Source: a virus | DNA length: 64,000 bases | IMG/VR virus record: IMGVR_UViG_3300020200_000009 | Location: 25,744 to 89,743 of that record | Strand: one strand, 5' to 3' | Part shown: in pieces, positions 1-64,000 of the stretch | How positions within the stretch are numbered: the stretch's first letter is position 1 | How the letters are laid out: every line of letters starts with the position of its first letter | The notes under the pieces: generated by a model | The model's database searches: none | What the model was told of the DNA's origin: nothing | Seen by the model: the letters and a program-made list of their open reading frames with translations, nothing else | Translations under genes and position numbers: made by a program

Positions 1-3000
1 GTTGCAAACTGTGCTGATGTTAAATCGTATATTGCAACACTTACTGATATTGCAGTTGATGCCATCGTTGCTGGAAATCTGGATAACATTAATGCACTGT
101 CAAGTATTACTGATGGCACATATGAAGACGGTGAAAATGTTAGGTCAACTAAACTTGCCTTTAAGAATAAATCTACAGGATTATTCACAACTGGAGACCA
201 GATTAAAGGTGTAACTAGTAATGCAATTTTCAAAGCAATTGGGTCTAATACAGGACTGAAGTGGATTTATGCTGGACCAATCACTGGAACATTCCAAGTT
301 GGTGAGTATATTACAAATTCAACTCTTACAAATCAAGGTGGTGTTACTCAAAGTGTTGTTGTTAAGAAAGCAGAATTAAGTGGCACAAAATCTCTCAAAT
401 TCTCTGGCACCTCATATCTTAGTGCAGCAGAATCATATGATTTTAATTTTGGTGCTGTAGATAATTTTACACTTGAGGGTTGGATTAGACCATCTGGTAT
501 CACTGGCACCCAACATATCTTTGATTTAAGAAGGGTTGTTGATTCTGGGTTAAGAGTTATCATGGATAATAAAAAACTCAGAGTTTATGATGGCACAACA
601 TCATTAATCATTAGTGCAGATGTATTTAATACGGCAAACACATGGTATCACGTTTCAGTCGTAAGAACTAATAATGTCCTTCAGGCATATGTAAATGGTG
701 CACAAGTTGGGTCTAATTATGCAGATACTAACAATTATAAGTATGCACCATGCTACGTTGGATCTAGTTTCCAGGGCACCAGTGCATTTACTGGATATAT
801 GGATAATGTATATGTGAAGAAGGGCGAGTCAGACCATACTGGTGCTTTCACACCCCCAACACAAATTGATTATACAGATAGTAACATTGTGCTTGGATTG
901 GATGGAGAAGGTCCACTTATTGTTTCGACAACAGACACTTATGCAACGTTAACTAGTGTTAATGTGTATAGCTCAACTATCAAAGTAGTAGACTATGAGA
1001 ATTTGAGTTTTGTAATTAAAGATATTGACCTTGGTAGAAAAGAATACAGAGATTGTGCAAAAATTATTGGTGTGAATTCAGCTTGGATTGCTGATGAAGC
1101 AGTTGGACGCATGAAAACTCAGTTTCCTGATTTCATTATGCCTGGAGATGACCCAGGAAGTAATCAATATGGTGGCACAAATTACTGCATAAGAGACACA
1201 AGAGATTTTATTATTCCAGCTTTGGTAAAAGATTTAGAAACTGGAGGAAATTATAATACTTTATATACTGCTCGTACATATCTGACAACATCTGGTAAAT
1301 TGCAGCATATTGGAAATGAAATTCTTCAAACTGTATATACTTGGGATGAAGTAAGCAATATTATGATTGATGTAATCACTACAGTAAGTAGTGATTTGAC
1401 TGGTGCATATTCAGATAGACTTCGTATTCCAAATAATTTTGCTTCACCTGCATCACAAGCGGTGCAAGATGAAATCCGTAAACTTATGGATGACATGTTG
1501 GAGGTTATTGCACCATCTCCTGATAGATTCCGTGATTCTGGAGTTATTATTTGGAAAAACCGCGATTATATTGCTGATGAAGTTGTTGGTTATATTCAGA
1601 ACAAATATGTCCAAACTCTTGGTGGTGTTGCAGTAGATTTCCTGATTATTCCTGGTGGAGATGCCGCATGTAAGAAAGATATTAAGACTTATATTATTCC
1701 AGCAATTATTGCTGATTTAGCGACAGGCGGCACATATCAAACACAAACTGTAATTGACAATTATCTCGATAGTCAAAAGAATATTTTGTTTGTTGAAGAT
1801 GAATTAAATCCAATGTTGGATGCATTTAATAGGACAAAAGAATTGTGCCAATATGCAATTAATAATCTTCTGTTGAACCCAGGTGAAACTGCTGCTGGTT
1901 TAGGGGTGCCAACCTGGGTGCAAGATGACTATTATGAGCCACAATATACTACGAAAAATGCATATCGTGATACAACAATTACTATTGATGATGAAGGATA
2001 TCCACAAACCAATCGTGTCAAAAATGATAGATTCATTGATGCAACTAATTTAATCAAGTCTAATAAAGAATTAATTGCTCAAGAAGCAGTTGCAATAATG
2101 AATAATCTATCTAAATTTGGAGATTTACAAATTCCTGGAGGGCACGTTAACTGTGAAGATGATGTTAAAGATGTATTAGATGCACTTATCCATGATTTAC
2201 TGTATGATTGCAATGATAGAATATATGGAGCAGCATCACTGTATATTGAGCCAGAAAATAATTCTCTTAGACATATTGAGTCTGAATGGGAAGCATCTGT
2301 AACAACGTTTAAAATTGTTAGAGATATTGCAACTCTAACAATGAGAAATGCTTTCGGTAGAGATTATATTCCTGGCACAAATAGATCTACTACAGCTGTA
2401 GAAAGCTATGAGCAGAATCCAAAAGACACTATTTTTGCAGACTGCGGTAATGCAATTGATGGAAATATTCGTTATATTGCCGAGCAAGCAGTATATGATG
2501 GACAACAACAATATCCAACTCTTGTAATTCCAGGTGGCTCAATTAACTGTGTGCATGATGTTACTGATATCTTAGAAGCTCTGGTATTTAACCTTAAGTA
2601 TGGTGGTGATAACTGGATGCAATATGCTACAGAATACTATGTAAACTATTCTGGTAATTTACAGCATATTACATCTCAATCAGCTCAAACTATTTGGATT
2701 TTGAATAGAGCTAGAGATCTTGCAATTAAGGCAATTAAAGATGCTCCAATTACAAATAACTCTGGGTCTACTAATATTCAAAGATATTATGATGCTGCAC
2801 CAAATCCAACAAACCAACTGAGAAATTCAAATCAAACAACTGGAGTTATTATTACTGCATTTAATAACTCAGTCACCAGAACGTTTGCAGCAGGTACAAA
2901 TAATATTGAAAATGCTGACAATACTAGCACTGGTATGGATAACAGTGACGATTTTGTTGCTCGTTGTGTTACGATACTTCCATCAACTACTCCAGTGAAT

Positions 3001-6000
3001 TGTGTATTATTTGAAGGTGGTAGCACTGCCCAGGGCACATGGATTGGTTTCAGAGATAATGGCACTTATTTAAGATTACGTGCAGGTACTGGAACTACTG
3101 CATATTCTGGAGGTGCAAGTTATACTAGTGATACTGGATTAGCAATGTTAGATATTCCTGTCTCAACATTGACTACAGCTGGTTACATGGATGGTAACCA
3201 ACATGAATTAGTCTGGGAAGTTAGAGTTGGCGGTAATATTGCAACTGGACCAGGAAGAGTTAGATTGTTTATTGATGGTAACCTTGTTGGCGAAGCATCT
3301 ACACCTGGTGTTTTAAATACTGGTCTTGGCGCTGCAGCAGGACTTTGGTCTAATGGTAACGTAGGAACGTTTGCAGCAACTGCAGCTGCAGTACCAAATG
3401 GAGAGCCAACTACAGCATGGCCATACCAAATTACTGGCACCATGTCTTACTATCGTGGTCGTTTAGTAGACCCAGGTTATACTGGTAATGAGGCAGCAGC
3501 AGTTATTGCTGATATTACGACCTTAATGCAAAAAGTTACCAGTGGTATTCAAACTCCAGCAACGGTTGCAACTCGTACATATACCTTACCAATAGTTTGG
3601 CCAGTTAAATTTACTCCAGAATCTGTTAAGCGTGATTTAAGTATTACATTTGATTCTGCTGGCGGTGGCAGTGGTGCAACCAGTACTTGGAATGCTACAT
3701 GCTCAGAAGTTGCTTCTGCAATCAATACATTAATGGAAATATTAATTGATACTATTGAAAATGCAGCAAATAGTAATATTAATTATCTTTCAAGTATAAC
3801 TAGAACATTTAAACCAACAAATAATACCATATATCAATATGGCACTTGCCATGATGTTGTGTCTGCGATAGATACGCTGTTTACCTTAATGTCTGAGACA
3901 TTAGGTGCTGGTGCAGAGAATGCAAAAATGGTTGCAAATATGATTCTCTTCAATCAAACAGCAATTGCTACAAGAGCACTTGATAAAACTACTTCATATT
4001 ATGGCACAACAAATCTAACGATTGGATTCTGTAATAATGTCCTTAAAGCACTTCGTTATGACATGATTACTGGAGGAAATGGGGCAACATTCTACTTGCT
4101 GCAGAGTTGGTTTGATGGCGAAGGAAACTTTATTGCATTCCCCACTGTAACTAGGTCTCATTTAATATATTGCATTACAAGACTCAGAGAATACATTAAG
4201 AGTGCAATGTATTTACTAGGTAGTGACCCAGCGTGGGCAACATATACCACTTATGACCCACCTGGAAGATTAGAATGGTATCAAGAAGCTGCAGAATTTA
4301 TTATAGATTCTTCTCTTAACCCGATTGAATTTGCATTAAGAAATTCTAAATTCCCAACTGAAGCAAAAGTAACATTCCAAGCATCTGCTCATGCAGTAAA
4401 TCTTAAGAATACTTACAATATGGGAATTGATTACAATACTGACCCAGCACTTGTTACTCTCTTACCATTGATAGAAGTCGGATACGAGCGTGCTGAATAT
4501 AGAATTAGAATTAATCGTCCTAACTTCTTCCGTAGAGGAGATATTCTCCAATATGTCCCAGCATCGTCAACTCCTCTTACTGGTTTGCAAAGTAATGAAT
4601 ACTTCTATGTAATTAATGCAGAAGCAAGTTGGTTTGAAATTGGTGCCCACTATATTCATGATGGAAGATTTAGAAAATTTGAGGTAAGCACTACAAATAC
4701 TGGAGCACAAATTTTACAGGTTGTTAGAAGATCTGGAGTTGTACAGAAAGATCCTATTTTTGCAGTTGACCCATCAGATACACCAGTGCTTGGAGGATTT
4801 AATCTATCTGATATAATCTATGGAGTTACTTCAGAAGCATCTGCTGAGGTTGGGTTTGTGCAGAAGAATCTGGCCAAGATATTCAAAACATTCAACAGAT
4901 ATGACTTGATTGATGTCTCTGAAACATTGGGCGTATATGACAACTTTATAAATGGTGAGCAAGTTGTAGTCCAAGGAGCAACAACTAATACTGGATATGT
5001 TTATCAAACCAAAAATACAAATGATGATGGTGAAACATTTGTAAATATCATTGACAAAATTGGCACTATTTCAATTGGTGATACCATCTTAGGTATTACT
5101 AGTGGCACGACTGCTGAAATTGCTGCTATTTCTGACAGGATGTTGTTAAATGTCAAGTCTGGTGATTTCGCAGCAAATCAATGGTTGTTTGCAGAAAATG
5201 ATGCAACGGAAGCATACATTACCGAATATGTAAATAAGAGCGGCACATTGACAGGGAATACAGGAGGACGTATCACAATTGATGTTGAGACTATTCAGAA
5301 TAGTTGGAATACTGGTGATGTAATTTATGGAAGTTTGACCGATTATATTCTTGATGTCAAAGGTATTTCTGGCACTCAACTTCAATTGAATCAGTATATT
5401 CACGGAACGAATGTTTATCAATTAGAGTTAGGAGTTGCAATTACGGATACTGGTGTTGCCGATACATTTAGACCTGGAGATGAAGTATATCTGCTTCAAG
5501 GAACTACGATTAAGAATCCTGGATTCAAAGCTACCGTGACAGAGTATATTAACGATACTATCAATAATATCCATAGATTGTTTATCGCAAACTTGATTGA
5601 TGTTGGAACAGGAGCACCTATTTCAGAAGTTGCTATCAGCTCAAATAATATTGGTAAAGTTGATATCGGGTCTAACTTCCCAACAGTTTACGCAAACACA
5701 ATTTCTTACACTAATACTGGATATACTTCTTATGGTAAAGTTGTTGCAATTGAGCAAAGTGGGATTACTGCGAAAATCTGGGTAGAAAACGCAGTTGGTG
5801 ACTTTGTTAATAACATGACTGTTAAGTCAGATTATGGATGGGGCGCAGGCGTATCCAAAGCAACTATTCTCCAAGGTAGAGTTGATAGATATTTCCGTGG
5901 ATTTGATGGATCTCAAACAACATTTAGTCTGACTATTAATAATGGAGAAGCATACTTCCCAGATCCAGCAGGACATTTACTTGTATATGTAAATGCTGTT

Positions 6001-7185
6001 TTACAACCACCTGGTCCTACAAATGCTTATATTGCATTCTCTGATAAAATTCAATTTACTGAAGCACCTGAAGTTGGGTCAGAATTTATTGGGTCTTACA
6101 TAGGTAAACTTCGTCAACTAGATGATATTAGCTTTGAGTTTGATTCATTGCGCTCATCGTTTAACTTAAAGCGTGGCGGTCTTTTCTACTCACTAACCTT
6201 AACCGAAGGGTCGTCTTCTGCTACTATTTTACCAGAAAATAATATTCTTGTATCTCTGAATGGAATTATTCAAGAACCAGGTGTTGCTTATAGATTAGTT
6301 GGGTCTAGAATTATTTTCTCAGAAGTGCCAAGATCTGGAGCATCGTTTGTAGGATTCTCATATATCGGTAGTGATGCTGATGTTATTGCTGCAGATGTGG
6401 TGCCACCTATTGAATCTGGAGACAAATTATTCATTGAAGGTGAAGAATTTGCTCGTGAAGTTGCTGTTATTGAGTCTTCTAACTCATTAGTAACATTTGA
6501 ATATACTGGGTCGGTTAAAGGTAGAAATGCTGCTGCACTAGCACAAATTAAAGGTGGTCAACTAACAAGTGCAATTTTAACAAATCCTGGTAATGGATAT
6601 ACAACACGCCCCAACGTAGATATAATTTCATCCTCAGGTTTTGATGGAAGAATTAAAGCTCTGATGGGTATCACAAGAATTGATGTTAAAACTCCTGGAG
6701 TTGGATATAAGAATCCAGTTGTTGCTGTAGACACAACTGTCCCAGATGATTTTGTTTCTCCAACTGGCACTCCAATTAATGGTGGTATTGATATTTACAA
6801 CCCCGATGAAAATGATGATATTATTGATAATCCTATTCCTCCTGGTTTTATCGCTATCAATCAAAACCCTGTAAACGTAACTGTTAACCAAGGTCAAACT
6901 GCATTATTTACAGTTGCTGCTACGGTATCTAATAATCAAACTCTAAATTATCAATGGCAGAAGAAAGAATATGGTGCTGTAACTTGGTCTAATATTATTG
7001 GAGCAAACCAAGCAACATATATTACATTGAATGCTGCTCAATCTGATGATAATGATGAATTTAGAGTTGCAATTACTGCTGCTGGTGCTGCGCCAACTTA
7101 TTCGTTGTCTGCAATTATTACTGTGCAGACAGGAGCAACAGTAATTAATAACTTTAATCCATCAAATATTTTTGATGACATCTAA
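1..7185 (+). CDS. Giant modular virion structural protein, 5' end outside window
   Basis: The frame is open from base 1, so the gene starts left of the window; the ATG at 562 is internal. At least 2394 residues are visible. Residues ~125-275 look like a LamG/concanavalin-type beta sandwich (an FSGTSYL strand, EGWIR, WYHVSVVR, GYMDNVYV). Next come four related helical modules (about 1063-2745) with a conserved Ile-Pro-Gly-Gly and a Cys before an acidic helix, then a second LamG-like region (~2960-3480) and degenerate helical copies (to ~4215). Later parts hold TSG-type beta motifs and GxGY-P repeats, and the C-terminus (~6840-7130) is an Ig-like domain with a YQWQK core. Position before gp8 suggests a baseplate or tail-fibre-network component. 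The exact T4 counterpart is unknown to me. The frame is certain; function is inferred from modules and context. Confidence 0.85.
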   Translation, partial: VANCADVKSYIATLTDIAVDAIVAGNLDNINALSSITDGTYEDGENVRSTKLAFKNKSTGLFTTGDQIKGVTSNAIFKAIGSNTGLKWIYAGPITGTFQVGEYITNSTLTNQGGVTQSVVVKKAELSGTKSLKFSGTSYLSAAESYDFNFGAVDNFTLEGWIRPSGITGTQHIFDLRRVVDSGLRVIMDNKKLRVYDGTTSLIISADVFNTANTWYHVSVVRTNNVLQAYVNGAQVGSNYADTNNYKYAPCYVGSSFQGTSAFTGYMDNVYVKKGESDHTGAFTPPTQIDYTDSNIVLGLDGEGPLIVSTTDTYATLTSVNVYSSTIKVVDYENLSFVIKDIDLGRKEYRDCAKIIGVNSAWIADEAVGRMKTQFPDFIMPGDDPGSNQYGGTNYCIRDTRDFIIPALVKDLETGGNYNTLYTARTYLTTSGKLQHIGNEILQTVYTWDEVSNIMIDVITTVSSDLTGAYSDRLRIPNNFASPASQAVQDEIRKLMDDMLEVIAPSPDRFRDSGVIIWKNRDYIADEVVGYIQNKYVQTLGGVAVDFLIIPGGDAACKKDIKTYIIPAIIADLATGGTYQTQTVIDNYLDSQKNILFVEDELNPMLDAFNRTKELCQYAINNLLLNPGETAAGLGVPTWVQDDYYEPQYTTKNAYRDTTITIDDEGYPQTNRVKNDRFIDATNLIKSNKELIAQEAVAIMNNLSKFGDLQIPGGHVNCEDDVKDVLDALIHDLLYDCNDRIYGAASLYIEPENNSLRHIESEWEASVTTFKIVRDIATLTMRNAFGRDYIPGTNRSTTAVESYEQNPKDTIFADCGNAIDGNIRYIAEQAVYDGQQQYPTLVIPGGSINCVHDVTDILEALVFNLKYGGDNWMQYATEYYVNYSGNLQHITSQSAQTIWILNRARDLAIKAIKDAPITNNSGSTNIQRYYDAAPNPTNQLRNSNQTTGVIITAFNNSVTRTFAAGTNNIENADNTSTGMDNSDDFVARCVTILPSTTPVNCVLFEGGSTAQGTWIGFRDNGTYLRLRAGTGTTAYSGGASYTSDTGLAMLDIPVSTLTTAGYMDGNQHELVWEVRVGGNIATGPGRVRLFIDGNLVGEASTPGVLNTGLGAAAGLWSNGNVGTFAATAAAVPNGEPTTAWPYQITGTMSYYRGRLVDPGYTGNEAAAVIADITTLMQKVTSGIQTPATVATRTYTLPIVWPVKFTPESVKRDLSITFDSAGGGSGATSTWNATCSEVASAINTLMEILIDTIENAANSNINYLSSITRTFKPTNNTIYQYGTCHDVVSAIDTLFTLMSETLGAGAENAKMVANMILFNQTAIATRALDKTTSYYGTTNLTIGFCNNVLKALRYDMITGGNGATFYLLQSWFDGEGNFIAFPTVTRSHLIYCITRLREYIKSAMYLLGSDPAWATYTTYDPPGRLEWYQEAAEFIIDSSLNPIEFALRNSKFPTEAKVTFQASAHAVNLKNTYNMGIDYNTDPALVTLLPLIEVGYERAEYRIRINRPNFFRRGDILQYVPASSTPLTGLQSNEYFYVINAEASWFEIGAHYIHDGRFRKFEVSTTNTGAQILQVVRRSGVVQKDPIFAVDPSDTPVLGGFNLSDIIYGVTSEASAEVGFVQKNLAKIFKTFNRYDLIDVSETLGVYDNFINGEQVVVQGATTNTGYVYQTKNTNDDGETFVNIIDKIGTISIGDTILGITSGTTAEIAAISDRMLLNVKSGDFAANQWLFAENDATEAYITEYVNKSGTLTGNTGGRITIDVETIQNSWNTGDVIYGSLTDYILDVKGISGTQLQLNQYIHGTNVYQLELGVAITDTGVADTFRPGDEVYLLQGTTIKNPGFKATVTEYINDTINNIHRLFIANLIDVGTGAPISEVAISSNNIGKVDIGSNFPTVYANTISYTNTGYTSYGKVVAIEQSGITAKIWVENAVGDFVNNMTVKSDYGWGAGVSKATILQGRVDRYFRGFDGSQTTFSLTINNGEAYFPDPAGHLLVYVNAVLQPPGPTNAYIAFSDKIQFTEAPEVGSEFIGSYIGKLRQLDDISFEFDSLRSSFNLKRGGLFYSLTLTEGSSSATILPENNILVSLNGIIQEPGVAYRLVGSRIIFSEVPRSGASFVGFSYIGSDADVIAADVVPPIESGDKLFIEGEEFAREVAVIESSNSLVTFEYTGSVKGRNAAALAQIKGGQLTSAILTNPGNGYTTRPNVDIISSSGFDGRIKALMGITRIDVKTPGVGYKNPVVAVDTTVPDDFVSPTGTPINGGIDIYNPDENDDIIDNPIPPGFIAINQNPVNVTVNQGQTALFTVAATVSNNQTLNYQWQKKEYGAVTWSNIIGANQATYITLNAAQSDDNDEFRVAITAAGAAPTYSLSAIITVQTGATVINNFNPSNIFDDI
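1063..2745 (+). repeat. Four divergent copies of a ~100-residue helical module
   Basis: Copies start near 1063, 1543, 2044 and 2446. Each reads roughly as an N-terminal IA-x-EAV helix, a short loop with I-P-G-G or I-M-P-G, a Cys followed by an acidic helix (CIRDTRDF, CKKDIKTY, CEDDVKDV, CVHDVTDI), a DL helix with GG or CN, and a final helix beginning with (H/E)I. Degenerate relatives with the Cys-helix element recur near 3690, 3840 and 4030, and the first residues of the window (NCADVKSY) fit too. Copies are diverged at DNA level, so the duplication is old. Confidence 0.65.
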
Positions 7186-7188
7186 ATA
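7182..7188 (+). promoter_or_regulatory. Late-promoter-like CTAAATA box
   Basis: CTAAATA contains the stop codon of the preceding gene and resembles the T4 late -10 box TATAAATA. It lies only 11 bases before the next ATG, so a transcript started here would barely carry the ribosome site. A chance match is quite possible. Confidence 0.25.
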
Positions 7189-7199
7189 AAAGGAAAAAC

Positions 7200-8801
7200 A
7201 TGCCTGCAAACGCCAGTTACAACAATGCTACAAAAAGACTTGCAGTGTCTGCGGATAATCTTCCAGGACCTGTAAGTCGTGGCACATTTCCAAACCAGAA
7301 TAATACAAATACTGTAACAGAGCAAGATTTTGATCATGAGTTTTTATATCGTGGTGGCACTTTTGGAGTTACACGTACATTTGATAGTAATGCTTGGACG
7401 CAAACTGGATTTATTAGAAGTATTACTCTATCTGTAGCAGATAATGCATTGTTTGGGGTTAATAATCAAATTAGAAGTGGAGACCATCTCTTCTTTGTTT
7501 TTAGTGATGGAATAAAAAGAAAATTTTTATTTACTGGCACTACATTTACATCGATTGCTGATAGGTGTTGGTTAGCTGCAGATAATAGACTTGATTTGAT
7601 TATGACAAATCAAGCAGCGTCAACTGGCACATACACATACTATGACCAAAGAAATGGGCGATCGGCAACCCCACTTGGTGCTATTGGAATTGCAGCAAAT
7701 GGAGTAGTATTATTCAATCCAAGTGCAGGGACTGCTGCAAATCCACCATTTGGATTTAATTGGAATACATACAGGCAGGATTCTACAACTCCTATTAATT
7801 TCGGTGAAGATACTTGTGGTGGACGACCAGATGTAACAGGTCAATACCACTACCAGGATAGTTCTATTTTAACCTGTTGGCGAACCTCTGGAGCGATGTC
7901 TACTTATAATGATTATTATGGAAGCTCCCAATATAATGGTGATAATATTAGGCATCCAGATGGACATTCAAAAATTATAGGATTTTCATTTGATGGATTC
8001 CCCATATACGGACCATACGCATACAACAGTCCTTGGGATAATTTAAGTGGAGTCAAATATTTGACTTCATCTTTTGAGATTAGAAATACTGAAGTTTCTG
8101 GAAGACCACAATATGGTGCTACACTTCAAAATCCTCCTGCTGGCTCATTAATGCAGGATTGGCGATATGAAGAGGGTTTAGGTGACCTGGATATACATAA
8201 CGGAAGATTTTGTATAACTCCAGAATATCAAGATGGCACGTATGCATATTTTATTTCTATTGATTCTAATGGAAAGCCTGCATTTCCATATATAATTGGC
8301 ACGTCTACTAGGGAAACTATTGACCCACCGCCAGGAAATGGAGCAAGAGCTCCAGAGCTTCCGCCGCCTCCACCACCACCTGATTACGTCAGACCAACTC
8401 TTCAATTCACGTTACAACCACAAAATGCAACTGTAAATGCTAATCAATCTGTAACATTTACTGTACAAGGTCAAGTGGTTACAAGCGAAGCAGCAACTTC
8501 AATTGGATATCAATGGTTTAGATCGACTGATGGCGGTTTTGCGTTTGCTGCTATTACTGGAGCAACGAATAGCACATATACTATAACTGCTCTAGCATAT
8601 ATGACTGGGTATCGATACAGATGTCGTATTACTGGACCTTTAGGAGTGCCTACAAATCGTACTGCATCAAATTCTCCCCTAGATTCAAATACAGCAGTCC
8701 TAACAGTCACTGGTGGTGGAGATGGTGGAAGTCTAAACAATAGATTTGATTCTTCATCATCAAGATTTGACTCGACTTCACAAAGATTTGACGGCACCTA
8801 A
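7200..8801 (+). CDS. YHYH-domain virion protein with C-terminal Ig-like domain
   Basis: This 533-residue protein follows the giant gene after 14 bases, with an AAGGA ribosome site just upstream. The central part has the hallmarks of the YHYH family: an acidic CGGRPDVTG segment leading into QYHYQ, then a GFSFDGFPIYGPY block. The usual last His of YHYH is Gln here. After a proline run (residues ~380-395) the C-terminus is an Ig-like domain (VTFTVQG, YQWFRS, YRCRITG), followed by a short repeat of RFDS/T-type units at the extreme end. YHYH proteins are common in cyanophage tail regions, but their role is not established. A peripheral virion protein is likely; I infer this from neighbours. Confidence 0.8.
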   Translation: MPANASYNNATKRLAVSADNLPGPVSRGTFPNQNNTNTVTEQDFDHEFLYRGGTFGVTRTFDSNAWTQTGFIRSITLSVADNALFGVNNQIRSGDHLFFVFSDGIKRKFLFTGTTFTSIADRCWLAADNRLDLIMTNQAASTGTYTYYDQRNGRSATPLGAIGIAANGVVLFNPSAGTAANPPFGFNWNTYRQDSTTPINFGEDTCGGRPDVTGQYHYQDSSILTCWRTSGAMSTYNDYYGSSQYNGDNIRHPDGHSKIIGFSFDGFPIYGPYAYNSPWDNLSGVKYLTSSFEIRNTEVSGRPQYGATLQNPPAGSLMQDWRYEEGLGDLDIHNGRFCITPEYQDGTYAYFISIDSNGKPAFPYIIGTSTRETIDPPPGNGARAPELPPPPPPPDYVRPTLQFTLQPQNATVNANQSVTFTVQGQVVTSEAATSIGYQWFRSTDGGFAFAAITGATNSTYTITALAYMTGYRYRCRITGPLGVPTNRTASNSPLDSNTAVLTVTGGGDGGSLNNRFDSSSSRFDSTSQRFDGT

Positions 8802-8804
8802 ATA
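8798..8804 (+). promoter_or_regulatory. Late-promoter-like CTAAATA box
   Basis: CTAAATA again contains the TAA stop of the upstream gene and lies 22 bases before the ATG at 8827, with AAAGAG as a possible ribosome site between. It resembles the T4 late -10 element read by gp55. Confidence 0.4.
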
Positions 8805-8826
8805 ACACTGTAAAGAGTAACTATCA

Positions 8827-10305
8827 ATGGCTAAACAAAATATTAACATAGGTACATCTGCCAATGATGGGACTGGAGACAGTCTTAGAGATGGCGCTAT
8901 TAAAGTAAATAGCGTAATCAATGAAATTTATACCAATCTAGGCAATGATACTAATCTTTTAGTGAATGTTAATAATCCTGTAGATGGACAAGTGCTCAAG
9001 TGGAATGGCACAGTCTTTGCAGAAGGTCATTTTGATGCGTTAAGTGCAGATTTAAATGTTAAAGGTTTTAGAATTATATCACAAACAAATGGTGATATAG
9101 TAATTAAGCCGCATGGCACAGGGGATATTAAATTTTGGGCAGGCAATACTGGTAGTGCATACACTTATATTGATGGTGCTGATGGTAAATTAAAATACAC
9201 TAATGTGTATGATGATATAACTGATTTACCAAATGCAACTAGTCATCATGGAATGTTTGCTCATGTGCATGAAACAGAAAGAGCATATTATGCCCATGGC
9301 GGTTCTTGGACTCAACTAATTGATAATGGGTCATCAATTGGAGAATTATTCGATGTTGACATGACTGTTGGAGGTGGTCCTTCAGCAGGTCAAGTATTAA
9401 AATGGAATGGAGAATCCTGGGCCCCTGCTAATGATTTACTAGGAGAGGGGGGCGGCGGTGGTGGTGTCGTAAATCAATGGTTATCTATTTTTGCAGATAG
9501 TGGACAAACTACTGCCAGTGCACCTACAGATGTTTTAACAATTGCTGGTGGAACAAATATATCAACTTCTATTAGTGGAGATACTCTTACTGTCGATTTC
9601 ACTGGAGAATTGGGAGGTCCAACTCAAAATGCCTTTGGCACTATTGGGGCTGACAATGGGAGTAATACTGCATCTACACCATCGGCAACAATCAATATTG
9701 TCGGTGGCACAGGTATTACTACAGCAATTAATGGTAGTAATTTAACTGTAACTAATAGTCAACCAAACATTGTCCAAGAAGTTTATAAAACTGTTGCTGG
9801 AGATACTGGGAATACCACAGCACAATTAGCAACTTCTACATTAACCATTGCTGGCGGTTTAGGTCTTACCACTGTAGCAACAACAAATACAATTACAGCA
9901 AATGCTCAGTTTTGGACTAATGGCACAATAGCAGAAAACAAAACTATTATTTTCGATGCTGATGGTCAATCTGTAATTACACCTAGTCCAACACTTGGAT
10001 GGACTATTACTGGCACTACTGGTGGAGGTTATAAATTTACTGGACCTGGAGTTTCAAGTGACACTTCCAATCCGACAATTTATGTGTATAGAGGATTTAC
10101 CTATAGATTTAATAATCAATCTGGAGTAGCGCACCCATTTGCACTACGTCAAAGTAGTGGAGGAAGTTCTGTTACTACTGGAGTAACTGGGTCACTCAAT
10201 GGTGTGCAATTTTGGACTGTGCCTATGTCTCTTGCTGCTGGCACGACATATGTCTATCAATGCACCCAACACCCAGGCATGATAGGAAACCTCGTGGTCG
10301 TATAA
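8827..10305 (+). CDS. Virion structural protein with C-terminal cupredoxin-like domain
   Basis: The 492-residue protein begins with a segment typical of cyanophage tail proteins (NINIGTSANDGTGDSLRDG). A Gly-rich linker follows (~residues 205-215), then three beta repeats of about 50 residues, each with an A-D-x-G start and a GGT/GGL turn. The last ~80 residues look like a cupredoxin: a YVYRGFTYRF strand, His436 in VAHPFAL, then Cys479-x2-His482-x2-Met485 in a YQC-TQHPGM loop followed by a hydrophobic end strand. These are the four ligands of a type 1 copper site, with amicyanin-like spacing. Only 3 bases separate it from the next gene. Copper binding is inferred; a structural role follows from context. 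Confidence 0.8.
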   Translation: MAKQNINIGTSANDGTGDSLRDGAIKVNSVINEIYTNLGNDTNLLVNVNNPVDGQVLKWNGTVFAEGHFDALSADLNVKGFRIISQTNGDIVIKPHGTGDIKFWAGNTGSAYTYIDGADGKLKYTNVYDDITDLPNATSHHGMFAHVHETERAYYAHGGSWTQLIDNGSSIGELFDVDMTVGGGPSAGQVLKWNGESWAPANDLLGEGGGGGGVVNQWLSIFADSGQTTASAPTDVLTIAGGTNISTSISGDTLTVDFTGELGGPTQNAFGTIGADNGSNTASTPSATINIVGGTGITTAINGSNLTVTNSQPNIVQEVYKTVAGDTGNTTAQLATSTLTIAGGLGLTTVATTNTITANAQFWTNGTIAENKTIIFDADGQSVITPSPTLGWTITGTTGGGYKFTGPGVSSDTSNPTIYVYRGFTYRFNNQSGVAHPFALRQSSGGSSVTTGVTGSLNGVQFWTVPMSLAAGTTYVYQCTQHPGMIGNLVVV

Positions 10306-10308
10306 TAA

Positions 10309-12195
10309 ATGGCAAAAACAGTACCTGGAAGTGGCGCAGAAATATTCCCAGTATTTAATAGTATTTCTGGGGTAAGAGAAGTATATGTCATTAATGGTGG
10401 TACAGGGTATAGTCCAACTAATCCACCTAGACTTCGTATCGAAAATTGTGGCACTCCAATTCGTGAGGCAGTTTTAAGACCAGTAATTCAAGGATCTTTA
10501 GGTGAAATTACTGCTGTTGAAATTTTAGATCCAGGAGAAGGTTATAACCCACTTCGATTGGTAATTACAGATGCAAATGCTTCAGTACAAGCTGCTGGTC
10601 GAATATTCCTTAAACCAGATGGAGGAATTGACTATATCCAAGTAACTAAATTTGGAGATGAATATTATAATGCAACTGCAGAAATCGTAGGAGGAGCTGG
10701 ATCTGGTAGTGAATTGATACCAATTACAGGATCGATAACAGGTCTTGCTATTGAAGAGTATGGTAGAAATTATACAGAGACTGATACTAACCTTGTTATT
10801 ACTGGAGGAGGAGGTGGCACGGGTGCTAGTGGTGTTGTATCTGTAAACAGATTTAGTGAAGTATCTGGTATTACATTAACAAACCAAGGTGAGTTTTTTG
10901 AAACTGCTCCCATCATACAATTAATTGGTGGTGGAGGGTCTGGTGCATCTGCACGTGCGAATATTAATTTAGGAAAAATTACTAGCATCAATCTTTTATC
11001 TAGTGGTAGTGGATATGTAAATACCCCTCAAGTTGTTTTTGCAAGAAATACTGATTTAGTTAAAACCACAAGAAATAGACGGTCATTAAATACTACAATT
11101 TATGATTTAACAGGACTTCTTAAAAATGTCACAATAGACGACGATGAAATTTTTGTAGAAACAACGGACCCATATGTGGGGTCTGGAAAAATTCTCTTAA
11201 ATAAAGAAATCATTAGATACACTGGAAAAACACCAATTTCCTTTACTGGATGTGATAGAGGAATTAACTTCCGTTTTGACCAAAAAATTATCCTTGATAG
11301 TTTGCAAAATGACCCAAATACAGGAATTTCAAATTATCAATTCCAAGTAACCGATAAGGTTAGACGTGCAGTTGAAAATGCTAATAATAGAAAGCCAATT
11401 GTATATGATTGGAATCCAGCAGAAAGAGCATTATATTTAACTTTTGAGGTTGATGCACTATCATTTATTGATGGTGGTAGGTCTAATGAGAAATCAAAAA
11501 TTATCGCATTTTCTGCTGGCATCGCTGCTGCATCTGGAACTGGAGTTGCTCCGCACACTTTAGTTGAAGCAGAGGGGCAAAATATTGTTGCATTTACTAA
11601 CCCAATATCATTTATTCTTAATAGAAAATTTGAAGATAATGATGAGCAATATACAGATTCCAACGGAAATTTAATTACTGGTGACGGTATTGCAGACTTA
11701 ATTAATGATAATACAGAATTTGACAATCAAATTAGTTTAGATGGTGGAATTGCATCATCTAAATATGGTATTGAGGAAAATCTAGGTGGCACTAATACTA
11801 CCCTTTTCCAAGTAGGAGACCAACTATACGATGGTAGTCCTAGTGGTGGACTACTTGCAACTGTGCAATCTGCTGGTCAATTAGGTGATGGTGACCCTCA
11901 TGTTTCATCCGCTGATATTGTAATAAAATACGATACAGTAACCTTATTCTCAGTACCAGGTAGTGGTGGTGAAGAAACAGTTACAGGAAGTACATCAGGC
12001 GTAAGTGCAACTACTGTTTCTAGACGAGTTGGCAGTAAACCAGGACAGTTTATTTTGACTGTAAAAAATATTACTAATAATAATCTTGTGTATAAATTTG
12101 CAGTTGGAGAAACACTTGAAGGGGTTACAAGTGGTGCTGAAGCAGAAATTATATCTGTTGCATACACTTCATTCGTCAGAAATGAGCCTGAATAA
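10309..12195 (+). CDS. Beta-repeat virion structural protein
   Basis: A 628-residue protein with no T4 homologue I recognise. The first ~240 residues are four or more repeats ending in G-x-GY followed by a Pro and a beta strand (GGTGYSPTNP, GEGYNPLRL, GSGYVNTPQ), separated by Gly-rich GGGGSGA turns. Near residues 277-325 is a module with NKEIIRYTG that also occurs in the tail sheath and the DUF4815 protein. The C-terminus carries a TSGAEAEI motif. The same repeats in neighbouring gp8 and in the giant gene suggest shared building blocks of the baseplate periphery. Function is inferred from position only. Confidence 0.7.
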   Translation: MAKTVPGSGAEIFPVFNSISGVREVYVINGGTGYSPTNPPRLRIENCGTPIREAVLRPVIQGSLGEITAVEILDPGEGYNPLRLVITDANASVQAAGRIFLKPDGGIDYIQVTKFGDEYYNATAEIVGGAGSGSELIPITGSITGLAIEEYGRNYTETDTNLVITGGGGGTGASGVVSVNRFSEVSGITLTNQGEFFETAPIIQLIGGGGSGASARANINLGKITSINLLSSGSGYVNTPQVVFARNTDLVKTTRNRRSLNTTIYDLTGLLKNVTIDDDEIFVETTDPYVGSGKILLNKEIIRYTGKTPISFTGCDRGINFRFDQKIILDSLQNDPNTGISNYQFQVTDKVRRAVENANNRKPIVYDWNPAERALYLTFEVDALSFIDGGRSNEKSKIIAFSAGIAAASGTGVAPHTLVEAEGQNIVAFTNPISFILNRKFEDNDEQYTDSNGNLITGDGIADLINDNTEFDNQISLDGGIASSKYGIEENLGGTNTTLFQVGDQLYDGSPSGGLLATVQSAGQLGDGDPHVSSADIVIKYDTVTLFSVPGSGGEETVTGSTSGVSATTVSRRVGSKPGQFILTVKNITNNNLVYKFAVGETLEGVTSGAEAEIISVAYTSFVRNEPE

Positions 12196-12200
12196 TTATC

Positions 12201-12207
12201 ATAAATA
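12201..12207 (+). promoter_or_regulatory. Late-promoter-like ATAAATA box upstream of gp8
   Basis: ATAAATA lies 24 bases before the gp8 ATG in the 36-base gap, matching 7 of 8 positions of the T4 late -10 box. Spacing leaves room for a short leader. Confidence 0.5.
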
Positions 12208-12231
12208 AACTTATAAGCAAACTGGTATAAA

Positions 12232-13767
12232 ATGGCGTTACTTACTGATCAATTCAGAATTTTTACTGCCAATCGTCTTATCAAAGCATTGGAGGGTCCA
12301 GACCCTACTCAGCCTGATATTGATGCTGGCAGTGACCGTGACCGTCTTTATGTTTTCATTGGTCGTCCACAACCATGGGATAATGAAAATGCGGCACCAG
12401 ACCCGATTGATTCTCTGCAAGAATTCGGAGATACATTTTCTGATATGATTTCTTTGAAGAGAGTGCTTGCAAATGACACAATTCAAGTTATTCGTAGAAT
12501 TGATTGGATTCCACCTGAGCAAACAACTGGTGGACTAGGATACGTTTATGACATGTATCGTCATGATTATAGTGCAACAAAAACAGCATCATCTGGTGCA
12601 ACCAAACTTTATGATGCTGATTTCTATGTTGTAAACTCATCATATCAAGTATATAAGTGCATCTATAACGGCACGTCACCTTCAGACCCCAACGGTAAAC
12701 CATCCACTGTTGAGCCAACAGGGACATCTACATCTATTATCACAACTGCAGATGGATACCGTTGGAAGTATATGTATACAATTCCAGTTGGTATGGTGCT
12801 GAAATTTTTCTCAAATGAATACATGCCAGTGTTGCAAGACACCGCTGTAGTATCTGATGCTATTGGGGGTGAAATTGATACTGTTATTATTTCATCTTCA
12901 GGATCTGGATATAACAATGGCACCTACGAAAATGTGCCAATTAAAGGAGATGGTATTGGAGGAAGAGTCTCCTTAGTTGTAGATGGTGGTCGTCTCGTTT
13001 CTGCAACAGTTACTTCAGGTGGTAGTGGATATACTTTCGGAAAAGTAATTATTGATGAAGTAAATGGTATTGGAGCTGGCACTGGCACTGGCGGTAGTAT
13101 TGAGGTGATTATCTCCCCAACTGGAGGTCACGGGTATCAACCATCAACTGAGATGGGTGGATATAGAGTAATGATTAATACTAAGTTTACCTATGCTGAA
13201 GGAAGTGGTGACTTCCCAACAGATAATGACTATCGTCGTATTGGTCTTCTTATTAATCCATACAAGTATGGCACAAGTGAATTGGCTGCTGAAATTACCT
13301 TATCAGCAACTAAAGCAGTTATTTTCCCTCCAACATTCACTGGGCAATTTGTAACAGATGAAATTATTACACAATCACGCACTATCGGTGGACAGCAGGT
13401 AACTGCTAGGGGTCGAGTAATTTCTTGGAATACTAGCACAAAAGTGCTGAAGTATTATCAAAATAGAATTGATGGTATTTTCCCAGAATTTACTGGTAGT
13501 TTAATTGAATTTGAAGGAGGAAACCCAGTTGTAGGTAGCACCTCTGGTGCATCAGCTGACCCCGATATTAACTTCCCAATTGTATCTGGATCTTCAACTA
13601 GAGTTATTAACAATACGGAGTTTGACCTTGGTATGTCATTTACCAATGGTTATGCAAAACCAGAAGTTGAGCCCAATTCTGGGCAAATTATTTACATAGA
13701 TAATAGAGGTGCGATTACTCGTGCTGGTGACCAAATCGAAGACATCAAGATCGTAGTAGAGTTCTAA
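12232..13767 (+). CDS. 8: Baseplate wedge subunit gp8
   Basis: This 511-residue protein has landmarks I recall from T4 gp8: F-I-G-R-x-x-P-W near residue 45, RRIDW after it, a YKC strand, a TVEPTG...DGYRWKYMYTIP segment, LLINP, and a C-terminus with GQIIYIDNR and an IVVEF end. In the baseplate wedge, gp8 joins the gp6/gp7/gp10/gp53 assembly. T4 gp8 is about 334 residues. Much of the extra length here is a Gly-rich insertion (residues ~215-305) with GSGY and GHGY repeats like those in the neighbouring virion proteins, plus a GSTSGASA motif nearer the end. The next gene starts one base after the stop. Confidence 0.85.
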   Translation: MALLTDQFRIFTANRLIKALEGPDPTQPDIDAGSDRDRLYVFIGRPQPWDNENAAPDPIDSLQEFGDTFSDMISLKRVLANDTIQVIRRIDWIPPEQTTGGLGYVYDMYRHDYSATKTASSGATKLYDADFYVVNSSYQVYKCIYNGTSPSDPNGKPSTVEPTGTSTSIITTADGYRWKYMYTIPVGMVLKFFSNEYMPVLQDTAVVSDAIGGEIDTVIISSSGSGYNNGTYENVPIKGDGIGGRVSLVVDGGRLVSATVTSGGSGYTFGKVIIDEVNGIGAGTGTGGSIEVIISPTGGHGYQPSTEMGGYRVMINTKFTYAEGSGDFPTDNDYRRIGLLINPYKYGTSELAAEITLSATKAVIFPPTFTGQFVTDEIITQSRTIGGQQVTARGRVISWNTSTKVLKYYQNRIDGIFPEFTGSLIEFEGGNPVVGSTSGASADPDINFPIVSGSSTRVINNTEFDLGMSFTNGYAKPEVEPNSGQIIYIDNRGAITRAGDQIEDIKIVVEF

Positions 13768-13768
13768 C

Positions 13769-16700
13769 ATGCCGCAGAATACTAACCTGAATATCGCTCC
13801 TTATTTTGACGACTTTGATAAGGACAAGAATTTCTACAGAGTCCTCTTTAGACCTGGATTTCCTATTCAGGCAAGAGAACTCACTACCATGCAATCGATT
13901 CTGCAGAATCAGATTGAATCGATTGGTCAACACTTCTTTAAAGAAGGGTCCATGGTCATCCCAGGACAAGTTGGTTATGACCTTAATGTGCAAGCTGTTA
14001 TTCTTCAGCAATCATTCCTTGGTGTTGATATTGAAACGTATCGAGAGCAATTGAATGGGCAAATTATTGAAGGTATTACTACGGGAGTTAAAGCAAAAGT
14101 ACTTTATTCAATCTCAGCAGAAGAATCGGATCGTGGTTATATCACATTATATGTAAAATACGTTGACTCGGGTGATACTGTATCAACAGAAAATTTTAAA
14201 ACATTCCAACCAAATGAGCAACTTCTTGCAGAAAAAGAAATCACATTTGGTGCAACCTTAATTGAAATCGGGTCTCCGTTTGCTCAACTTTTACCAGCAA
14301 ACGCCACTTCACTTGCATCATCAGCATATATTAATGCTGGTGTATATTTTATGAGAGGGCATTTTGTAGATGTCCAATCTGCATATTTGATTCTTGACCA
14401 ATATGGTAATAATCCATCATATAGAATTGGTCTTGAAATAAGCGAATCAATTGTCACTCCAGAGGATGACCCCGAGCTCAATGACAATGCAGCAGGGTCG
14501 TCAAACTATGCAGCACCAGGTGGACATAGATTCAGAATTAAAACATCTCTTACTAAGAAAGTAATTTCAGATGAAACTGATAAAAATTTCATTGAATTAC
14601 TTCGTATTAATAATAGTAAGGTTGAGCAATTTGTTAATGCAACTGCATACTCTGAGTTAGAAAAGAGTCTTGCACGTCGCACGTATGAAGAATCTGGTGA
14701 TTATGTAATTGAATCAATTACAGCTAAAGCACGAGAGCAACTTGATGATGGATTTAATAATGGTGTGTATCGCCCTGGAGAATTGTCAGCACAGAAAAAT
14801 CTAGCGTCTGATGATTTTGTTACATTTGAAGTATCTCCTGGAAGAGCATACGTTAAAGGATATCGAACTGAGTTTTTAGTGCCTCAGTATGTAGATTGCC
14901 CAAAACCAAGAGATTATGAAAGTGTGCAAAATAGCATTCTTTCATTCAGAGTAGGTAACTTCGTTAAGGTATATGATGTATATGGTTGGCCAGATTTAAC
15001 TGGAGAAGGAGTCACGAAAGCATACCAAGTGCTTGAATTATATGATAATTGGACTATTGGCACCACCAATACGGTTGTAGGCACAATGATTGGGCGTACA
15101 CGCACCATTCAAATGCAACTAGATTCTGGTGAGGTATATGATATGTGGATTTTCGATCCACAAATGTTTACTGCTATTAATTTTGCAGCAGGAAATCAGG
15201 CGGTAATAGTTGGAGATGTATTAGTAGGAAGGACAAGTGGTGCTAGAGGATTTGTTGCTCAAGCCCCTGGCGGTACATCATGTATGCTTGAGCAAGTTTC
15301 GGGAGTATTTTTAAATGGAGAAGTGCTTCTGAGAGATAACAGAGTAGTTGGCACTATGACCGCTGCACATACTTACAATCTTACTGATGTTAGAACTTGC
15401 CGTGGTAGAAATAATAACAATGCAATTATTTTTGGAGCAAACTGGCAATTAAATGACCAGCAAGAAATTGAATCATCCACAGTAACAATTGACCAGACTG
15501 GCGGCACTATTACTGGATTCCGTACAAAATTTGCTAATGATTTAAGACCTGGTGATGTAATTACTCCTACTAATACTACTCCAACAGGTAATAATACTCT
15601 TAGAATTACAAGAGTAAACCCAACACAAATTTCCGTGAGCAGTGGAAATGCGTATACTGGGGCACCAGTATCATCACACATTTTTAATTATCTAACTCAA
15701 GTAGCGAAGATTGATTCTGCGCTTAAAAAAGGCACGGTGGCTAGTGGAGAATTTGCATCTCTTACTAGATTAAGACCATTTATCTTCCAAAAAGATTATC
15801 AAGATGGTGAGATGTCTGTTGACTGCGCTCGCGTATCTATGAGGTCTATTACTGATGAATCCTTCTTTGTATATCGCACGTTTACTAATAAGACAGTAGT
15901 TGCTGGTGGCATCACAGTATCTCTGCCAGAATCTGAGCAATTTGCATCGTTAGATAATGAAAACTATGTTTTAACTATCTTGGCACAAAACGGATCTGCA
16001 TATCCTGTCGGAAAAAATCTTGATATTGATGCACTTAATGATGATGGCACTCTTACTGTTACATTTGGTGCAGATAGACAGTCAATTACAATTTCTGGAT
16101 TGACTAATGTGCAAACAGTTAAATTGACTGCACTGATATCAAAAAATATTGTTACTAGAAAAATCAAAACTGCATCAAAGATGCGTGCTATGAAAGTTAT
16201 ACGCACGCAGAATAATAATGATGTGCAGAAATTTGGACTAGCATATGGTAATTTATACGGCACTCGTATTGAAGACAATGAAATATCATTTGCGTTAAAT
16301 GATGTTTATAAGATTCATGCAGTATACGAATCAGAAGATGATTCTGATGCTAGTCCTCCATACATTGTGTTGCAGAATCCAACATTCTTTGATAATGGTA
16401 GTGTAGTTATTGGTAAAACATCTGGTGCACGTGGTAGAGTTATTCAATTTATCAACAGCACATTAAGATTATATTTTATCTCTCTTAACAATATTCCATT
16501 TATAGCAGGTGAGCAAATTGATGGAGTTGATGATGATAATATCCAATTAGTAGGATTTGTAGATGATGCTGAGGGATCTATTTTCAAAGGTAGTAAAGTA
16601 ATTACTACTCAATTTGAATTGGATTCGGGACAGAAACCACATTTCTATGATGTGTCTCGCATGATTCGTTTGCCAGGTTTTTCGGCACCGATTCGTAAAG

Positions 16701-19700
16701 TAATGGTTATCTTTGATTACTTCTTACACGAATCATCTGGTGATTACTTCTCAGCGCAATCATATACAGGTATTGGATTTAAAGATATTCCAAAATATAA
16801 ATTAGATGGGTCCATCAACTGGATTAGAGACCAAGTTGACTTCCGTCCTGGTGTTGGAGAATTGGCATCTGGCACTGGATCTATCACTGCACCATTCTTT
16901 GTAAATTGTGCATCATTGGATTTTGGTGCTCGTCAGTTTGATACTTCAGGTGGAGCTGGTGGGTCTACAATCTTTGATGTGCCTAAAGTAAATACTGAAA
17001 TTAGATTTGACTATACTTATTATATTCCAAGAGCATCAAAACTTTTCTTAACTCATGACAATCAATTAAAGATTGTAAATGGTGCATCTCACCCAGAACT
17101 GCCACCCCCAGATAATATTCAGAATGCTATGTTACTCGCATCTATTGAAATGCGAGCATATGTATATGATGTAGAAAGAGATGTAATCATCAGACCAGAA
17201 ATCATTCGTCGTTATACGATGAAAGACCTTGGGGATATAGAAACTCGTCTACGTAATGTTGAATATTATACTGCACTTTCTTTACTTGAATCTCAAGCAG
17301 AAAATACAAAAACATATGATGACAATGGGTTTGACCGTTTAAAGAATGGTTATGTTGTGGACGATTTCACAGACCATAGCATTGGAGATGTGTTTAACGT
17401 AGATTATAAATGCTCTCTGGATTTCAAAGAAGGTTTCCTTAGACCTTCTCACTATACAACAAATGTGCCATTACAATTGAATTTAGATGCATCTACAGAT
17501 GTTGTAAAAACTGTAGGGAATATGGTCCTTCTTCCATATGAAGATTTGGCTATTATAACTCAACCATATGCATCTCGTACTGAAAATGTTAATCCATTCA
17601 ACGTGTTTGCATTTATTGGTAGAGTTGACCTTTCCCCTGCTTCAGATGATTGGGTGGATATCGATCGTCTACCTGCTCGTATAGAAAACGTAGAAGGTGA
17701 TTTTTCTGCTGTTTCTAGAGATTTACAAGTTGACCAAAACGGATTCGCTCCTATTCAATGGGGGTCGTGGGAGACTAACTGGACTGGAGAATCTTTAGTT
17801 TCAACTAGTCAGTTCACGGGCGACGGTAGTTTTGCACAAGGTGGTCGTCGTCTCGGTCGTTTAGGACACGGACAAGGACAGCAACCAATCTTCGTGCATG
17901 AAAGACGCACATGGAGGGTAGTAAATAACCAAGCACGTCAGGGTGTAAGGACAAGAGTAACCCCAAGAGTTGACCAAAAATCATTGGGCGATACTATCCT
18001 TTCGCAATCTGTAATTCCTTGGGTGCGCTCTAGAAATGTTGGTTTTAACATTGAGAGAGCTAAGCCTCGCACAAGAATGTATCTATTCTTTGATGGAGTA
18101 AACATTACAAATTATGTAACACCAAAAATTATTGAGTTGACAAAGAGTAGCACTCAAGATACAAACACAAATGAAACTCCATTCGTGGTTGGCGAAACTG
18201 TAATAGGACAAACCTCAGGTTGTCGTCTTCGTGTTGCTCCTGCAAATGATGGTTATAAAACTGACCCATATGGTGTCGGCACCGCTCAACTTGCAGAATC
18301 CTATGCATCACAAACCAATTATTTAAATATTGACATTACAGCAATGGCAGAAAGTGTTAATCCAAATTTCTATGGAAATGTATTAACAGGTGAAGTATTA
18401 GTTGGACAAACATCAGGTGCTAGAGCAATTGTTAGAGACCGTCGTATTCTCTGTGATAATATTGGGCAAACAATCGGAACATTCTTTATTCCGTCTCCAA
18501 AAATTGATTCAAATCCACGTTGGGCAACTGGCACCAGAACTGTAAGATTTACAACATCACCAACAAATGATAAAACGCCTGGCACGGTAGATTCTTCTGC
18601 AGAGACTACATATACTGCCTCAGGTCAATTAAGAGTTATACGTGAAAATATTCTTGCAGTACGTAATGCAGAACTTGTTAGAGATACTGTATCGGATGAA
18701 AGAACTGTTATCACTACTAGGACAGATGAGAGACAAATTGGATGGATTGACCCGTTAGCACAATCCTTTATTGTAGATGAGCAAGGCGGAGTATTCTTAA
18801 CAGGTGTTGATGTATTCTTTAGAACTAAAGATGATACTATTCCAATCTCCATGCAAATTCGAACCATGGAAAATGGATATCCGACTAAAGATATTCTTCC
18901 GTTCTCTGATACTACGCTAAGTCCAATAGAAGTTGAATTGTCAGAAAACGCTGCAATTCCAACTAGATTTACATTTAGGTCTCCAGTATACATTAAGTCA
19001 TCGATAGAATATTGCTTTGTGCTCTTATCAGACTCAAACTCATATAATGTTTGGATTTCTAGAATGGGTGATATTGATGTATCAGGCACCAGAACTATTT
19101 CCGAACAACCATATGCAGGTGTGCTATTTAAATCGCAAAACGCATCAACGTGGACAGCAGACCAATATGAAGATTTGAAATTTACAGTTTATCGTGCTGA
19201 CTTTGTATCAAATATTGGTACTGCAATATTTAATAATGCAGAATTAGGTAAAGGAAATTATGGTATTCATAACTTAATTGAAAATCCTATTGAAACTCTT
19301 AAACCAAACCAGCAATTGGTATTAGCAACTGACCAGAATTACAACTTCACAGTTGGAGCCAGAATTGTACAGGAACCCTCAGGTGCATCTGCTACGGTTA
19401 AAGAGTTTGATTCAGTTTCAAATCCAGAAGTATTAAAAATTACTGATATATCTGGTATTTTCTCTGCTGGATTCTTAGATGCTAATGGTAATGCATTCCA
19501 AGGATTGTCATCTTCACAATCAGTAGCAACTATTGTTTTGTCAGCCGTTTATAACGGCACATTCGTAGTTGGTGATATAGTCACTGGCAGCACATCTAAT
19601 GCTGATGGTGTTGTTACATCTTATGCTGCTAATACTCTAACCCTTAACTATGTTGGTAAGAGCTTTAGCACTTCAGATACTTTGACAGCACCAAGTGGTG

Positions 19701-21088
19701 TAAGTGCAACTATTACATCCATTAATTATAGTGGAGATTCTCGTAATGCATATCCAACTGCAGCACCTTCTTATCCTTCTGATGATAAGGAAGTATTAGT
19801 GCGTCATAGAAATCATGGTATGCACCAACGAACAAATAATGTATTGATTGAAGGTGTAGTTTCTGAAGTGCCACCAACAACCCTAACAACAACTTTAACC
19901 GTAGGATCATCAACGATTCAAATTCAAGATGCATCTCAATTCCACAGAATTATTGGTGGAGCAACTATAGGTAACCTAAATCCTGGTTATATTAAAATCA
20001 ATAATGAGTTGATTCAATATGCTGGAATTTCAGATAACGGTCAAACAATTACTGTTGCAACTGGCGGCAGAGGAGCAAGCGGCACTGCTGATGTTGAGCA
20101 CCCATCTGGTAGCGTAGTTGAATGTTACAATCTTGATGGAATTCCCCTGGTTGATATTAATAAACTTCACCAAAAACTTGAGTGTCCATGGATGGATACA
20201 TATATGTTAGCCACTAATCACGTAGCAACTAATGGAATTCGTGCAGGTGGCACTAATGCTTATGGCACACAAAACGTGCAGTTTGAGGTATTGACTCCAA
20301 CAGTATCTACTATGGTATTGCCACAGACACAAATTGTAGCTCGTGTAAATACGACAACTGCAACTTCAGTTGGAGATGGTGGAGGAGAAGGTGGGTCTTC
20401 TCCAATTGACCAAGCGTCATTTATTAATAATGGAAACTTTACAGATGTTGTATTGAATAACAAAAACATTTTCTCATCTCCTCAAATGATTGCTTCTAAG
20501 GTCAATGAAGATAATGAATTAGACGGAAATAAATCCTTTACGATGGCTGTTGAATTGACAACAGAAAAGCCTACTCTTTCTCCATGTATTGACCTTGACC
20601 GCACTTCATTAATCTGCACAACCAATAGAATTAATATGTGGCCAGGTGGACCTAATGTTTATGGTCAACAGAATCAGATTGATAGAACTCAAGATGTTTC
20701 TACCTTCCCAATTGGTGACCAGAATGACGCTGTGTATATTACAAGACTTGCACGTTTAGCTAAAGAAGCTCGCTCGCTGAAGGTTGATTTCCAAATCGCT
20801 CGTCATCCTACTACTGAAGTTAAAATTTACTATAGAGCATTTAATACTGGCGACGCAGCAGACTATAATACTCTTGGTTGGACAATTATGCCTCTACCAA
20901 CAAGTAATATTAATGCAGCAGAAGCATATGATACTTCACCTACAGACCAATTCTTGTGGAAAGATTATTCATATGAAGTAAGAGGTCTAAGTTTTAACGC
21001 ATTCCAAGTTAAAATTGTTATGAGATCTAAGAGTCAAGCTAATGTGCCACTCATTGCAGATTTACGTGCTATTGCACTTGCTACATAA
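13769..21088 (+). CDS. Giant DUF4815-type virion structural protein
   Basis: The 2439-residue protein starts with a DUF4815 signature: PYFDDFDKDKNFYRVLFRPG, then QARELTTMQSILQNQIE and an HFFKEGSMVIPG turn. Such proteins are widespread in T4-like cyanophages and are generally assigned to the baseplate or virion. Later regions contain at least five short beta motifs of the form GExxVGxTSGAR (near 15210, 16400, 18190, 18390 and 19570). A module with INNELIQYAG near residues 2065-2100 is shared with the tail sheath. A Gly-rich GDGGGEGGS linker sits near 20380. The C-terminus (ITRLARLAKEARSLKVDFQIAR region) is a compact beta-rich end domain. Which T4 protein it replaces, if any, is unclear; gp7 or gp10 analogy is only positional. 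Confidence 0.8.
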   Translation: MPQNTNLNIAPYFDDFDKDKNFYRVLFRPGFPIQARELTTMQSILQNQIESIGQHFFKEGSMVIPGQVGYDLNVQAVILQQSFLGVDIETYREQLNGQIIEGITTGVKAKVLYSISAEESDRGYITLYVKYVDSGDTVSTENFKTFQPNEQLLAEKEITFGATLIEIGSPFAQLLPANATSLASSAYINAGVYFMRGHFVDVQSAYLILDQYGNNPSYRIGLEISESIVTPEDDPELNDNAAGSSNYAAPGGHRFRIKTSLTKKVISDETDKNFIELLRINNSKVEQFVNATAYSELEKSLARRTYEESGDYVIESITAKAREQLDDGFNNGVYRPGELSAQKNLASDDFVTFEVSPGRAYVKGYRTEFLVPQYVDCPKPRDYESVQNSILSFRVGNFVKVYDVYGWPDLTGEGVTKAYQVLELYDNWTIGTTNTVVGTMIGRTRTIQMQLDSGEVYDMWIFDPQMFTAINFAAGNQAVIVGDVLVGRTSGARGFVAQAPGGTSCMLEQVSGVFLNGEVLLRDNRVVGTMTAAHTYNLTDVRTCRGRNNNNAIIFGANWQLNDQQEIESSTVTIDQTGGTITGFRTKFANDLRPGDVITPTNTTPTGNNTLRITRVNPTQISVSSGNAYTGAPVSSHIFNYLTQVAKIDSALKKGTVASGEFASLTRLRPFIFQKDYQDGEMSVDCARVSMRSITDESFFVYRTFTNKTVVAGGITVSLPESEQFASLDNENYVLTILAQNGSAYPVGKNLDIDALNDDGTLTVTFGADRQSITISGLTNVQTVKLTALISKNIVTRKIKTASKMRAMKVIRTQNNNDVQKFGLAYGNLYGTRIEDNEISFALNDVYKIHAVYESEDDSDASPPYIVLQNPTFFDNGSVVIGKTSGARGRVIQFINSTLRLYFISLNNIPFIAGEQIDGVDDDNIQLVGFVDDAEGSIFKGSKVITTQFELDSGQKPHFYDVSRMIRLPGFSAPIRKVMVIFDYFLHESSGDYFSAQSYTGIGFKDIPKYKLDGSINWIRDQVDFRPGVGELASGTGSITAPFFVNCASLDFGARQFDTSGGAGGSTIFDVPKVNTEIRFDYTYYIPRASKLFLTHDNQLKIVNGASHPELPPPDNIQNAMLLASIEMRAYVYDVERDVIIRPEIIRRYTMKDLGDIETRLRNVEYYTALSLLESQAENTKTYDDNGFDRLKNGYVVDDFTDHSIGDVFNVDYKCSLDFKEGFLRPSHYTTNVPLQLNLDASTDVVKTVGNMVLLPYEDLAIITQPYASRTENVNPFNVFAFIGRVDLSPASDDWVDIDRLPARIENVEGDFSAVSRDLQVDQNGFAPIQWGSWETNWTGESLVSTSQFTGDGSFAQGGRRLGRLGHGQGQQPIFVHERRTWRVVNNQARQGVRTRVTPRVDQKSLGDTILSQSVIPWVRSRNVGFNIERAKPRTRMYLFFDGVNITNYVTPKIIELTKSSTQDTNTNETPFVVGETVIGQTSGCRLRVAPANDGYKTDPYGVGTAQLAESYASQTNYLNIDITAMAESVNPNFYGNVLTGEVLVGQTSGARAIVRDRRILCDNIGQTIGTFFIPSPKIDSNPRWATGTRTVRFTTSPTNDKTPGTVDSSAETTYTASGQLRVIRENILAVRNAELVRDTVSDERTVITTRTDERQIGWIDPLAQSFIVDEQGGVFLTGVDVFFRTKDDTIPISMQIRTMENGYPTKDILPFSDTTLSPIEVELSENAAIPTRFTFRSPVYIKSSIEYCFVLLSDSNSYNVWISRMGDIDVSGTRTISEQPYAGVLFKSQNASTWTADQYEDLKFTVYRADFVSNIGTAIFNNAELGKGNYGIHNLIENPIETLKPNQQLVLATDQNYNFTVGARIVQEPSGASATVKEFDSVSNPEVLKITDISGIFSAGFLDANGNAFQGLSSSQSVATIVLSAVYNGTFVVGDIVTGSTSNADGVVTSYAANTLTLNYVGKSFSTSDTLTAPSGVSATITSINYSGDSRNAYPTAAPSYPSDDKEVLVRHRNHGMHQRTNNVLIEGVVSEVPPTTLTTTLTVGSSTIQIQDASQFHRIIGGATIGNLNPGYIKINNELIQYAGISDNGQTITVATGGRGASGTADVEHPSGSVVECYNLDGIPLVDINKLHQKLECPWMDTYMLATNHVATNGIRAGGTNAYGTQNVQFEVLTPTVSTMVLPQTQIVARVNTTTATSVGDGGGEGGSSPIDQASFINNGNFTDVVLNNKNIFSSPQMIASKVNEDNELDGNKSFTMAVELTTEKPTLSPCIDLDRTSLICTTNRINMWPGGPNVYGQQNQIDRTQDVSTFPIGDQNDAVYITRLARLAKEARSLKVDFQIARHPTTEVKIYYRAFNTGDAADYNTLGWTIMPLPTSNINAAEAYDTSPTDQFLWKDYSYEVRGLSFNAFQVKIVMRSKSQANVPLIADLRAIALAT

Positions 21089-21112
21089 TATAGGTACTAG
21101 AGAGTCTCTTTG

Positions 21113-21158
21113 CAACCCTTACAAGGTTGATTATAATTATTTTTAGATACTATGTCAA
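21113..21158 (+). promoter_or_regulatory. 46-bp regulatory element, copy 1 (promoter with spacer palindrome)
   Basis: CAACC and GGTTG form an inverted repeat with a 7-base loop (21113-21129), followed by ATTATAATTA. A TATAAT -10 box (21132-21137) lies 17 bases after a weak -35 (TTTGCA, 21109-21114), so the palindrome sits in the spacer. The element ends in TATGTCAA, which here includes the start codon of the next gene. A copy with 38 of 46 matching bases lies at 49708-49753. It could act as an early promoter with operator, or the hairpin plus T-rich tail could be a weak terminator. Confidence 0.55.
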
Positions 21159-21442
21159 GTCCTTTTTATTCGCAACCACCTCAACATCCATCAACCGATA
21201 AGATTAATATTTTCAAACCAAATCTTATACCTGTTGAAGGTAGAGAGGGTTGGTTTCGAGACCCAGATACAAATGCAATTGTAAATTGTAATGATACTGA
21301 GTATGATAATTACATGGCATCATATGAGCGCCGTCAAAAGAAAGATTCTAAATTAGAGTCTTTACAAGATGATGTTAATACGCTAAAATCAGATCTCGGT
21401 GAAATCAAAGACCTACTCAAATTATTAACTAAAGGAGAATAA
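21152..21442 (+). CDS. Small conserved phage protein with C-terminal coiled coil
   Basis: A 96-residue protein of a type I recall between cyanophage tail genes, with no known function. The first half is Pro-rich and polar, with a GREGWFRDPDTN segment. Residues ~65-96 (LESLQDDVNTLKSDLGEI and following) have a clear leucine heptad pattern. The ATG lies at the end of the duplicated 46-bp regulatory element, so the gene would have a very short leader if the TATAAT box there is used. The stop is one base before the next start, implying cotranscription. Confidence 0.7.
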   Translation: MSSPFYSQPPQHPSTDKINIFKPNLIPVEGREGWFRDPDTNAIVNCNDTEYDNYMASYERRQKKDSKLESLQDDVNTLKSDLGEIKDLLKLLTKGE

Positions 21443-21443
21443 A

Positions 21444-21662
21444 ATGCCCGCTGAAGTGACAGAAACCATGGACCAAGACACCCTTCTTACTCAATTTCGT
21501 ACTCGTTACGAATCTCTAGTTCGTCAAAATCAAGAGTTGGCGAAACAAATCAAAGAAAATGAAGTGACTGCTTTCAAACTCCAAGGAGCAATTGAAACAT
21601 TAGAGTATCTCGGCGGAAACGATGAGGGGTCTAATGAATCTACAGAAGAAGCTGCTGAGTAA
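21444..21662 (+). CDS. Small acidic coiled-coil protein, function unknown
   Basis: A 72-residue protein starting one base after the preceding stop, with AAAGGAGA as ribosome site. Residues ~10-55 (LTQFRTRYESLVRQNQEL and on) form a continuous amphipathic helix with heptad spacing, and the tail is rich in Glu, Ser and Asn. Together with the upstream coiled-coil gene it makes a two-gene unit between the 46-bp element and a strong terminator. The two could interact through their coils; this is a guess from architecture. Confidence 0.65.
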   Translation: MPAEVTETMDQDTLLTQFRTRYESLVRQNQELAKQIKENEVTAFKLQGAIETLEYLGGNDEGSNESTEEAAE

Positions 21663-21667
21663 TGCAG

Positions 21668-21690
21668 CGCCCCCATAAGGGGGTTTTTTA
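21668..21690 (+). terminator. Rho-independent terminator
   Basis: CCCCC (21670-21674), loop ATAA, GGGGG (21679-21683), then six T. It closes the two small coiled-coil genes and separates them from the tail fibre. Confidence 0.85.
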
Positions 21691-21696
21691 TTACGC

Positions 21697-21703
21697 ATAA
21701 ATA
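21697..21703 (+). promoter_or_regulatory. Late-promoter-like ATAAATA box upstream of tail fibre
   Basis: ATAAATA directly follows the terminator and lies 44 bases before the fibre ATG. This is the expected place and spacing for a gp55-dependent late promoter restarting transcription. Confidence 0.55.
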
Positions 21704-21747
21704 AACAAGAAAGACTGTATCCAGTTGTTGCAGGACCCGTATAAGCA

Positions 21748-24700
21748 ATGGCAAATAGAATTCAACTAAGACGAGATGGTGCTCAACAATGGGCAAATGT
21801 TAACCCAATTCTTGCACAAGGAGAGTTGGGAATTGAAATCGATACATCTCGTATCAAAATTGGTGATGGTGTTACAGCATGGAACTCTCTCAAGTATGAG
21901 AGACCCATTGAGTCGGAATCTAATACTGCCAATACTCTGGTAAAAAGAAACGCAGATGGTAACTTCGAAGCAGGTGCTATTACTGCTTCACTTATTGGTA
22001 ATGCTTCAACTGCAAGTAGACTAGCAAACGCTCGTCAAATCACCCTTGGTGGTGACATGACAGGTAGTGGCACATTTGATGGGTCCTCGAATCTTACAAT
22101 CACTGCTGAATTAAACTACGTTCCTGCTCTTCCACACTACGATCCTCTAGATTTAGATGCTACAGGCACATATACCCGTTTTACCGTAGACTCTCGTGGA
22201 CGTATTGTTGATGCTGATACTCCAACTACTCTTGCTCAGTATAATATAGTTGATGCACAAGCATTAGATTCTGACTTGACATCGCTCGCGAGCATGACTG
22301 GTTTTGGATTTATTTCACGTGAAGCTGTAGGCACTTTAGTTAATCGTACTATCACTGGTGGTAGTGGTCGTATTATTGTGCAAAATGGTAGTGCCCAAAC
22401 AGCAAATCCATTCCTTGACCTTGCAGATACTACAGTTGTTGTGGGTAAATACAATCCCATCACAGCGATGGACCCGCTAGTTAATCCAAAAATATCTGCA
22501 ACAACTGGTGAGCAAACTGTTAATACTTGCAACTTACAAGTTGACAGATATGGTCGTTTAATTTATGCTAATACTTCACCCATTGCTACAGCAACCCAGG
22601 GCGCGAAGAATGGCACATCATTTTCTAATTATAATAATTCTACAGCATATCCTAGATTTTCAAAAGTTATTGCAACTAATGGGAGATGTTATCAAGCAGC
22701 GATTAGGGATATTCCAGCTGGACTTGGAGAACCGTCACACAACACCCAGGATGGTGCTGCAGACGATCAAGGTGGATGGAGAGACTTGGGTACTGATGCC
22801 ATCGAGCAAAAAGGTCTGGCGAGTTTTGACCAAGAAGACTTTGACGTAGATGCAAATGGACATGTAACAATTGCTGCTGCAGCAATTGAAAATACACAAC
22901 TACAATCTCTCGGTAGATTGATGTTTACTGACCAAAGTTCTACTGAGGTATTCGAACTTGACACCGAGCGTACGATTAATAATGCATATCACGGCATTAC
23001 CTCTATTAACCATGTTAATGTTAACAACAGGACTGGTAATAGCGTCTTTCGTGTCGTTGGTTATAATACTACTGAATATCCATATCAACCTGGAATTCTC
23101 CCTCAGGGATCTTCCTATCCCGCTGTTGCTGCTGATACTCAATATGGTAATGGCAGTTCTAACTCGGGATCTTCATTTACTGGTGCTTTTGACCTTAATC
23201 TCGACACTACCATCTCTGGTAACATCACTCTTGATGTCTCAAAAACAAATCAATTTATAAAGCGCACTAGCGGTAATGTTGACTTCCATCTTCAAATCAA
23301 TGAAAATGCATCTCGTAATTTAAATATCTATGCAGAAAATGCACATACAACAGGTTTAGCAAATATTAACATCATTGCTGATAATGAAATCACTATTACT
23401 AGCACGGATGGTAATTATTTTGTTAACGTAGAAGATTATAGATTCCAACAGAATACTCTTAGCACTCGTAATGCTACGATGATTCTTGACCCAGGTGATG
23501 ATGATGCTATTACTGGTCTTGTCCAAATTCGTGGTGATTTGCAAGTAGATGGTGTAACTACAACTGTTAATTCGGTTGTAATGACTGTCCAAGACCCTAT
23601 CATTACCTTAGGTGGTGAGGATGTTCTTACAAGTGATGACAATAAAGACCGTGGTATCGAATTTAGGTATTATGATACTCAACAACGTTTTGGTTTCTTT
23701 GGATGGGATGAAAATTATGCAAATGCTAATATCTGGAATGGCACTGGCGGGTATCGCTTCCTCTACAATGCGACTAACACCAATGAAGTTTTTACTGGCA
23801 CTGACGCTGCTCTCATTGCTGGTAACCTCCGACTCACAACAAACACAAACTCAACTAGTACAACTACAGGCACTTTAGTAGTTACTGGTGGATTTGGTCT
23901 TTCTGGAAATGCTCACATTGGGGGCAATGTCACCATTGCAGATTATCTAGAAGTAAATGATACTATTCTTTTGAAGTCGGATAATGAAGACTTCTTAATT
24001 CAAACTGGCGCAGGAGTTACTAAATTTAGTGTAGATTCTGATAATGGTAATACTGTAATTGAGGGCACATTAGATGTGCAACTTGAGACTGAAATTACTG
24101 ATAACCTTATCATTTCTGCCGACGCTAAAGAATTTATTATTCGGACTGCTGGTAATATTAATAAGTTTACAGTTGATACTGATAACGGAAATACTGATAT
24201 CCAAGGCACTCTCCACGTTGTCAATTCTGTTGATTTTGATAATGCTTTTAATGTCGATGGTGCTGTAACATTTAATAGCACTTTAGATGTTGATGATGAT
24301 GTAGTTTTTCATAATGACTTCTTAATGGATGTCAGTGGGAAATTCTTTACTATAACTAACGGGACATCCCAAAAATTCCGAATTGATACAGCAACTGGTA
24401 ACACTGATATTGAAGGCACATTGAATGTTGCCGCATTTAATACATTTGAGCGCACAAATAATATTGTAGTCGATGCCGTAGCATCTGAATCTGACATCAC
24501 TTTGACTACTCAGGGTAATGCAACATTCCAAGGTGGTGTTAATATTGAGAAAGATGTCCGTATTGCGACAGACCTTTACGTTGCTGACCGCATCGTAGTT
24601 AAAGATGCTGGCACTGCTCGCACTCGTCCATCATTACTTAACAACCTTGATGTAAAATATCATCAATATATTGGTGCAAGTGCTGCACATAATGCAACTT

Positions 24701-27700
24701 TTGCAAATGACCCAGGTGCCAACTTAAGGATTGCTGGTGGAGTTGGTATTGTAGATGACCTCCATATTGGCGACGATCTTTTTATTGGTAAAGTTGGAGT
24801 TAACGATACTGTAGAATTTCAAGTTTTAGGTGAATCTGGAGCTACTACTATTGGTAGAGATGGTCAAGGTAATGCTACTGATGGTAGTCTTACTGTCCAT
24901 GGTGATGTTATCTTTAATAGAAATGTAACATTAAATGGTAGTGCACTTACATTAGGTAATGAATCCTCAGATGCATTAGCAATAAATGCAACATCTACAT
25001 TCAATGCTGGAGTATCTCTTTCTGGGTCAAATAATCTTTCCGTTGGCGGAAACGTTTCTATAACGGGTAATCTTACAGTCAATGGTAGCACCACAACTGT
25101 AAATTCGACTACCGTTACAGTTGATGACCCAATCATTACTTTGGGTGGAGACACTGCTCCAACCTCAAATGATGCTAAAGATAGAGGTGTTGAATTTAGA
25201 TATTTTGCTGGCGGTGCTGCTAGACTTGGATTCTTTGGATGGGATGAGTCTGCAGGAAGATATTCATTCTTAAACACTGCGACAAATACATCTGAGGTCT
25301 ACGCAGGCACTCGCTCAGGCATTGATGCTGGGTCGTTAAAACTATTTGATACCACAAATGCTACTAGTCCTTCTAGCGGCACTCTTGTCGTTGGTGGCGG
25401 TGCTGGTATTGGTCTCAAATTATTTGTAGGTTCAGACCTCTCAGTGTCTGGTGGTGCAACAATTACTGGAGCAACTACACTCTCGTCTACTCTGAGTGTT
25501 GCTGGTGATTTCAATGTTTCTACAACATTTACTGTAGATGACACGACTGGTAATACATTTGCTAATGGCACATTTACTGTTAATGGTAATGCTGCAATTG
25601 GTAATGCATCATCAGATGCTCATACATTTTTAGGTACAGTTGCTTTTAACCAACCAATTACTTCTACTGATATTACAGCAGACCAAATCAAAATTGGTGT
25701 TGATGCATCAAATGAAATTAGTACTACTGCTGGTAATTTAATCCTTGATTCCTTTGCTGGCACTGTTGCGATAGACGATAATGCTACTGTTGCTGGCACT
25801 TTAGGAGTTACTGGTGTAACCACACTTTCTTCTGCATTGGTAGTAAATGGTAATGCCACAATTGGTGATGCTGGCACTGATGCTCATACTGTCAATGGCA
25901 CTGTGCAATTCAATCATGCAATTACAGGTGCTGCTCGTGCAAATATCCGAAATATTAAAATTGGCACTGATGGGTCTTCAGAAATTAGCACAAGCGCAGG
26001 TAATCTCATTTTAGATTCCTTTACAGGACTTACACAAGTTGATGATAATTTGAGTGTAGTTGGCACATTATCTGTTGGTGGTAATACTGCAATTGGGGAT
26101 GCTGCAACTGATGCTCATACAGTTACAGGTACAATTACTTTTAACCAAGCAATTACCTCTACTGATATTACTGCAGACACCATTAAGATTGGTGTTGACG
26201 GGTCTTCAGAAATTAGCACAACAGCAGGCAACCTCGTCTTAGATTCTTTTACAGGGACTACTCAAGTTGATGATAATCTTTCAGTATCTGGCACTTCTTT
26301 GCTTACGGGTCAAACTACAGTTACCGATAACATTATTCTTAATGCAGCATCTAAGTCATTTATTATCAGAAGCAATCTTGTAGATAAATTCACTGTTGAC
26401 TCTTCGACTGGTAATACTACTATCGCAGGTAGTTTGGGTGTTACAGGTGCCACCACATTGAGTAGCACTCTTGCAGTAACAAGTGGTGTTACATTATCGA
26501 GTACTCTTGGTGTTACTGGGCAAGTATCAGTTACTAATGCAACTAATCCATCTATCGCGCCCAATAATTTTGCAAATCTTTTACAACCAGCATTCAAAGT
26601 AACTGGTGGGATGCAGGTTGGTGGACACCTTGCCGTCGCTTCTAATCTTAGAGTATATGGCGACTTTGAGATCGACGGCAACGTTCTGACAACTGGTAAC
26701 CAAGGATTCACTGGTAGAGTAACATTTAATAGGAATGAAACTCCAACAACTCTTGCCAGTGGTGCGCCATTGATGATTCCTAATGGTGGTGCAACTATTG
26801 CAACAGATTTGTTTGTAGGATCTGATATTTTTATTGGTGCAAATAATGCTACTAAAATTTCACTTTTTGGGGATACAGGTAATGCAACATTTGCTGGGAC
26901 TCTTGGGGTTACAGGTAATACTACATTAGGGATTCTTGGATGCTCAACCCTTACTACTTCTGGGACAGCAAATATTGCAGGATCTCTACTGGTTAACACA
27001 AACAAATTTACTGTTATAGCAGCAAGTGGTAATACTTCTGTTGCTGGCACATTAGCTGTTACTGGTAATACTACACTTACAGGCGCCCTGAATGTTATTA
27101 GTGCAGTAGATTTTGATAGCACTCTGAATGTTGATGGTGCCACTACATTTAATAATACCATCACTCAGAATAGCACTTCACTCTTTAAAGATAATTTTGT
27201 ATTACAGGGTGCTTCTAAAGTATTACAACTAAAAGATGGTGCAGGGAATATCAAGGTTGAAATGCAATCTACCAGTGGTAATATTACTGCTAATGGATTA
27301 GTTTCTTCTAATACTCTTGCAACAAGTAGTAATGCTACAGTTGGTGGGACTCTTGGGGTTACAGGTCAAATTACTGGTAATGTAACGGGTAATCTCACAG
27401 GGATTGCAGATAAGAGTAATCTGGTTAACATTACAGAAACTGCATCATCAAACCTTTCATATTTTATTCCATTTGTATCTACAAACTCTGGATACACTGA
27501 AGTCCGTACGGATTCTAGCAACCTTACATATAATCCTAGCACTAACACACTTCAAGTTAATAACTTTAAATCAACTACTGACTTTGAAGTCCAAGGTAAC
27601 CTGAATGTTACTGGTACTATTAGTTTCTTCCAATCAACAGTTGGTAGTATTGCTAACCATACTACAAATGCACTTGCAGAAGGCACATCAAATCTTTACT

Positions 27701-28653
27701 TCACTAATGAAAGAGTTGATGATAGAGTTGCTGCTCTGATTAATGGTGGCACGGGTATTGCTGCATCTTACGATGATGCTGGCAATGTTTTGAGTCTTTC
27801 TGTTGACTTTGGAGAAATTAGCACTACAAATCTGACCGAAGGCACCAAACTATTCTATACCCAAGCAAGATTTGATACTGCATTTACTGCTAAAACAACA
27901 ACGAATCTAGCAGAAGGCACTAATTTATACTACACCCAAGCAAGATTTGATACTGCATTTACTGCTAAAACAACAACGAATCTAGCAGAAGGCACTAATT
28001 TATACTACACCCAAGCAAGATTTGATACTGCATTTGCTGCAAAATCAACAACAAATCTAGCGGAAGGCACTAATTTATTCTATACAGATGAAAGAGTCGA
28101 TGACAGAGTTGCTGCTCTGATTATTGGTGGCACTGGAATTTCTTCCACCTACAATGACACGGCAAATACATTAACATTAGCAGTAGACTTTACCGAATTT
28201 TCTACCACTAATATTGTTGAAGGCACTAATTTATACTACACCCAAGCAAGATTTGATACTGCATTTACAGCAAAATCAACTACTAATCTGACGGAAGGCA
28301 CGAATCAATACTTTACAAATGCAAGAGCAAGATCTGCAATTAGTGTTTCTGGATCGTTAGGTTATAATTCATCCACTGGTGTTATTTCATATACTGCTCC
28401 AACAGTTACTGCCTTCGGGCAAAGTCTTATTGATGATGTTGATGCTGCAGCAGCTCGAACAACCTTAGGTCTGGGTACTGCTGCTACAACTGCTAGCACT
28501 GCATATGCAACATCTGCTCAAGGTTCTACTGCCGATGATACTAGTAGTGATTTGAATGCTCTTTATGCTGCTTTAAGAGCAATTGGAAATGATGTTAATG
28601 TCACTGATATCACAACACTTAAAGCTGCTCTTGCTGCACTCACTCGCCCTTAA
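21748..28653 (+). CDS. Giant modular tail fibre protein
   Basis: The 2301-residue protein starts with the phage fibre attachment motif seen in Mtd-type N-termini: RIQLRRDGAQQWANVNPILA, then GELGIEIDTSRIKIGDG. Most of the rest is serial beta modules of the type GNTDIEGTL, TTLSSTL and AGNLILDSF, plus two copies of an ~80-residue module centred on DPIITLGG and GFFGWDE (near 23590 and 25120). Seven TTNLAEGTNLYYTQARF-type units lie near the end (27664-28340). The last ~90 residues (a LIDDVDAAAARTTLGLG region, then AALRAIGNDVN) look like a separate tip. It should bind the host surface. The repeats make copy-number change by recombination likely. A fibre role is well supported; the receptor is unknown. 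Confidence 0.85.
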   Translation: MANRIQLRRDGAQQWANVNPILAQGELGIEIDTSRIKIGDGVTAWNSLKYERPIESESNTANTLVKRNADGNFEAGAITASLIGNASTASRLANARQITLGGDMTGSGTFDGSSNLTITAELNYVPALPHYDPLDLDATGTYTRFTVDSRGRIVDADTPTTLAQYNIVDAQALDSDLTSLASMTGFGFISREAVGTLVNRTITGGSGRIIVQNGSAQTANPFLDLADTTVVVGKYNPITAMDPLVNPKISATTGEQTVNTCNLQVDRYGRLIYANTSPIATATQGAKNGTSFSNYNNSTAYPRFSKVIATNGRCYQAAIRDIPAGLGEPSHNTQDGAADDQGGWRDLGTDAIEQKGLASFDQEDFDVDANGHVTIAAAAIENTQLQSLGRLMFTDQSSTEVFELDTERTINNAYHGITSINHVNVNNRTGNSVFRVVGYNTTEYPYQPGILPQGSSYPAVAADTQYGNGSSNSGSSFTGAFDLNLDTTISGNITLDVSKTNQFIKRTSGNVDFHLQINENASRNLNIYAENAHTTGLANINIIADNEITITSTDGNYFVNVEDYRFQQNTLSTRNATMILDPGDDDAITGLVQIRGDLQVDGVTTTVNSVVMTVQDPIITLGGEDVLTSDDNKDRGIEFRYYDTQQRFGFFGWDENYANANIWNGTGGYRFLYNATNTNEVFTGTDAALIAGNLRLTTNTNSTSTTTGTLVVTGGFGLSGNAHIGGNVTIADYLEVNDTILLKSDNEDFLIQTGAGVTKFSVDSDNGNTVIEGTLDVQLETEITDNLIISADAKEFIIRTAGNINKFTVDTDNGNTDIQGTLHVVNSVDFDNAFNVDGAVTFNSTLDVDDDVVFHNDFLMDVSGKFFTITNGTSQKFRIDTATGNTDIEGTLNVAAFNTFERTNNIVVDAVASESDITLTTQGNATFQGGVNIEKDVRIATDLYVADRIVVKDAGTARTRPSLLNNLDVKYHQYIGASAAHNATFANDPGANLRIAGGVGIVDDLHIGDDLFIGKVGVNDTVEFQVLGESGATTIGRDGQGNATDGSLTVHGDVIFNRNVTLNGSALTLGNESSDALAINATSTFNAGVSLSGSNNLSVGGNVSITGNLTVNGSTTTVNSTTVTVDDPIITLGGDTAPTSNDAKDRGVEFRYFAGGAARLGFFGWDESAGRYSFLNTATNTSEVYAGTRSGIDAGSLKLFDTTNATSPSSGTLVVGGGAGIGLKLFVGSDLSVSGGATITGATTLSSTLSVAGDFNVSTTFTVDDTTGNTFANGTFTVNGNAAIGNASSDAHTFLGTVAFNQPITSTDITADQIKIGVDASNEISTTAGNLILDSFAGTVAIDDNATVAGTLGVTGVTTLSSALVVNGNATIGDAGTDAHTVNGTVQFNHAITGAARANIRNIKIGTDGSSEISTSAGNLILDSFTGLTQVDDNLSVVGTLSVGGNTAIGDAATDAHTVTGTITFNQAITSTDITADTIKIGVDGSSEISTTAGNLVLDSFTGTTQVDDNLSVSGTSLLTGQTTVTDNIILNAASKSFIIRSNLVDKFTVDSSTGNTTIAGSLGVTGATTLSSTLAVTSGVTLSSTLGVTGQVSVTNATNPSIAPNNFANLLQPAFKVTGGMQVGGHLAVASNLRVYGDFEIDGNVLTTGNQGFTGRVTFNRNETPTTLASGAPLMIPNGGATIATDLFVGSDIFIGANNATKISLFGDTGNATFAGTLGVTGNTTLGILGCSTLTTSGTANIAGSLLVNTNKFTVIAASGNTSVAGTLAVTGNTTLTGALNVISAVDFDSTLNVDGATTFNNTITQNSTSLFKDNFVLQGASKVLQLKDGAGNIKVEMQSTSGNITANGLVSSNTLATSSNATVGGTLGVTGQITGNVTGNLTGIADKSNLVNITETASSNLSYFIPFVSTNSGYTEVRTDSSNLTYNPSTNTLQVNNFKSTTDFEVQGNLNVTGTISFFQSTVGSIANHTTNALAEGTSNLYFTNERVDDRVAALINGGTGIAASYDDAGNVLSLSVDFGEISTTNLTEGTKLFYTQARFDTAFTAKTTTNLAEGTNLYYTQARFDTAFTAKTTTNLAEGTNLYYTQARFDTAFAAKSTTNLAEGTNLFYTDERVDDRVAALIIGGTGISSTYNDTANTLTLAVDFTEFSTTNIVEGTNLYYTQARFDTAFTAKSTTNLTEGTNQYFTNARARSAISVSGSLGYNSSTGVISYTAPTVTAFGQSLIDDVDAAAARTTLGLGTAATTASTAYATSAQGSTADDTSSDLNALYAALRAIGNDVNVTDITTLKAALAALTRP
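27664..28340 (+). repeat. Array of EGTNLYYT-type units with a perfect 75-bp tandem repeat
   Basis: About seven units with the core E-G-T-x-L-(Y/F)-(Y/F)-T lie near the 3' end of the fibre gene. Two neighbouring units (27895-27969 and 27970-28044) are identical over almost the whole 75-bp period (25 codons), diverging only at the end of the second. Near-identity at synonymous positions points to recent duplication or conversion. Confidence 0.85.
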
Positions 28654-28659
28654 TAACTA

Positions 28660-29460
28660 ATGTCAACTCCAACTTCTAAAGCAGAATTAAAAGAATATTG
28701 TCTTCGTAGACTGGGTAAACCAGTTTTGGAAATCAATGTTTCTAACGATCAAGTAGATGATGCGGTAGATTACACTTTACAGAAATTTCAACAATTTCAT
28801 TACGATGGTGCTGAGCGAGTCTATTTAAAGCATAAAATTACTCAAGATGTTTTAGATCGAGCAAAGACTTCAACAAATACACAATCTAAGGCAGGTAACG
28901 ATACTTGGAAAGAGGGAAATGGTTATATTGAAGTCCCAGAGCATATCCTTGCTATAGAAGGTCTTTTTTCTTTTACAGATAAAGGTACAGCAAATATTTT
29001 TGATATTCGTTATCAAATGCGTCTCAACGATTTGTATGATTTTACATCTACCCAATTTTATCATTACTACATGATTCAACAGCATTTGGAAACTATTGAT
29101 TTTCTTCTTGAAGGAATGAAACCGATTCGTTATAGTCAAGTGCAAGATAGACTTTATATTGATTGGGATTGGCCAGCTGATGCTCAATTAAATCAATTTA
29201 TTGTAGTTAAGGCATGGAGAGCACTTGACCCAAATACATGGACTGAAATCTACAATCAGATGTGGGTCAAAGATTATGCTACTGCTAAAATTAAAAAGCA
29301 GTGGGGGCAAAATCTCACCAAGTTTACAGGCGTGCAAATGCCTGGAGGTGTTAGTCTTAATGGTGAGATGATTTATAATGATGCTGTTGAGGAGTTAAAA
29401 AATTTAGATGAGCAACTTCGCACTACATGGGAAACACCACCGTTGGACATGATCGGATAA
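28660..29460 (+). CDS. 13: Neck protein gp13
   Basis: This 266-residue protein starts six bases after the fibre gene. The N-terminus (KAELKEYCLRRLGKPVLEIN, then VSNDQVDDAVDYTL and FHYDG) is the conserved start of gp13 in T4-like phages of marine cyanobacteria, and LNLDEQLRTTWETPP-like text near the end also fits. With gp14 it forms the collar that seals the packaged head before the tail attaches. The order gp13-gp14-gp15-gp16-gp17 is the standard T4 order, which strongly supports the call. The length is slightly below T4 gp13 (about 309). Confidence 0.9.
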   Translation: MSTPTSKAELKEYCLRRLGKPVLEINVSNDQVDDAVDYTLQKFQQFHYDGAERVYLKHKITQDVLDRAKTSTNTQSKAGNDTWKEGNGYIEVPEHILAIEGLFSFTDKGTANIFDIRYQMRLNDLYDFTSTQFYHYYMIQQHLETIDFLLEGMKPIRYSQVQDRLYIDWDWPADAQLNQFIVVKAWRALDPNTWTEIYNQMWVKDYATAKIKKQWGQNLTKFTGVQMPGGVSLNGEMIYNDAVEELKNLDEQLRTTWETPPLDMIG

Positions 29461-29461
29461 T

Positions 29462-30337
29462 ATGGCACTCAATCCATTCTTTACTCAAGGCACTACGGGA
29501 GAGCAAAATCTACTGGAGGATTTAGTTGCAGAGCAGATTAAAATGTTCGGGAAAAATGTTTACTACATTCCTAGGACTTTAGTTAAAGAGGATACAATTT
29601 TTACAGAAGATACCCTATCACGATTTGATAGTGCATTTGAAATTGAAGTTTATCTTGAAGATGCTATTGGGTTTAGGGGTGATAAGGATATGTTTACTAA
29701 ATTTGGTTTGAGGATTTCAGACCAGGTAACGTTTATTGTTTCTAAGAAAAGATTTAAACAAGCAGTAGACGATAATACAACTTTAATTGTAGAAGGGAGA
29801 CCAAATGAAGGAGACCTTATTCATTTTTCAATGGTCGGAAAAACTTTTGAAATCCAGTATGTTGAGCATGAAGTGCCCTTCTTCCAGTTGGGCAAAGTGT
29901 ATGTTTGGGGTCTCAGATGTGAGCTCTTTGAATTCAGCGATGAGGACATCGATACAGGAGTCCCAGAGGTTGATGCTATCCAAACCAACTTTGCAAATGC
30001 AATCACACTCACCTTGCTTGCAGGTGGGACAGGAAACTTTACCCCTGGTGAGACTATTACGGGATCCGTTACCAATTCTACTGCTGATGTGAAAACTTGG
30101 GATAGTGCCACTGGTAAACTTGTTGTTATTAATAGGTCGGGTAGATTTAGTATTCCTGAAACTATCACTGGGAATACTAGTCTTGCATCTTGGACAACAG
30201 GGAATTTCAATACGATAAATAATGTGAATGATGATACAGATCAGAATTTCGATATTGAAATCAAAGCCGATGCGATTCTTGATTTTACAGAAGGAAATCC
30301 ATTTGGTGACTACGGCAATAAAGGTGGGACAGTCTAA
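29462..30337 (+). CDS. 14: Neck protein gp14
   Basis: A 291-residue protein, one base after gp13. The N-terminal part (NPFFTQGTTGEQNLLEDLV, a YYIPRTLVKEDTIF strand, FGLRISDQVTF) matches the conserved gp14 core. From about residue 185 there is a beta insertion (FTPGETITGS, then DVKTWDSATGKLVVINRSG) that I do not associate with T4 gp14. It resembles small modules in the baseplate proteins of this window. The C-terminus ends in GNPFGDYGNK, as in homologues. The stop overlaps the gp15 start by one base. Confidence 0.9.
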   Translation: MALNPFFTQGTTGEQNLLEDLVAEQIKMFGKNVYYIPRTLVKEDTIFTEDTLSRFDSAFEIEVYLEDAIGFRGDKDMFTKFGLRISDQVTFIVSKKRFKQAVDDNTTLIVEGRPNEGDLIHFSMVGKTFEIQYVEHEVPFFQLGKVYVWGLRCELFEFSDEDIDTGVPEVDAIQTNFANAITLTLLAGGTGNFTPGETITGSVTNSTADVKTWDSATGKLVVINRSGRFSIPETITGNTSLASWTTGNFNTINNVNDDTDQNFDIEIKADAILDFTEGNPFGDYGNKGGTV

Positions 30338-31140
30338 TGCTAGGAACATATGCATATCACGAAATTATTAGAAAGACAGTAGTCAGTTTTGGCACACTGT
30401 TTAATAATATTGAAATTCGTCGCACTTCTGGAAGTAAAACAGAAGTTATGAAAGTGCCTTTGGCATATGGTCCAAAACAAAAGTTTTTATCAAGACTAAG
30501 AGCTATTGGTGATTTAAGTAAAAAAGACCAAGTGCAAATTACTTTGCCACGTCTTTATTTTGAAATTACTGGTATTTCATATGATGCAACTCGTAAGTTA
30601 TCTCCAACCCAAGTTATTCGTCATACAAAAAATGATGGGACTGAAACTAAAGTTTTTATGCCTGTCCCATATAATTTAAATTTTGAGTTAGGGATTCTTG
30701 CAAAAAATCAAGATGATGGTTTACAAATCTTAGAGCAAATCCTTCCATTCTTTCAACCAAGTTTTAATATCACAATGAATTTGGTTTCAGAAGTTGGAGA
30801 AAAAAGAGACTTCCCAGTCACTCTAACATCAGTAGATTACTCAGATGATTATGAGGGTGACTTTGATACTCGTAGGACATTAATCTATACCTTACAGTTT
30901 ACCTGCAAAACTTATCTGTATGGTCCTGTTAGTGACGCTACTAACTCTCTTATCAAGAAAGTGCAGGTTGATATGGCAACTCGTGTAGATGTTACTGCCC
31001 CTAGAGAAGTGCGTTATACAGTAACACCAGATCCTATTAACGCAGATCCAGATGATAATTTTGGATTCAATGAAATTTATAGTGAGTTTACAGATGCAAA
31101 ATCATGGAATCCAGTGACGGGACAAGATGAAGACATTTGA
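30337..31140 (+). CDS. 15: Proximal tail sheath stabiliser gp15
   Basis: The 267-residue protein has the gp15 start (YHEIIRKTVVSFGTLFNNI) and the central LPRLYFEITGISYDATRK block. gp15 caps the contractile tail at the head end as a hexameric ring, holding the last sheath and tube rings and connecting to the gp13/gp14 neck. The length agrees with T4 gp15 (272). The gene overlaps gp16 by 14 bases, consistent with translational coupling. Confidence 0.92.
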   Translation: MLGTYAYHEIIRKTVVSFGTLFNNIEIRRTSGSKTEVMKVPLAYGPKQKFLSRLRAIGDLSKKDQVQITLPRLYFEITGISYDATRKLSPTQVIRHTKNDGTETKVFMPVPYNLNFELGILAKNQDDGLQILEQILPFFQPSFNITMNLVSEVGEKRDFPVTLTSVDYSDDYEGDFDTRRTLIYTLQFTCKTYLYGPVSDATNSLIKKVQVDMATRVDVTAPREVRYTVTPDPINADPDDNFGFNEIYSEFTDAKSWNPVTGQDEDI

Positions 31141-31537
31141 TGGTATTGAAGATGCTTTGGATGTAGAGACTTCTATAGTCCCAGTAGATGAGACTGCAAT
31201 TTCTCAGGCAAATCCTACTACAACAAAAGACCAACTAAAAAAGGATTATGAATATACAAGAGCAAATTTGTATAGTCTAATCGAAAAGGGACAAGAAGCA
31301 GTTGATGGTATTCTTGAATTAGCACAAGAATCTGACCAACCTCGGGCATATGAAGTTGCTGGTCAACTAATTAAACATATTGGAGATGTTGCTGATAAAC
31401 TTGTAGACCTTCAAAAGAAGGTAAATGAAATTGAAAATCCAAAGAAAGAAAAGCAAATTACCACAACAAATAACACCATGTTTGTTGGTAGCACTGCAGA
31501 TCTTGCAAAGTTTTTAAAGTCTCAAACAGATAAATAA
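31127..31537 (+). CDS. 16: Terminase small subunit gp16
   Basis: A 136-residue protein overlapping the end of gp15. Helical segments KDQLKKDYEYTRANLYSLIE and AYEVAGQLIKHIGDVADKL, followed by a coil, are the conserved central core of gp16. gp16 forms rings that regulate the gp17 packaging motor. T4 gp16 is 164 residues. The large subunit gene is 4.3 kb downstream, separated by internal-protein-like genes and small genes, a spread arrangement compared with T4, where 16 and 17 are adjacent. Confidence 0.88.
   Translation: MKTFDGIEDALDVETSIVPVDETAISQANPTTTKDQLKKDYEYTRANLYSLIEKGQEAVDGILELAQESDQPRAYEVAGQLIKHIGDVADKLVDLQKKVNEIENPKKEKQITTTNNTMFVGSTADLAKFLKSQTDK
31529..31536 (+). promoter_or_regulatory. 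Late-promoter-like GATAAATA box
   Basis: GATAAATA overlaps the final codons and stop of gp16 and lies 13 bases before the next ATG. It matches seven bases of the T4 late -10 consensus. The short distance to the start makes it less certain. Confidence 0.35.
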
Positions 31538-31549
31538 TCATAGGAATAT

Positions 31550-33217
31550 ATGGACTTGTATATGTCATTTTCAAAATTTATGTCCGAGGAAGGTGCGGAC
31601 AGAATTAAAGATCGTAGACTTGAAAGAGGTGGCATGGATGGCAATACACGATATCCTACAAAACCGTCTACATCTGCACCACAATCTGATGCTGATAGAA
31701 AAGCAGCAATGGATAAGCATAGACAGACTGCCAATGACGCACTAGCTGCAGTGAGAGCATCAATAGCAAAAAAGTATGGTAGTAAAGCTCTCCTTCCTAA
31801 TAGAAGTGAAGAAACAGTCTTTGAAAAACTTGGACTGTGGGACCGCATCCATGCTAAAAGAAAGCGTGGAGAACGTCCAGCCAGACCAGGTGAAAAAGAT
31901 TATCCAAAAACTTTAAACGTTGAAGCAAGAGTAGATGATAGGATTCCAGAATGGAAAAGATCTGCTGCTAGAACTGATAGATATGGTAATCCACATGGTT
32001 CTGTGGGCAGTGGACCTCAGAGAGATCGTAGAGCAGAGCATGAAGAAAGAAGAGGTGTCAAGACTAAGGGGTCTAGGGTTACAGAAGACACTATTCAGGA
32101 AGATGAGTATCGTAGATTAATGGCGCAAGAGCGTCGGGATGAGCGAAATAGAGAACAAGCGCGTGCTGGTCGCAAGAGCATTACTCCTGGGGTCCGAGCC
32201 GCCAGTGCTGGTAGAGACTATGCTAATAGCAATATCAAATTTCATGCCAAAGTAACTGGTAAGACGACAACAACTGAAGAGTCTTTACATGAAGCAGGTG
32301 GTCGCCAGGGCGGCGGCACAATTCGACCACCAAAACCAGGCAAAAAACCAGTAGAAACTCAACCAACTAATCGTGGTGCTATCCGCTTCGGAAAAGTTAA
32401 TTCTTCTTATGCACCAGAAGGTGAGGTTATTGATGAAGCAGGTGACTATTGGCATCCAGATCCAGAAAAAGATAAGAAAATTAGTGGTGCTGGAAATAAA
32501 CTTCGTGCACGTGAAGATCAAGCAGCTTCTCAACAACCAAAAGAAGACCCTAAGAAACTACGTCCTGGGGAATCTTACTCAGATTATTCTAATAGAATAC
32601 AAGGAAAGACTAAACCACAACCCGTAGCAAAACCTTCTCTTTCAGATAGAATAAAAAATAAACTTGGTAAAGTAATTGATAAAGTCGGAGGTATTAAAAC
32701 CGAAGGTTGTATTACATATCGGGATTTTATCTTAGAGGGTAATCGCACTGCTCGTATGCTGCATAAATCAAACACTAAAGTCACAGGTCATATTTCTGCA
32801 GATCGTGGCAACGATGAGAGTAAGAATCGTGAAGGTCGTAAGACTCTTGAGAAAGACCTTAAGAAGCACGGCATTGGACATAAGAAAGGTGTAGGTGAAT
32901 ATAAGTATGACAGTGGAGAAACTGGTAGAGAAGTTTCCTATCAAACATCTAAACCAGATAAAATGTCTAAGCGTAGATTTGGAAAGGTAATGCGTCGTCT
33001 TGGTCGTAAACATGGTCAGGAATCTGTTATTACAAAAGATTCCAGCAAACCTGCTAAACTACATTACACTGAGAAAGGTAGTAAAGCAAAGTCTGACTCT
33101 ATTGGCAAATCTAAAGCTGGCAAGCACCCCGAAGGCTATGGTGAAACATCTGGCACTAAGGTGAGAGGCGGCAAACTTCCTGCTAAAACAACTAAAGGGT
33201 CTTATCATTATGGATGA
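31550..33217 (+). CDS. Basic, repeat-motif protein with capsid-targeting-like sequences (putative internal head protein)
   Basis: This 555-residue, very Lys/Arg-rich, probably disordered protein has no enzymatic motif. Its N-terminus (MSFSKFMSEEG, from the second Met at 31562) resembles the T4 capsid-targeting sequence of internal proteins, and an internal ITYRDFILEG segment (~32711) repeats the pattern. Several small-hydrophobic-x-Glu sites fit the gp21 cleavage preference (SLHE-A, VIDE-A, FILE-G, TIQE-D). The C-terminal ~170 residues are a more ordered basic domain (KDLKKHGIGHKKG, MSKRRFGKVMRRLGRKHG). I infer a capsid-packaged, protease-processed DNA-binding protein. The start at 31550 has an AGGA site; 31562 is the alternative. 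Confidence 0.65.
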   Translation: MDLYMSFSKFMSEEGADRIKDRRLERGGMDGNTRYPTKPSTSAPQSDADRKAAMDKHRQTANDALAAVRASIAKKYGSKALLPNRSEETVFEKLGLWDRIHAKRKRGERPARPGEKDYPKTLNVEARVDDRIPEWKRSAARTDRYGNPHGSVGSGPQRDRRAEHEERRGVKTKGSRVTEDTIQEDEYRRLMAQERRDERNREQARAGRKSITPGVRAASAGRDYANSNIKFHAKVTGKTTTTEESLHEAGGRQGGGTIRPPKPGKKPVETQPTNRGAIRFGKVNSSYAPEGEVIDEAGDYWHPDPEKDKKISGAGNKLRAREDQAASQQPKEDPKKLRPGESYSDYSNRIQGKTKPQPVAKPSLSDRIKNKLGKVIDKVGGIKTEGCITYRDFILEGNRTARMLHKSNTKVTGHISADRGNDESKNREGRKTLEKDLKKHGIGHKKGVGEYKYDSGETGREVSYQTSKPDKMSKRRFGKVMRRLGRKHGQESVITKDSSKPAKLHYTEKGSKAKSDSIGKSKAGKHPEGYGETSGTKVRGGKLPAKTTKGSYHYG

Positions 33218-33356
33218 AAAACATCAATTTTCAGAAGATTTGAAATGTAAATTCTGTGGAATAACTCCACCCAAAGGACATTGGAGACCTAATACTTGGT
33301 TACAAAAACATGAGGAGAATTGTCCTCTTAATCCATCGCTTGCAGACAAACAATGA
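33210..33356 (+). CDS. 48-residue zinc-finger-like protein
   Basis: A short gene below the usual length cutoff. It starts inside the end of the upstream gene (ATGGATGA overlap) and its TGA overlaps the next ATG, which is strong evidence that it is real. The protein has C-K-F-C near the start and H-x3-C near the end (WLQKHEENCPLN), a C2HC-type zinc-binding pattern. Function is unknown. It lies between two putative internal head proteins and would be cotranslated with them. Confidence 0.75.
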   Translation: MDEKHQFSEDLKCKFCGITPPKGHWRPNTWLQKHEENCPLNPSLADKQ

Positions 33357-33937
33357 ATACTTTTCAAGAGTTTATAACAGTTACTGAAGGTCTTGATATG
33401 AAGACCTTCAAAGCAAATCGTAGAAAAGCACAGAGAACTGCTGCAACTGCTGATGCTCGTAAGAGAGGGCACGAAGGACACGAATGGCACAATACTGGAA
33501 GAACTTATAGTCCAGATGAAGCAAAGTCTCGTCGTGCAAATATGTCCGATGATGATAGAGCAGCAAGACACCGTGCTGCTGTAGATCCTGATGATGATCG
33601 TGATGAGAATACATACTCAGCAACTAAGACTAAGAATCCTAGGAAGCAACGTAAGCAGGCTGCCATGGGGGAGGGTGTGACTTACCGCGACTTCATTACA
33701 GAAGTTGCAGCGTGGCAACGTAAAGAAGGTAAGAACAAAACAGGTGGACTTAACGAAATAGGACGCAAATCTTACGAGGCAGAAAATCCTGGGTCGGATT
33801 TAAAACCACCCCAACCTGGTGGTGGTCCACGTAAGAGGTCATTCTGTGCCCGTATGGGTGGGGTGAAGGGACCGATGAAAGATGAAAAAGGTCGCCCAAC
33901 AAGAAAAGCACTAGCACTAAGAAAGTGGAAATGCTGA
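33353..33937 (+). CDS. Putative internal head protein with N-terminal capsid-targeting sequence
   Basis: A 194-residue basic protein. Its start, MNTFQEFITVTEG, closely resembles the T4 internal-protein targeting peptide (MKTYQEFIAEA), with a V-T-E-G candidate gp21 cleavage site. A second YRDFITEV motif lies near residue 115. The C-terminal ~75 residues form a conserved cyanophage domain (GGLNEIGRKSYEAENPGSDL, then SFCARMGGVKGPMKDEKGRP and LALRKWKC). The middle is rich in Lys, Arg, Asp and His. By analogy with T4 IPI-III I infer that it enters the prohead and may be ejected with DNA. No direct evidence of processing. Confidence 0.7.
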   Translation: MNTFQEFITVTEGLDMKTFKANRRKAQRTAATADARKRGHEGHEWHNTGRTYSPDEAKSRRANMSDDDRAARHRAAVDPDDDRDENTYSATKTKNPRKQRKQAAMGEGVTYRDFITEVAAWQRKEGKNKTGGLNEIGRKSYEAENPGSDLKPPQPGGGPRKRSFCARMGGVKGPMKDEKGRPTRKALALRKWKC

Positions 33938-33965
33938 CATAGTATCATTAGATATATTTTAATTC

Positions 33966-33974
33966 TATTAAATA
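33966..33974 (+). promoter_or_regulatory. Late-promoter-like TATTAAATA box
   Basis: TATTAAATA lies in the 69-base gap after the internal-protein gene, 32 bases before the next ATG. It is close to the T4 late -10 box and would serve the small-gene array leading to gp17. Confidence 0.45.
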
Positions 33975-34006
33975 GTGATATACTTTCAGTAGTTGCTTGA
34001 TACAAT

Positions 34007-34234
34007 ATGGTAACATTTTATTTTACTCTCGCTATCATAGTATTATTGCTTTGGTATGGGGGATTAGACGGCACTCTGCGATTATTTGCATATGTCGATT
34101 TGCAAATAAGATATGCTGGTATTCAAGCACAACTGTCATGGATGCGTTGGAAACTTAAGAAGCAACTTATTAAGGATACAACAGAATTCCAAAAGTTTCT
34201 TCAAAAAGAGGACAAATATGAAAGAAATATCTAA
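34007..34234 (+). CDS. Small membrane protein with N-terminal TM helix
   Basis: A 75-residue protein with one strong membrane segment at residues 3-18 (TFYFTLAIIVLLLWY), then GGLDGTLRLFAYVDLQIR and a charged amphipathic tail (KLKKQLIKDTTEFQKFLQKE). I recall similar small proteins before gp17 in cyanophages; none has a known function. The last 17 bases overlap the next gene. Confidence 0.75.
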   Translation: MVTFYFTLAIIVLLLWYGGLDGTLRLFAYVDLQIRYAGIQAQLSWMRWKLKKQLIKDTTEFQKFLQKEDKYERNI

Positions 34235-34478
34235 TCTTTCTATAGAAAGAAAAGAATGTGAAAGATGTGGTGCAATATGGATGAATGGAGAACACTACTG
34301 GTCTGGCACAGGAAAGAAAGGTAATGAATTAGATCTTGCTGGGTTAGTTTGTAATTCAATAAAAGCACCAGAATGTATAAATCCTAGTTTAGGAAAAAAC
34401 GGGGGCGACACCTGGGAGAAAAGATTGACAGATTTAAATAATGACCATCCATTCAATCACCAGTCAACAATTAAATAA
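34218..34478 (+). CDS. Small cysteine-containing protein, putative zinc binder
   Basis: An 86-residue protein started at the ATG at 34218, inside the end of the membrane-protein gene with GAGGA upstream. An in-frame upstream ATG (34113) would give a larger overlap and lacks family support. A C-x2-C pair (CERCGAIW) and two later Cys (LVCNS, ECINP) suggest a zinc site. GEHYWSGTGKKGNELDLAGL between them may be a conserved loop. Function unknown. Confidence 0.7.
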   Translation: MKEISNLSIERKECERCGAIWMNGEHYWSGTGKKGNELDLAGLVCNSIKAPECINPSLGKNGGDTWEKRLTDLNNDHPFNHQSTIK

Positions 34479-34515
34479 TCCTATATATTAATACTGGCAT
34501 ACAAGGAGATGGAGG

Positions 34516-34632
34516 ATGTCCAAGTCCCCAAACAAAGGTAAAAAGGGTTCTCCTGGAGGTCAAAAGAACTCCAAACAGAATCAAGGAAATGCTACTGCTA
34601 AGAAAGCAAAGAATGGTGGCAAGAAAAAATGA
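34516..34632 (+). CDS. 38-residue lysine-rich basic peptide
   Basis: Below common length cutoffs. The sequence is almost entirely Lys, Gly, Asn, Ser and Gln (MSKSPNKGKKGSPGG start). An AAGGAGATGGAGG ribosome site precedes the ATG, and the stop overlaps the next start (ATGA). Such peptides are likely disordered and nucleic-acid or capsid associated; that is inference. Confidence 0.7.
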   Translation: MSKSPNKGKKGSPGGQKNSKQNQGNATAKKAKNGGKKK

Positions 34633-34841
34633 TTCCTCTAATCCTGGCATCAATTTTTACAGCTACTCCCATGGGACCTGGACAGGTACCTCACTTTATG
34701 AGAACTTGTGATAGAATACGTATTCATGATGCTAAGTCAGGCACCAATTGGATTCTTTGTATCAACGGTGTTTATCAGTTTCCTAAAAACGGAAAACCTC
34801 AGGACAGGAGTTTGCCACAACATAAACAACAATTAATTTAA
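34629..34841 (+). CDS. Small hypothetical protein with hydrophobic N-terminus
   Basis: A 70-residue protein coupled by ATGA overlap to the lysine-rich peptide gene. Residues 2-12 are hydrophobic (IPLILASIFTA), possibly a short signal or membrane segment, followed by a Cys-containing basic region (RTCDRIRIHD, NWILCINGVY). No family recognised. Confidence 0.6.
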   Translation: MIPLILASIFTATPMGPGQVPHFMRTCDRIRIHDAKSGTNWILCINGVYQFPKNGKPQDRSLPQHKQQLI

Positions 34842-34845
34842 TAGT

Positions 34846-35001
34846 ATGAACTATATTGTATTTGCTATTGTTGGGATGGTAGAGACTGGACCGAATGTAT
34901 GTAAGATTGATTACTTACGTTATGTTGATGTTGCGTCAGTAACCATTCCTTGCAATGTCATCAAACTAAATACTATACAGGACCCAGGACAAAAGAAATG
35001 A
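34846..35001 (+). CDS. 51-residue hypothetical protein
   Basis: Starts four bases after the previous stop, and its own stop overlaps the next ATG (ATGA). It has a hydrophobic start (MNYIVFAIVGMV) and two Cys (VCKID, IPCNV). Its tight fit in the gene array supports it being real; the function is unknown. Confidence 0.6.
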   Translation: MNYIVFAIVGMVETGPNVCKIDYLRYVDVASVTIPCNVIKLNTIQDPGQKK

Positions 35002-35267
35002 GATTAAAAATTATAGGAACAGAGGTAGCTTTAGCAACCACAGCAGCAGCAGCAAGCGACTTTAGTAACGCAAGAGAAGTTCGTCTTGTGCATGACGCTA
35101 CTGCTGCTACAACTCATTTAGTGACAATCACCGATTCTAGTGGCACTACATTGGCAACTTTTAGTATGCCAGCATCAAATGTTGTTGTTATTAGAAAAGA
35201 GCCAACCCATAAAATTTTTGCTTCTAATGATGATATTAGAGGAGTAGCAGTTTCATACGTCTCGTAA
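34998..35267 (+). CDS. Small beta-rich protein, possibly virion-associated
   Basis: An 89-residue protein started at the ATG overlapping the preceding stop. The reading frame is open further upstream, but this start gives MRLKIIGTEVAL. The pattern of short beta strands (REVRLVHDA, HLVTITDS, ATFSMPAS, VVVIRKEP, DIRGVAVSYVS) suggests a small beta sandwich. I recall similar proteins beside gp17 in cyanophages but no function. Confidence 0.7.
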   Translation: MRLKIIGTEVALATTAAAASDFSNAREVRLVHDATAATTHLVTITDSSGTTLATFSMPASNVVVIRKEPTHKIFASNDDIRGVAVSYVS

Positions 35268-35273
35268 TAAAAC

Positions 35274-35897
35274 ATGATTGATAATGCGATTATGCTTGAT
35301 AAGCGTAATCAAGTTGTGGTAATTGATAACTTGTTTACACTTGCAGAAATTGAATACATCCATGAGTATTTTTTAAAATTCGATGGGTGGCAGTTTATTT
35401 TCGATGATTCTCCAGAAGACGATACTGCATATTATTCCTTGGGTAGAGTAGTAGACCAACCAAACTTTGGTGAGTTTGAAAATTTTTGCATTGATTATGC
35501 ATTTAAACGAGCGGGAATTCCTATACCAAAATTTCACCGTTGCGTACATAATGCATTTAGATTTGGAGATACTGCTGGACTTCACGTAGATGGAGAGCAT
35601 CTAGATGCTCTCAGTTTTTTGATATACGGTAATAAAGAGTGGCACCACAGTTGGGGTGGTGAAACAGTTTTTATGCTTAACAATGAAATATCAGATATTG
35701 TAATCCCCAAACCTGGAAGGTGTGTCGTTTTTCCTGGTTTAGTTTTACACGGGGCAAAACCACTATCGAAAATTCATAAGTTTCCTGCTAGATATAGTGC
35801 TGTCTTCCAATACTGTCCAGGTCAAGAAGACGCAGTGTTAGCACATGCTGCTACACAACCAAAAAATACTAGAACATTTCCTCATGTCTCAACCTGA
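35274..35897 (+). CDS. 2-oxoglutarate/Fe(II)-dependent oxygenase-like protein
   Basis: A 207-residue protein with the iron-binding triad of this superfamily: His104-x-Asp106 in LHVDGEH and a distal His159 in LHGAK, followed by an Arg (FPARYSAVF) that could bind 2-oxoglutarate. Such genes are frequent in T4-like cyanophages and are often fused to or located near structural genes. The substrate is unknown; protein or nucleic-acid hydroxylation is possible. The end overlaps the likely gp17 start by 14 bases. Confidence 0.8.
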   Translation: MIDNAIMLDKRNQVVVIDNLFTLAEIEYIHEYFLKFDGWQFIFDDSPEDDTAYYSLGRVVDQPNFGEFENFCIDYAFKRAGIPIPKFHRCVHNAFRFGDTAGLHVDGEHLDALSFLIYGNKEWHHSWGGETVFMLNNEISDIVIPKPGRCVVFPGLVLHGAKPLSKIHKFPARYSAVFQYCPGQEDAVLAHAATQPKNTRTFPHVST

Positions 35898-37536
35898 TAT
35901 TTACTTAGGCAATCCTAATCTTAAGCGGGTTAATGTTGCACAAAATTTTACACCAGATGAAGTAAAGGAGTATATTAGGTGTAGTAAAGATCCAGTTTAC
36001 TTTATAAAAAAATACATTAAGATTATTTCGCTTGATAGAGGTTTGATTCCTTTTGAGATGTATGACTTTCAATCTGATATGGTTGAGAAGTTTCATGAGA
36101 ATAGATTTAATATTGCAAAACTACCTCGACAGTCTGGAAAGTCCACAGTAGTTACTGCATATCTACTTTGGTATTCTCTTTTCAATGCAAACTCAAACAT
36201 TGCTATCCTTGCTAACAAAGCAGCAACAGCAAGAGAAATGTTACAACGTTTACAACTATCATATGAAAACCTCCCAAAATGGATGCAGCAAGGAGTTGTC
36301 AACTGGAACAGAGGTAGTCTGGAATTGGAAAATGGAAGCAAAATCATGGCTGCTTCTACTTCTGCATCTGCTGTCCGTGGTATGTCCTTTAATATTATAT
36401 TTTTGGACGAATTCGCGTTTATTCCGACGCACATTGCTGATGAGTTTTTTAGCTCTGTGTATCCTACTATTTCCTCTGGTACATCTACTAAGGTCATAAT
36501 CATTTCTACACCGAAGGGAATGAATATGTTTTATAAACTTTGGCATGATGCGGAATTGAGTAGAAATGAATATGTTACTACTGAAGTGCATTGGTCTCAG
36601 GTGCCTGGGAGAGACTCTGACTGGAAAGAACAAACAATCCGAAATACTTCAGAAGAGCAATTTAATCAGGAATTTGAGTGCGAATTTTTAGGGTCTGTTA
36701 ATACTCTTATTACATCTGCTAAGTTGAAGACCTTAGTATATGACACACCAATTACATCTAATGCTGGATTAGATGTATACGAAGACCCAGAAGAAGACCA
36801 CACATATGTTATGACTGTAGACGTTGCACGAGGACTGACAAAAGATTACTCAGCATTCTGTGTGATTGATACAACCACTATCCCATATAAATTAGTAGCA
36901 AAATATCGCAACAACAAGATTAAACCATTGCTATTTCCAAACGTAATCAATGATGTAGCAAGAGCATATAACCATGCGTATGTCATGGTAGAAGTTAATG
37001 ATATTGGTGGGCAGGTAGCGGACACACTTCAGTTTGACTTAGAGTATGATAACTTATTAATGTCTTCCATGAGGGGCAGAGCTGGACAAGTAGTAGGGCA
37101 AGGATTTTCTGGGTCAAAAGTGCAATTAGGAGTTAAGATGTCCACAGCAGTTAAAAAAACTGGATGTGCAAACATGAAACAATTGGTCGAAGATGATAAA
37201 CTAGTCTTTACTGACTATGATATTATTTCAGAGTTAACTACCTTTATTCAAAGAGGTCCAGCGTGGGAAGCAGAAGAAGGGTGTAATGATGACCTTGCAA
37301 TGTGTCTTGTAATTTTTAGTTGGTTAGCAACTTCAGATTACTTTAAAGAATTACATAATGATGATGTCCGTAAGAGAATGTATCTTGAGCAAAAAGAAGC
37401 AATCGAAGCAGATATGTCACCTTTTGGATTTATCGATGATGGGATTAGTGGAGACACTACATTTGTAGATGAAGATGGTCAAGTCTGGCATACTCCAGAG
37501 TATGGGGATATGGCATACATGTGGGAATATAGATGA
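35884..37536 (+). CDS. 17: Terminase large subunit gp17
   Basis: A 550-residue packaging motor, started at MSQPDIYLGNPNL rather than 13 codons upstream because homologues begin here. The ATPase has a Walker A motif of gp17 type (LPRQSGKST, ~residues 80-88) and Walker B LDEFAF (~173-178). The C-terminal RNase H-like nuclease starts around TVDVARGLTKDYSAF (~311) and continues with VEVNDIGG and GCNDDLAM, which carry acidic residues expected for metal binding. It cuts concatemeric DNA and drives it into the prohead through the gp20 portal. Confidence 0.95.
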   Translation: MSQPDIYLGNPNLKRVNVAQNFTPDEVKEYIRCSKDPVYFIKKYIKIISLDRGLIPFEMYDFQSDMVEKFHENRFNIAKLPRQSGKSTVVTAYLLWYSLFNANSNIAILANKAATAREMLQRLQLSYENLPKWMQQGVVNWNRGSLELENGSKIMAASTSASAVRGMSFNIIFLDEFAFIPTHIADEFFSSVYPTISSGTSTKVIIISTPKGMNMFYKLWHDAELSRNEYVTTEVHWSQVPGRDSDWKEQTIRNTSEEQFNQEFECEFLGSVNTLITSAKLKTLVYDTPITSNAGLDVYEDPEEDHTYVMTVDVARGLTKDYSAFCVIDTTTIPYKLVAKYRNNKIKPLLFPNVINDVARAYNHAYVMVEVNDIGGQVADTLQFDLEYDNLLMSSMRGRAGQVVGQGFSGSKVQLGVKMSTAVKKTGCANMKQLVEDDKLVFTDYDIISELTTFIQRGPAWEAEEGCNDDLAMCLVIFSWLATSDYFKELHNDDVRKRMYLEQKEAIEADMSPFGFIDDGISGDTTFVDEDGQVWHTPEYGDMAYMWEYR

Positions 37537-37537
37537 T

Positions 37538-37783
37538 ATGACAGAAGAGTTTGGTATAGACCTAGAGCACTTTCTTTTTGTAGACCGACAGTGTAGGAAA
37601 TGTCTACGTATTATGTCACTGGTAGATAATTTTTATTTGACAAGAAAAGATAGAGGATCTAATCCATCAGCATACTCATATGTGTGTAAAGAGTGCACCA
37701 TAAAAAGAGTATCTAAAACTTACCGAGCGGGAATAAAGCATAAAAAAGAAGTATGTATTGATGAAAATTATCCCGATTGGTAA
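37538..37783 (+). CDS. Small zinc-ribbon-like protein
   Basis: An 81-residue protein started one base after gp17. It has two C-x2-C pairs (CRKC and CKEC) flanking an NFYLTRKDRGSNPSAYSY segment. Similar proteins follow gp17 in cyanophages. The spacing resembles zinc knuckles near HNH-type nucleases, but I see no clear HNH catalytic motif. The tail after the second pair is basic (KRVSKTYRAGIKHKKE). Confidence 0.75.
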   Translation: MTEEFGIDLEHFLFVDRQCRKCLRIMSLVDNFYLTRKDRGSNPSAYSYVCKECTIKRVSKTYRAGIKHKKEVCIDENYPDW

Positions 37784-37830
37784 TATTTTTTTATTCACGT
37801 CATATTTCCCCTCTGTAAACATAGAAAATT

Positions 37831-37837
37831 CTAAATA
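37831..37837 (+). promoter_or_regulatory. Late-promoter-like CTAAATA box upstream of gp18
   Basis: CTAAATA lies 41 bases before the sheath gene ATG in a 95-base gap, with an AAGGAG ribosome site at 37867-37872. The placement is ideal for a strong late promoter. Confidence 0.6.
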
Positions 37838-37878
37838 GTTTCAGCATCCAATGATTGAATCTATCAAGGAGATTACAG

Positions 37879-40656
37879 ATGGCATCAACACAGCTTTCCC
37901 CAGGGGTTGTTGTACTAGAAAGAGATCTTACGAGTGTAGTAAACTCGACTGTCGATAATATTGCTGCCATCGTCGGCGCATTTGAAAAGGGTCCTGTAGA
38001 GCAAGTAACCACTGTCACTAGTGAGAAGGAACTTCTCTCTATCTTTGGTCGTCCAAACGACTATAACTACGAGTATTGGTTTTCAGCAGCGCAATTCCTG
38101 CTGTATGGTGGCTCACTCAAAGTAGTGAGAGCGTTTAACGCTTCCCTTAAAAATGCAATTGATAGTGCTCAGTTTGTAGTAAATAATTTTTCAGCATCAG
38201 ATACTACTCTGACTGTTGTTTCTGCAGTAGATTTTGATGTCAATGACATCCTTCTGATTGACGCTGAATTAATGATTGTGCAGAGTGTCTCTGGCAATAA
38301 CGTTGTTGTGCAACGTGGTCAGTTATCAACTTCTGCTGCTTCACACGCTGCTGCAGCGTCTATCACATTAATTGAGCCAGCTGGCACAGCAACTACAATT
38401 AATGAAGGGGCAACTTTTACAGCAACAGATACTACTCTGACTGTTACTTCTGCAACTACACTGGCAGGTGGCACCAACAGTTATATTAGAATTGACAATG
38501 AGTTACTGAGAATTAGTGGTGTTGCTGGTAATAATCTCACGGTGGCACGTGCACAACTTGGCACTTCAGCTGCTGCCCACACTGATGGGTCTGCAGTTAC
38601 TCTGGTTACTGCCACTGCCAATAAGACTGATATTAATGAGTCAACCGCCACTGGAGTTACTGCTCCATTGATTAGAAATCTTGCTGAATATGAAAGTGTT
38701 GTTGAATACGCAGCAAACCCATGGAAGTGGGCAGCAAGAACTGGTGGTAATTATGGCAACTCAATACGTGTTGTCATGACAGATGCTGGTCCAGACCAAG
38801 TTTTATATCTTGCTCAACCACCTTCAGCCCAATCTGAATGGGAGTTTGTGAATGGTGCTGAGGTTTCATATTCTGCTGCAAATATTTACGCTAAAGTTTA
38901 TAGTTACACAGTAACAATAACATTCCAAGATAACAATACCCTTATCGGATCATTTGATGCAGGAAACTTCTTCACATCAAACAGCGGTGGTGTAACTGGT
39001 AGAATAGTTGCATGGGATGCAACAACTCGTAGACTCGAAGTTGAACTTGATTCCACTGTTTCTGCTACTTTAGATCCTGGTGAGGTTGTAACCGAACTTG
39101 CAAATAATAATGGCGTTGCTGGTGCAGCAACTGGTGATTCTGGTAAAATTGAATCTATTACTCGCCAATTACGTATTGCCCTGAATAGATTGTCTGCTAA
39201 ATTCCAAGCAAACCAAACTGTCGTTGACGGTAACTCAAAAACAGCTTCTATTGTAGAAGTTGAATCAGATTATGAAACTCGTGCCTATGGTCCTGGACAA
39301 CTTTGGTCAGCTATTGCTCCACGTCCTACAACTTCTGCTTATATAGCAGAGCGTGGTGGTTATAATGACTTGTTGAATATTCTTGTTTTAGATGGTGATG
39401 GAAAACTGACTGGCACTCCTGGTGCTCTTCTTGAGAAGCACATTGGTGTTTCTAAAGCATCAGATGCTCGCTCGGCTCAAGGTGACAATATCTACTATAA
39501 GGATATGATTAAGACTTTCTCCAGCTATCTGCATTGGGGTAGTCATGAGACCAATAATATTTACGACTATGACCCTAATGCAAATGGCGATTTTGGTCTC
39601 TCTGGAATCAACCGCAACTTTGACCTGATTAAGTCTGATGATCCTATCGAAACTCTCGATGACCCACTGAATGTTAACCCTGCAGCAAAACCACTCCTTG
39701 GCACAAAAGGTCGTGCAACCGTTCGTTATACACTTCAAGGTGGTGTTGATGGATATAGCATCTCACGTCCTGATATCATTGGGGCATATAACCTGTTTGA
39801 TGACGCTGAGACAGTAGAGTTAGATTATATTTTGATGGGATCAGGAATGCAAACTCTGGCTGATACCGTTGCTAAAGCACAGCATATTATCAATATTGCA
39901 ACAAACCGTGCAGACTGCATGGCGTTTGTTTCCCCATATAGAAGTGATGTTTTAGGTCAAACAAATACATTTGATATTGTTAACAAGACGGTAGAATACG
40001 CAAACCAACTTGCTAGCACTTCATATGCTGTTGTTGATAACAACTACAAATACATCTATGACAAGTATAACGATGTATATCGTTACATTCCTTGTAATGC
40101 AGACGTTGCTGGATTAGTTCTTAGCACAACTCTGCAGCAAGAACCATGGTTCTCACCTGCTGGTTTTAATAGAGGTCGTTTGCGTAACGCTATCAAACTT
40201 GCGTATTCACCACTGAAGGCTCAAAGAGACCTTCTGTATGCAGCACGTGTTAATCCAATTGTTGCATTCCCTGGTCAAGGTATTATCCTTTTTGGAGATA
40301 AGACTGCTCTCAGTTATCAGTCTGCATTCGACCGCATTAATGTGCGTCGTCTCTTCCTGGTTATTGAGCAAGCAATCTCAGATGCAGCGAAATCACAACT
40401 CTTCGAATTGAATGATGAGTTTACTCGTCAACAATTCAAGAATGTTGTTGAGCCTTTCCTGCGCTCTGTGCAATCACGTCGTGGTATCGTTGATTTCTTA
40501 GTGGTCTGCGATGGCACAAATAACCCTGCAGAATCAATTGACCGTGGCGAGTTTTATGCTGAAATCTTTGTGAAGCCCACCCGCTCTATCAACTTCATCA
40601 CTCTCACCTTCACGGCAACGAGAACTGGTGCTTCGTTTACTGAGCTTGTCTCGTAA
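37879..40656 (+). CDS. 18: Tail sheath protein gp18
   Basis: A 925-residue contractile sheath subunit, started at the ATG behind an AAGGAG site. The N-terminus (LSPGVVVLERDLTSVVNST, AAIVGAFEKGP, GRPNDYNYEYW) and the C-terminal DGTNNPAESIDRGEFYAEIFVKP block are clear gp18 features. T4 gp18 has about 659 residues. Part of the excess is an insertion at ~residues 105-250 made of two tandem beta modules (DTTLTV start, DAELMIVQS / DNELLRISG core, LGTSAAAH turn). Another part is a linker region around residues 350-470. The insertions probably decorate the outside of the sheath. Confidence 0.93.
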   Translation: MASTQLSPGVVVLERDLTSVVNSTVDNIAAIVGAFEKGPVEQVTTVTSEKELLSIFGRPNDYNYEYWFSAAQFLLYGGSLKVVRAFNASLKNAIDSAQFVVNNFSASDTTLTVVSAVDFDVNDILLIDAELMIVQSVSGNNVVVQRGQLSTSAASHAAAASITLIEPAGTATTINEGATFTATDTTLTVTSATTLAGGTNSYIRIDNELLRISGVAGNNLTVARAQLGTSAAAHTDGSAVTLVTATANKTDINESTATGVTAPLIRNLAEYESVVEYAANPWKWAARTGGNYGNSIRVVMTDAGPDQVLYLAQPPSAQSEWEFVNGAEVSYSAANIYAKVYSYTVTITFQDNNTLIGSFDAGNFFTSNSGGVTGRIVAWDATTRRLEVELDSTVSATLDPGEVVTELANNNGVAGAATGDSGKIESITRQLRIALNRLSAKFQANQTVVDGNSKTASIVEVESDYETRAYGPGQLWSAIAPRPTTSAYIAERGGYNDLLNILVLDGDGKLTGTPGALLEKHIGVSKASDARSAQGDNIYYKDMIKTFSSYLHWGSHETNNIYDYDPNANGDFGLSGINRNFDLIKSDDPIETLDDPLNVNPAAKPLLGTKGRATVRYTLQGGVDGYSISRPDIIGAYNLFDDAETVELDYILMGSGMQTLADTVAKAQHIINIATNRADCMAFVSPYRSDVLGQTNTFDIVNKTVEYANQLASTSYAVVDNNYKYIYDKYNDVYRYIPCNADVAGLVLSTTLQQEPWFSPAGFNRGRLRNAIKLAYSPLKAQRDLLYAARVNPIVAFPGQGIILFGDKTALSYQSAFDRINVRRLFLVIEQAISDAAKSQLFELNDEFTRQQFKNVVEPFLRSVQSRRGIVDFLVVCDGTNNPAESIDRGEFYAEIFVKPTRSINFITLTFTATRTGASFTELVS

Positions 40657-40703
40657 TCTCTTCCCCCCACACTCCATCGCAATCTTAAAAGGAGAATTCA
40701 AAA

Positions 40704-41393
40704 ATGTCTAGTTACGACCTAACACAATATCCAGGGCAAACGGAAGGTAGACAGGTTAATGCACCTATTCTGGATTTCCGTAATAGAATTGGGGACCTTG
40801 CCCGCCCCAACCTTTTCCAAGTGGAAATTGGTTTTCCAAGCATTGTTGACGCAGGGACACCAAACTCTGGTGCTACTCCTGGGTCTAATGAGCAGCGTAC
40901 TCAAGAAACTTCTGGTGCATCTCGCGCTGGGTCTGGTGCCCAGTCTAGAGGTCTTGCATCTTTCTTGGTAAAGGCAGCAAACATTCCCGCTTCAACTGTG
41001 GGCGTGATTGAGGTGCCTTATCGTGGACGCACGTTGAAAATTGCAGGAGACCGCACATTCGAACCATGGACAGTTACTGTGCTTAACGATAAAGGTTTTG
41101 CACTTCGCTCCAAGTTCGAAGAGTGGTCAACTAAGATTCAAGCACTGCAGCAAAACATTCAGCAGGCTCGTGTAATCGCTGAGTATCAATCAGATGCAAT
41201 TGTGCGTCAGTACGACCGCCAAGGGGCTGTTGTGCGCTCGTATCAATTTGCTGGCATTTGGCCAAGTAATATCTCCGCAATTGACCTTGCATGGGATAGC
41301 AATGATACTGCAGAAGAATACACCGTTGAATTCCAAGTCCAATACTGGACCTACGCAAATGATACTAACGCTGGTAATGCTATTGCTAGATAA
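40704..41393 (+). CDS. 19: Tail tube protein gp19
   Basis: This 229-residue protein has the gp19 pattern: ARPNLFQVEIGFP, then LVKAANIPASTVGVIEVPYRG and the C-terminal EEYTVEFQVQYWTY strand. It polymerises as hexameric rings inside the sheath. T4 gp19 is 163 residues; the extra length includes a Ser/Gly/Thr-rich loop at residues ~52-90 (NSGATPGSNEQ region). An AAAGGAG site precedes the ATG. The codons here are more C- and G-ended than in the fibre genes, as in other highly expressed virion genes. Confidence 0.92.
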   Translation: MSSYDLTQYPGQTEGRQVNAPILDFRNRIGDLARPNLFQVEIGFPSIVDAGTPNSGATPGSNEQRTQETSGASRAGSGAQSRGLASFLVKAANIPASTVGVIEVPYRGRTLKIAGDRTFEPWTVTVLNDKGFALRSKFEEWSTKIQALQQNIQQARVIAEYQSDAIVRQYDRQGAVVRSYQFAGIWPSNISAIDLAWDSNDTAEEYTVEFQVQYWTYANDTNAGNAIAR

Positions 41394-41394
41394 G

Positions 41395-41402
41395 TATAAA
41401 TA
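41395..41402 (+). promoter_or_regulatory. Exact T4-type late promoter box TATAAATA upstream of gp20
   Basis: TATAAATA is a perfect match to the T4 late -10 consensus, 25 bases before the portal gene ATG in a 34-base gap. This is the best late promoter in the window. Confidence 0.65.
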
Positions 41403-41427
41403 AATGATAATGTAACGAGACAGTTAA

Positions 41428-43035
41428 ATGTCACAACTTTTTGGTTATTCACTTGATCGTAAGAAGAAGGGCTCCGAGAAGGGTCCTTCTTTCGTGCATA
41501 GCGATAATGACGATGCCGCACAACCGATAGCTGCGGGTGGTTATTTTGGTCAATACATTGACCTTGGAGATAATGCAAATAAAGAAAGCGATGTAAATCT
41601 AATTGGTCGCTATAGGGAAATGTCATTGCATCCAGAATGTGATGCTGCTATTAATGATATTGTTAACGAAGCAATTGCTGGAGATCTTGATGACCATCCA
41701 GTAGATATTGAGTTATCAAATCTTAAAGTATCAAATAGTGTTAAAAATAGAATTCGGGAAGAGTTTGGTAATATTCTCTCACTTTTAGATTTTGATAGAA
41801 AAGCATATGATATTTTCCGTCGTTGGTATATCGACGGTCGTCTTTTTTATCATAAAATGATTAATCCTGAAAAACCTCAGGAAGGAATTACAGAGTTGCG
41901 TTATATCGATCCTCGTAAAATTAAAAAAGTTGTAGAATTTGATAGACCAAAAGATCGTATTTCTCCAGCAGATCCTAATGCCATGGCTCTTATTCCTAAG
42001 GCAGTTGAGTATTTTATTTACTCACCCAAAGGATTAACTGGGTATGAAGATAGAGGTGTGAGAATTGCTCCAGATGCAATTTGTTTTGCACATTCTGGTC
42101 AGTTAGATATGCAACGTAATTTTGTATTATCACACCTCCACAAAGCAATTAAAGCACTCAATCAACTTCGTATGATTGAGGATTCTCTTGTAATCTATCG
42201 CTTGTCACGAGCACCAGAGCGTCGTATTTTCTATATCGATGTTGGCAATTTACCAAAACAAAAAGCGGAGCAATACTTGCGAGAAGTAATGTCTCGGTAT
42301 AGAAACAAACTTGTTTATAACGCGGATACTGGTGAGATTCGTGATGACAAAAAAATGATGTCTATGCTTGAAGACTTCTGGTTACCGCGTCGTGAGGGTG
42401 GTCGTGGGACTGAAATCACTACCCTTCCTGGTGGTCAAAATCTTGGTGAATTAGAGGATGTTAAATATTTCCAGAAAAAACTTTACCGCGCACTTAATGT
42501 CCCAGAGTCTCGTTTAGAGTCAGACTCTTCATTTAATGTTGGTAGGTCTGCTGAGATTACCCGCGATGAAGTTAAATTTCAGAAATTTGTTGTGCGTCTG
42601 CGTAAAAAGTTTAGTGACCTTTTCTCAGACTTATTAAAAACACAATTAGTTCTTAAAGGTGTTGTAACTCTTGAGGAGTGGGATGACATTAAAGAGCACA
42701 TTCAATATGATTTTGTTGCAGATAACTACTTCTCAGAATTAAAGCAACAAGAAATTATGAATGAGCGCATGGCGCTTCTTGCTCAAATGGACCCGTTTGC
42801 TGGTAAATATTTCTCTATTGAGTATCTGCGTCGCCAAATTCTGCGTCAAACTGACAATGAATTCAACGAAATTGATAAGCAGATTGGCAGTGAGATTGCG
42901 GATGGCAAACTCATTGACCCAATGGAAATGCAAAAAATGGAGCATGAGCAGATGGCAATGTCATTGCAACCTCCCGAACCAGATCCTGCGGAGCAAGGAA
43001 TTTCTCCGCAGGATTACAAAAAAGGAAATATCTAA
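41428..43035 (+). CDS. 20: Portal vertex protein gp20
   Basis: The 535-residue protein has conserved gp20 features: HPECDAAINDIVNEAI, RRWYIDGRLFYHKMI, ELRYIDPRKIKKV, and the WLPRREGGRGTEITTLPGG block, followed by NVPESRLESDSSFNVGR. It forms the dodecameric ring at one capsid vertex, nucleates prohead assembly, docks the terminase and later joins the neck. The length matches T4 (524). The C-terminus (EPDPAEQGISPQDYKKG) is polar. Confidence 0.95.
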   Translation: MSQLFGYSLDRKKKGSEKGPSFVHSDNDDAAQPIAAGGYFGQYIDLGDNANKESDVNLIGRYREMSLHPECDAAINDIVNEAIAGDLDDHPVDIELSNLKVSNSVKNRIREEFGNILSLLDFDRKAYDIFRRWYIDGRLFYHKMINPEKPQEGITELRYIDPRKIKKVVEFDRPKDRISPADPNAMALIPKAVEYFIYSPKGLTGYEDRGVRIAPDAICFAHSGQLDMQRNFVLSHLHKAIKALNQLRMIEDSLVIYRLSRAPERRIFYIDVGNLPKQKAEQYLREVMSRYRNKLVYNADTGEIRDDKKMMSMLEDFWLPRREGGRGTEITTLPGGQNLGELEDVKYFQKKLYRALNVPESRLESDSSFNVGRSAEITRDEVKFQKFVVRLRKKFSDLFSDLLKTQLVLKGVVTLEEWDDIKEHIQYDFVADNYFSELKQQEIMNERMALLAQMDPFAGKYFSIEYLRRQILRQTDNEFNEIDKQIGSEIADGKLIDPMEMQKMEHEQMAMSLQPPEPDPAEQGISPQDYKKGNI

Positions 43036-43038
43036 ATA
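43032..43038 (+). promoter_or_regulatory. Late-promoter-like CTAAATA box
   Basis: CTAAATA contains the gp20 TAA stop and lies 24 bases before the next ATG. It would drive the small core-protein gene and gp21. Confidence 0.45.
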
Positions 43039-43062
43039 GTATTATCGAATCCACACATAATT

Positions 43063-43263
43063 ATGCCTTCACAATCCGCGCTTGATATCGTCAATGCAAT
43101 TTTTGCTGGACAAAAAGACCTTTCAGACTATGTTGATACTGGAATGAAACTTGCGTCATTTGATAAAATTGCTGATAAAAAATTAAAAATTGGTGCAACA
43201 GTATTTGCACCACCAGAAGAAGAATCCGAATCCGAAGAGGAAGCAACCGATGAAACTGATTAG
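43063..43263 (+). CDS. Small acidic-tailed protein between portal and protease, possible prohead core protein
   Basis: A 66-residue protein with a helical N-terminal half (ALDIVNAIFAGQKDLSDYV) and a strongly acidic tail (PPEEESESEEEATDETD). In T4 the small core proteins gp67 and gp68 are encoded between gp20 and gp21, and gp67 is acidic and cleaved by gp21. Position and acidity make a gp67-like role plausible, but I see no specific sequence match. The end overlaps the gp21 start by 14 bases. Confidence 0.7.
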   Translation: MPSQSALDIVNAIFAGQKDLSDYVDTGMKLASFDKIADKKLKIGATVFAPPEEESESEEEATDETD

Positions 43264-43897
43264 AGAAGAGATTGAATCCGCTAAGGTAGTTATTACTGAA
43301 GGTAAAGATGGCAAAAAACGCCACTTTATCGAAGGTGTATTCCTGCAAGGCGGAATCAAAAATCGCAATAATCGCATGTATCCCGTGGAAACACTGGAGA
43401 GAGAAGTTGCTAAGTATAACGACAATTACATAAGTAAAGGTCGTGCTCTTGGTGAGTTGGGTCATCCAGATGGTCCTACTATTAACCTTGACCGCGTATC
43501 CCATTTGATTACTTCTCTGCAAAGAGAGGGTAATAATTTTATGGGTAAAGCACGTATTCTCGATACCCCTATGGGGAATATTGCTAAATCTCTTCTTGAT
43601 GAGGGAGTGCGCCTAGGTGTTTCTTCCAGAGGTCTCGGATCTATTAGAGAAGAAAGTGGTTTGAAAATTGTTGCTGACGATTTTATGCTGGCAACTGCTG
43701 CGGATATTGTCGCAGACCCCTCTGCTCCTGACGCTTTCGTTAATGGAATTATGGAAGGTAAGGAGTGGATTTGGAATAATGGCGCGATATGTGAGCAAAC
43801 CATAGATCAAATTAGACGCCGTATTCATAGAGCAGAGAAGATGCAAATGGAGGAAGTAAAACTTTCCGCGTTTCATCAGTTTCTCCAAAGTTTATAA
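43250..43897 (+). CDS. 21: Prohead protease gp21
   Basis: A 215-residue serine protease started at MKLIREEIESAKVVITEG, inside the end of the acidic-tail gene. Catalytic candidates are His in GELGHPDGP (~residue 72) and Ser in GVSSRGLGS (~125), as in the herpesvirus-like assemblin fold of T4 gp21. It cleaves scaffold, capsid and internal proteins after Glu, usually with Leu or Ile two residues before it. Sites of that type are visible in gp22, gp23 and the two putative internal proteins here. The length is close to T4 gp21 (212). Confidence 0.93.
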   Translation: MKLIREEIESAKVVITEGKDGKKRHFIEGVFLQGGIKNRNNRMYPVETLEREVAKYNDNYISKGRALGELGHPDGPTINLDRVSHLITSLQREGNNFMGKARILDTPMGNIAKSLLDEGVRLGVSSRGLGSIREESGLKIVADDFMLATAADIVADPSAPDAFVNGIMEGKEWIWNNGAICEQTIDQIRRRIHRAEKMQMEEVKLSAFHQFLQSL

Positions 43898-43900
43898 AAT

Positions 43901-43908
43901 AATAAATA
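43901..43908 (+). promoter_or_regulatory. Late-promoter-like AATAAATA box upstream of gp22
   Basis: AATAAATA lies 36 bases before the gp22 ATG in a 47-base gap, with an AGGAGA ribosome site nearer the start. Confidence 0.5.
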
Positions 43909-43944
43909 ACTATAGTAAATTGCAATTGTACCAGGAGACTACTA

Positions 43945-44979
43945 ATGTCGAAAGAGAATGAAACAATTCTGGATGAATCGAGTGTAACCGCTGGCGCAAA
44001 ATCTGCTGACCCCCAGAAAAAACTGGAAAATGAAGGCAGTAGTCTCGGCGGCGTACAAGACCTCGGTGGTCCTACCCCTCAAAACAGCAGACCAGATGAT
44101 GATAGTAATAAATTTAAAACTATCGCTGGCGGTAATGCACAACCCCCATCAACCAAGCCATCTGATGCGTCAGGCGACAAGCAAGATTCATTCAAGACTC
44201 GCCGCGAAGAAGGAGAGATTGATGGAGAAGTCATTGCGGAAGATGATGAAGCAGAAGAAAACATCATTGAAGTTGACCTGTCTGCAGATGTCGCTGCCCT
44301 TACTGAGGGTGAAGACCTGTCTGAAGAATTCAAAGAGAAGGCACGTACCATCTTTGAAGCGGCAGTAATCTCCCGCCTGAATGAGGAAATTGAGCGTATG
44401 CATCACGATTATGCTCGTGTCCTTGAAGAAGAAATTGAGACCGTTAAATCCGAACTTGCAGAGCAAGTAGATGAGTATCTCTCATATGCTGTGCAACAAT
44501 GGATGGACAGAAACGAAATCGCCATTGAGCACGGCATCAAAGCCGAAATGGCTGAGCACGTTATGGAAGGTCTCAAGCAAGTTTTTGTTGAGAATTTCAT
44601 TGAAATTCCCGACGAAAAATTTGACCTTGTAGATGAAATGCAAGTTCAAATCGAAACTATGGAAACAAAACTCAACGAGTCAATTGAAGAGAATATTGAG
44701 CTTTATAAGCATCTCGGAACTTATATCAAGAATGGGATTGTGGCAGAAATCTCCGAGGGTCTGAGTCTCACTCAACGTGAGAAACTCGCATCTTTGGCAG
44801 AAGCTGTTGAGTTTGAAAATGAAGAATCTTTCCGTATGAAAGTTTCTACTCTCCGTGAATCATATTTCTCAACTAAACCTGAGGTCACCACCGTGTCCGA
44901 AGACGTTCAAGTTGCGAATGCCCCCACTAGCGATTCAATGTCTGTGTATGTGCAGGCGTTGTCACGCTGGAACAAATAA
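43945..44979 (+). CDS. 22: Prohead core scaffolding protein gp22
   Basis: A 344-residue acidic, helical scaffold protein. From residue ~125 it follows the gp22 pattern (LSEEFKEKARTIFEAAVISR, then long Glu-rich helices and the IEIPDEKFDLVDEMQ segment). The first ~100 residues are a disordered extension rich in Gly, Asp and Ser. A site of gp21 type is visible at ALTE-G. gp22 fills the prohead core and is degraded to peptides during maturation. The ATG follows CAGGAGA. The order gp20-gp21-gp22-gp23 matches T4. Confidence 0.92.
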   Translation: MSKENETILDESSVTAGAKSADPQKKLENEGSSLGGVQDLGGPTPQNSRPDDDSNKFKTIAGGNAQPPSTKPSDASGDKQDSFKTRREEGEIDGEVIAEDDEAEENIIEVDLSADVAALTEGEDLSEEFKEKARTIFEAAVISRLNEEIERMHHDYARVLEEEIETVKSELAEQVDEYLSYAVQQWMDRNEIAIEHGIKAEMAEHVMEGLKQVFVENFIEIPDEKFDLVDEMQVQIETMETKLNESIEENIELYKHLGTYIKNGIVAEISEGLSLTQREKLASLAEAVEFENEESFRMKVSTLRESYFSTKPEVTTVSEDVQVANAPTSDSMSVYVQALSRWNK

Positions 44980-45014
44980 TCCTTTACCACTAATTAAATT
45001 CTTAGGAGCAAAAA

Positions 45015-46385
45015 ATGTTTAACGCAGAACACCTCCAGGAAAAGTGGAACCCCATTCTTGAGCATTCAGAGCTCGATCCCATCAAGGATACATACAGAAA
45101 GGCGGTTACCTCTATTCTTCTGGAAAATCAAGAAAAATTCCTTCGCGAAGAGCGTGGGATGCTTACAGAAGCGGCACCTACCAACTCATTGGGTGGCGCT
45201 GGTTATACAGGTAGCAGCACAGCAACAGGTCCTGTTGCAGGTTTCGACCCAGTGCTCATCTCCCTGATTCGTCGTTCGATGCCTAAGCTTATTGCTTATG
45301 ACATCTGCGGTGTGCAACCAATGACTGGTCCTACTGGTCTTATCTTCGCAATGCGCTCAACTGAAGGCACCGCTCGCGATATCGCTGCTGGAGCTACTGA
45401 GGCATTCTTCAACGAAGCAAACACCGAGCATTCTTCCGAGAATAGCGGTAACTCACTTGCTTCAAACACTCAAACAGGCACCAACCCTGGTCTCCTGTAT
45501 GATGCTGCAGCTCAGTACACCCAAGGTGGCACGGGTATGACCACTGCTCAGTCAGAAGCACTTGGTGATGCAGCAGGTAATCACTTCCGTGAAATGGGCT
45601 TCTCAATCGAGAAGGTAACCGTTACCGCTAAGTCACGTGCTCTGAAAGCAGAATACTCACTGGAGCTCGCACAAGACCTTAAGGCTGTGCATGGTCTGGA
45701 TGCTGAGTCTGAGCTGGCAAACATTCTGTCAACCGAAGTGCTGGCAGAAATCAACCGCGAAGTGGTTCGCACAGTGTATCGTATTGCACGTCCTGGTGCA
45801 CAAAACAACACCGCTAACGCTGGTGTGTTTGACCTTGACGTTGATTCCAACGGTCGTTGGTCGGTTGAGAAATTCAAGGGTCTGCTCTTCCAAATTGAGC
45901 GTGACATGAATGCAATCGGTCATGAGACTCGTCGCGGGAAGGGCAACATTCTCATCTGCTCTGCTGACGTTGCTTCGGCACTGTCAATGGCAGGTGTGCT
46001 TGACTACTCCAGCGGTATCTCTGCTGCTGTTGGTGGTCTGAGCAACAACGTAGATGACAACTCCAGCACTCTGGTGGGCACCCTCAACGGTCGCATCAAA
46101 GTGTATGTTGACCCATATTCGGCAAACGTTTCTGACAACCACTTCTATGTGGCAGGTTATAAGGGTGGCAGCGCATATGACGCTGGTCTCTTCTACTGCC
46201 CATATGTGCCCCTGCAGATGGTACGTGCCGTTGGACAAGACACCTTCCAGCCCAAGATTGGCTTCAAGACCCGCTACGGAATGGTTGCAAACCCATTCGC
46301 AGAAGGTCTGACCCAGGGTCAAGGTGCTCTCACCGCAAACGCAAACCGTTACTATCGCCGCGTGAAGGTTACCAACCTCATGTGA
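45015..46385 (+). CDS. 23: Major capsid protein gp23
   Basis: A 456-residue capsid protein. The N-terminal ~52 residues are the targeting/assembly peptide, with a gp21 site MLTE-AAPTN after Glu52. The mature part starts with GAGYTGSSTATGPVAGFDPVL and continues with LIRRSMPKLIAYDICGVQPM, GLIFAMRS, AEYSLELAQDLKAVHGLDAE and the C-terminal FKTRYGMVANPFAEG, all diagnostic of T4-like gp23 with an HK97 fold. T4 gp23 is 521 residues. An AGGAGC ribosome site precedes the ATG. Codon use is markedly C- and G-ended compared with the fibre genes, as expected for very high expression. Confidence 0.97.
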   Translation: MFNAEHLQEKWNPILEHSELDPIKDTYRKAVTSILLENQEKFLREERGMLTEAAPTNSLGGAGYTGSSTATGPVAGFDPVLISLIRRSMPKLIAYDICGVQPMTGPTGLIFAMRSTEGTARDIAAGATEAFFNEANTEHSSENSGNSLASNTQTGTNPGLLYDAAAQYTQGGTGMTTAQSEALGDAAGNHFREMGFSIEKVTVTAKSRALKAEYSLELAQDLKAVHGLDAESELANILSTEVLAEINREVVRTVYRIARPGAQNNTANAGVFDLDVDSNGRWSVEKFKGLLFQIERDMNAIGHETRRGKGNILICSADVASALSMAGVLDYSSGISAAVGGLSNNVDDNSSTLVGTLNGRIKVYVDPYSANVSDNHFYVAGYKGGSAYDAGLFYCPYVPLQMVRAVGQDTFQPKIGFKTRYGMVANPFAEGLTQGQGALTANANRYYRRVKVTNLM

Positions 46386-46411
46386 GCAATCGGACATAAA
46401 ATAATAAACTT

Positions 46412-46434
46412 AGCACCCTTCGGGGTGCTTTTTT
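46412..46434 (+). terminator. Rho-independent terminator after gp23
   Basis: GCACCC (46413-46418), a TTCG tetraloop and GGGTGC (46423-46428), followed by six T. It ends the head gene cluster, 27 bases after the gp23 stop. In T4 a terminator also follows gene 23. Confidence 0.93.
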
Positions 46435-46442
46435 ATTAAATA
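46434..46442 (+). promoter_or_regulatory. Late-promoter-like TATTAAATA box
   Basis: TATTAAATA begins in the T-run of the terminator, 21 bases before the next ATG, and could restart late transcription into gp3. Confidence 0.45.
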
Positions 46443-46463
46443 GTATATTATGAATAACCAGAG

Positions 46464-46661
46464 ATGCCTGGCGATACTCCAGTTACTAAACAAGAAGTTC
46501 AAGAGATGATTGATGCTGCTATACGCAAGCACAATCGGAATGCTTCTATTATTTCTATGTGTGTTGGTTGGTTTGTCCTTGCTTTGTTTGCTGAAGGACT
46601 TTTAAGACTTATAGGCGTTATCCCACCACTACTACCATGGCTCAACATTACCCTGAAATAA
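46464..46661 (+). CDS. Small single-pass membrane protein
   Basis: A 65-residue protein with a short N-terminal helix (VTKQEVQEMIDAAIRKHNR) and a hydrophobic stretch at ~28-60 (IISMCVGWFVLALFAEGLL, then LIGVIPPLLPWL), which may be one or two membrane passes. The end overlaps the next gene by 25 bases. No function known; a holin-like role cannot be excluded. Confidence 0.6.
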   Translation: MPGDTPVTKQEVQEMIDAAIRKHNRNASIISMCVGWFVLALFAEGLLRLIGVIPPLLPWLNITLK

Positions 46662-46834
46662 TCGGGGTCTCACTCTTACTAATATTTCTTGCTACAATGA
46701 CCTATCATGGAATCATGATTCATAGAGGCTTGCGGGGTTATAGACATCATGCAAGAGAAACAAATGAGTCGATAAATATGAGAAGAAGAATAGAAGAGTT
46801 ACTACAGGATAAAATATATGACGACCTGGAATAA
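46637..46834 (+). CDS. Small membrane protein with charged tail
   Basis: A 65-residue protein with an N-terminal membrane segment (IIGVSLLLIFLATMTYHGIM) and a basic-acidic amphipathic tail. It overlaps the preceding membrane gene by 25 bases and gp3 by 17. The paired overlap with another small membrane protein suggests joint function. No family recognised. Confidence 0.6.
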   Translation: MAQHYPEIIGVSLLLIFLATMTYHGIMIHRGLRGYRHHARETNESINMRRRIEELLQDKIYDDLE

Positions 46835-47369
46835 ACAGATAGAAAATAGAAATTTTCTATCACCAATTGGATTCAAATTTATGCTAGCAAAATTTCCTAA
46901 AGTAGCATATTTTTGTCAGTCTGCAAATATTCCAGGTATTACTTTAGGGATTAGTAATCAATCAACACCATATAGAGGACTACCCCTCGAAGGGTTTATG
47001 ACTTTTGAGCCTCTTAGTCTTTCATTCATTATAGATGAAGACCTTGAGAATTATATGATTCTCCACAACTGGATTCGCGCTCTTGGCACACCTAATAACA
47101 CTAGGGAAAGAGTTGAGTATCGTAATAAGATGGAATCAATATTTGGTAACAGCGATTTGTACGCTGATGCCACTCTTACTATTTTAAATAGTAACCTCAG
47201 AAGAAACTTTGATATTGTGTTTCAAGACCTTTTCCCAGAGTCCTTGAATGCTTTGGAATTTAGTGCTACAATAGATGGCACAGAGTATGCCATGGCGCAA
47301 GTGCAATTTAGATATCTTGCATATGAAGTCCGCACTAAATCTGGAGATCGTGATAAGAGACTTGACTAA
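46818..47369 (+). CDS. 3: Tail completion and sheath stabiliser protein gp3 (by synteny)
   Basis: A 183-residue protein with the pattern NRNFLSPIGFKFMLAKFPKV, ANIPGITLG, IDEDLENYMILHNWIRALG and a C-terminal DGTEYAMAQVQFRYLAYEV strand. This family follows gp23 in cyanophages and is annotated there as gp3, which caps the tail tube end. The fold of tail-tube-like proteins fits the strand pattern. The gp3 name rests on synteny more than on similarity to T4 gp3 that I can see. The stop overlaps the uvsY start by one base. Confidence 0.75.
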   Translation: MTTWNKQIENRNFLSPIGFKFMLAKFPKVAYFCQSANIPGITLGISNQSTPYRGLPLEGFMTFEPLSLSFIIDEDLENYMILHNWIRALGTPNNTRERVEYRNKMESIFGNSDLYADATLTILNSNLRRNFDIVFQDLFPESLNALEFSATIDGTEYAMAQVQFRYLAYEVRTKSGDRDKRLD

Positions 47370-47812
47370 TGAATCTTGAAAAAATTGAGCAGATGTGGGC
47401 AAAGGATTCTGAATCATTTTTTGACCACAGAGACTTGCCAGAATTACTGGCAAACGATAGTATGGAAACCCCAAGACTTCACGCTAAGTATCTACAATTT
47501 TATAATCAATTTAAATTGATGCTATCTGAAGCAGAAGTTAAGTATAGACAACTTTATAGAGAGAAGTTTGAATACTATACTGGAAAAGCACCAGCATCTG
47601 TATACAAAGAAAACCCCTTTGACTTGAAGGTGCTCAAAGGAGATATTCCGATGTATATTGACTCGGACCCAGAGCTATGCAAAACTAAACAGAAAATTGA
47701 CTACCTTGAAACTTGTATAAATTCTATTGATAGGATTCTTAAGCAAATCGACAGTCGTGGATATGCTATCAAAAATACTATCGAAATTATCAAATATTAT
47801 GGTATTAGATGA
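47369..47812 (+). CDS. uvsY: Recombination mediator UvsY
   Basis: A 147-residue protein overlapping gp3 by one base. The helical central part (ETPRLHAKYLQFYNQFKLML, then REKFEYYTGKAP) and the C-terminal SIDRILKQIDSRGYAIKNTI match the UvsY pattern (T4: DYYSGR and IKSRGFAIKH). UvsY loads the UvsX recombinase on gp32-covered single strands. It is directly coupled to uvsW by an ATGA overlap, as in other T4-like cyanophages. UvsX itself is not in this window. Confidence 0.9.
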   Translation: MNLEKIEQMWAKDSESFFDHRDLPELLANDSMETPRLHAKYLQFYNQFKLMLSEAEVKYRQLYREKFEYYTGKAPASVYKENPFDLKVLKGDIPMYIDSDPELCKTKQKIDYLETCINSIDRILKQIDSRGYAIKNTIEIIKYYGIR

Positions 47813-49269
47813 TTACTATTGTAAAGAAGAACGAAATCTATTTAAAGGTCGAAAGTGAGCAACATATCCATAAGGAATTGAGTGAGCACTTTTCGTTTGA
47901 TGTGCCTGGTGCAAAATTCATGCCACAATATAAATCCCGTGTATGGGATGGAAAGATTCGTTTATACTCTCCTGGCACAGGAGAAATATATGTGGGTCTT
48001 TATGATTATCTTATTGAGTATCTAGAAAATAAAGGGTATGAATATGTTATTCAACACAGTAAGTTTTATGGAATTCCCAATGAAACTGACGAATCTATTA
48101 CACCTGAAAATGTTGCATCTTTTGTTAGGTCTTTAAATCTACCCTTTAAGATCAGAGACTACCAACTTAAAGCACTTTTCTCTGCACTTAGAGACAATAG
48201 AAAATTATTATTATCACCTACAGGGTCTGGAAAATCTCTAATTATTTACACCCTAGTGCGTTGGCACTTGCAGCATGATAGAAATATTCTTATCATTGTG
48301 CCTACAACATCTCTAGTTTCGCAATTAAAGAAAGACTTCAATGACTATGGGTGGTATGCTGACCACTACTGTCATGAAATTATGGCAGGTAGAGATAAGT
48401 ATACACATAAAGAAGTTGTTATTTCAACATGGCAATCTATCTACAAAGAGCCTCGCAAATTCTTTGAAAGGTTTGATGTGATAATTGGAGATGAAGCACA
48501 CCTTTATAAAGCAAAAAGTCTGTCAGGCATTCTCACAAAATGCCATGATGCAAAGTATAGAGTCGGGCTGACAGGCACCTTGGATGGAATGCACACGCAT
48601 CAACTTGTACTTGAGGGGTTGTTTGGTCGGTGCGACAAGGTGACGAGTACTGCTGCGTTGATGCAGAAGGGACAATTGACTCCTCTAAAGGTAAAGATTC
48701 TTCTGTTGAAGCATGGTTATGTTCCATTTGATTATTATCAACAAGAGATGGATTATATAGTATCCCATCCTTCACGAAACAATCTAATTTGTAACCTTGC
48801 GAAAGATTTAAATGGAAATACATTGATACTATTTAACTATATCGAGAAGCACGGAGACCCCTTATGGGAATTGCTAAATAGTAAAGTCAGTGGGGACCGC
48901 AAAATATTTTTTATTCACGGCGGAGTTGATGCAGTCCAAAGGGAAGAAGCAAGACAAATTTGCGAAACAGAAAAGGATGCTATTATCCTTGCATCATATG
49001 GTACTTTTTCTACAGGTATTAATATTCGTAACCTACATAATATAATTTTTGCATCTCCATCAAAATCGAGAGTAAGAAATCTTCAATCGATTGGACGGGT
49101 TTTGAGAAAGGGTGATAATAAAGCACAGGCTATATTATATGATATTGCCGACGACTGCTCTAGAAATTCCTCTCACAATTATACACTTCGACATCTCATT
49201 GAAAGAATGAAAATATATGACGAAGAAAAATTTGATTATGAAATCACCAAAGTCAATCTAAAAAAATGA
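47809..49269 (+). CDS. uvsW: DNA/RNA helicase UvsW
   Basis: A 486-residue superfamily 2 helicase. A small N-terminal domain (KSRVWDGKIRLYSPGTGEIY) precedes the motor domains. Motifs seen: IRDYQLKAL (Q-like), LSPTGSGKSL (Walker A, ~137), VPTTSLVSQL, DEAH in IIGDEAHLY (~228), GLTGTL (motif III), and SIGRVLRKG (motif VI). UvsW unwinds R-loops and branched DNA, shutting off origin-dependent replication and favouring recombination-dependent replication late in infection. The length is near T4 UvsW (503). Confidence 0.93.
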   Translation: MITIVKKNEIYLKVESEQHIHKELSEHFSFDVPGAKFMPQYKSRVWDGKIRLYSPGTGEIYVGLYDYLIEYLENKGYEYVIQHSKFYGIPNETDESITPENVASFVRSLNLPFKIRDYQLKALFSALRDNRKLLLSPTGSGKSLIIYTLVRWHLQHDRNILIIVPTTSLVSQLKKDFNDYGWYADHYCHEIMAGRDKYTHKEVVISTWQSIYKEPRKFFERFDVIIGDEAHLYKAKSLSGILTKCHDAKYRVGLTGTLDGMHTHQLVLEGLFGRCDKVTSTAALMQKGQLTPLKVKILLLKHGYVPFDYYQQEMDYIVSHPSRNNLICNLAKDLNGNTLILFNYIEKHGDPLWELLNSKVSGDRKIFFIHGGVDAVQREEARQICETEKDAIILASYGTFSTGINIRNLHNIIFASPSKSRVRNLQSIGRVLRKGDNKAQAILYDIADDCSRNSSHNYTLRHLIERMKIYDEEKFDYEITKVNLKK

Positions 49270-49697
49270 TTAATTACATTCGCCACGATAACGAATTCTA
49301 TGGTAGTTTAAAGTTGACCTCAGGAGAAGAAGTCCTAGGAGAAATGTTTGCTGTAGAAGAAGATGGTATGTCAGTGTTTTATATTTCAAACCCTGTTTCT
49401 GCACATATGCATCAAGTTGAAAGAGATGGTCAACTTAGCATGGCAGCAGGATTTGTGAAGTGGCAACTTTGGTCTGATGAAGAATTTTTTATTGTCAAAG
49501 AACCAGACATCATTACTTGTGCGCCAATGTCTCAAGAAGCAGTTATGATGTATAAATTATGGTGGAGAAAAGAAAGCGGAAAAAACGATAGTGAAACTAA
49601 TGATAGTTACTCTATAGATATGAATGAAAATATGGGGTTAGTCGGTAAAGTTTCAGAAGCTCGTATTAAACTAGAAGATATTTTTAAGAACTCATAG
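49266..49697 (+). CDS. Conserved cyanophage protein with Lsm-like N-terminal half
   Basis: A 143-residue protein coupled to uvsW by ATGA. The first ~60 residues (YGSLKLTSGEEVLGEMFAVE, then FYISNPVSAHMHQVE) have the strand-and-turn pattern of a small Sm/Lsm-type barrel. The rest is polar and acidic, ending in a helix (SEARIKLEDIFKNS). A role in RNA binding or late transcription is conceivable from its place before gp55, but nothing in the sequence proves it. It is not obviously gp33. Confidence 0.7.
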   Translation: MINYIRHDNEFYGSLKLTSGEEVLGEMFAVEEDGMSVFYISNPVSAHMHQVERDGQLSMAAGFVKWQLWSDEEFFIVKEPDIITCAPMSQEAVMMYKLWWRKESGKNDSETNDSYSIDMNENMGLVGKVSEARIKLEDIFKNS

Positions 49698-49707
49698 AGG
49701 TAACTTT

Positions 49708-49753
49708 CAACCCTGACATGGTTGATTATAATTACTTTTATTCTGTATGTCAA
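49708..49753 (+). promoter_or_regulatory. 46-bp regulatory element, copy 2 (upstream of gp55)
   Basis: This matches 38 of 46 positions of the element at 21113-21158: CAACC, 7-base loop, GGTTG (49708-49724), then ATTATAATTA with a TATAAT box at 49727-49732, a T-rich stretch, and TATGTCAA at the same distance. The hairpin lies in the spacer between the -10 and a poor -35 (CTTTCA). It may be an early promoter with an operator, or a weak terminator of the uvsW operon. Confidence 0.6.
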
Positions 49754-49763
49754 CCTTGACATA
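49746..49763 (+). promoter_or_regulatory. 18-bp perfect palindrome over gp55 promoter -35, operator candidate
   Basis: TATGTCAA, two C, TTGACATA is a perfect 8-bp inverted repeat around a CC centre. Its right arm contains the TTGACA -35 box of the promoter that follows, so a bound dimer would block RNA polymerase. Confidence 0.55.
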
Positions 49764-49784
49764 TCGTGAAGAATATTATATTAT
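49756..49784 (+). promoter_or_regulatory. Sigma-70-type promoter for gp55
   Basis: TTGACA (49756-49761), a 17-base spacer and TATTAT (49779-49784) form a near-consensus promoter for the host vegetative sigma. The predicted start near 49791 gives a leader of about 30 bases to the gp55 ATG. This fits expression of the late sigma factor before late genes. Confidence 0.65.
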
Positions 49785-49821
49785 TATTTGGTGACCAAGT
49801 TATCGGCATATGTATACTTTA

Positions 49822-50289
49822 ATGAGCGTTAAGAAAAAACAACACTACGTAGATAACAAACAATTTCTTGACGAGATAGTTAAGTATCGCCAAGCGGTTG
49901 ACGCTGCAAAAAAATTAGATAAACCAAAACCACGTATCAGTAGGTATATTGGAGACTGTTTTTTGAAGATAGCAACTCACCTGTCATATCGCCCTAACTT
50001 CATTAACTACATGTATAAAGAGGATATGATTTCAGACGGTGTGGAAAATTGTGTCCAGTATATAGATAATTTTGACCCAGCAAAATCAACAAATCCATTT
50101 GCATATTTTACTCAAATTGTGTATTATGCTTTTTTACGTAGGATTGCCAAAGAGAAGCGTCAAATGGATATCAGAGATAAGTTAATTGAGAAGAATGGTT
50201 ACGACCAAGTATTCCATTCAGATACAAACGAGGACTCGTCAGAACTTAATTCAATTAAGAGTCGTATTGAAACTAGCATGAGATATTGA
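49822..50289 (+). CDS. 55: Late-transcription sigma factor gp55
   Basis: A 155-residue divergent sigma-70-family protein. I start it at MSVKKKQHYVDNKQF because homologues begin so; an ATG four codons upstream (49810) is the alternative, and neither has a clear Shine-Dalgarno site. The RNA-polymerase core-binding and -10 recognition region is recognisable as DMISDGVENCVQYIDNFDPAKS followed by NPFAYFTQIVYYAFLRRIAKEK. With the gp45 clamp and a co-activator, gp55 directs host polymerase to TATAAATA-type late promoters. T4 gp55 is 185 residues. Confidence 0.9.
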   Translation: MSVKKKQHYVDNKQFLDEIVKYRQAVDAAKKLDKPKPRISRYIGDCFLKIATHLSYRPNFINYMYKEDMISDGVENCVQYIDNFDPAKSTNPFAYFTQIVYYAFLRRIAKEKRQMDIRDKLIEKNGYDQVFHSDTNEDSSELNSIKSRIETSMRY

Positions 50290-50319
50290 TACTAAGTGTG
50301 CCAGTTGATAAACTGTCTA

Positions 50320-50326
50320 CTAAATA
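50320..50326 (+). promoter_or_regulatory. Late-promoter-like CTAAATA box
   Basis: CTAAATA lies 12 bases before the ATG at 50339 in the gap after gp55. The short distance makes it doubtful, though the box matches others in the window. Confidence 0.3.
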
Positions 50327-50338
50327 AATCAAAACTCT

Positions 50339-50521
50339 ATGAAACGGTTTATAGTAACTTTGTTATTCAATGATGGGACACTGACCAATTACATAATTGA
50401 CTCATATGCTTCAGAGTGGCTTGTACTCCATTCTCAAATAGCACATAAAGAAAATATTAAATCATATTCAATTATTGATTCCTCTCGTCTTAAATTCTAT
50501 GAAAATCCTCTTAATTACTGA
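50339..50521 (+). CDS. Small hypothetical protein upstream of gp47
   Basis: A 60-residue protein with alternating strands and helix (KRFIVTLLFNDGTLTNYIID, then SEWLVLHSQIAHKENI). I know of similar short genes before gp47 in cyanophages but no function. Its last 23 bases overlap the gp47 start, which suggests translational coupling. Confidence 0.65.
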   Translation: MKRFIVTLLFNDGTLTNYIIDSYASEWLVLHSQIAHKENIKSYSIIDSSRLKFYENPLNY

Positions 50522-51533
50522 CCAACATTTCGGAGTTAGAAATGATAATCAGTTTTTTGTGGAGAGATATAGACGCTTTTATGATACTGTAGTTATTCCA
50601 TATATTGATGAGCATAGTATTACTCACGTAATTTGCCTTGGTGATACGTTCGACCGTAGGAAAAGTATTAACTTTTCTTCTCTTGCTGCTGCCAAAGAGA
50701 TGTGGTTTGACCAATTAGCATCACGAGGTGTTACCTTGACTATGCTCTGTGGCAATCATGACATTTACTATAAGAATACTTTAAAGATTAATGCTCCTAG
50801 TCTTCTTTTATCTGAGTATTCCAACGTAGATATCATAGACCATCCTACCCAATGCTCAGTCGGGGGAGTCCCTACTCTTCTGTTACCTTGGATTTGTGAT
50901 GAAAATAGAGCAGAGACAATGCAAAAGATGTCTAAGACAGATGCACGACTTTGCCTTGGACATCTAGAACTAAATGGATTTGAAGCAATCCCTGGACATA
51001 AAATGGAGCATGGGGATGACCCAGATATTTTTTCCCAGTTTGAGTTAGTATGTTCTGGGCATTTTCACATGAGAAGTCGTAAAGCAAATATTCAATATCT
51101 CGGTAATCCCTACCAATTATACTGGAATGATTACGGTCAAACTAGAGGGTTTCATATCCTAAATACTGAGGATCTCTCCCTAGAGTTTGTGAGTAATCCT
51201 TATAATACATTTAACAAACTTTATTATAAAAATAATCTTAAACTTACAGAGAAACATCTTAGTCAACTTAGAGGCACATATGTAAAGTTAATTGTTGAAG
51301 ATAAAATTGACCAAGTTAAGTTTGATAAAACGGTAAGAATTTTACAGTCAGCAAATCTTGCTGACCTTAAAATCGTAGAAGATGTAACCTATGATTTGGG
51401 AGAGGTTGATTGTGAAGGGATGGAAATTGAGGATACTTTAAGTATTTTAGAAAAATGTGTTGCAGAATTTAGTAATAAGGATTCAATTTTTGGTATTTTA
51501 AAATCTTTATATGTAGAAGCGCAGGAGGTGTGA
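50499..51533 (+). CDS. 47: Recombination endonuclease subunit gp47 (Mre11/SbcD-like)
   Basis: A 344-residue metallophosphoesterase started at MKILLITDQHFGVRN. Phosphoesterase motifs are in order: D8-x-H10 (TDQHFG), GDTFDRR (~47), GNHD (~81), and the late GHFHMRS. It pairs with gp46 to resect double-strand ends and feed recombination-dependent replication. The length agrees with T4 gp47 (339). The next gene starts directly after the stop with GTG. Confidence 0.94.
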   Translation: MKILLITDQHFGVRNDNQFFVERYRRFYDTVVIPYIDEHSITHVICLGDTFDRRKSINFSSLAAAKEMWFDQLASRGVTLTMLCGNHDIYYKNTLKINAPSLLLSEYSNVDIIDHPTQCSVGGVPTLLLPWICDENRAETMQKMSKTDARLCLGHLELNGFEAIPGHKMEHGDDPDIFSQFELVCSGHFHMRSRKANIQYLGNPYQLYWNDYGQTRGFHILNTEDLSLEFVSNPYNTFNKLYYKNNLKLTEKHLSQLRGTYVKLIVEDKIDQVKFDKTVRILQSANLADLKIVEDVTYDLGEVDCEGMEIEDTLSILEKCVAEFSNKDSIFGILKSLYVEAQEV

Positions 51534-51794
51534 GTGTACGTTTTACTCGATAAACAGACTGGCGGTGTCTATGCCGTAAGAGATGACGAAACCGTTGAGA
51601 GAGTCGTCCAGTTGTTTCTTGACAAAGACGATGCAACTCGCTATTATGATATGCTACTAGCAACTGATTACCCAAGAATTTTGGAGGTTGCTGAGGTAGA
51701 AGAAGATGCTGTTAAAGACAACTGCAGACAATACGGTTATCTTTTTACAGTAATTACACCTGACGATTTTGTTATCCCACCCCCACACACATGA
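51534..51794 (+). CDS. DUF3110-like protein between gp47 and gp46
   Basis: An 86-residue protein starting with GTG, supported by a perfect AGGAGG site at 51523-51528, five bases upstream. The pattern YVLLDKQTGGVYAVRDDETV, a DDATRYYDML helix, and NCRQYGYLFTVITPDDFVIPP matches my memory of DUF3110, a small family typical of cyanobacteria and their phages. Function unknown. It overlaps gp46 by an ATGA. Its place inside the gp47-gp46 operon hints at a role linked to that nuclease or simply shared timing. Confidence 0.8.
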   Translation: MYVLLDKQTGGVYAVRDDETVERVVQLFLDKDDATRYYDMLLATDYPRILEVAEVEEDAVKDNCRQYGYLFTVITPDDFVIPPPHT

Positions 51795-53509
51795 TTGTAT
51801 TTGAAAATATCCGTTGGAAAAATTTCCTGAGCACAGGAAATGCCATGACGGAAGTTAAACTAAATGATAGTTATTCATCTCTTATTGTGGGTCAGAATGG
51901 TGCTGGTAAGTCCACGATTCTAGATGCATTGTGTTTTGTTTTATTTAATAAACCGTTTCGTAAAATTAATAAACCACAACTCGTAAATAGTATCAACGAA
52001 AGAGAATGTGTAGTTGAGATAGAATTTAAAATTGGCACAGTAAACTATAAGGTTGTCCGTGGTATCAAACCTAATATCTTTGAGATTTATAGGAATCAAA
52101 CTCTCATCGATCAAGATGCTGCAAACAGAGATTATCAAAAATATCTAGAGCAATCAATTCTCAAATTTAATTTTAAGTCTTTCACTCAAGTTGTTATTCT
52201 TGGGAGTAGCACTTTTGTTCCTTTCATGCAACTTCCTGCTGCTCATCGAAGAGAAGTTATTGAAGACCTTCTTGACATTCAAATCTTTTCACGGATGAAT
52301 ACTATCCTTAAAGATAGAATAAAAGATACAAAAGATTCTGTGACTCTATGTAATCATAATTTAAAACTTGCTGAGCAAAAAGTAAATATGCAACGCAACT
52401 CAATTGCAAATCTTGAGAAATTGAATAGCGATCATATATCTAATCTTCAAGCAAAGTTTACTTCTAATGAGCAAAGGTATAGTGATAATATTCAGAGAAT
52501 TTCTGCCGTTGATAGTCAGATTGAAAACTTGACTACATTAGTTGCAGATTTAGATGCTATGGAATCTAAGACCGAATCTCTAAAAGACATGCGCTCTAAG
52601 ATTCAACAAAATTTAAAGAAGGCAGTTAGTGATATTAATTTTTATCAAGACAATGATGTATGCCCGACTTGCTCTCAGACTCTTCATGCTGACCATAAGC
52701 ACGAAAAGATAGATGAGTCTATTAAAAAAGAGAGAAAGTTTCGTGAGGGAATGGCACAGATTACTGATAATATTAATGATATAAATTCAAAACTCAAACA
52801 GTGCAAAGAATATCAAAATGAAATCACCAGCCTACACCATCAAATTGCTGGATGGAATCGAGAGAATAGCAAAATTCTAAAAGATAATAAAGAAATTATA
52901 GAGCATGTTAATAAAGAAACTCCAGATATTAATAACGAGAAACGAATCCTATCTAACTATGAAAAAGATTTAAGCACTACTGAGAAAGCATGTGCAGAAA
53001 TCAACATTGAGTATAAAAATCTAATGACAGTTGCTGCGTTGTTGAAGGACGGCGGTATTAAAAGTCAGATCATTAAAAAGTATATTCCTGCAATTAATAC
53101 ACAGATTAATAAATATTTACAGTCTATGGATTTCTTCGTTGGGTTTACTCTCGACGAAGAGTTTAATGAGATTATCAAGTCTCGTTTTCGCGATGAGTTT
53201 TCTTATGCATCTTTTTCTGAAGGTGAAAAGCAGAAGATTGATTTGGCACTTCTCTTTACCTGGAGAGATATTGCCAAGATGAAAAACTCTGCTTCTACAA
53301 ATCTTTTGATTTTAGATGAAGTATTTGATTCTTCTCTTGATATTTCTGCAACAGATGAATTAATGAAAATTCTTAAGGGGCTTGACAAGACCACCAATCT
53401 GTTTGTAATCTCCCATAAGGGAGAGCAGATGCTAGACAAGTTTGATGCTACTCTTAAGTTTGAGAAAGTCAATGATTTCTCCAAGGTTACCAACGATGAA
53501 AATTCCTAA
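51791..53509 (+). CDS. 46: Recombination endonuclease subunit gp46 (Rad50/SbcC-like)
   Basis: A 572-residue ABC-type ATPase. Walker A is GQNGAGKSTILDAL (~residues 34-47), long coiled coils follow, with a zinc hook Cys291-P-T-Cys294, then a second coil, signature FSEGEKQKIDLALLF and Walker B LLILDEVFDSSLD. With gp47 it forms the phage Mre11-Rad50-type complex processing DNA ends. The length agrees with T4 gp46 (560). The final bases overlap the next small gene. Confidence 0.95.
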   Translation: MIVFENIRWKNFLSTGNAMTEVKLNDSYSSLIVGQNGAGKSTILDALCFVLFNKPFRKINKPQLVNSINERECVVEIEFKIGTVNYKVVRGIKPNIFEIYRNQTLIDQDAANRDYQKYLEQSILKFNFKSFTQVVILGSSTFVPFMQLPAAHRREVIEDLLDIQIFSRMNTILKDRIKDTKDSVTLCNHNLKLAEQKVNMQRNSIANLEKLNSDHISNLQAKFTSNEQRYSDNIQRISAVDSQIENLTTLVADLDAMESKTESLKDMRSKIQQNLKKAVSDINFYQDNDVCPTCSQTLHADHKHEKIDESIKKERKFREGMAQITDNINDINSKLKQCKEYQNEITSLHHQIAGWNRENSKILKDNKEIIEHVNKETPDINNEKRILSNYEKDLSTTEKACAEINIEYKNLMTVAALLKDGGIKSQIIKKYIPAINTQINKYLQSMDFFVGFTLDEEFNEIIKSRFRDEFSYASFSEGEKQKIDLALLFTWRDIAKMKNSASTNLLILDEVFDSSLDISATDELMKILKGLDKTTNLFVISHKGEQMLDKFDATLKFEKVNDFSKVTNDENS

Positions 53510-53681
53510 CTGGCAACACCATTCCAAAAAAGACCAAAAACGTCACCTTAAACCCCAAGCATTGCGACAAGCACGTGCTAGACGTAACCAGTTGAAAAAG
53601 CGTCTACTCGGACCCTCTGGACCCTCCAGGGGGTCTTACAGTATGGTTACCCACAGCAACCCCTCCTATGTTCACCAGTGA
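53496..53681 (+). CDS. Small basic protein with Arg/Lys-rich helix
   Basis: A 61-residue protein started at the ATG at 53496 (AAGG upstream), overlapping gp46 by 14 bases and the next gene by 14. The first ~40 residues (KDQKRHLKPQALRQARARRN, then QLKKR) form a highly basic helix; a short GPSGPSRG stretch follows. Similar proteins occur here in other cyanophages. Nucleic-acid binding is likely from charge alone. Confidence 0.7.
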   Translation: MKIPNWQHHSKKDQKRHLKPQALRQARARRNQLKKRLLGPSGPSRGSYSMVTHSNPSYVHQ

Positions 53682-55788
53682 AGTTAAAGGACAACTAGCA
53701 AAACTACTTGCTTCTGAAAACCTCATTATTGAGCATCGAAGCATAGAGACCGCTTGCTTTGACGTGCATCGACGTGTCCTGACTCTCCCTATCTGGGAAA
53801 CTACTGAGTATGTGTATAATCTGTTGGTAGGTCATGAAGTTGGTCATGCTCTCTTTACCCCTGATATTGTTTTCGAAGGTAAAGTGCCGAAGTCTTATAT
53901 CAATGTGACTGAAGATGCTCGTGTAGAGAAACTGATGAAGCGTAAGTTCCCAGGACTTGCTAAAGATTTTTATATCGGATACAAACAGTTGAATGAGTCT
54001 GACTTCTTTGGTATCAATAAACTTGAAATCGAAAAACTTAAACTCATCGATCGCATCAATATGCATTTCAAACTTGGAAGTGTGCGTATGATGCCCTTCT
54101 TGAATGACGTTGAAGTTTCTCTACGTGATGCAGTTGGTGCTGCTGAAACTTTTGATGAGGCATCTGCTGCTGCTCTGGCAATCTTCAAATATGAAAAGGA
54201 GCAACAAGAAAAGGAAAAACAATCTACAAATCAAAAGGGAAATACTGAAGATCTTCAGATTAATCAAAACAACAGCACAGGCACTACTGGTGATAACTAC
54301 GATAGTGAAGAAGATGCTGAGTCTGAGTCTTCAGATACAGACTCTTCTCTACAAGGAGAGAGTGATTCTTTCCAAACTTCAGGTGGAGGGATTGACGAAT
54401 CATTGACCGATAAGATGCTTCAGGAAAATCTTGAGAGTATCACTGATACCAATCCGTATACTGAGATACTATATCTAGAAGTGCCGAAGGTTGACCTCGA
54501 CTATGTTATTGTGAAACCTGAAATTATTTGGGATACTGCACTTAACTATTGGAATGACGATAGTATTAAACATCTTGTAGATTTTCGCCGTGCTGATATT
54601 GAGTATCGTAATTTCAAAACTGAGTGCAATCGTGAGGTTTCTTTCCTTGCTAAAGAGTTTGAAATGAGGAAGTCGGCGTCTGCATACGCCCGCGAGTCTA
54701 TCTCTCGTACTGGTGTATTAGATACCAGTAAACTACATACTTATCGTTACAATGAAGATATCTTCAAGAAAATTACTGTGCGACCTGATGGTAAAAATCA
54801 TGGTTTGATTTTCTTACTTGACTGGTCTGGGTCTATGTCGGATACCATTCATGCTACTTACAAACAACTTCTTTCCCTATGTTTATTTTGTCGTAAGAGC
54901 AGTATTCCGTTTGATGTATATGCATTTGTAAATGATGCAACACATTCTGCAGATAAACAATTTAATAGTGATAAATTTAAAGAGAATGATATCTGTGTGC
55001 CAGAATACTTTCATCTCCTTAATCTTCTAAGCAGCAAACTCAATAATGCAACATTTGATACTTATGCAAAGTATCTCTGGCGAGTTACAATTATGTATTA
55101 CGTACGTAATACTCGTTTGAACATGGGTCCCTTTAACCCCCTGGCAATGGAGATTCCACACTTTATTCCCCCCAATCTTTGTCTCTCTGGCACTCCTCTT
55201 AATGAGGCAGTAACATGTCTAAAATCTGTTATTCCTGCATTCCGTCAGAAGAATAATGTTGAGAAGGTGCATATTTCTCTCTTAACTGATGGTGAAGCAT
55301 GTTGGTCTCAACGTTGGGTTGCTGCACCCTTTGAGGCACGTGATAGACTCTGGAAGCGTCAAGCAGGGGGGCATATCGTTATCCGTAACCGTCAAAATGG
55401 TAGGAGTCATGTTTGCCTAGATAGTAATCGTAACTTGACTAAAACTCTTCTTGAGTATATGAAGTCAGAGTTTCCCGAATGTAACTTTTTAGGATTCCGT
55501 ATTGCATCTACTCGTGAAGTGTATTATTCTATTGATAGATCTGAGTTGGATGAGCGAGTTAATGAAAACCTGAAGAAAGAGTGGGCAAAGAATAAATCTT
55601 GCTGTGCTCCTATCCTTGGTTTTCAAGAAATCTATTTCCTAGCACAAAGCAATCTTGATAATGATACTGAGTTTGTAGTCTCAGAAGACGCTACAAAAAC
55701 ACAAATTAAGAAGGCGTTTCAAAAGTCTCTCAAATCAAAAGCAACTAATAAAAAAATTCTATCGTCGTTTATTGCTCAAATTGCATGA
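53668..55788 (+). CDS. VWA-domain protein with HEXXH metallopeptidase-like domain (CobT-like partner)
   Basis: A 706-residue protein. The N-terminal domain has a zinc motif HEVGH (residues 56-60) with a downstream NVTEDARVEKLM segment, a typical third-ligand region. Residues ~175-250 are an acidic Ser/Asn-rich linker. The C-terminal half is a von Willebrand A domain with a MIDAS: DWSGSMS from Asp385, GTPLNEA, and LLTDGEACW. The architecture recalls CobT/VWA partners of MoxR-type AAA ATPases. A CobS-like ATPase lies two genes downstream, so the two probably work together, perhaps as a metal- or protein-remodelling machine. A true cobaltochelatase role is unlikely without CobN. Confidence 0.85.
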   Translation: MFTSEVKGQLAKLLASENLIIEHRSIETACFDVHRRVLTLPIWETTEYVYNLLVGHEVGHALFTPDIVFEGKVPKSYINVTEDARVEKLMKRKFPGLAKDFYIGYKQLNESDFFGINKLEIEKLKLIDRINMHFKLGSVRMMPFLNDVEVSLRDAVGAAETFDEASAAALAIFKYEKEQQEKEKQSTNQKGNTEDLQINQNNSTGTTGDNYDSEEDAESESSDTDSSLQGESDSFQTSGGGIDESLTDKMLQENLESITDTNPYTEILYLEVPKVDLDYVIVKPEIIWDTALNYWNDDSIKHLVDFRRADIEYRNFKTECNREVSFLAKEFEMRKSASAYARESISRTGVLDTSKLHTYRYNEDIFKKITVRPDGKNHGLIFLLDWSGSMSDTIHATYKQLLSLCLFCRKSSIPFDVYAFVNDATHSADKQFNSDKFKENDICVPEYFHLLNLLSSKLNNATFDTYAKYLWRVTIMYYVRNTRLNMGPFNPLAMEIPHFIPPNLCLSGTPLNEAVTCLKSVIPAFRQKNNVEKVHISLLTDGEACWSQRWVAAPFEARDRLWKRQAGGHIVIRNRQNGRSHVCLDSNRNLTKTLLEYMKSEFPECNFLGFRIASTREVYYSIDRSELDERVNENLKKEWAKNKSCCAPILGFQEIYFLAQSNLDNDTEFVVSEDATKTQIKKAFQKSLKSKATNKKILSSFIAQIA

Positions 55789-56297
55789 ATATATTTGTTA
55801 CAAATGAAGACCCTGCCTTATCGGCGTATTCACTACCCGATAAGCATATCGTCAAGATGCCCTTAGAATGCTGTCAAATGCTTGCAGTAGTGTACAGTAA
55901 ATGGTATCATAATATTGGACCTATTCTTAAAACAGATGGGTCTTCTTATAAGACAGATAAGGGCGCATTTCGTAACCATCCCTGCACCAAATGGGTTGCT
56001 GCTTCTGACCATAATATTCAGTGGTTAATTCAACATGGTATTGCCCTGTGTGAAGAATATACATATAGATATAATAAATTTCATTCATGTGAGGCTAGTA
56101 TTAGAATGGCAGGATTAATCCACCACGATGGATGTCCTGACGACCATACAGAATTTGTTCGTGCAATGCCTGAGCAGTATAAATTCGATAATAGTATTTC
56201 TACTATTGAAGCTTACAAAAAATATATTGCATCTAAACCTTGGGTGAAAGATAATTATATTAAAAAACCAGAACGTAAACCATATTGGATTGAATAA
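55785..56297 (+). CDS. Conserved phage protein of unknown function
   Basis: A 170-residue protein coupled to the VWA gene by ATGA. It has a strongly conserved phage pattern: MNIFVTNEDPALSAYSLPDK, HIVKMPLECCQML, HPCTKWVAAS, and EEYTYRYNKFHSCE, then PEQYK and a terminal KKPERKPYW. Proteins of this family are found in many phages. Some annotations link them to pyrimidine-dimer glycosylases, but I see no decisive catalytic motif. Conserved His, Lys and Cys residues suggest an enzyme. The last bases overlap speD. Confidence 0.75.
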   Translation: MNIFVTNEDPALSAYSLPDKHIVKMPLECCQMLAVVYSKWYHNIGPILKTDGSSYKTDKGAFRNHPCTKWVAASDHNIQWLIQHGIALCEEYTYRYNKFHSCEASIRMAGLIHHDGCPDDHTEFVRAMPEQYKFDNSISTIEAYKKYIASKPWVKDNYIKKPERKPYWIE

Positions 56298-56694
56298 CTT
56301 GAGACACGTGCTTTTTACTTTATATGAGTGTGATGTAAATCTTCTCAACGACCGCATGTTTATTGAAAATCTTTTATATGAGACTTCGCAAGCATGTGGG
56401 TCTACGTTTTTAAATACGGTATCACATCAATTTATTCCACAAGGAATAACAGCAGTTACCTTACTTGCTGAGAGTCATATTAGTATTCATACTTGGCCAG
56501 AGACTGGAATAGCAGTATGTGATATTTTTACTTGTGGAGACCATACTAATCCTATGGCTGGATTTTGGATTATGAAAGAGTCTTTGAAATCTAAAAATGC
56601 TAGACACCGTGAATTTACTAGGTCCGTATCTCCTGTTGTGCCAATTGATGAAGTGGTTTCTACAGTTATCAGTGAGGGCACTACTACCCTATAA
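56290..56694 (+). CDS. speD: S-adenosylmethionine decarboxylase SpeD
   Basis: A 134-residue SpeD of the short bacterial type. The start of the fold is HVLFTLYECD. The self-cleavage region is LAESHISIHTWPE, with the second Ser as the expected pyruvoyl precursor, and the catalytic Cys region is VCDIFTCGDH. The enzyme makes decarboxylated SAM for spermidine synthesis. It is a known accessory gene of T4-like cyanophages. No ATG is available upstream of the conserved region: the start must be TTG at 56290 or 56299 (or GTG at 56308). It overlaps the upstream gene by eight bases. Confidence 0.9.
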   Translation: MNNLRHVLFTLYECDVNLLNDRMFIENLLYETSQACGSTFLNTVSHQFIPQGITAVTLLAESHISIHTWPETGIAVCDIFTCGDHTNPMAGFWIMKESLKSKNARHREFTRSVSPVVPIDEVVSTVISEGTTTL

Positions 56695-56721
56695 TAACTA
56701 TGCAATCGAAACCCCCCAACT

Positions 56722-57876
56722 ATGCCCAAGCATTCCGACCTGAGCACCGAATCTTTGGTTTCCTATCTCATCCAGAATTATGGTGAGCAGGTTAAGACTG
56801 AGCAAGTGCTTGCTGCTGCTGATTATTTTAATGTTTCTTATCCCACGGTAACTAAACGACTCGACACCTATAAGTCTAGTCGTGGTAAGTGGAATCTTAC
56901 AGTGCAAGAAGCACGTGAGCATCTAGAGACACAAGTCCAATCTATCAATGTTCTTGCGGAAAAGAATTTGATTCCTCAAAAAGATAACCATTTCGTACCA
57001 TTTGGCAATTTTCCTGACCTTAAAAAAGTAATTGCTAGTAAAATTTATTACCCTGTTTTTATCACAGGTCTCTCTGGAAATGGTAAAACTTTTAGTGTTG
57101 AGCAAGCATGTGCTCAGACTGGACGTGAATTGATTCGTGTCAATATTACTGTTGAGACTGATGAAGACGACCTGATTGGTGGTTTCCGTCTTCAAGATGG
57201 AAATACCGTATGGCATAATGGTCCTGTGATTGAAGCATTGGAGCGCGGTGCTGTCCTACTGCTGGATGAGATTGACCTCGCCTCTAACAAAATCCTTTGT
57301 CTGCAATCTGTGCTAGAGGGTAAGGGTGTTTTCCTGAAGAAGATTGGTAAGTATGTCCAACCTGCTGCTGGTTTCAATGTAATCGCCACCGCCAATACCA
57401 AAGGTAAGGGTAGCGATGACGGTCGCTTCATCGGCACTAACGTTCTTAATGAAGCATTCCTTGAGCGTTTCCCTATTACCTTTGAGCAAGAGTATCCTAC
57501 TCATTCAATTGAGGTGAAGATGTTGAATAAGTATTGCGTTGACTTGAATTGCTGTGATGACCAATACATCGACAATCTTGTCAGTTGGGCACAGATTATT
57601 CGTGTGACATTTGCAGATGGTGGCGTTGATGAAGTAATTTCTACTCGGCGTCTAGTGCATATTATTCGTGCCTACAGCATTTTCTCTGACCGTTTGAAGG
57701 CAATCAAGGTGTGTCTTAATCGTTTCGATGATGAAACAAAACAATCTTTTCTTGAGTTGTATAGTAAAATCGATTCTGATATTGAGGTAACCTCTGACGA
57801 TGACGAATCTCCAGAAGAAATGGTGCGTCGTCATGCTCGTGAAAGCGCAGAAAACTTGGGACTAGTTACTTCTTGA
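56722..57876 (+). CDS. cobS: CobS-like MoxR-family AAA+ ATPase
   Basis: A 384-residue ATPase. Residues 1-60 look like a helix-turn-helix type domain (TEQVLAAADYFNVSYPTVTK). The AAA+ core has Walker A GLSGNGKT (116-123), a DDLIGGFR loop, Walker B LLLDEID (Asp182), and sensor 1 ATANTKG. The best-known relative is CobS, the small ATPase subunit of aerobic cobaltochelatase, so cyanophage genes carry that name. The N-terminal domain and the VWA/HEXXH partner nearby suggest a general MoxR-VWA system instead. The biological substrate is unknown. Confidence 0.88.
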   Translation: MPKHSDLSTESLVSYLIQNYGEQVKTEQVLAAADYFNVSYPTVTKRLDTYKSSRGKWNLTVQEAREHLETQVQSINVLAEKNLIPQKDNHFVPFGNFPDLKKVIASKIYYPVFITGLSGNGKTFSVEQACAQTGRELIRVNITVETDEDDLIGGFRLQDGNTVWHNGPVIEALERGAVLLLDEIDLASNKILCLQSVLEGKGVFLKKIGKYVQPAAGFNVIATANTKGKGSDDGRFIGTNVLNEAFLERFPITFEQEYPTHSIEVKMLNKYCVDLNCCDDQYIDNLVSWAQIIRVTFADGGVDEVISTRRLVHIIRAYSIFSDRLKAIKVCLNRFDDETKQSFLELYSKIDSDIEVTSDDDESPEEMVRRHARESAENLGLVTS

Positions 57877-57901
57877 CAAAACCCACAACTTCTGGTATTT
57901 T
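57873..57901 (+). promoter_or_regulatory. Sigma-70-type promoter candidate before the gp45 unit
   Basis: TTGACA (57873-57878) overlaps the cobS stop. A 17-base spacer leads to TATTTT (57896-57901), which runs on into TATATACAT. It could start early transcription of the clamp and loader genes. Confidence 0.5.
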
Positions 57902-57923
57902 ATATACATACTCTAGCAAACCT

Positions 57924-58211
57924 ATGGCATTCAAGTATTCTGAAGAGACAATTTTAGATGAGTTGAAAACTTATATCTCATCTACATATCAACAGCATTA
58001 TTCATCAGGCGATGATGGTATTCAAACTCTAGATCTCATTGCGGCATGTGGTGATGGAGAAGCATTCTGTAGGAGTAACATCCTCAAATATGCTTCTCGA
58101 TACGATAAGAAAGGATCTGCTCGTCGTGACATTTTAAAAGTCCTACACTATGCTGTGCTATTATTGCACTTCAATGATAAAACCGCCCAATTAGAAACCT
58201 ACAATCAGTAA
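57924..58211 (+). CDS. Small conserved protein resembling DUF3310
   Basis: A 95-residue protein started at the ATG at 57924. A TTG further upstream lies within a likely promoter, so I reject it. The motif FCRSNILKYASRYDKKGSAR, then RDILKVLHYAVLLL, closely follows the pattern of DUF3310 proteins (sometimes annotated as nucleotide kinases), with a conserved N-x2-KY-x2-R-x3-KG. The gene lies two bases before gp45. Role unknown; no kinase P-loop is present. Confidence 0.75.
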   Translation: MAFKYSEETILDELKTYISSTYQQHYSSGDDGIQTLDLIAACGDGEAFCRSNILKYASRYDKKGSARRDILKVLHYAVLLLHFNDKTAQLETYNQ

Positions 58212-58213
58212 TT

Positions 58214-58942
58214 ATGGCTCAAGAAGACGCACTCCGCAATTTGAAACTCAGTAAGGGCACTATTGACTTGCTGAAAAACTTTTCACAGATTAACAAGTCT
58301 ATCCTCATTCAACCTGGTAAATTTATTCAAACTATATCCTTGAATAAAAATATCATTGCCATGAGTGATATTCGTGAGTTAATCCCAGAACGAATGGCAA
58401 TTTATGACCTCCCACTATTCTTGGGAGCACTGTCTCTGTTTAAGCAACCAATGCTTTTCTTCCCAGATGAGAAGAAAGTCATCATCTATGATGAAGAAAC
58501 TAAAGGTAAAACCACGTTTTATTATAGTGACCCCGACATCATTGCAACTCCTCCTGAATTTAATCCTAATCTTCCTGATAAAGAATTGCATTTTGATATC
58601 CCTCAGCAAGACCTATTGCAACTGCTGCAGGCATCTAAGGTATATGGTGTTGAAGACCTTTGTGTATACGGGTATGATGGCGAATACAGCATTTGTGTAA
58701 GAGACAAAAAGAATGAAACTTCTAATGTATTTTCGCTCCCTCTCAAAAAGGTAGTATTTGATAATAACCCAGAAACTCCTTCTGATGCAGACCGCACTAA
58801 CTTCTGTTATTGTTTTAAGGTTGAGAATTTGAAATTGCTTGATGGCACGTATCACGTCTGTATCAGTCGTAAAAATATTGCTAATTTTACATCTCTGAAT
58901 GCTAGTTCTCTTAACTACTACATTGCTCTAGAACCTAATTGA
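58214..58942 (+). CDS. 45: DNA sliding clamp gp45
   Basis: A 242-residue clamp. The N-terminus (LKLSKGTIDLLKNFSQINKS) is a direct match to the T4 gp45 start pattern, followed by AIYDLPLFLGALSLF, a central LLQLLQASKVYGV and a C-terminal YYIALEPN. It forms a trimeric ring loaded by gp44/gp62, tethers DNA polymerase and activates gp55-dependent late promoters. The length is near T4 gp45 (228). Confidence 0.93.
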   Translation: MAQEDALRNLKLSKGTIDLLKNFSQINKSILIQPGKFIQTISLNKNIIAMSDIRELIPERMAIYDLPLFLGALSLFKQPMLFFPDEKKVIIYDEETKGKTTFYYSDPDIIATPPEFNPNLPDKELHFDIPQQDLLQLLQASKVYGVEDLCVYGYDGEYSICVRDKKNETSNVFSLPLKKVVFDNNPETPSDADRTNFCYCFKVENLKLLDGTYHVCISRKNIANFTSLNASSLNYYIALEPN

Positions 58943-58963
58943 TTTCTGCTATAACACTACACT

Positions 58964-59908
58964 ATGTCTGACAATTTTCTCTGGGTTGAAAAGTATCGTC
59001 CTCAAACTATTGAGGACTGTATTCTTCCAGATACAACCAAAGAAGTTTTTCGGGGGTTTCTACAGCAGGGTGAAATTCCTAATCTTCTTTTATCGGGCAC
59101 TGCTGGTGTTGGTAAGACAACTGTCGCTAAAGCATTGTGTGCTGAATTACGTGCAGATTACTATGTTATTAATGGGTCAGATGAAGGTAGATTCCTCGAT
59201 ACCGTTCGCAATCAAGCAAAAGGATTTGCTAGCACAGTCTCATTAACTTCTAATGCTCGCCACAAGGTGCTTATCATTGACGAAGCAGACAATACAACTC
59301 CTGATGTACAACTATTACTGAGAGCATCTATTGAAGAATTTCAAAAAAACTGTCGATTCATTTTTACTTGCAACTATAAGAATAAGATTATTTCTCCGCT
59401 TCATTCTCGATGTTCTGTTGTTGACTTTTCTGTTAAGGGTCCAGAGAAAAAACAAATTGCAGCAGGATTCTTTACTAGAGTAAAGCAAATACTTGATGCA
59501 GAGAATGTAGAATATGACCCTAAGGTAGTTGCCGAAATCATTCAGAAATTCTTTCCTGACTTTCGTCGGACTCTAAACGAATTGCAAAGATATGCATCTT
59601 CAGGTCAAATTGATACTGGCATACTAGCATCAGGTGCCGATATCAATCTTACAACTCTTGCAACCTTCCTAAGAGGAAAAGAGTTTACAAACATGAAAAA
59701 ATGGGTTGCCCAAAATATGGATAATGACCCTATTACAATTATGAGGAAAATCTATGACAGTCTCTATTCGTATCTTGACCCCAAATCAATTCCTGAAGCA
59801 GTGCTTATTATCTCTGAGTATCAGTATAAATCTGCTTTTGTTATTGACCAAGAAATCAACATGGTGGCATTTCTGACTGAAATTATGATGCGGTGTGAAA
59901 TCAAATGA
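58964..59908 (+). CDS. 44: Clamp loader large subunit gp44
   Basis: A 314-residue AAA+ ATPase. It shows the N-terminal WVEKYRPQTIEDCILP start, Walker A GTAGVGKTT (~45-53), Walker B LIIDEAD (~105-111), and the HSRCSVVDF arginine-finger region. With gp62 it opens and loads the gp45 clamp. The length agrees with T4 gp44 (319). The next gene overlaps it by an ATGA. Confidence 0.95.
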   Translation: MSDNFLWVEKYRPQTIEDCILPDTTKEVFRGFLQQGEIPNLLLSGTAGVGKTTVAKALCAELRADYYVINGSDEGRFLDTVRNQAKGFASTVSLTSNARHKVLIIDEADNTTPDVQLLLRASIEEFQKNCRFIFTCNYKNKIISPLHSRCSVVDFSVKGPEKKQIAAGFFTRVKQILDAENVEYDPKVVAEIIQKFFPDFRRTLNELQRYASSGQIDTGILASGADINLTTLATFLRGKEFTNMKKWVAQNMDNDPITIMRKIYDSLYSYLDPKSIPEAVLIISEYQYKSAFVIDQEINMVAFLTEIMMRCEIK

Positions 59909-60117
59909 AAAACATTAGACATCAAATCAAATCTCAATGGTATTACATCTTCTGGGGTGCGTGTGCTGTTGCTGTTGTTGGTGGTCAATTCTATGTTGGG
60001 TCTGGTTATCGTGAGATGGCAGAAGCAACTAAGAATAATATCACCACAGTTCAATGTCAGGTACCCTATCAGATTCCCGTTCAACCTTACAGAAATAAGA
60101 CAGGAGAGTTTGAGTGA
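59905..60117 (+). CDS. Small single-pass membrane protein
   Basis: A 70-residue protein with a membrane segment at ~12-32 (WYYIFWGACAVAVVGGQFYV) and a polar outside or periplasmic tail with one Cys (TVQCQVPYQIPVQPY). It overlaps gp44 by ATGA and the next gene by GTGA. Similar genes occur at this place in cyanophages. Function unknown. Confidence 0.7.
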   Translation: MKNIRHQIKSQWYYIFWGACAVAVVGGQFYVGSGYREMAEATKNNITTVQCQVPYQIPVQPYRNKTGEFE

Positions 60118-60782
60118 GACAACCGTATATTACTAAAGAAATATTTCCAGTCAAATGTTACTCATTTAATGCACCAGAGCAGTTAACCCCCTCTGTTTTA
60201 GAAGAATGTAAAAAACTTCAATATAAAAGTTTGAATGAGCCTGCTGGTGTTGGCACATCTGATGAAATTCAATATCTAGACCAATTTCAAGAGATGCATC
60301 AATGGTTTCAACACTGCGTGGATACCTTACACGTTGACAATGGATGGGAGGTGGACAGATTAGTTGTTAATAAAACATGGGCAAATAGATCTGATGCTCA
60401 TAGTATGCATCATCACGCCGCCCACAGACATCCAATGTCATACCTGAGTGGCATTTACTATCTTACTGGTGGCACTCCTACTGTTTTCTTAGACCCAATT
60501 GATAAAAGAGAGTGGGGTCAGTTTAAACTTGACGGTGGACTTGTAGATGAATCTTTATTTTGGTATCATGGTGGTATAGGAGGTTTAATTATATTTCCTA
60601 GTTATATAGTACATGCATCAGAGCCAAATAATTCTGAGTTTGATAGATATACTATTGCATTTAATACTTTCCCAACAGGACATATAAACTCAGGAGCATT
60701 TGACAGATCTATGGCAAATGTTACAGTTAAGGGTTGGTCTACTTCTGATTTAGGTCCATTAAAATTGAGTGATTTTACATAA
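60114..60782 (+). CDS. Putative 2OG-Fe(II) oxygenase
   Basis: A 222-residue protein starting with GTG behind an AGGAG site (60102-60106). The pattern NKTWANRSDAHSMHHHAAHR, then HPMSYLSGIYYLTGG, DPIDKREWG, and the late FPSYIVHASEPN resembles the phage 2OG-Fe(II) oxygenase family named by TIGR02466. His in MHHH and the distal VHAS His are the likely iron ligands. The substrate is unknown. The stop shares one base with the dam start. Confidence 0.75.
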   Translation: MRQPYITKEIFPVKCYSFNAPEQLTPSVLEECKKLQYKSLNEPAGVGTSDEIQYLDQFQEMHQWFQHCVDTLHVDNGWEVDRLVVNKTWANRSDAHSMHHHAAHRHPMSYLSGIYYLTGGTPTVFLDPIDKREWGQFKLDGGLVDESLFWYHGGIGGLIIFPSYIVHASEPNNSEFDRYTIAFNTFPTGHINSGAFDRSMANVTVKGWSTSDLGPLKLSDFT

Positions 60783-61624
60783 TGAAGTATTTGAAAACAC
60801 CACTCCGTTATCCTGGAGGTAAATCAAGGGTAGCAGCAATGCTGATTAATAAATTTCCTATCAGTATTGCTGAATTCCGAGAACCATTTCTCGGTGGCGC
60901 GTCTGTAGCACTTTTATTCTCCCAAAAATATCCTGATATCCCCATGTGGGTTAATGATAAGTATGAGCACCTTTACAACTTCTGGGTTTCTCTACAAGAA
61001 AATGGTGACGAATTATCTGATATCCTCGTTGGCATCAAAGAAGATAACAGCACCGAAGAAAAAGCAAAGGAGTTATTCATATCTGCCAAAGAAGAAATAT
61101 CCGAAGCAGATCCTTTTCGGCAAGCTGTGCTTTTTTGGATTCTTAATAAGTGCTCTTATAGCGGGTTGACTGAAAACTCTTCCTTCTCACCACAGGCATC
61201 CAATCAAAACTTTACCACTCGTGGTGCTAGACATCTTAAGGCAGTATCTGAAGTCATTCAACATTGGCATATCACCAATCTAGATTACTCAGACCTTCTG
61301 ATGGACCCAGGATTCGATGAAGGTGAAGCATTTTGCTTCCTTGACCCTCCGTATAAAATCAGCACCTATCTCTATGGCACTAATGCCGAGATGCACAAAG
61401 GATTTAATCACCAGCATTTCGCTGACGTGTGTACTGCTTCTCCAAATCGTTGGTTGGTTACATACAACAACGATGATGAAATCAAAAAGATGTTTCCCAA
61501 CTTTTATCAGGAAGAGTTTCGTATCACCTATGGTATGAAGCACCGTGCAAACAACAAACTCAAGACCGAGTTACTTGTCACCAACTATCGAGCAGTAAGT
61601 CCCTTGCAGCAATTATTTGTATGA
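60782..61624 (+). CDS. dam: DNA adenine-N6 methyltransferase (Dam-type)
   Basis: A 280-residue methyltransferase. It has the SAM-binding start LRYPGGKSR (8-16), REPFLGGASVAL (motif I), ILNKCSYSGL, and the catalytic DPPY (188-191), followed by a C-terminal LKTELLVTNY. The order of motifs fits the D12/alpha-class Dam family, whose members usually modify GATC; the target here cannot be read from sequence. The low number of GATC sites in the window may be related. It overlaps gp62 by ATGA. Confidence 0.9.
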   Translation: MKYLKTPLRYPGGKSRVAAMLINKFPISIAEFREPFLGGASVALLFSQKYPDIPMWVNDKYEHLYNFWVSLQENGDELSDILVGIKEDNSTEEKAKELFISAKEEISEADPFRQAVLFWILNKCSYSGLTENSSFSPQASNQNFTTRGARHLKAVSEVIQHWHITNLDYSDLLMDPGFDEGEAFCFLDPPYKISTYLYGTNAEMHKGFNHQHFADVCTASPNRWLVTYNNDDEIKKMFPNFYQEEFRITYGMKHRANNKLKTELLVTNYRAVSPLQQLFV

Positions 61625-62016
61625 GCAAAGAATACGAAATTCCACTCAAAGATTATCTCAACAGTATCAATTTAAAGCAGGGCGATTTGTCGGAAGATGA
61701 GAGGGCAATGAAAAAGTATCCTGGGTTTGTTATTAACAAATGCCTGGCACAACATTTGGATACTGTCATGTATGCTAATCAGATGAATGCTTCACCACAT
61801 CTTGACAATGACCTTCAATATTCATTTTACCTATATAGTATCAGGAAATCTAAAAGATTTTCTCCTTGGGATAAGAAGTCGAGAGATAATGACATTGACC
61901 TAGTGAAAAAATACTATGGTTATAATACTGAAAAAGCTCAACAAGCAATGAAGATTTTGACTAGGGAGCAACTTAAGGTTATTGAAAGTAAATTGAATAC
62001 TGGAGGAAGAAGATGA
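61621..62016 (+). CDS. 62: Clamp loader small subunit gp62
   Basis: A 131-residue protein. The pattern KYPGFVINKCLAQHLDTVMY, SPHLDNDLQYSFYLYSIRK, RFSPWDKKS and the terminal helical part follows T4 gp62 (Y-x-x-F-x-x-x-x-AL near the start, YLMAAVPRGKRYGKW). It is shorter than T4 gp62 (187), with a reduced N-terminus. gp44 lies 1.7 kb upstream with a methylase and an oxygenase between, and regA follows by ATGA as in T4 order 44-62-regA. Confidence 0.85.
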   Translation: MSKEYEIPLKDYLNSINLKQGDLSEDERAMKKYPGFVINKCLAQHLDTVMYANQMNASPHLDNDLQYSFYLYSIRKSKRFSPWDKKSRDNDIDLVKKYYGYNTEKAQQAMKILTREQLKVIESKLNTGGRR

Positions 62017-62432
62017 GTGATGAGGTCACTTGGTCTCAAGACATGATGTTAGAAGTTGTGCTAAAGGAACCTGACGACTTTTTAAAAGTGAGAGAAACCC
62101 TCACTCGCATTGGAGTTGCATCCCGCAAAGAGCGCAAACTGTATCAGTCTTGTCATATTTTACATAAACGTGGAAAGTATTACATTGTGCACTTTAAAGA
62201 GTTATTTGCTTTAGATGGCAAACCAACAAATATTACTCAGAATGATGTGCAACGTCGTAATCGTATTGCCACACTAGTTTCAGATTGGGGTTTAATCGAT
62301 ATTGTTTCTACAATTGAGCCTGAAGACCTCGCACCTCTAAATCAAATTAAGGTATTATCTTTCAAGGATAAGAGTGATTGGATTCTAGAGTCCAAATATA
62401 ATATTGGCAAAAAGAAAACTGCTGATGTTTAA
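62013..62432 (+). CDS. regA: Translational repressor RegA
   Basis: A 139-residue protein, coupled to gp62. The pattern DFLKVRETLTRIGVASRK, LYQSCHILHKRGKYYIVHFKE, then NDVQRRNRIATLVSDWGLID is typical of RegA. It represses translation of early mRNAs, including those of the clamp loader genes, by binding at start codons. The last segment ends in KKKT. The length is slightly above T4 RegA (122). Confidence 0.92.
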   Translation: MSDEVTWSQDMMLEVVLKEPDDFLKVRETLTRIGVASRKERKLYQSCHILHKRGKYYIVHFKELFALDGKPTNITQNDVQRRNRIATLVSDWGLIDIVSTIEPEDLAPLNQIKVLSFKDKSDWILESKYNIGKKKTADV

Positions 62433-62443
62433 AAGGTACTAAG

Positions 62444-62806
62444 ATGGCTGACCAAACCAAAAGGACACAATGTATGAGCACAGTTGTTAGGATATCAGTT
62501 TTAAGTTGGAGTGCTGCATTACTTACCGCAAGTTATGCAGGATTGCTTGCTAAGATGGACCCAACCTTTATTGCTACAGTATTCACTGCTGCAGCTGCTA
62601 CCTTCGGTGTAGACACCCTCAAAAAGAGTGAAGACAAGAAGGAGGAAGAGGCTAAACCCGATGCTTTACCACCTGTAACTTTGGTTGAAGAGGGCGCCGT
62701 CCGTGCAGAACCATCAATCGAGCCTATCTTCGATGATACTCCAGCGTCTTTAGAGGAGCGGGTTGAAGCATTAGAATCTGATAGACCTCGTAGAGGAGAC
62801 CTTTAA
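62444..62806 (+). CDS. Small membrane protein with acidic cytoplasmic tail
   Basis: A 120-residue protein with two hydrophobic segments (~residues 14-35, VVRISVLSWSAALLTASYAG, and ~40-55, FIATVFTAAAATFGV) followed by a long Glu/Lys/Pro-rich tail. The shape is compatible with a holin or an inner-membrane regulator, but no family is recognised. TAATG coupling connects it to the next gene. Confidence 0.65.
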   Translation: MADQTKRTQCMSTVVRISVLSWSAALLTASYAGLLAKMDPTFIATVFTAAAATFGVDTLKKSEDKKEEEAKPDALPPVTLVEEGAVRAEPSIEPIFDDTPASLEERVEALESDRPRRGDL

Positions 62807-62985
62807 TGTGGATTGCAAAACGCCTGTCTTTTGGCGGTGAATGGGATTATTTTCAAGATAATTATAATGATAGTCCTAAGTGGACTAAAGATAAAACCCG
62901 TGCATTTAAATTTGAAGATGAGCAGACTGCTTTAACACAGTCTAATCTTACTGGTATATATGAAATTTTATTGGAAAAAGTATAA
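62806..62985 (+). CDS. 59-residue hypothetical protein
   Basis: Just below the usual 60-residue cutoff. It is supported by TAATG overlaps on both sides. The sequence is rich in aromatic and acidic residues (GGEWDYFQDNYNDSPKW, FKFEDEQTAL). No family recognised. Confidence 0.65.
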   Translation: MWIAKRLSFGGEWDYFQDNYNDSPKWTKDKTRAFKFEDEQTALTQSNLTGIYEILLEKV

Positions 62986-63176
62986 TGCAAAAAGTATTTA
63001 ATGTCCTTGCAGTTGCTTCATTCGTGTTAAGTGCCTCAGCGGTTGGTGCTGGGGTCTACGCCTATTTAAATAGAGAAACTTTAATTGAGCAAGCAAAGCG
63101 AGAAATTATTGAGGCAGTAGTGCCAAAAGGCGTAAAAGATTTAAAAGAAAAATTACCTATTAAGTTACCCTTCTAA
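62985..63176 (+). CDS. Small membrane-anchored protein
   Basis: A 63-residue protein with an N-terminal membrane segment (VFNVLAVASFVLSASAVGAG, then VYAYL) and a charged helical tail ending in KLPIKLPF. The stop shares a base with the nuclease gene start. Function unknown. Confidence 0.65.
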   Translation: MQKVFNVLAVASFVLSASAVGAGVYAYLNRETLIEQAKREIIEAVVPKGVKDLKEKLPIKLPF

Positions 63177-63583
63177 TGGATAAGGACCCCTATATCTATA
63201 GAATCCGTTCAATCGCAAAGGTAGTAGATGGTGACACTATTGATGCTGACATTGATCTCGGTTTTAATATCAGTCTCAGTAAGCGAATTCGTCTTGCGGG
63301 CATTGACACGCCTGAAAGCAGAACAAAAGACGAATACGAAAAGAGACTCGGACTCGAATCAAAAGAGTGGTTGAAGAAACATCTAGAGGGTGCCAAAGAT
63401 ATTCTTATCAAGACCGAACTTCCAGATAGCACAGAGAAGTATGGTCGTATCATTGGACACTTGTATATCAACGGCGGAGAAGTATCAGTAAATAATAAAA
63501 TGATTGACGAAGGATATGCTTGGGAGTATGATGGTGGCACAAAACAAAAAGATTTCTGGTCTCTTTTGAGTAAAAGAAAGTGA
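63176..63583 (+). CDS. Micrococcal-nuclease-like (SNase) protein
   Basis: A 135-residue thermonuclease-fold protein. It shows VVDGDTIDADIDLGF, RIRLAGIDTPESR (containing the catalytic Arg and metal-binding Asp region), EKYGRIIGHLYING (second Arg) and MIDEGYAWEY. These match the SNase family. There is no signal peptide, so it would act in the infected cell, perhaps on host DNA or RNA. Similar nucleases occur in cyanophages. Confidence 0.88.
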   Translation: MDKDPYIYRIRSIAKVVDGDTIDADIDLGFNISLSKRIRLAGIDTPESRTKDEYEKRLGLESKEWLKKHLEGAKDILIKTELPDSTEKYGRIIGHLYINGGEVSVNNKMIDEGYAWEYDGGTKQKDFWSLLSKRK

Positions 63584-64000
63584 AAAAATTATTAGCTGCA
63601 GTAACTTTATCTTTAGCTTTTCTTGCCCCAGTACAGGCATCACAAGTCATAAAGAAACAACCAACAGTTGCACCTTATACACCATCAGCGATGGGGTGTA
63701 TGATACTTCTGGAATGCACTGAGGGTGTAGAGCAACTCACAGTAGAGTCGGAGATATTCAAATCTTCAGACTTTGATTTATTCAGAGATGAAATCAAAGC
63801 AATCCTTGTTGGTCTAGATGCTAGTAAGGTGCCTGTGTATCTTGCATCAAGAAGATACTGGATACCAGGAACTATTGGTCTTTATAAACCAGATGCAAAT
63901 CGTCTTTATATTAATGATTATCTTCTCAAAGACCCCAGAGAGTTTCTAGGCACGCTACGTCACGAAGGATGGCACGCTGTCCAAGATTGTATGGCAGGTG
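63580..64000 (+). CDS. Secreted HExxH-type protein, 3' end outside window
   Basis: This starts with GTG, overlapping the nuclease stop (GTGA), and stays open to the last base (140 codons). The N-terminus is a textbook signal peptide (MKKLLAAVTLSLAFLAPVQA, cleavage after the last Ala). Near the right edge is RHEGWH, a HExxH zinc motif, preceded by VYLASRRYWIPGTIGLYKP and NRLYINDYLL. This suggests an exported metallopeptidase-like protein. Two Cys (GCMILLECTE) could form a disulphide. Lysis or superinfection exclusion are possibilities without evidence. Confidence 0.75.
   Translation, partial: MKKLLAAVTLSLAFLAPVQASQVIKKQPTVAPYTPSAMGCMILLECTEGVEQLTVESEIFKSSDFDLFRDEIKAILVGLDASKVPVYLASRRYWIPGTIGLYKPDANRLYINDYLLKDPREFLGTLRHEGWHAVQDCMAG

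Follow-up and report, generated by a model that had tools for sequence, protein, structure and literature searches.

The timing of middle and late transcription in the T4-like cyanophages is only partly understood. Work by Doron et al. in the ISME J in 2016 reportedly identified a novel early element together with host-like middle promoters in the cyanophage Syn9, and this early-gene regulatory element is said to be present in Syn9 and P-TIM40. The marine T4-like cyanophages (cyanomyoviruses) are without motA and asiA (PMC2984593). A literature search, which did not extend to the Syn9 transcriptome study, found no described cyanophage operator. The element reported here, which pairs a minus-strand promoter (P-) with a putative operator and lies upstream of gp55, where it overlaps or abuts the promoter of that gene (P+), resembles the Doron early element in being regulatory DNA of T4-like cyanophages. 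With the classical phage repressor sites it shares a consensus promoter followed by an imperfect dyad over the predicted start and a small number of copies per genome, but unlike those sites it occurs in virulent T4-like phages, and one of its copies is divergent from the gene for the late sigma factor. It is similar to the T4 middle promoters in its sigma-70 -10 box and in a possible middle timing, but no MotA box, which characterizes those promoters, was found in its -30 region, where a canonical TTGACA -35 box is present instead. Like T4 oriF and oriG it provides a promoter that is antisense or intergenic beside uvsY/uvsW genes; however, elsewhere the same unit is co-directional with the genes that it precedes. 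Lastly, as in the PR/PRM competition of lambda, P- and P+ are not plausibly co-occupied and the operator would act upon only one of them, whereas no lysogeny is involved here and the geometry of the two promoters varies between genera from back-to-back to interleaved.

The window refers here to the 64,000-nucleotide stretch that was analysed, which is part of the 89.7-kb virus record IMGVR_UViG_3300020200_000009. The first-pass annotation of this DNA had described a duplicated element in two intergenic regions, and the duplication was borne out: positions 49708-49753 and 21113-21158 are identical at 38/46 positions, with the runner-up ungapped match in the window at 27/46. The motif CAACC-N7-GGTTG occurs with zero mismatches only at these two places in the window (21113 and 49708), and the 27-bp core CAACCCNNACANGGTTGATTATAATTA was likewise found only there when up to three mismatches were tolerated (0 in 100 shuffles). 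A scan of the whole record for the promoter and operator yielded exactly the same two sites with scores of 43-44, as compared with 15 for the next real candidate and at most 20 for shuffled sequences. The features of the gp55 copy are as follows.

49266-49697, plus strand: gene for an Sm-like small protein (phrog_471; PF16243), to which P- would transcribe antisense
49708-49724, minus strand: inverted repeat and probable operator, CAACCATGTCAGGGTTG, immediately following the -10 box
49725-49730, minus strand: P- -10 box (TATAAT), with a 17-bp spacer as in 45/45 loci
49748-49753, minus strand: P- -35 box (TTGACA in 45/45 of the gp55 loci bearing P-)
49746-49763, no strand: 18-bp near-palindrome, TATGTCAA-CC-TTGACATA, with the -35 boxes of P- and P+ back to back
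49756-49761, plus strand: P+ -35 box (TTGACA), at the right arm of the palindrome
49779-49784, plus strand: P+ -10 box (TATTAT), the predicted start being some 18 nt upstream of the gp55 ATG
49810-50289, plus strand: gp55, late-transcription sigma factor (phrog_234; E=4.6e-69)

Judged from its sequence, each copy of the repeat is a strong host-type (sigma-70) promoter, P-, on the minus strand, which at gp55 points away from the gene. Both copies (49753-49725 and 21158-21130) read TTGACA-N17-TATAAT and agree with the consensus at 12/12 positions, their 17-bp spacer falling within the 16-18 bp by which the -35 and -10 boxes of sigma-70 promoters are separated. The orientation of the element had previously been misread, as TATAAT is the -10 box and TGTCAA the -35 box of a promoter that lies on the opposite strand; because ATTATAAT is its own reverse complement, the minus-strand orientation of these two boxes was hidden.

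A separate promoter for gp55 over the right arm of the palindrome had also been proposed, and this part of the earlier reading stood: P+ occupies that position, and a sigma-70-like promoter was observed upstream of gp55 in 74/74 distinct loci, in five of which the scan chose the wrong candidate. The first-pass annotation had further placed two tandem plus-strand promoters before gp55 under an operator, with the palindrome as a second operator. The TATAAT box can indeed be read on both strands and a palindrome is real at this locus. However, the first TATAAT serves P-, the plus strand is without a conserved -35 box before it, and it is the minus-strand -35 box and its 17-bp spacing that are invariant. 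The palindrome, described as perfect, has perfect 8-bp arms, whereas its central CC is not self-complementary. As its right arm is the -35 box of P+, the palindrome amounts to two -35 boxes placed back to back, and comparison of the gp55 loci, where P- overlaps or abuts P+, indicates that it is not a conserved unit. Among relatives the P- and P+ -35 boxes are separated by anything between -16 and +17 bp where P+ was correctly assigned (the five mis-picked loci gave -50) and the palindrome dissolves: the boxes are 17 bp apart in S-SZBM1 and interleave in Syn9, Syn19, and P-SSM4, and the 18-bp palindrome is absent from all four. Hence, neither the palindrome as an operator nor the tandem arrangement could be upheld, and the latter appears hardly tenable.

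Since the inverted repeat directly follows the -10 box of P-, transcription from P- at gp55 is predicted to start inside the repeat, at about 49717-49719, and the minus-strand 5' end would be expected within AACnnTGTnnnGGTT. The dyad (C)AACCnTGTnnGGGTT(G) over this start is a probable operator. As expected for a site of this kind, it is conserved, holds a fixed position relative to the promoter and recurs within one genome; its distance from the -10 box is 0-1 bp in 22/24 cyanophage records and in 4/6 held-out genomes. The conservation and linkage to gp55 in related cyanophages that the first-pass annotation had anticipated were thus found when the genome and its relatives were searched, and binding of a regulator is probable. 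Alternatively, the dyad could bind an activator, or a modified polymerase could recognise it. As for late transcription, the element does not correspond to the T4-type late promoter NATAAATA. Late-promoter-like NATAAATA motifs were observed elsewhere in the window (at 12200, 21696, 31529, 41395, 43901, 46771, and other positions), several of them just before long ORFs.

An inverted repeat located after a gene may also be its intrinsic terminator, consisting of a hairpin and a U-rich tail. A scan does mark a 6-bp stem at 49707-49725, and the predicted energies of the two copies are -6.0 and -4.8 kcal/mol. However, this stem is not preserved among relatives: the homologous stretch of Syn9 does not form it, and in the AACACTG variants the fourth pair is lost with no compensating change. 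As termination also leaves the conserved spacing of the -10 and -35 boxes unexplained, we regard it as most improbable. A strong terminator-like hairpin, AGCACCCTTCGGGGTGCT-TTTTTATTAA, is present at 46412-46429 of the window.

The second copy of the element, at 21 kb, has the following features.

13769-21088, plus strand: gene for a 2439-aa protein (phrog_358), to which the second P- would transcribe antisense
21113-21129, minus strand: second inverted repeat and probable operator, CAACCTTGTAAGGGTTG
21130-21135, minus strand: second P- -10 box (TATAAT), with a 17-bp spacer
21153-21158, minus strand: second P- -35 box (TTGACA), overlapping the phrog_473 start codon at 21152
21152-21442, plus strand: gene for a virion structural protein (phrog_473), with its ATG within TATGTCAA

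In this copy TATGTCAA therefore also contains the start codon of the gene that follows. The copy is without a divergent promoter partner, and as no promoter faces it, competition with P+ cannot explain its presence; here P- may repress the 2439-aa gene through antisense transcription. A more general proposal is that early in infection P- yields a cis-antisense RNA, by which expression of the upstream genes is kept low (those for the Sm-like protein and uvsW at gp55, and the 2439-aa gene at 21 kb). In both window copies, and at 210/253 of the contig sites listed, P- is indeed antisense to the upstream gene, and the antisense RNA CfrI known in S-PM2 (PMC2984593) provides a precedent. Against this, the element is co-directional with genes at the cp12/cpeT and early loci. 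Additionally, the 3' end of the upstream gene showed no excess of synonymous-site conservation in phages with P- as compared with those without, a signal that a cis-antisense RNA would not need; an antisense RNA of conserved sequence was rejected for lack of such a signal. Overall, cis-antisense control as the main function seems unlikely, if deserving of more weight than the other alternatives considered here. The phrog_471 family, whose gene adjoins gp55 in many cyanophages, is annotated as 'methylamine utilization' and matches an Sm-like domain (PF16243, E=5e-22).

The distribution of the element was examined in several datasets. Among 74 distinct gp55 upstream regions, P- was found in 45, always with TTGACA and the 17-bp spacer, and is missing altogether from the other 29; in P-HM2 the promoter at gp55 is kept and the AAC..GTT site is lost. 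The full promoter and operator pattern was present at 27 places in 17/24 records (0 for a reversed-pattern control), and a shorter gapped pattern, P- with an AACnnTG.. operator, at 45 places in 22/24 records (two control matches). Complete genomes typically contain 2-4 copies each, which are divergent from gp55, before a cluster of early small genes (Syn9, Syn19, S-SM1, P-RSM4, P-SSM4, and others) or often at cp12/cpeT; in several genomes a copy precedes cp12, cpeT, or the gene for a 2OG oxygenase. The designation early denotes gene position and a sigma-70 promoter rather than measured timing, and the names cp12 and cpeT are based upon similarity to genes annotated in S-SM1 and ACG-2014a. In four complete genomes the distribution was bimodal, the operator accompanying only 2-3 of 48-66 promoter-like sites, with scores of 18-24 for the sites bearing it and at most 8 for the rest. 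Of six further genomes that were held out (P-SSM2, P-SSM7, S-SSM7, S-SSM5, P-HM1, and S-SM2), the first four possess gp55-divergent sites; early-cluster sites are present in P-SSM7 and S-SSM5 and a cp12/cpeT site in S-SSM5, and no sites were detected by pattern in P-HM1 and S-SM2.

An exact pattern scan of IMG/VR identified 31 stretches, and the contexts that were printed consisted of gp55, phrog_473, and a third locus. The latter is the cp12/cpeT region, in which the minus-strand promoter is aimed straight into a cpeT-like gene. The isolate S-SZBM1 carries the element at gp55. For each of two variants at least about 120 IMG/VR stretches were obtained, with 0 for a reversed-operator control, and the 253 sites listed, which were not deduplicated, comprise 177 that are gp55-divergent, 33 at phrog_473/358, 23 at cp12/cpeT/2OG, six in the early cluster, and 14 others. 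Based upon these sequence comparisons, the anatomy of the element is conserved across Kyanoviridae, and most marine T4-like cyanophages carry copies at two or three places. As there are only 2-4 sites per genome and the element is absent by pattern from P-TIM40, it is probably different from the early element of Doron et al., with some overlap possible. Another repeated intergenic element, approximately TTTGACTCTTATAGAATACACGA, was also observed, some of its 10-mers being present in 3-4 intergenic regions of Syn9 (L269-L277) and three of S-SM1 (L260-L268); this repeat could be the early element that was reported for Syn9.

The copies in the early cluster and at cp12/cpeT point into the genes, and this co-directional arrangement argues for an ordinary mRNA promoter controlled by an operator. 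It also bears upon the possibility that P- serves as an R-loop replication origin, its transcript priming leading-strand synthesis in the manner of T4 oriF and oriG. These T4 origins need a promoter and an A+T-rich unwinding element but do not depend on a specific sequence of the RNA, and an early promoter seems to serve oriE (PMC3016281). The proximity of the gp55 copy to uvsY/uvsW recalls T4 ori(uvsY). The co-directional copies are nevertheless a poor fit to an origin, and this function is very unlikely.

The sites also provide some insights into the nature of the regulator. In a set of sites assembled by hand, in which operator positions 4-5 had been left free in the search, these positions agree in 73% of within-genome pairs and in 23% of between-genome pairs (permutation p=0.0002, relatedness ignored), and the promoter spacer also agrees slightly more often within genomes (p=0.014). 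Different variants are present in S-PM2 (AACTCTG) and Syn30 (AACCATG), for both of which WH7803 is the recorded host. Such covariation among the copies of one genome implies that the regulator is probably encoded by the phage. One suggestive candidate, at present a lead only, is the AbrB/MazE-like family phrog_661 (PF04014, E=3e-6 for one member), which is present in 19/20 first-panel records, P-HM2 being the exception, and whose gene is located inside the early cluster in S-SM1-type phages. Its co-occurrence with the site is imperfect, as P-TIM40 has the protein without the site and S-SSM7 the site without the protein, and the association has a Fisher p of 0.009, or 0.07 when a marginal S-SM2 match is counted, with kinship ignored. 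The window's own genome encodes a phrog_661 protein, a possible regulator, outside the window (L258, G000 4910-5083). Two other families, phrog_718 and phrog_707, were rejected as regulators in view of their absence from many site-bearing phages.

Alternatively, the regulator could be encoded by the host and exploited by the phages. A few Cyanobiaceae do carry the promoter and operator, four of 300 sampled genomes having one copy each (control 0). However, host copies are rare, which led us to reject a host regulon; the variant of the site depends on the phage and not on the host; and three of the copies, L521, L522, and L524, share homology and have integrase or resolvase genes nearby. A host-encoded regulator is therefore quite unlikely. 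A scan of 84,980 genomes gave three matches, viz. one cyanophage-like contig with a cpeT homologue and two Synechococcus. The chromosomal copies (AACTCTGTnAGGGTT; L521, L522, and L524, and also L520 and L523) are found at about locus position 1501. In L521, L522, and L524 the element is about 284-303 nt upstream of an ORF of 61-62 aa, with a weakly primase-like ORF also nearby and a tRNA gene near two of them; a structure of the 62-aa ORF from a host island predicted by AlphaFold has a mean pLDDT of 62. These three homologous copies look like integrative elements, and their use of the phage operator as satellites is a speculation.

The reading that we favour, to which we assign a probability of roughly 0.55, is that P- and its operator form a unit in which a phage repressor would silence P- and thereby relieve competition at P+. 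A phage-encoded DNA-binding protein would recognise the operator and probably repress P-. RNA polymerase bound at P- early in infection would compete with P+; as the footprint of the polymerase on P- would overlap that on P+ at gp55, competition is the simplest model. Once the regulator accumulates, P- and the promoters of the early cluster and the auxiliary genes would be silenced together, the competition at P+ would be relieved, and the late sigma factor would be made; the antisense RNA from P- would itself be secondary. Timing of the late switch by the competition of opposed promoters is, in our view, a reasonable idea. A broader proposal, in which one operator couples the shut-off of early and auxiliary genes with the release of the late sigma factor and, in addition, picocyanobacterial integrative elements sense or subvert the infection in a satellite-like manner, is unlikely when taken as a whole.

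The conservation of this element suggests that the passage from early to late expression involves a switch not hitherto described. For the question of how transcription is timed in the T4-like cyanophages, a promoter with an operator that is divergent from gp55 provides a concrete test site and a route to the regulator. It may also follow that the auxiliary photosynthesis and carbon genes of these phages share their control with the late switch.
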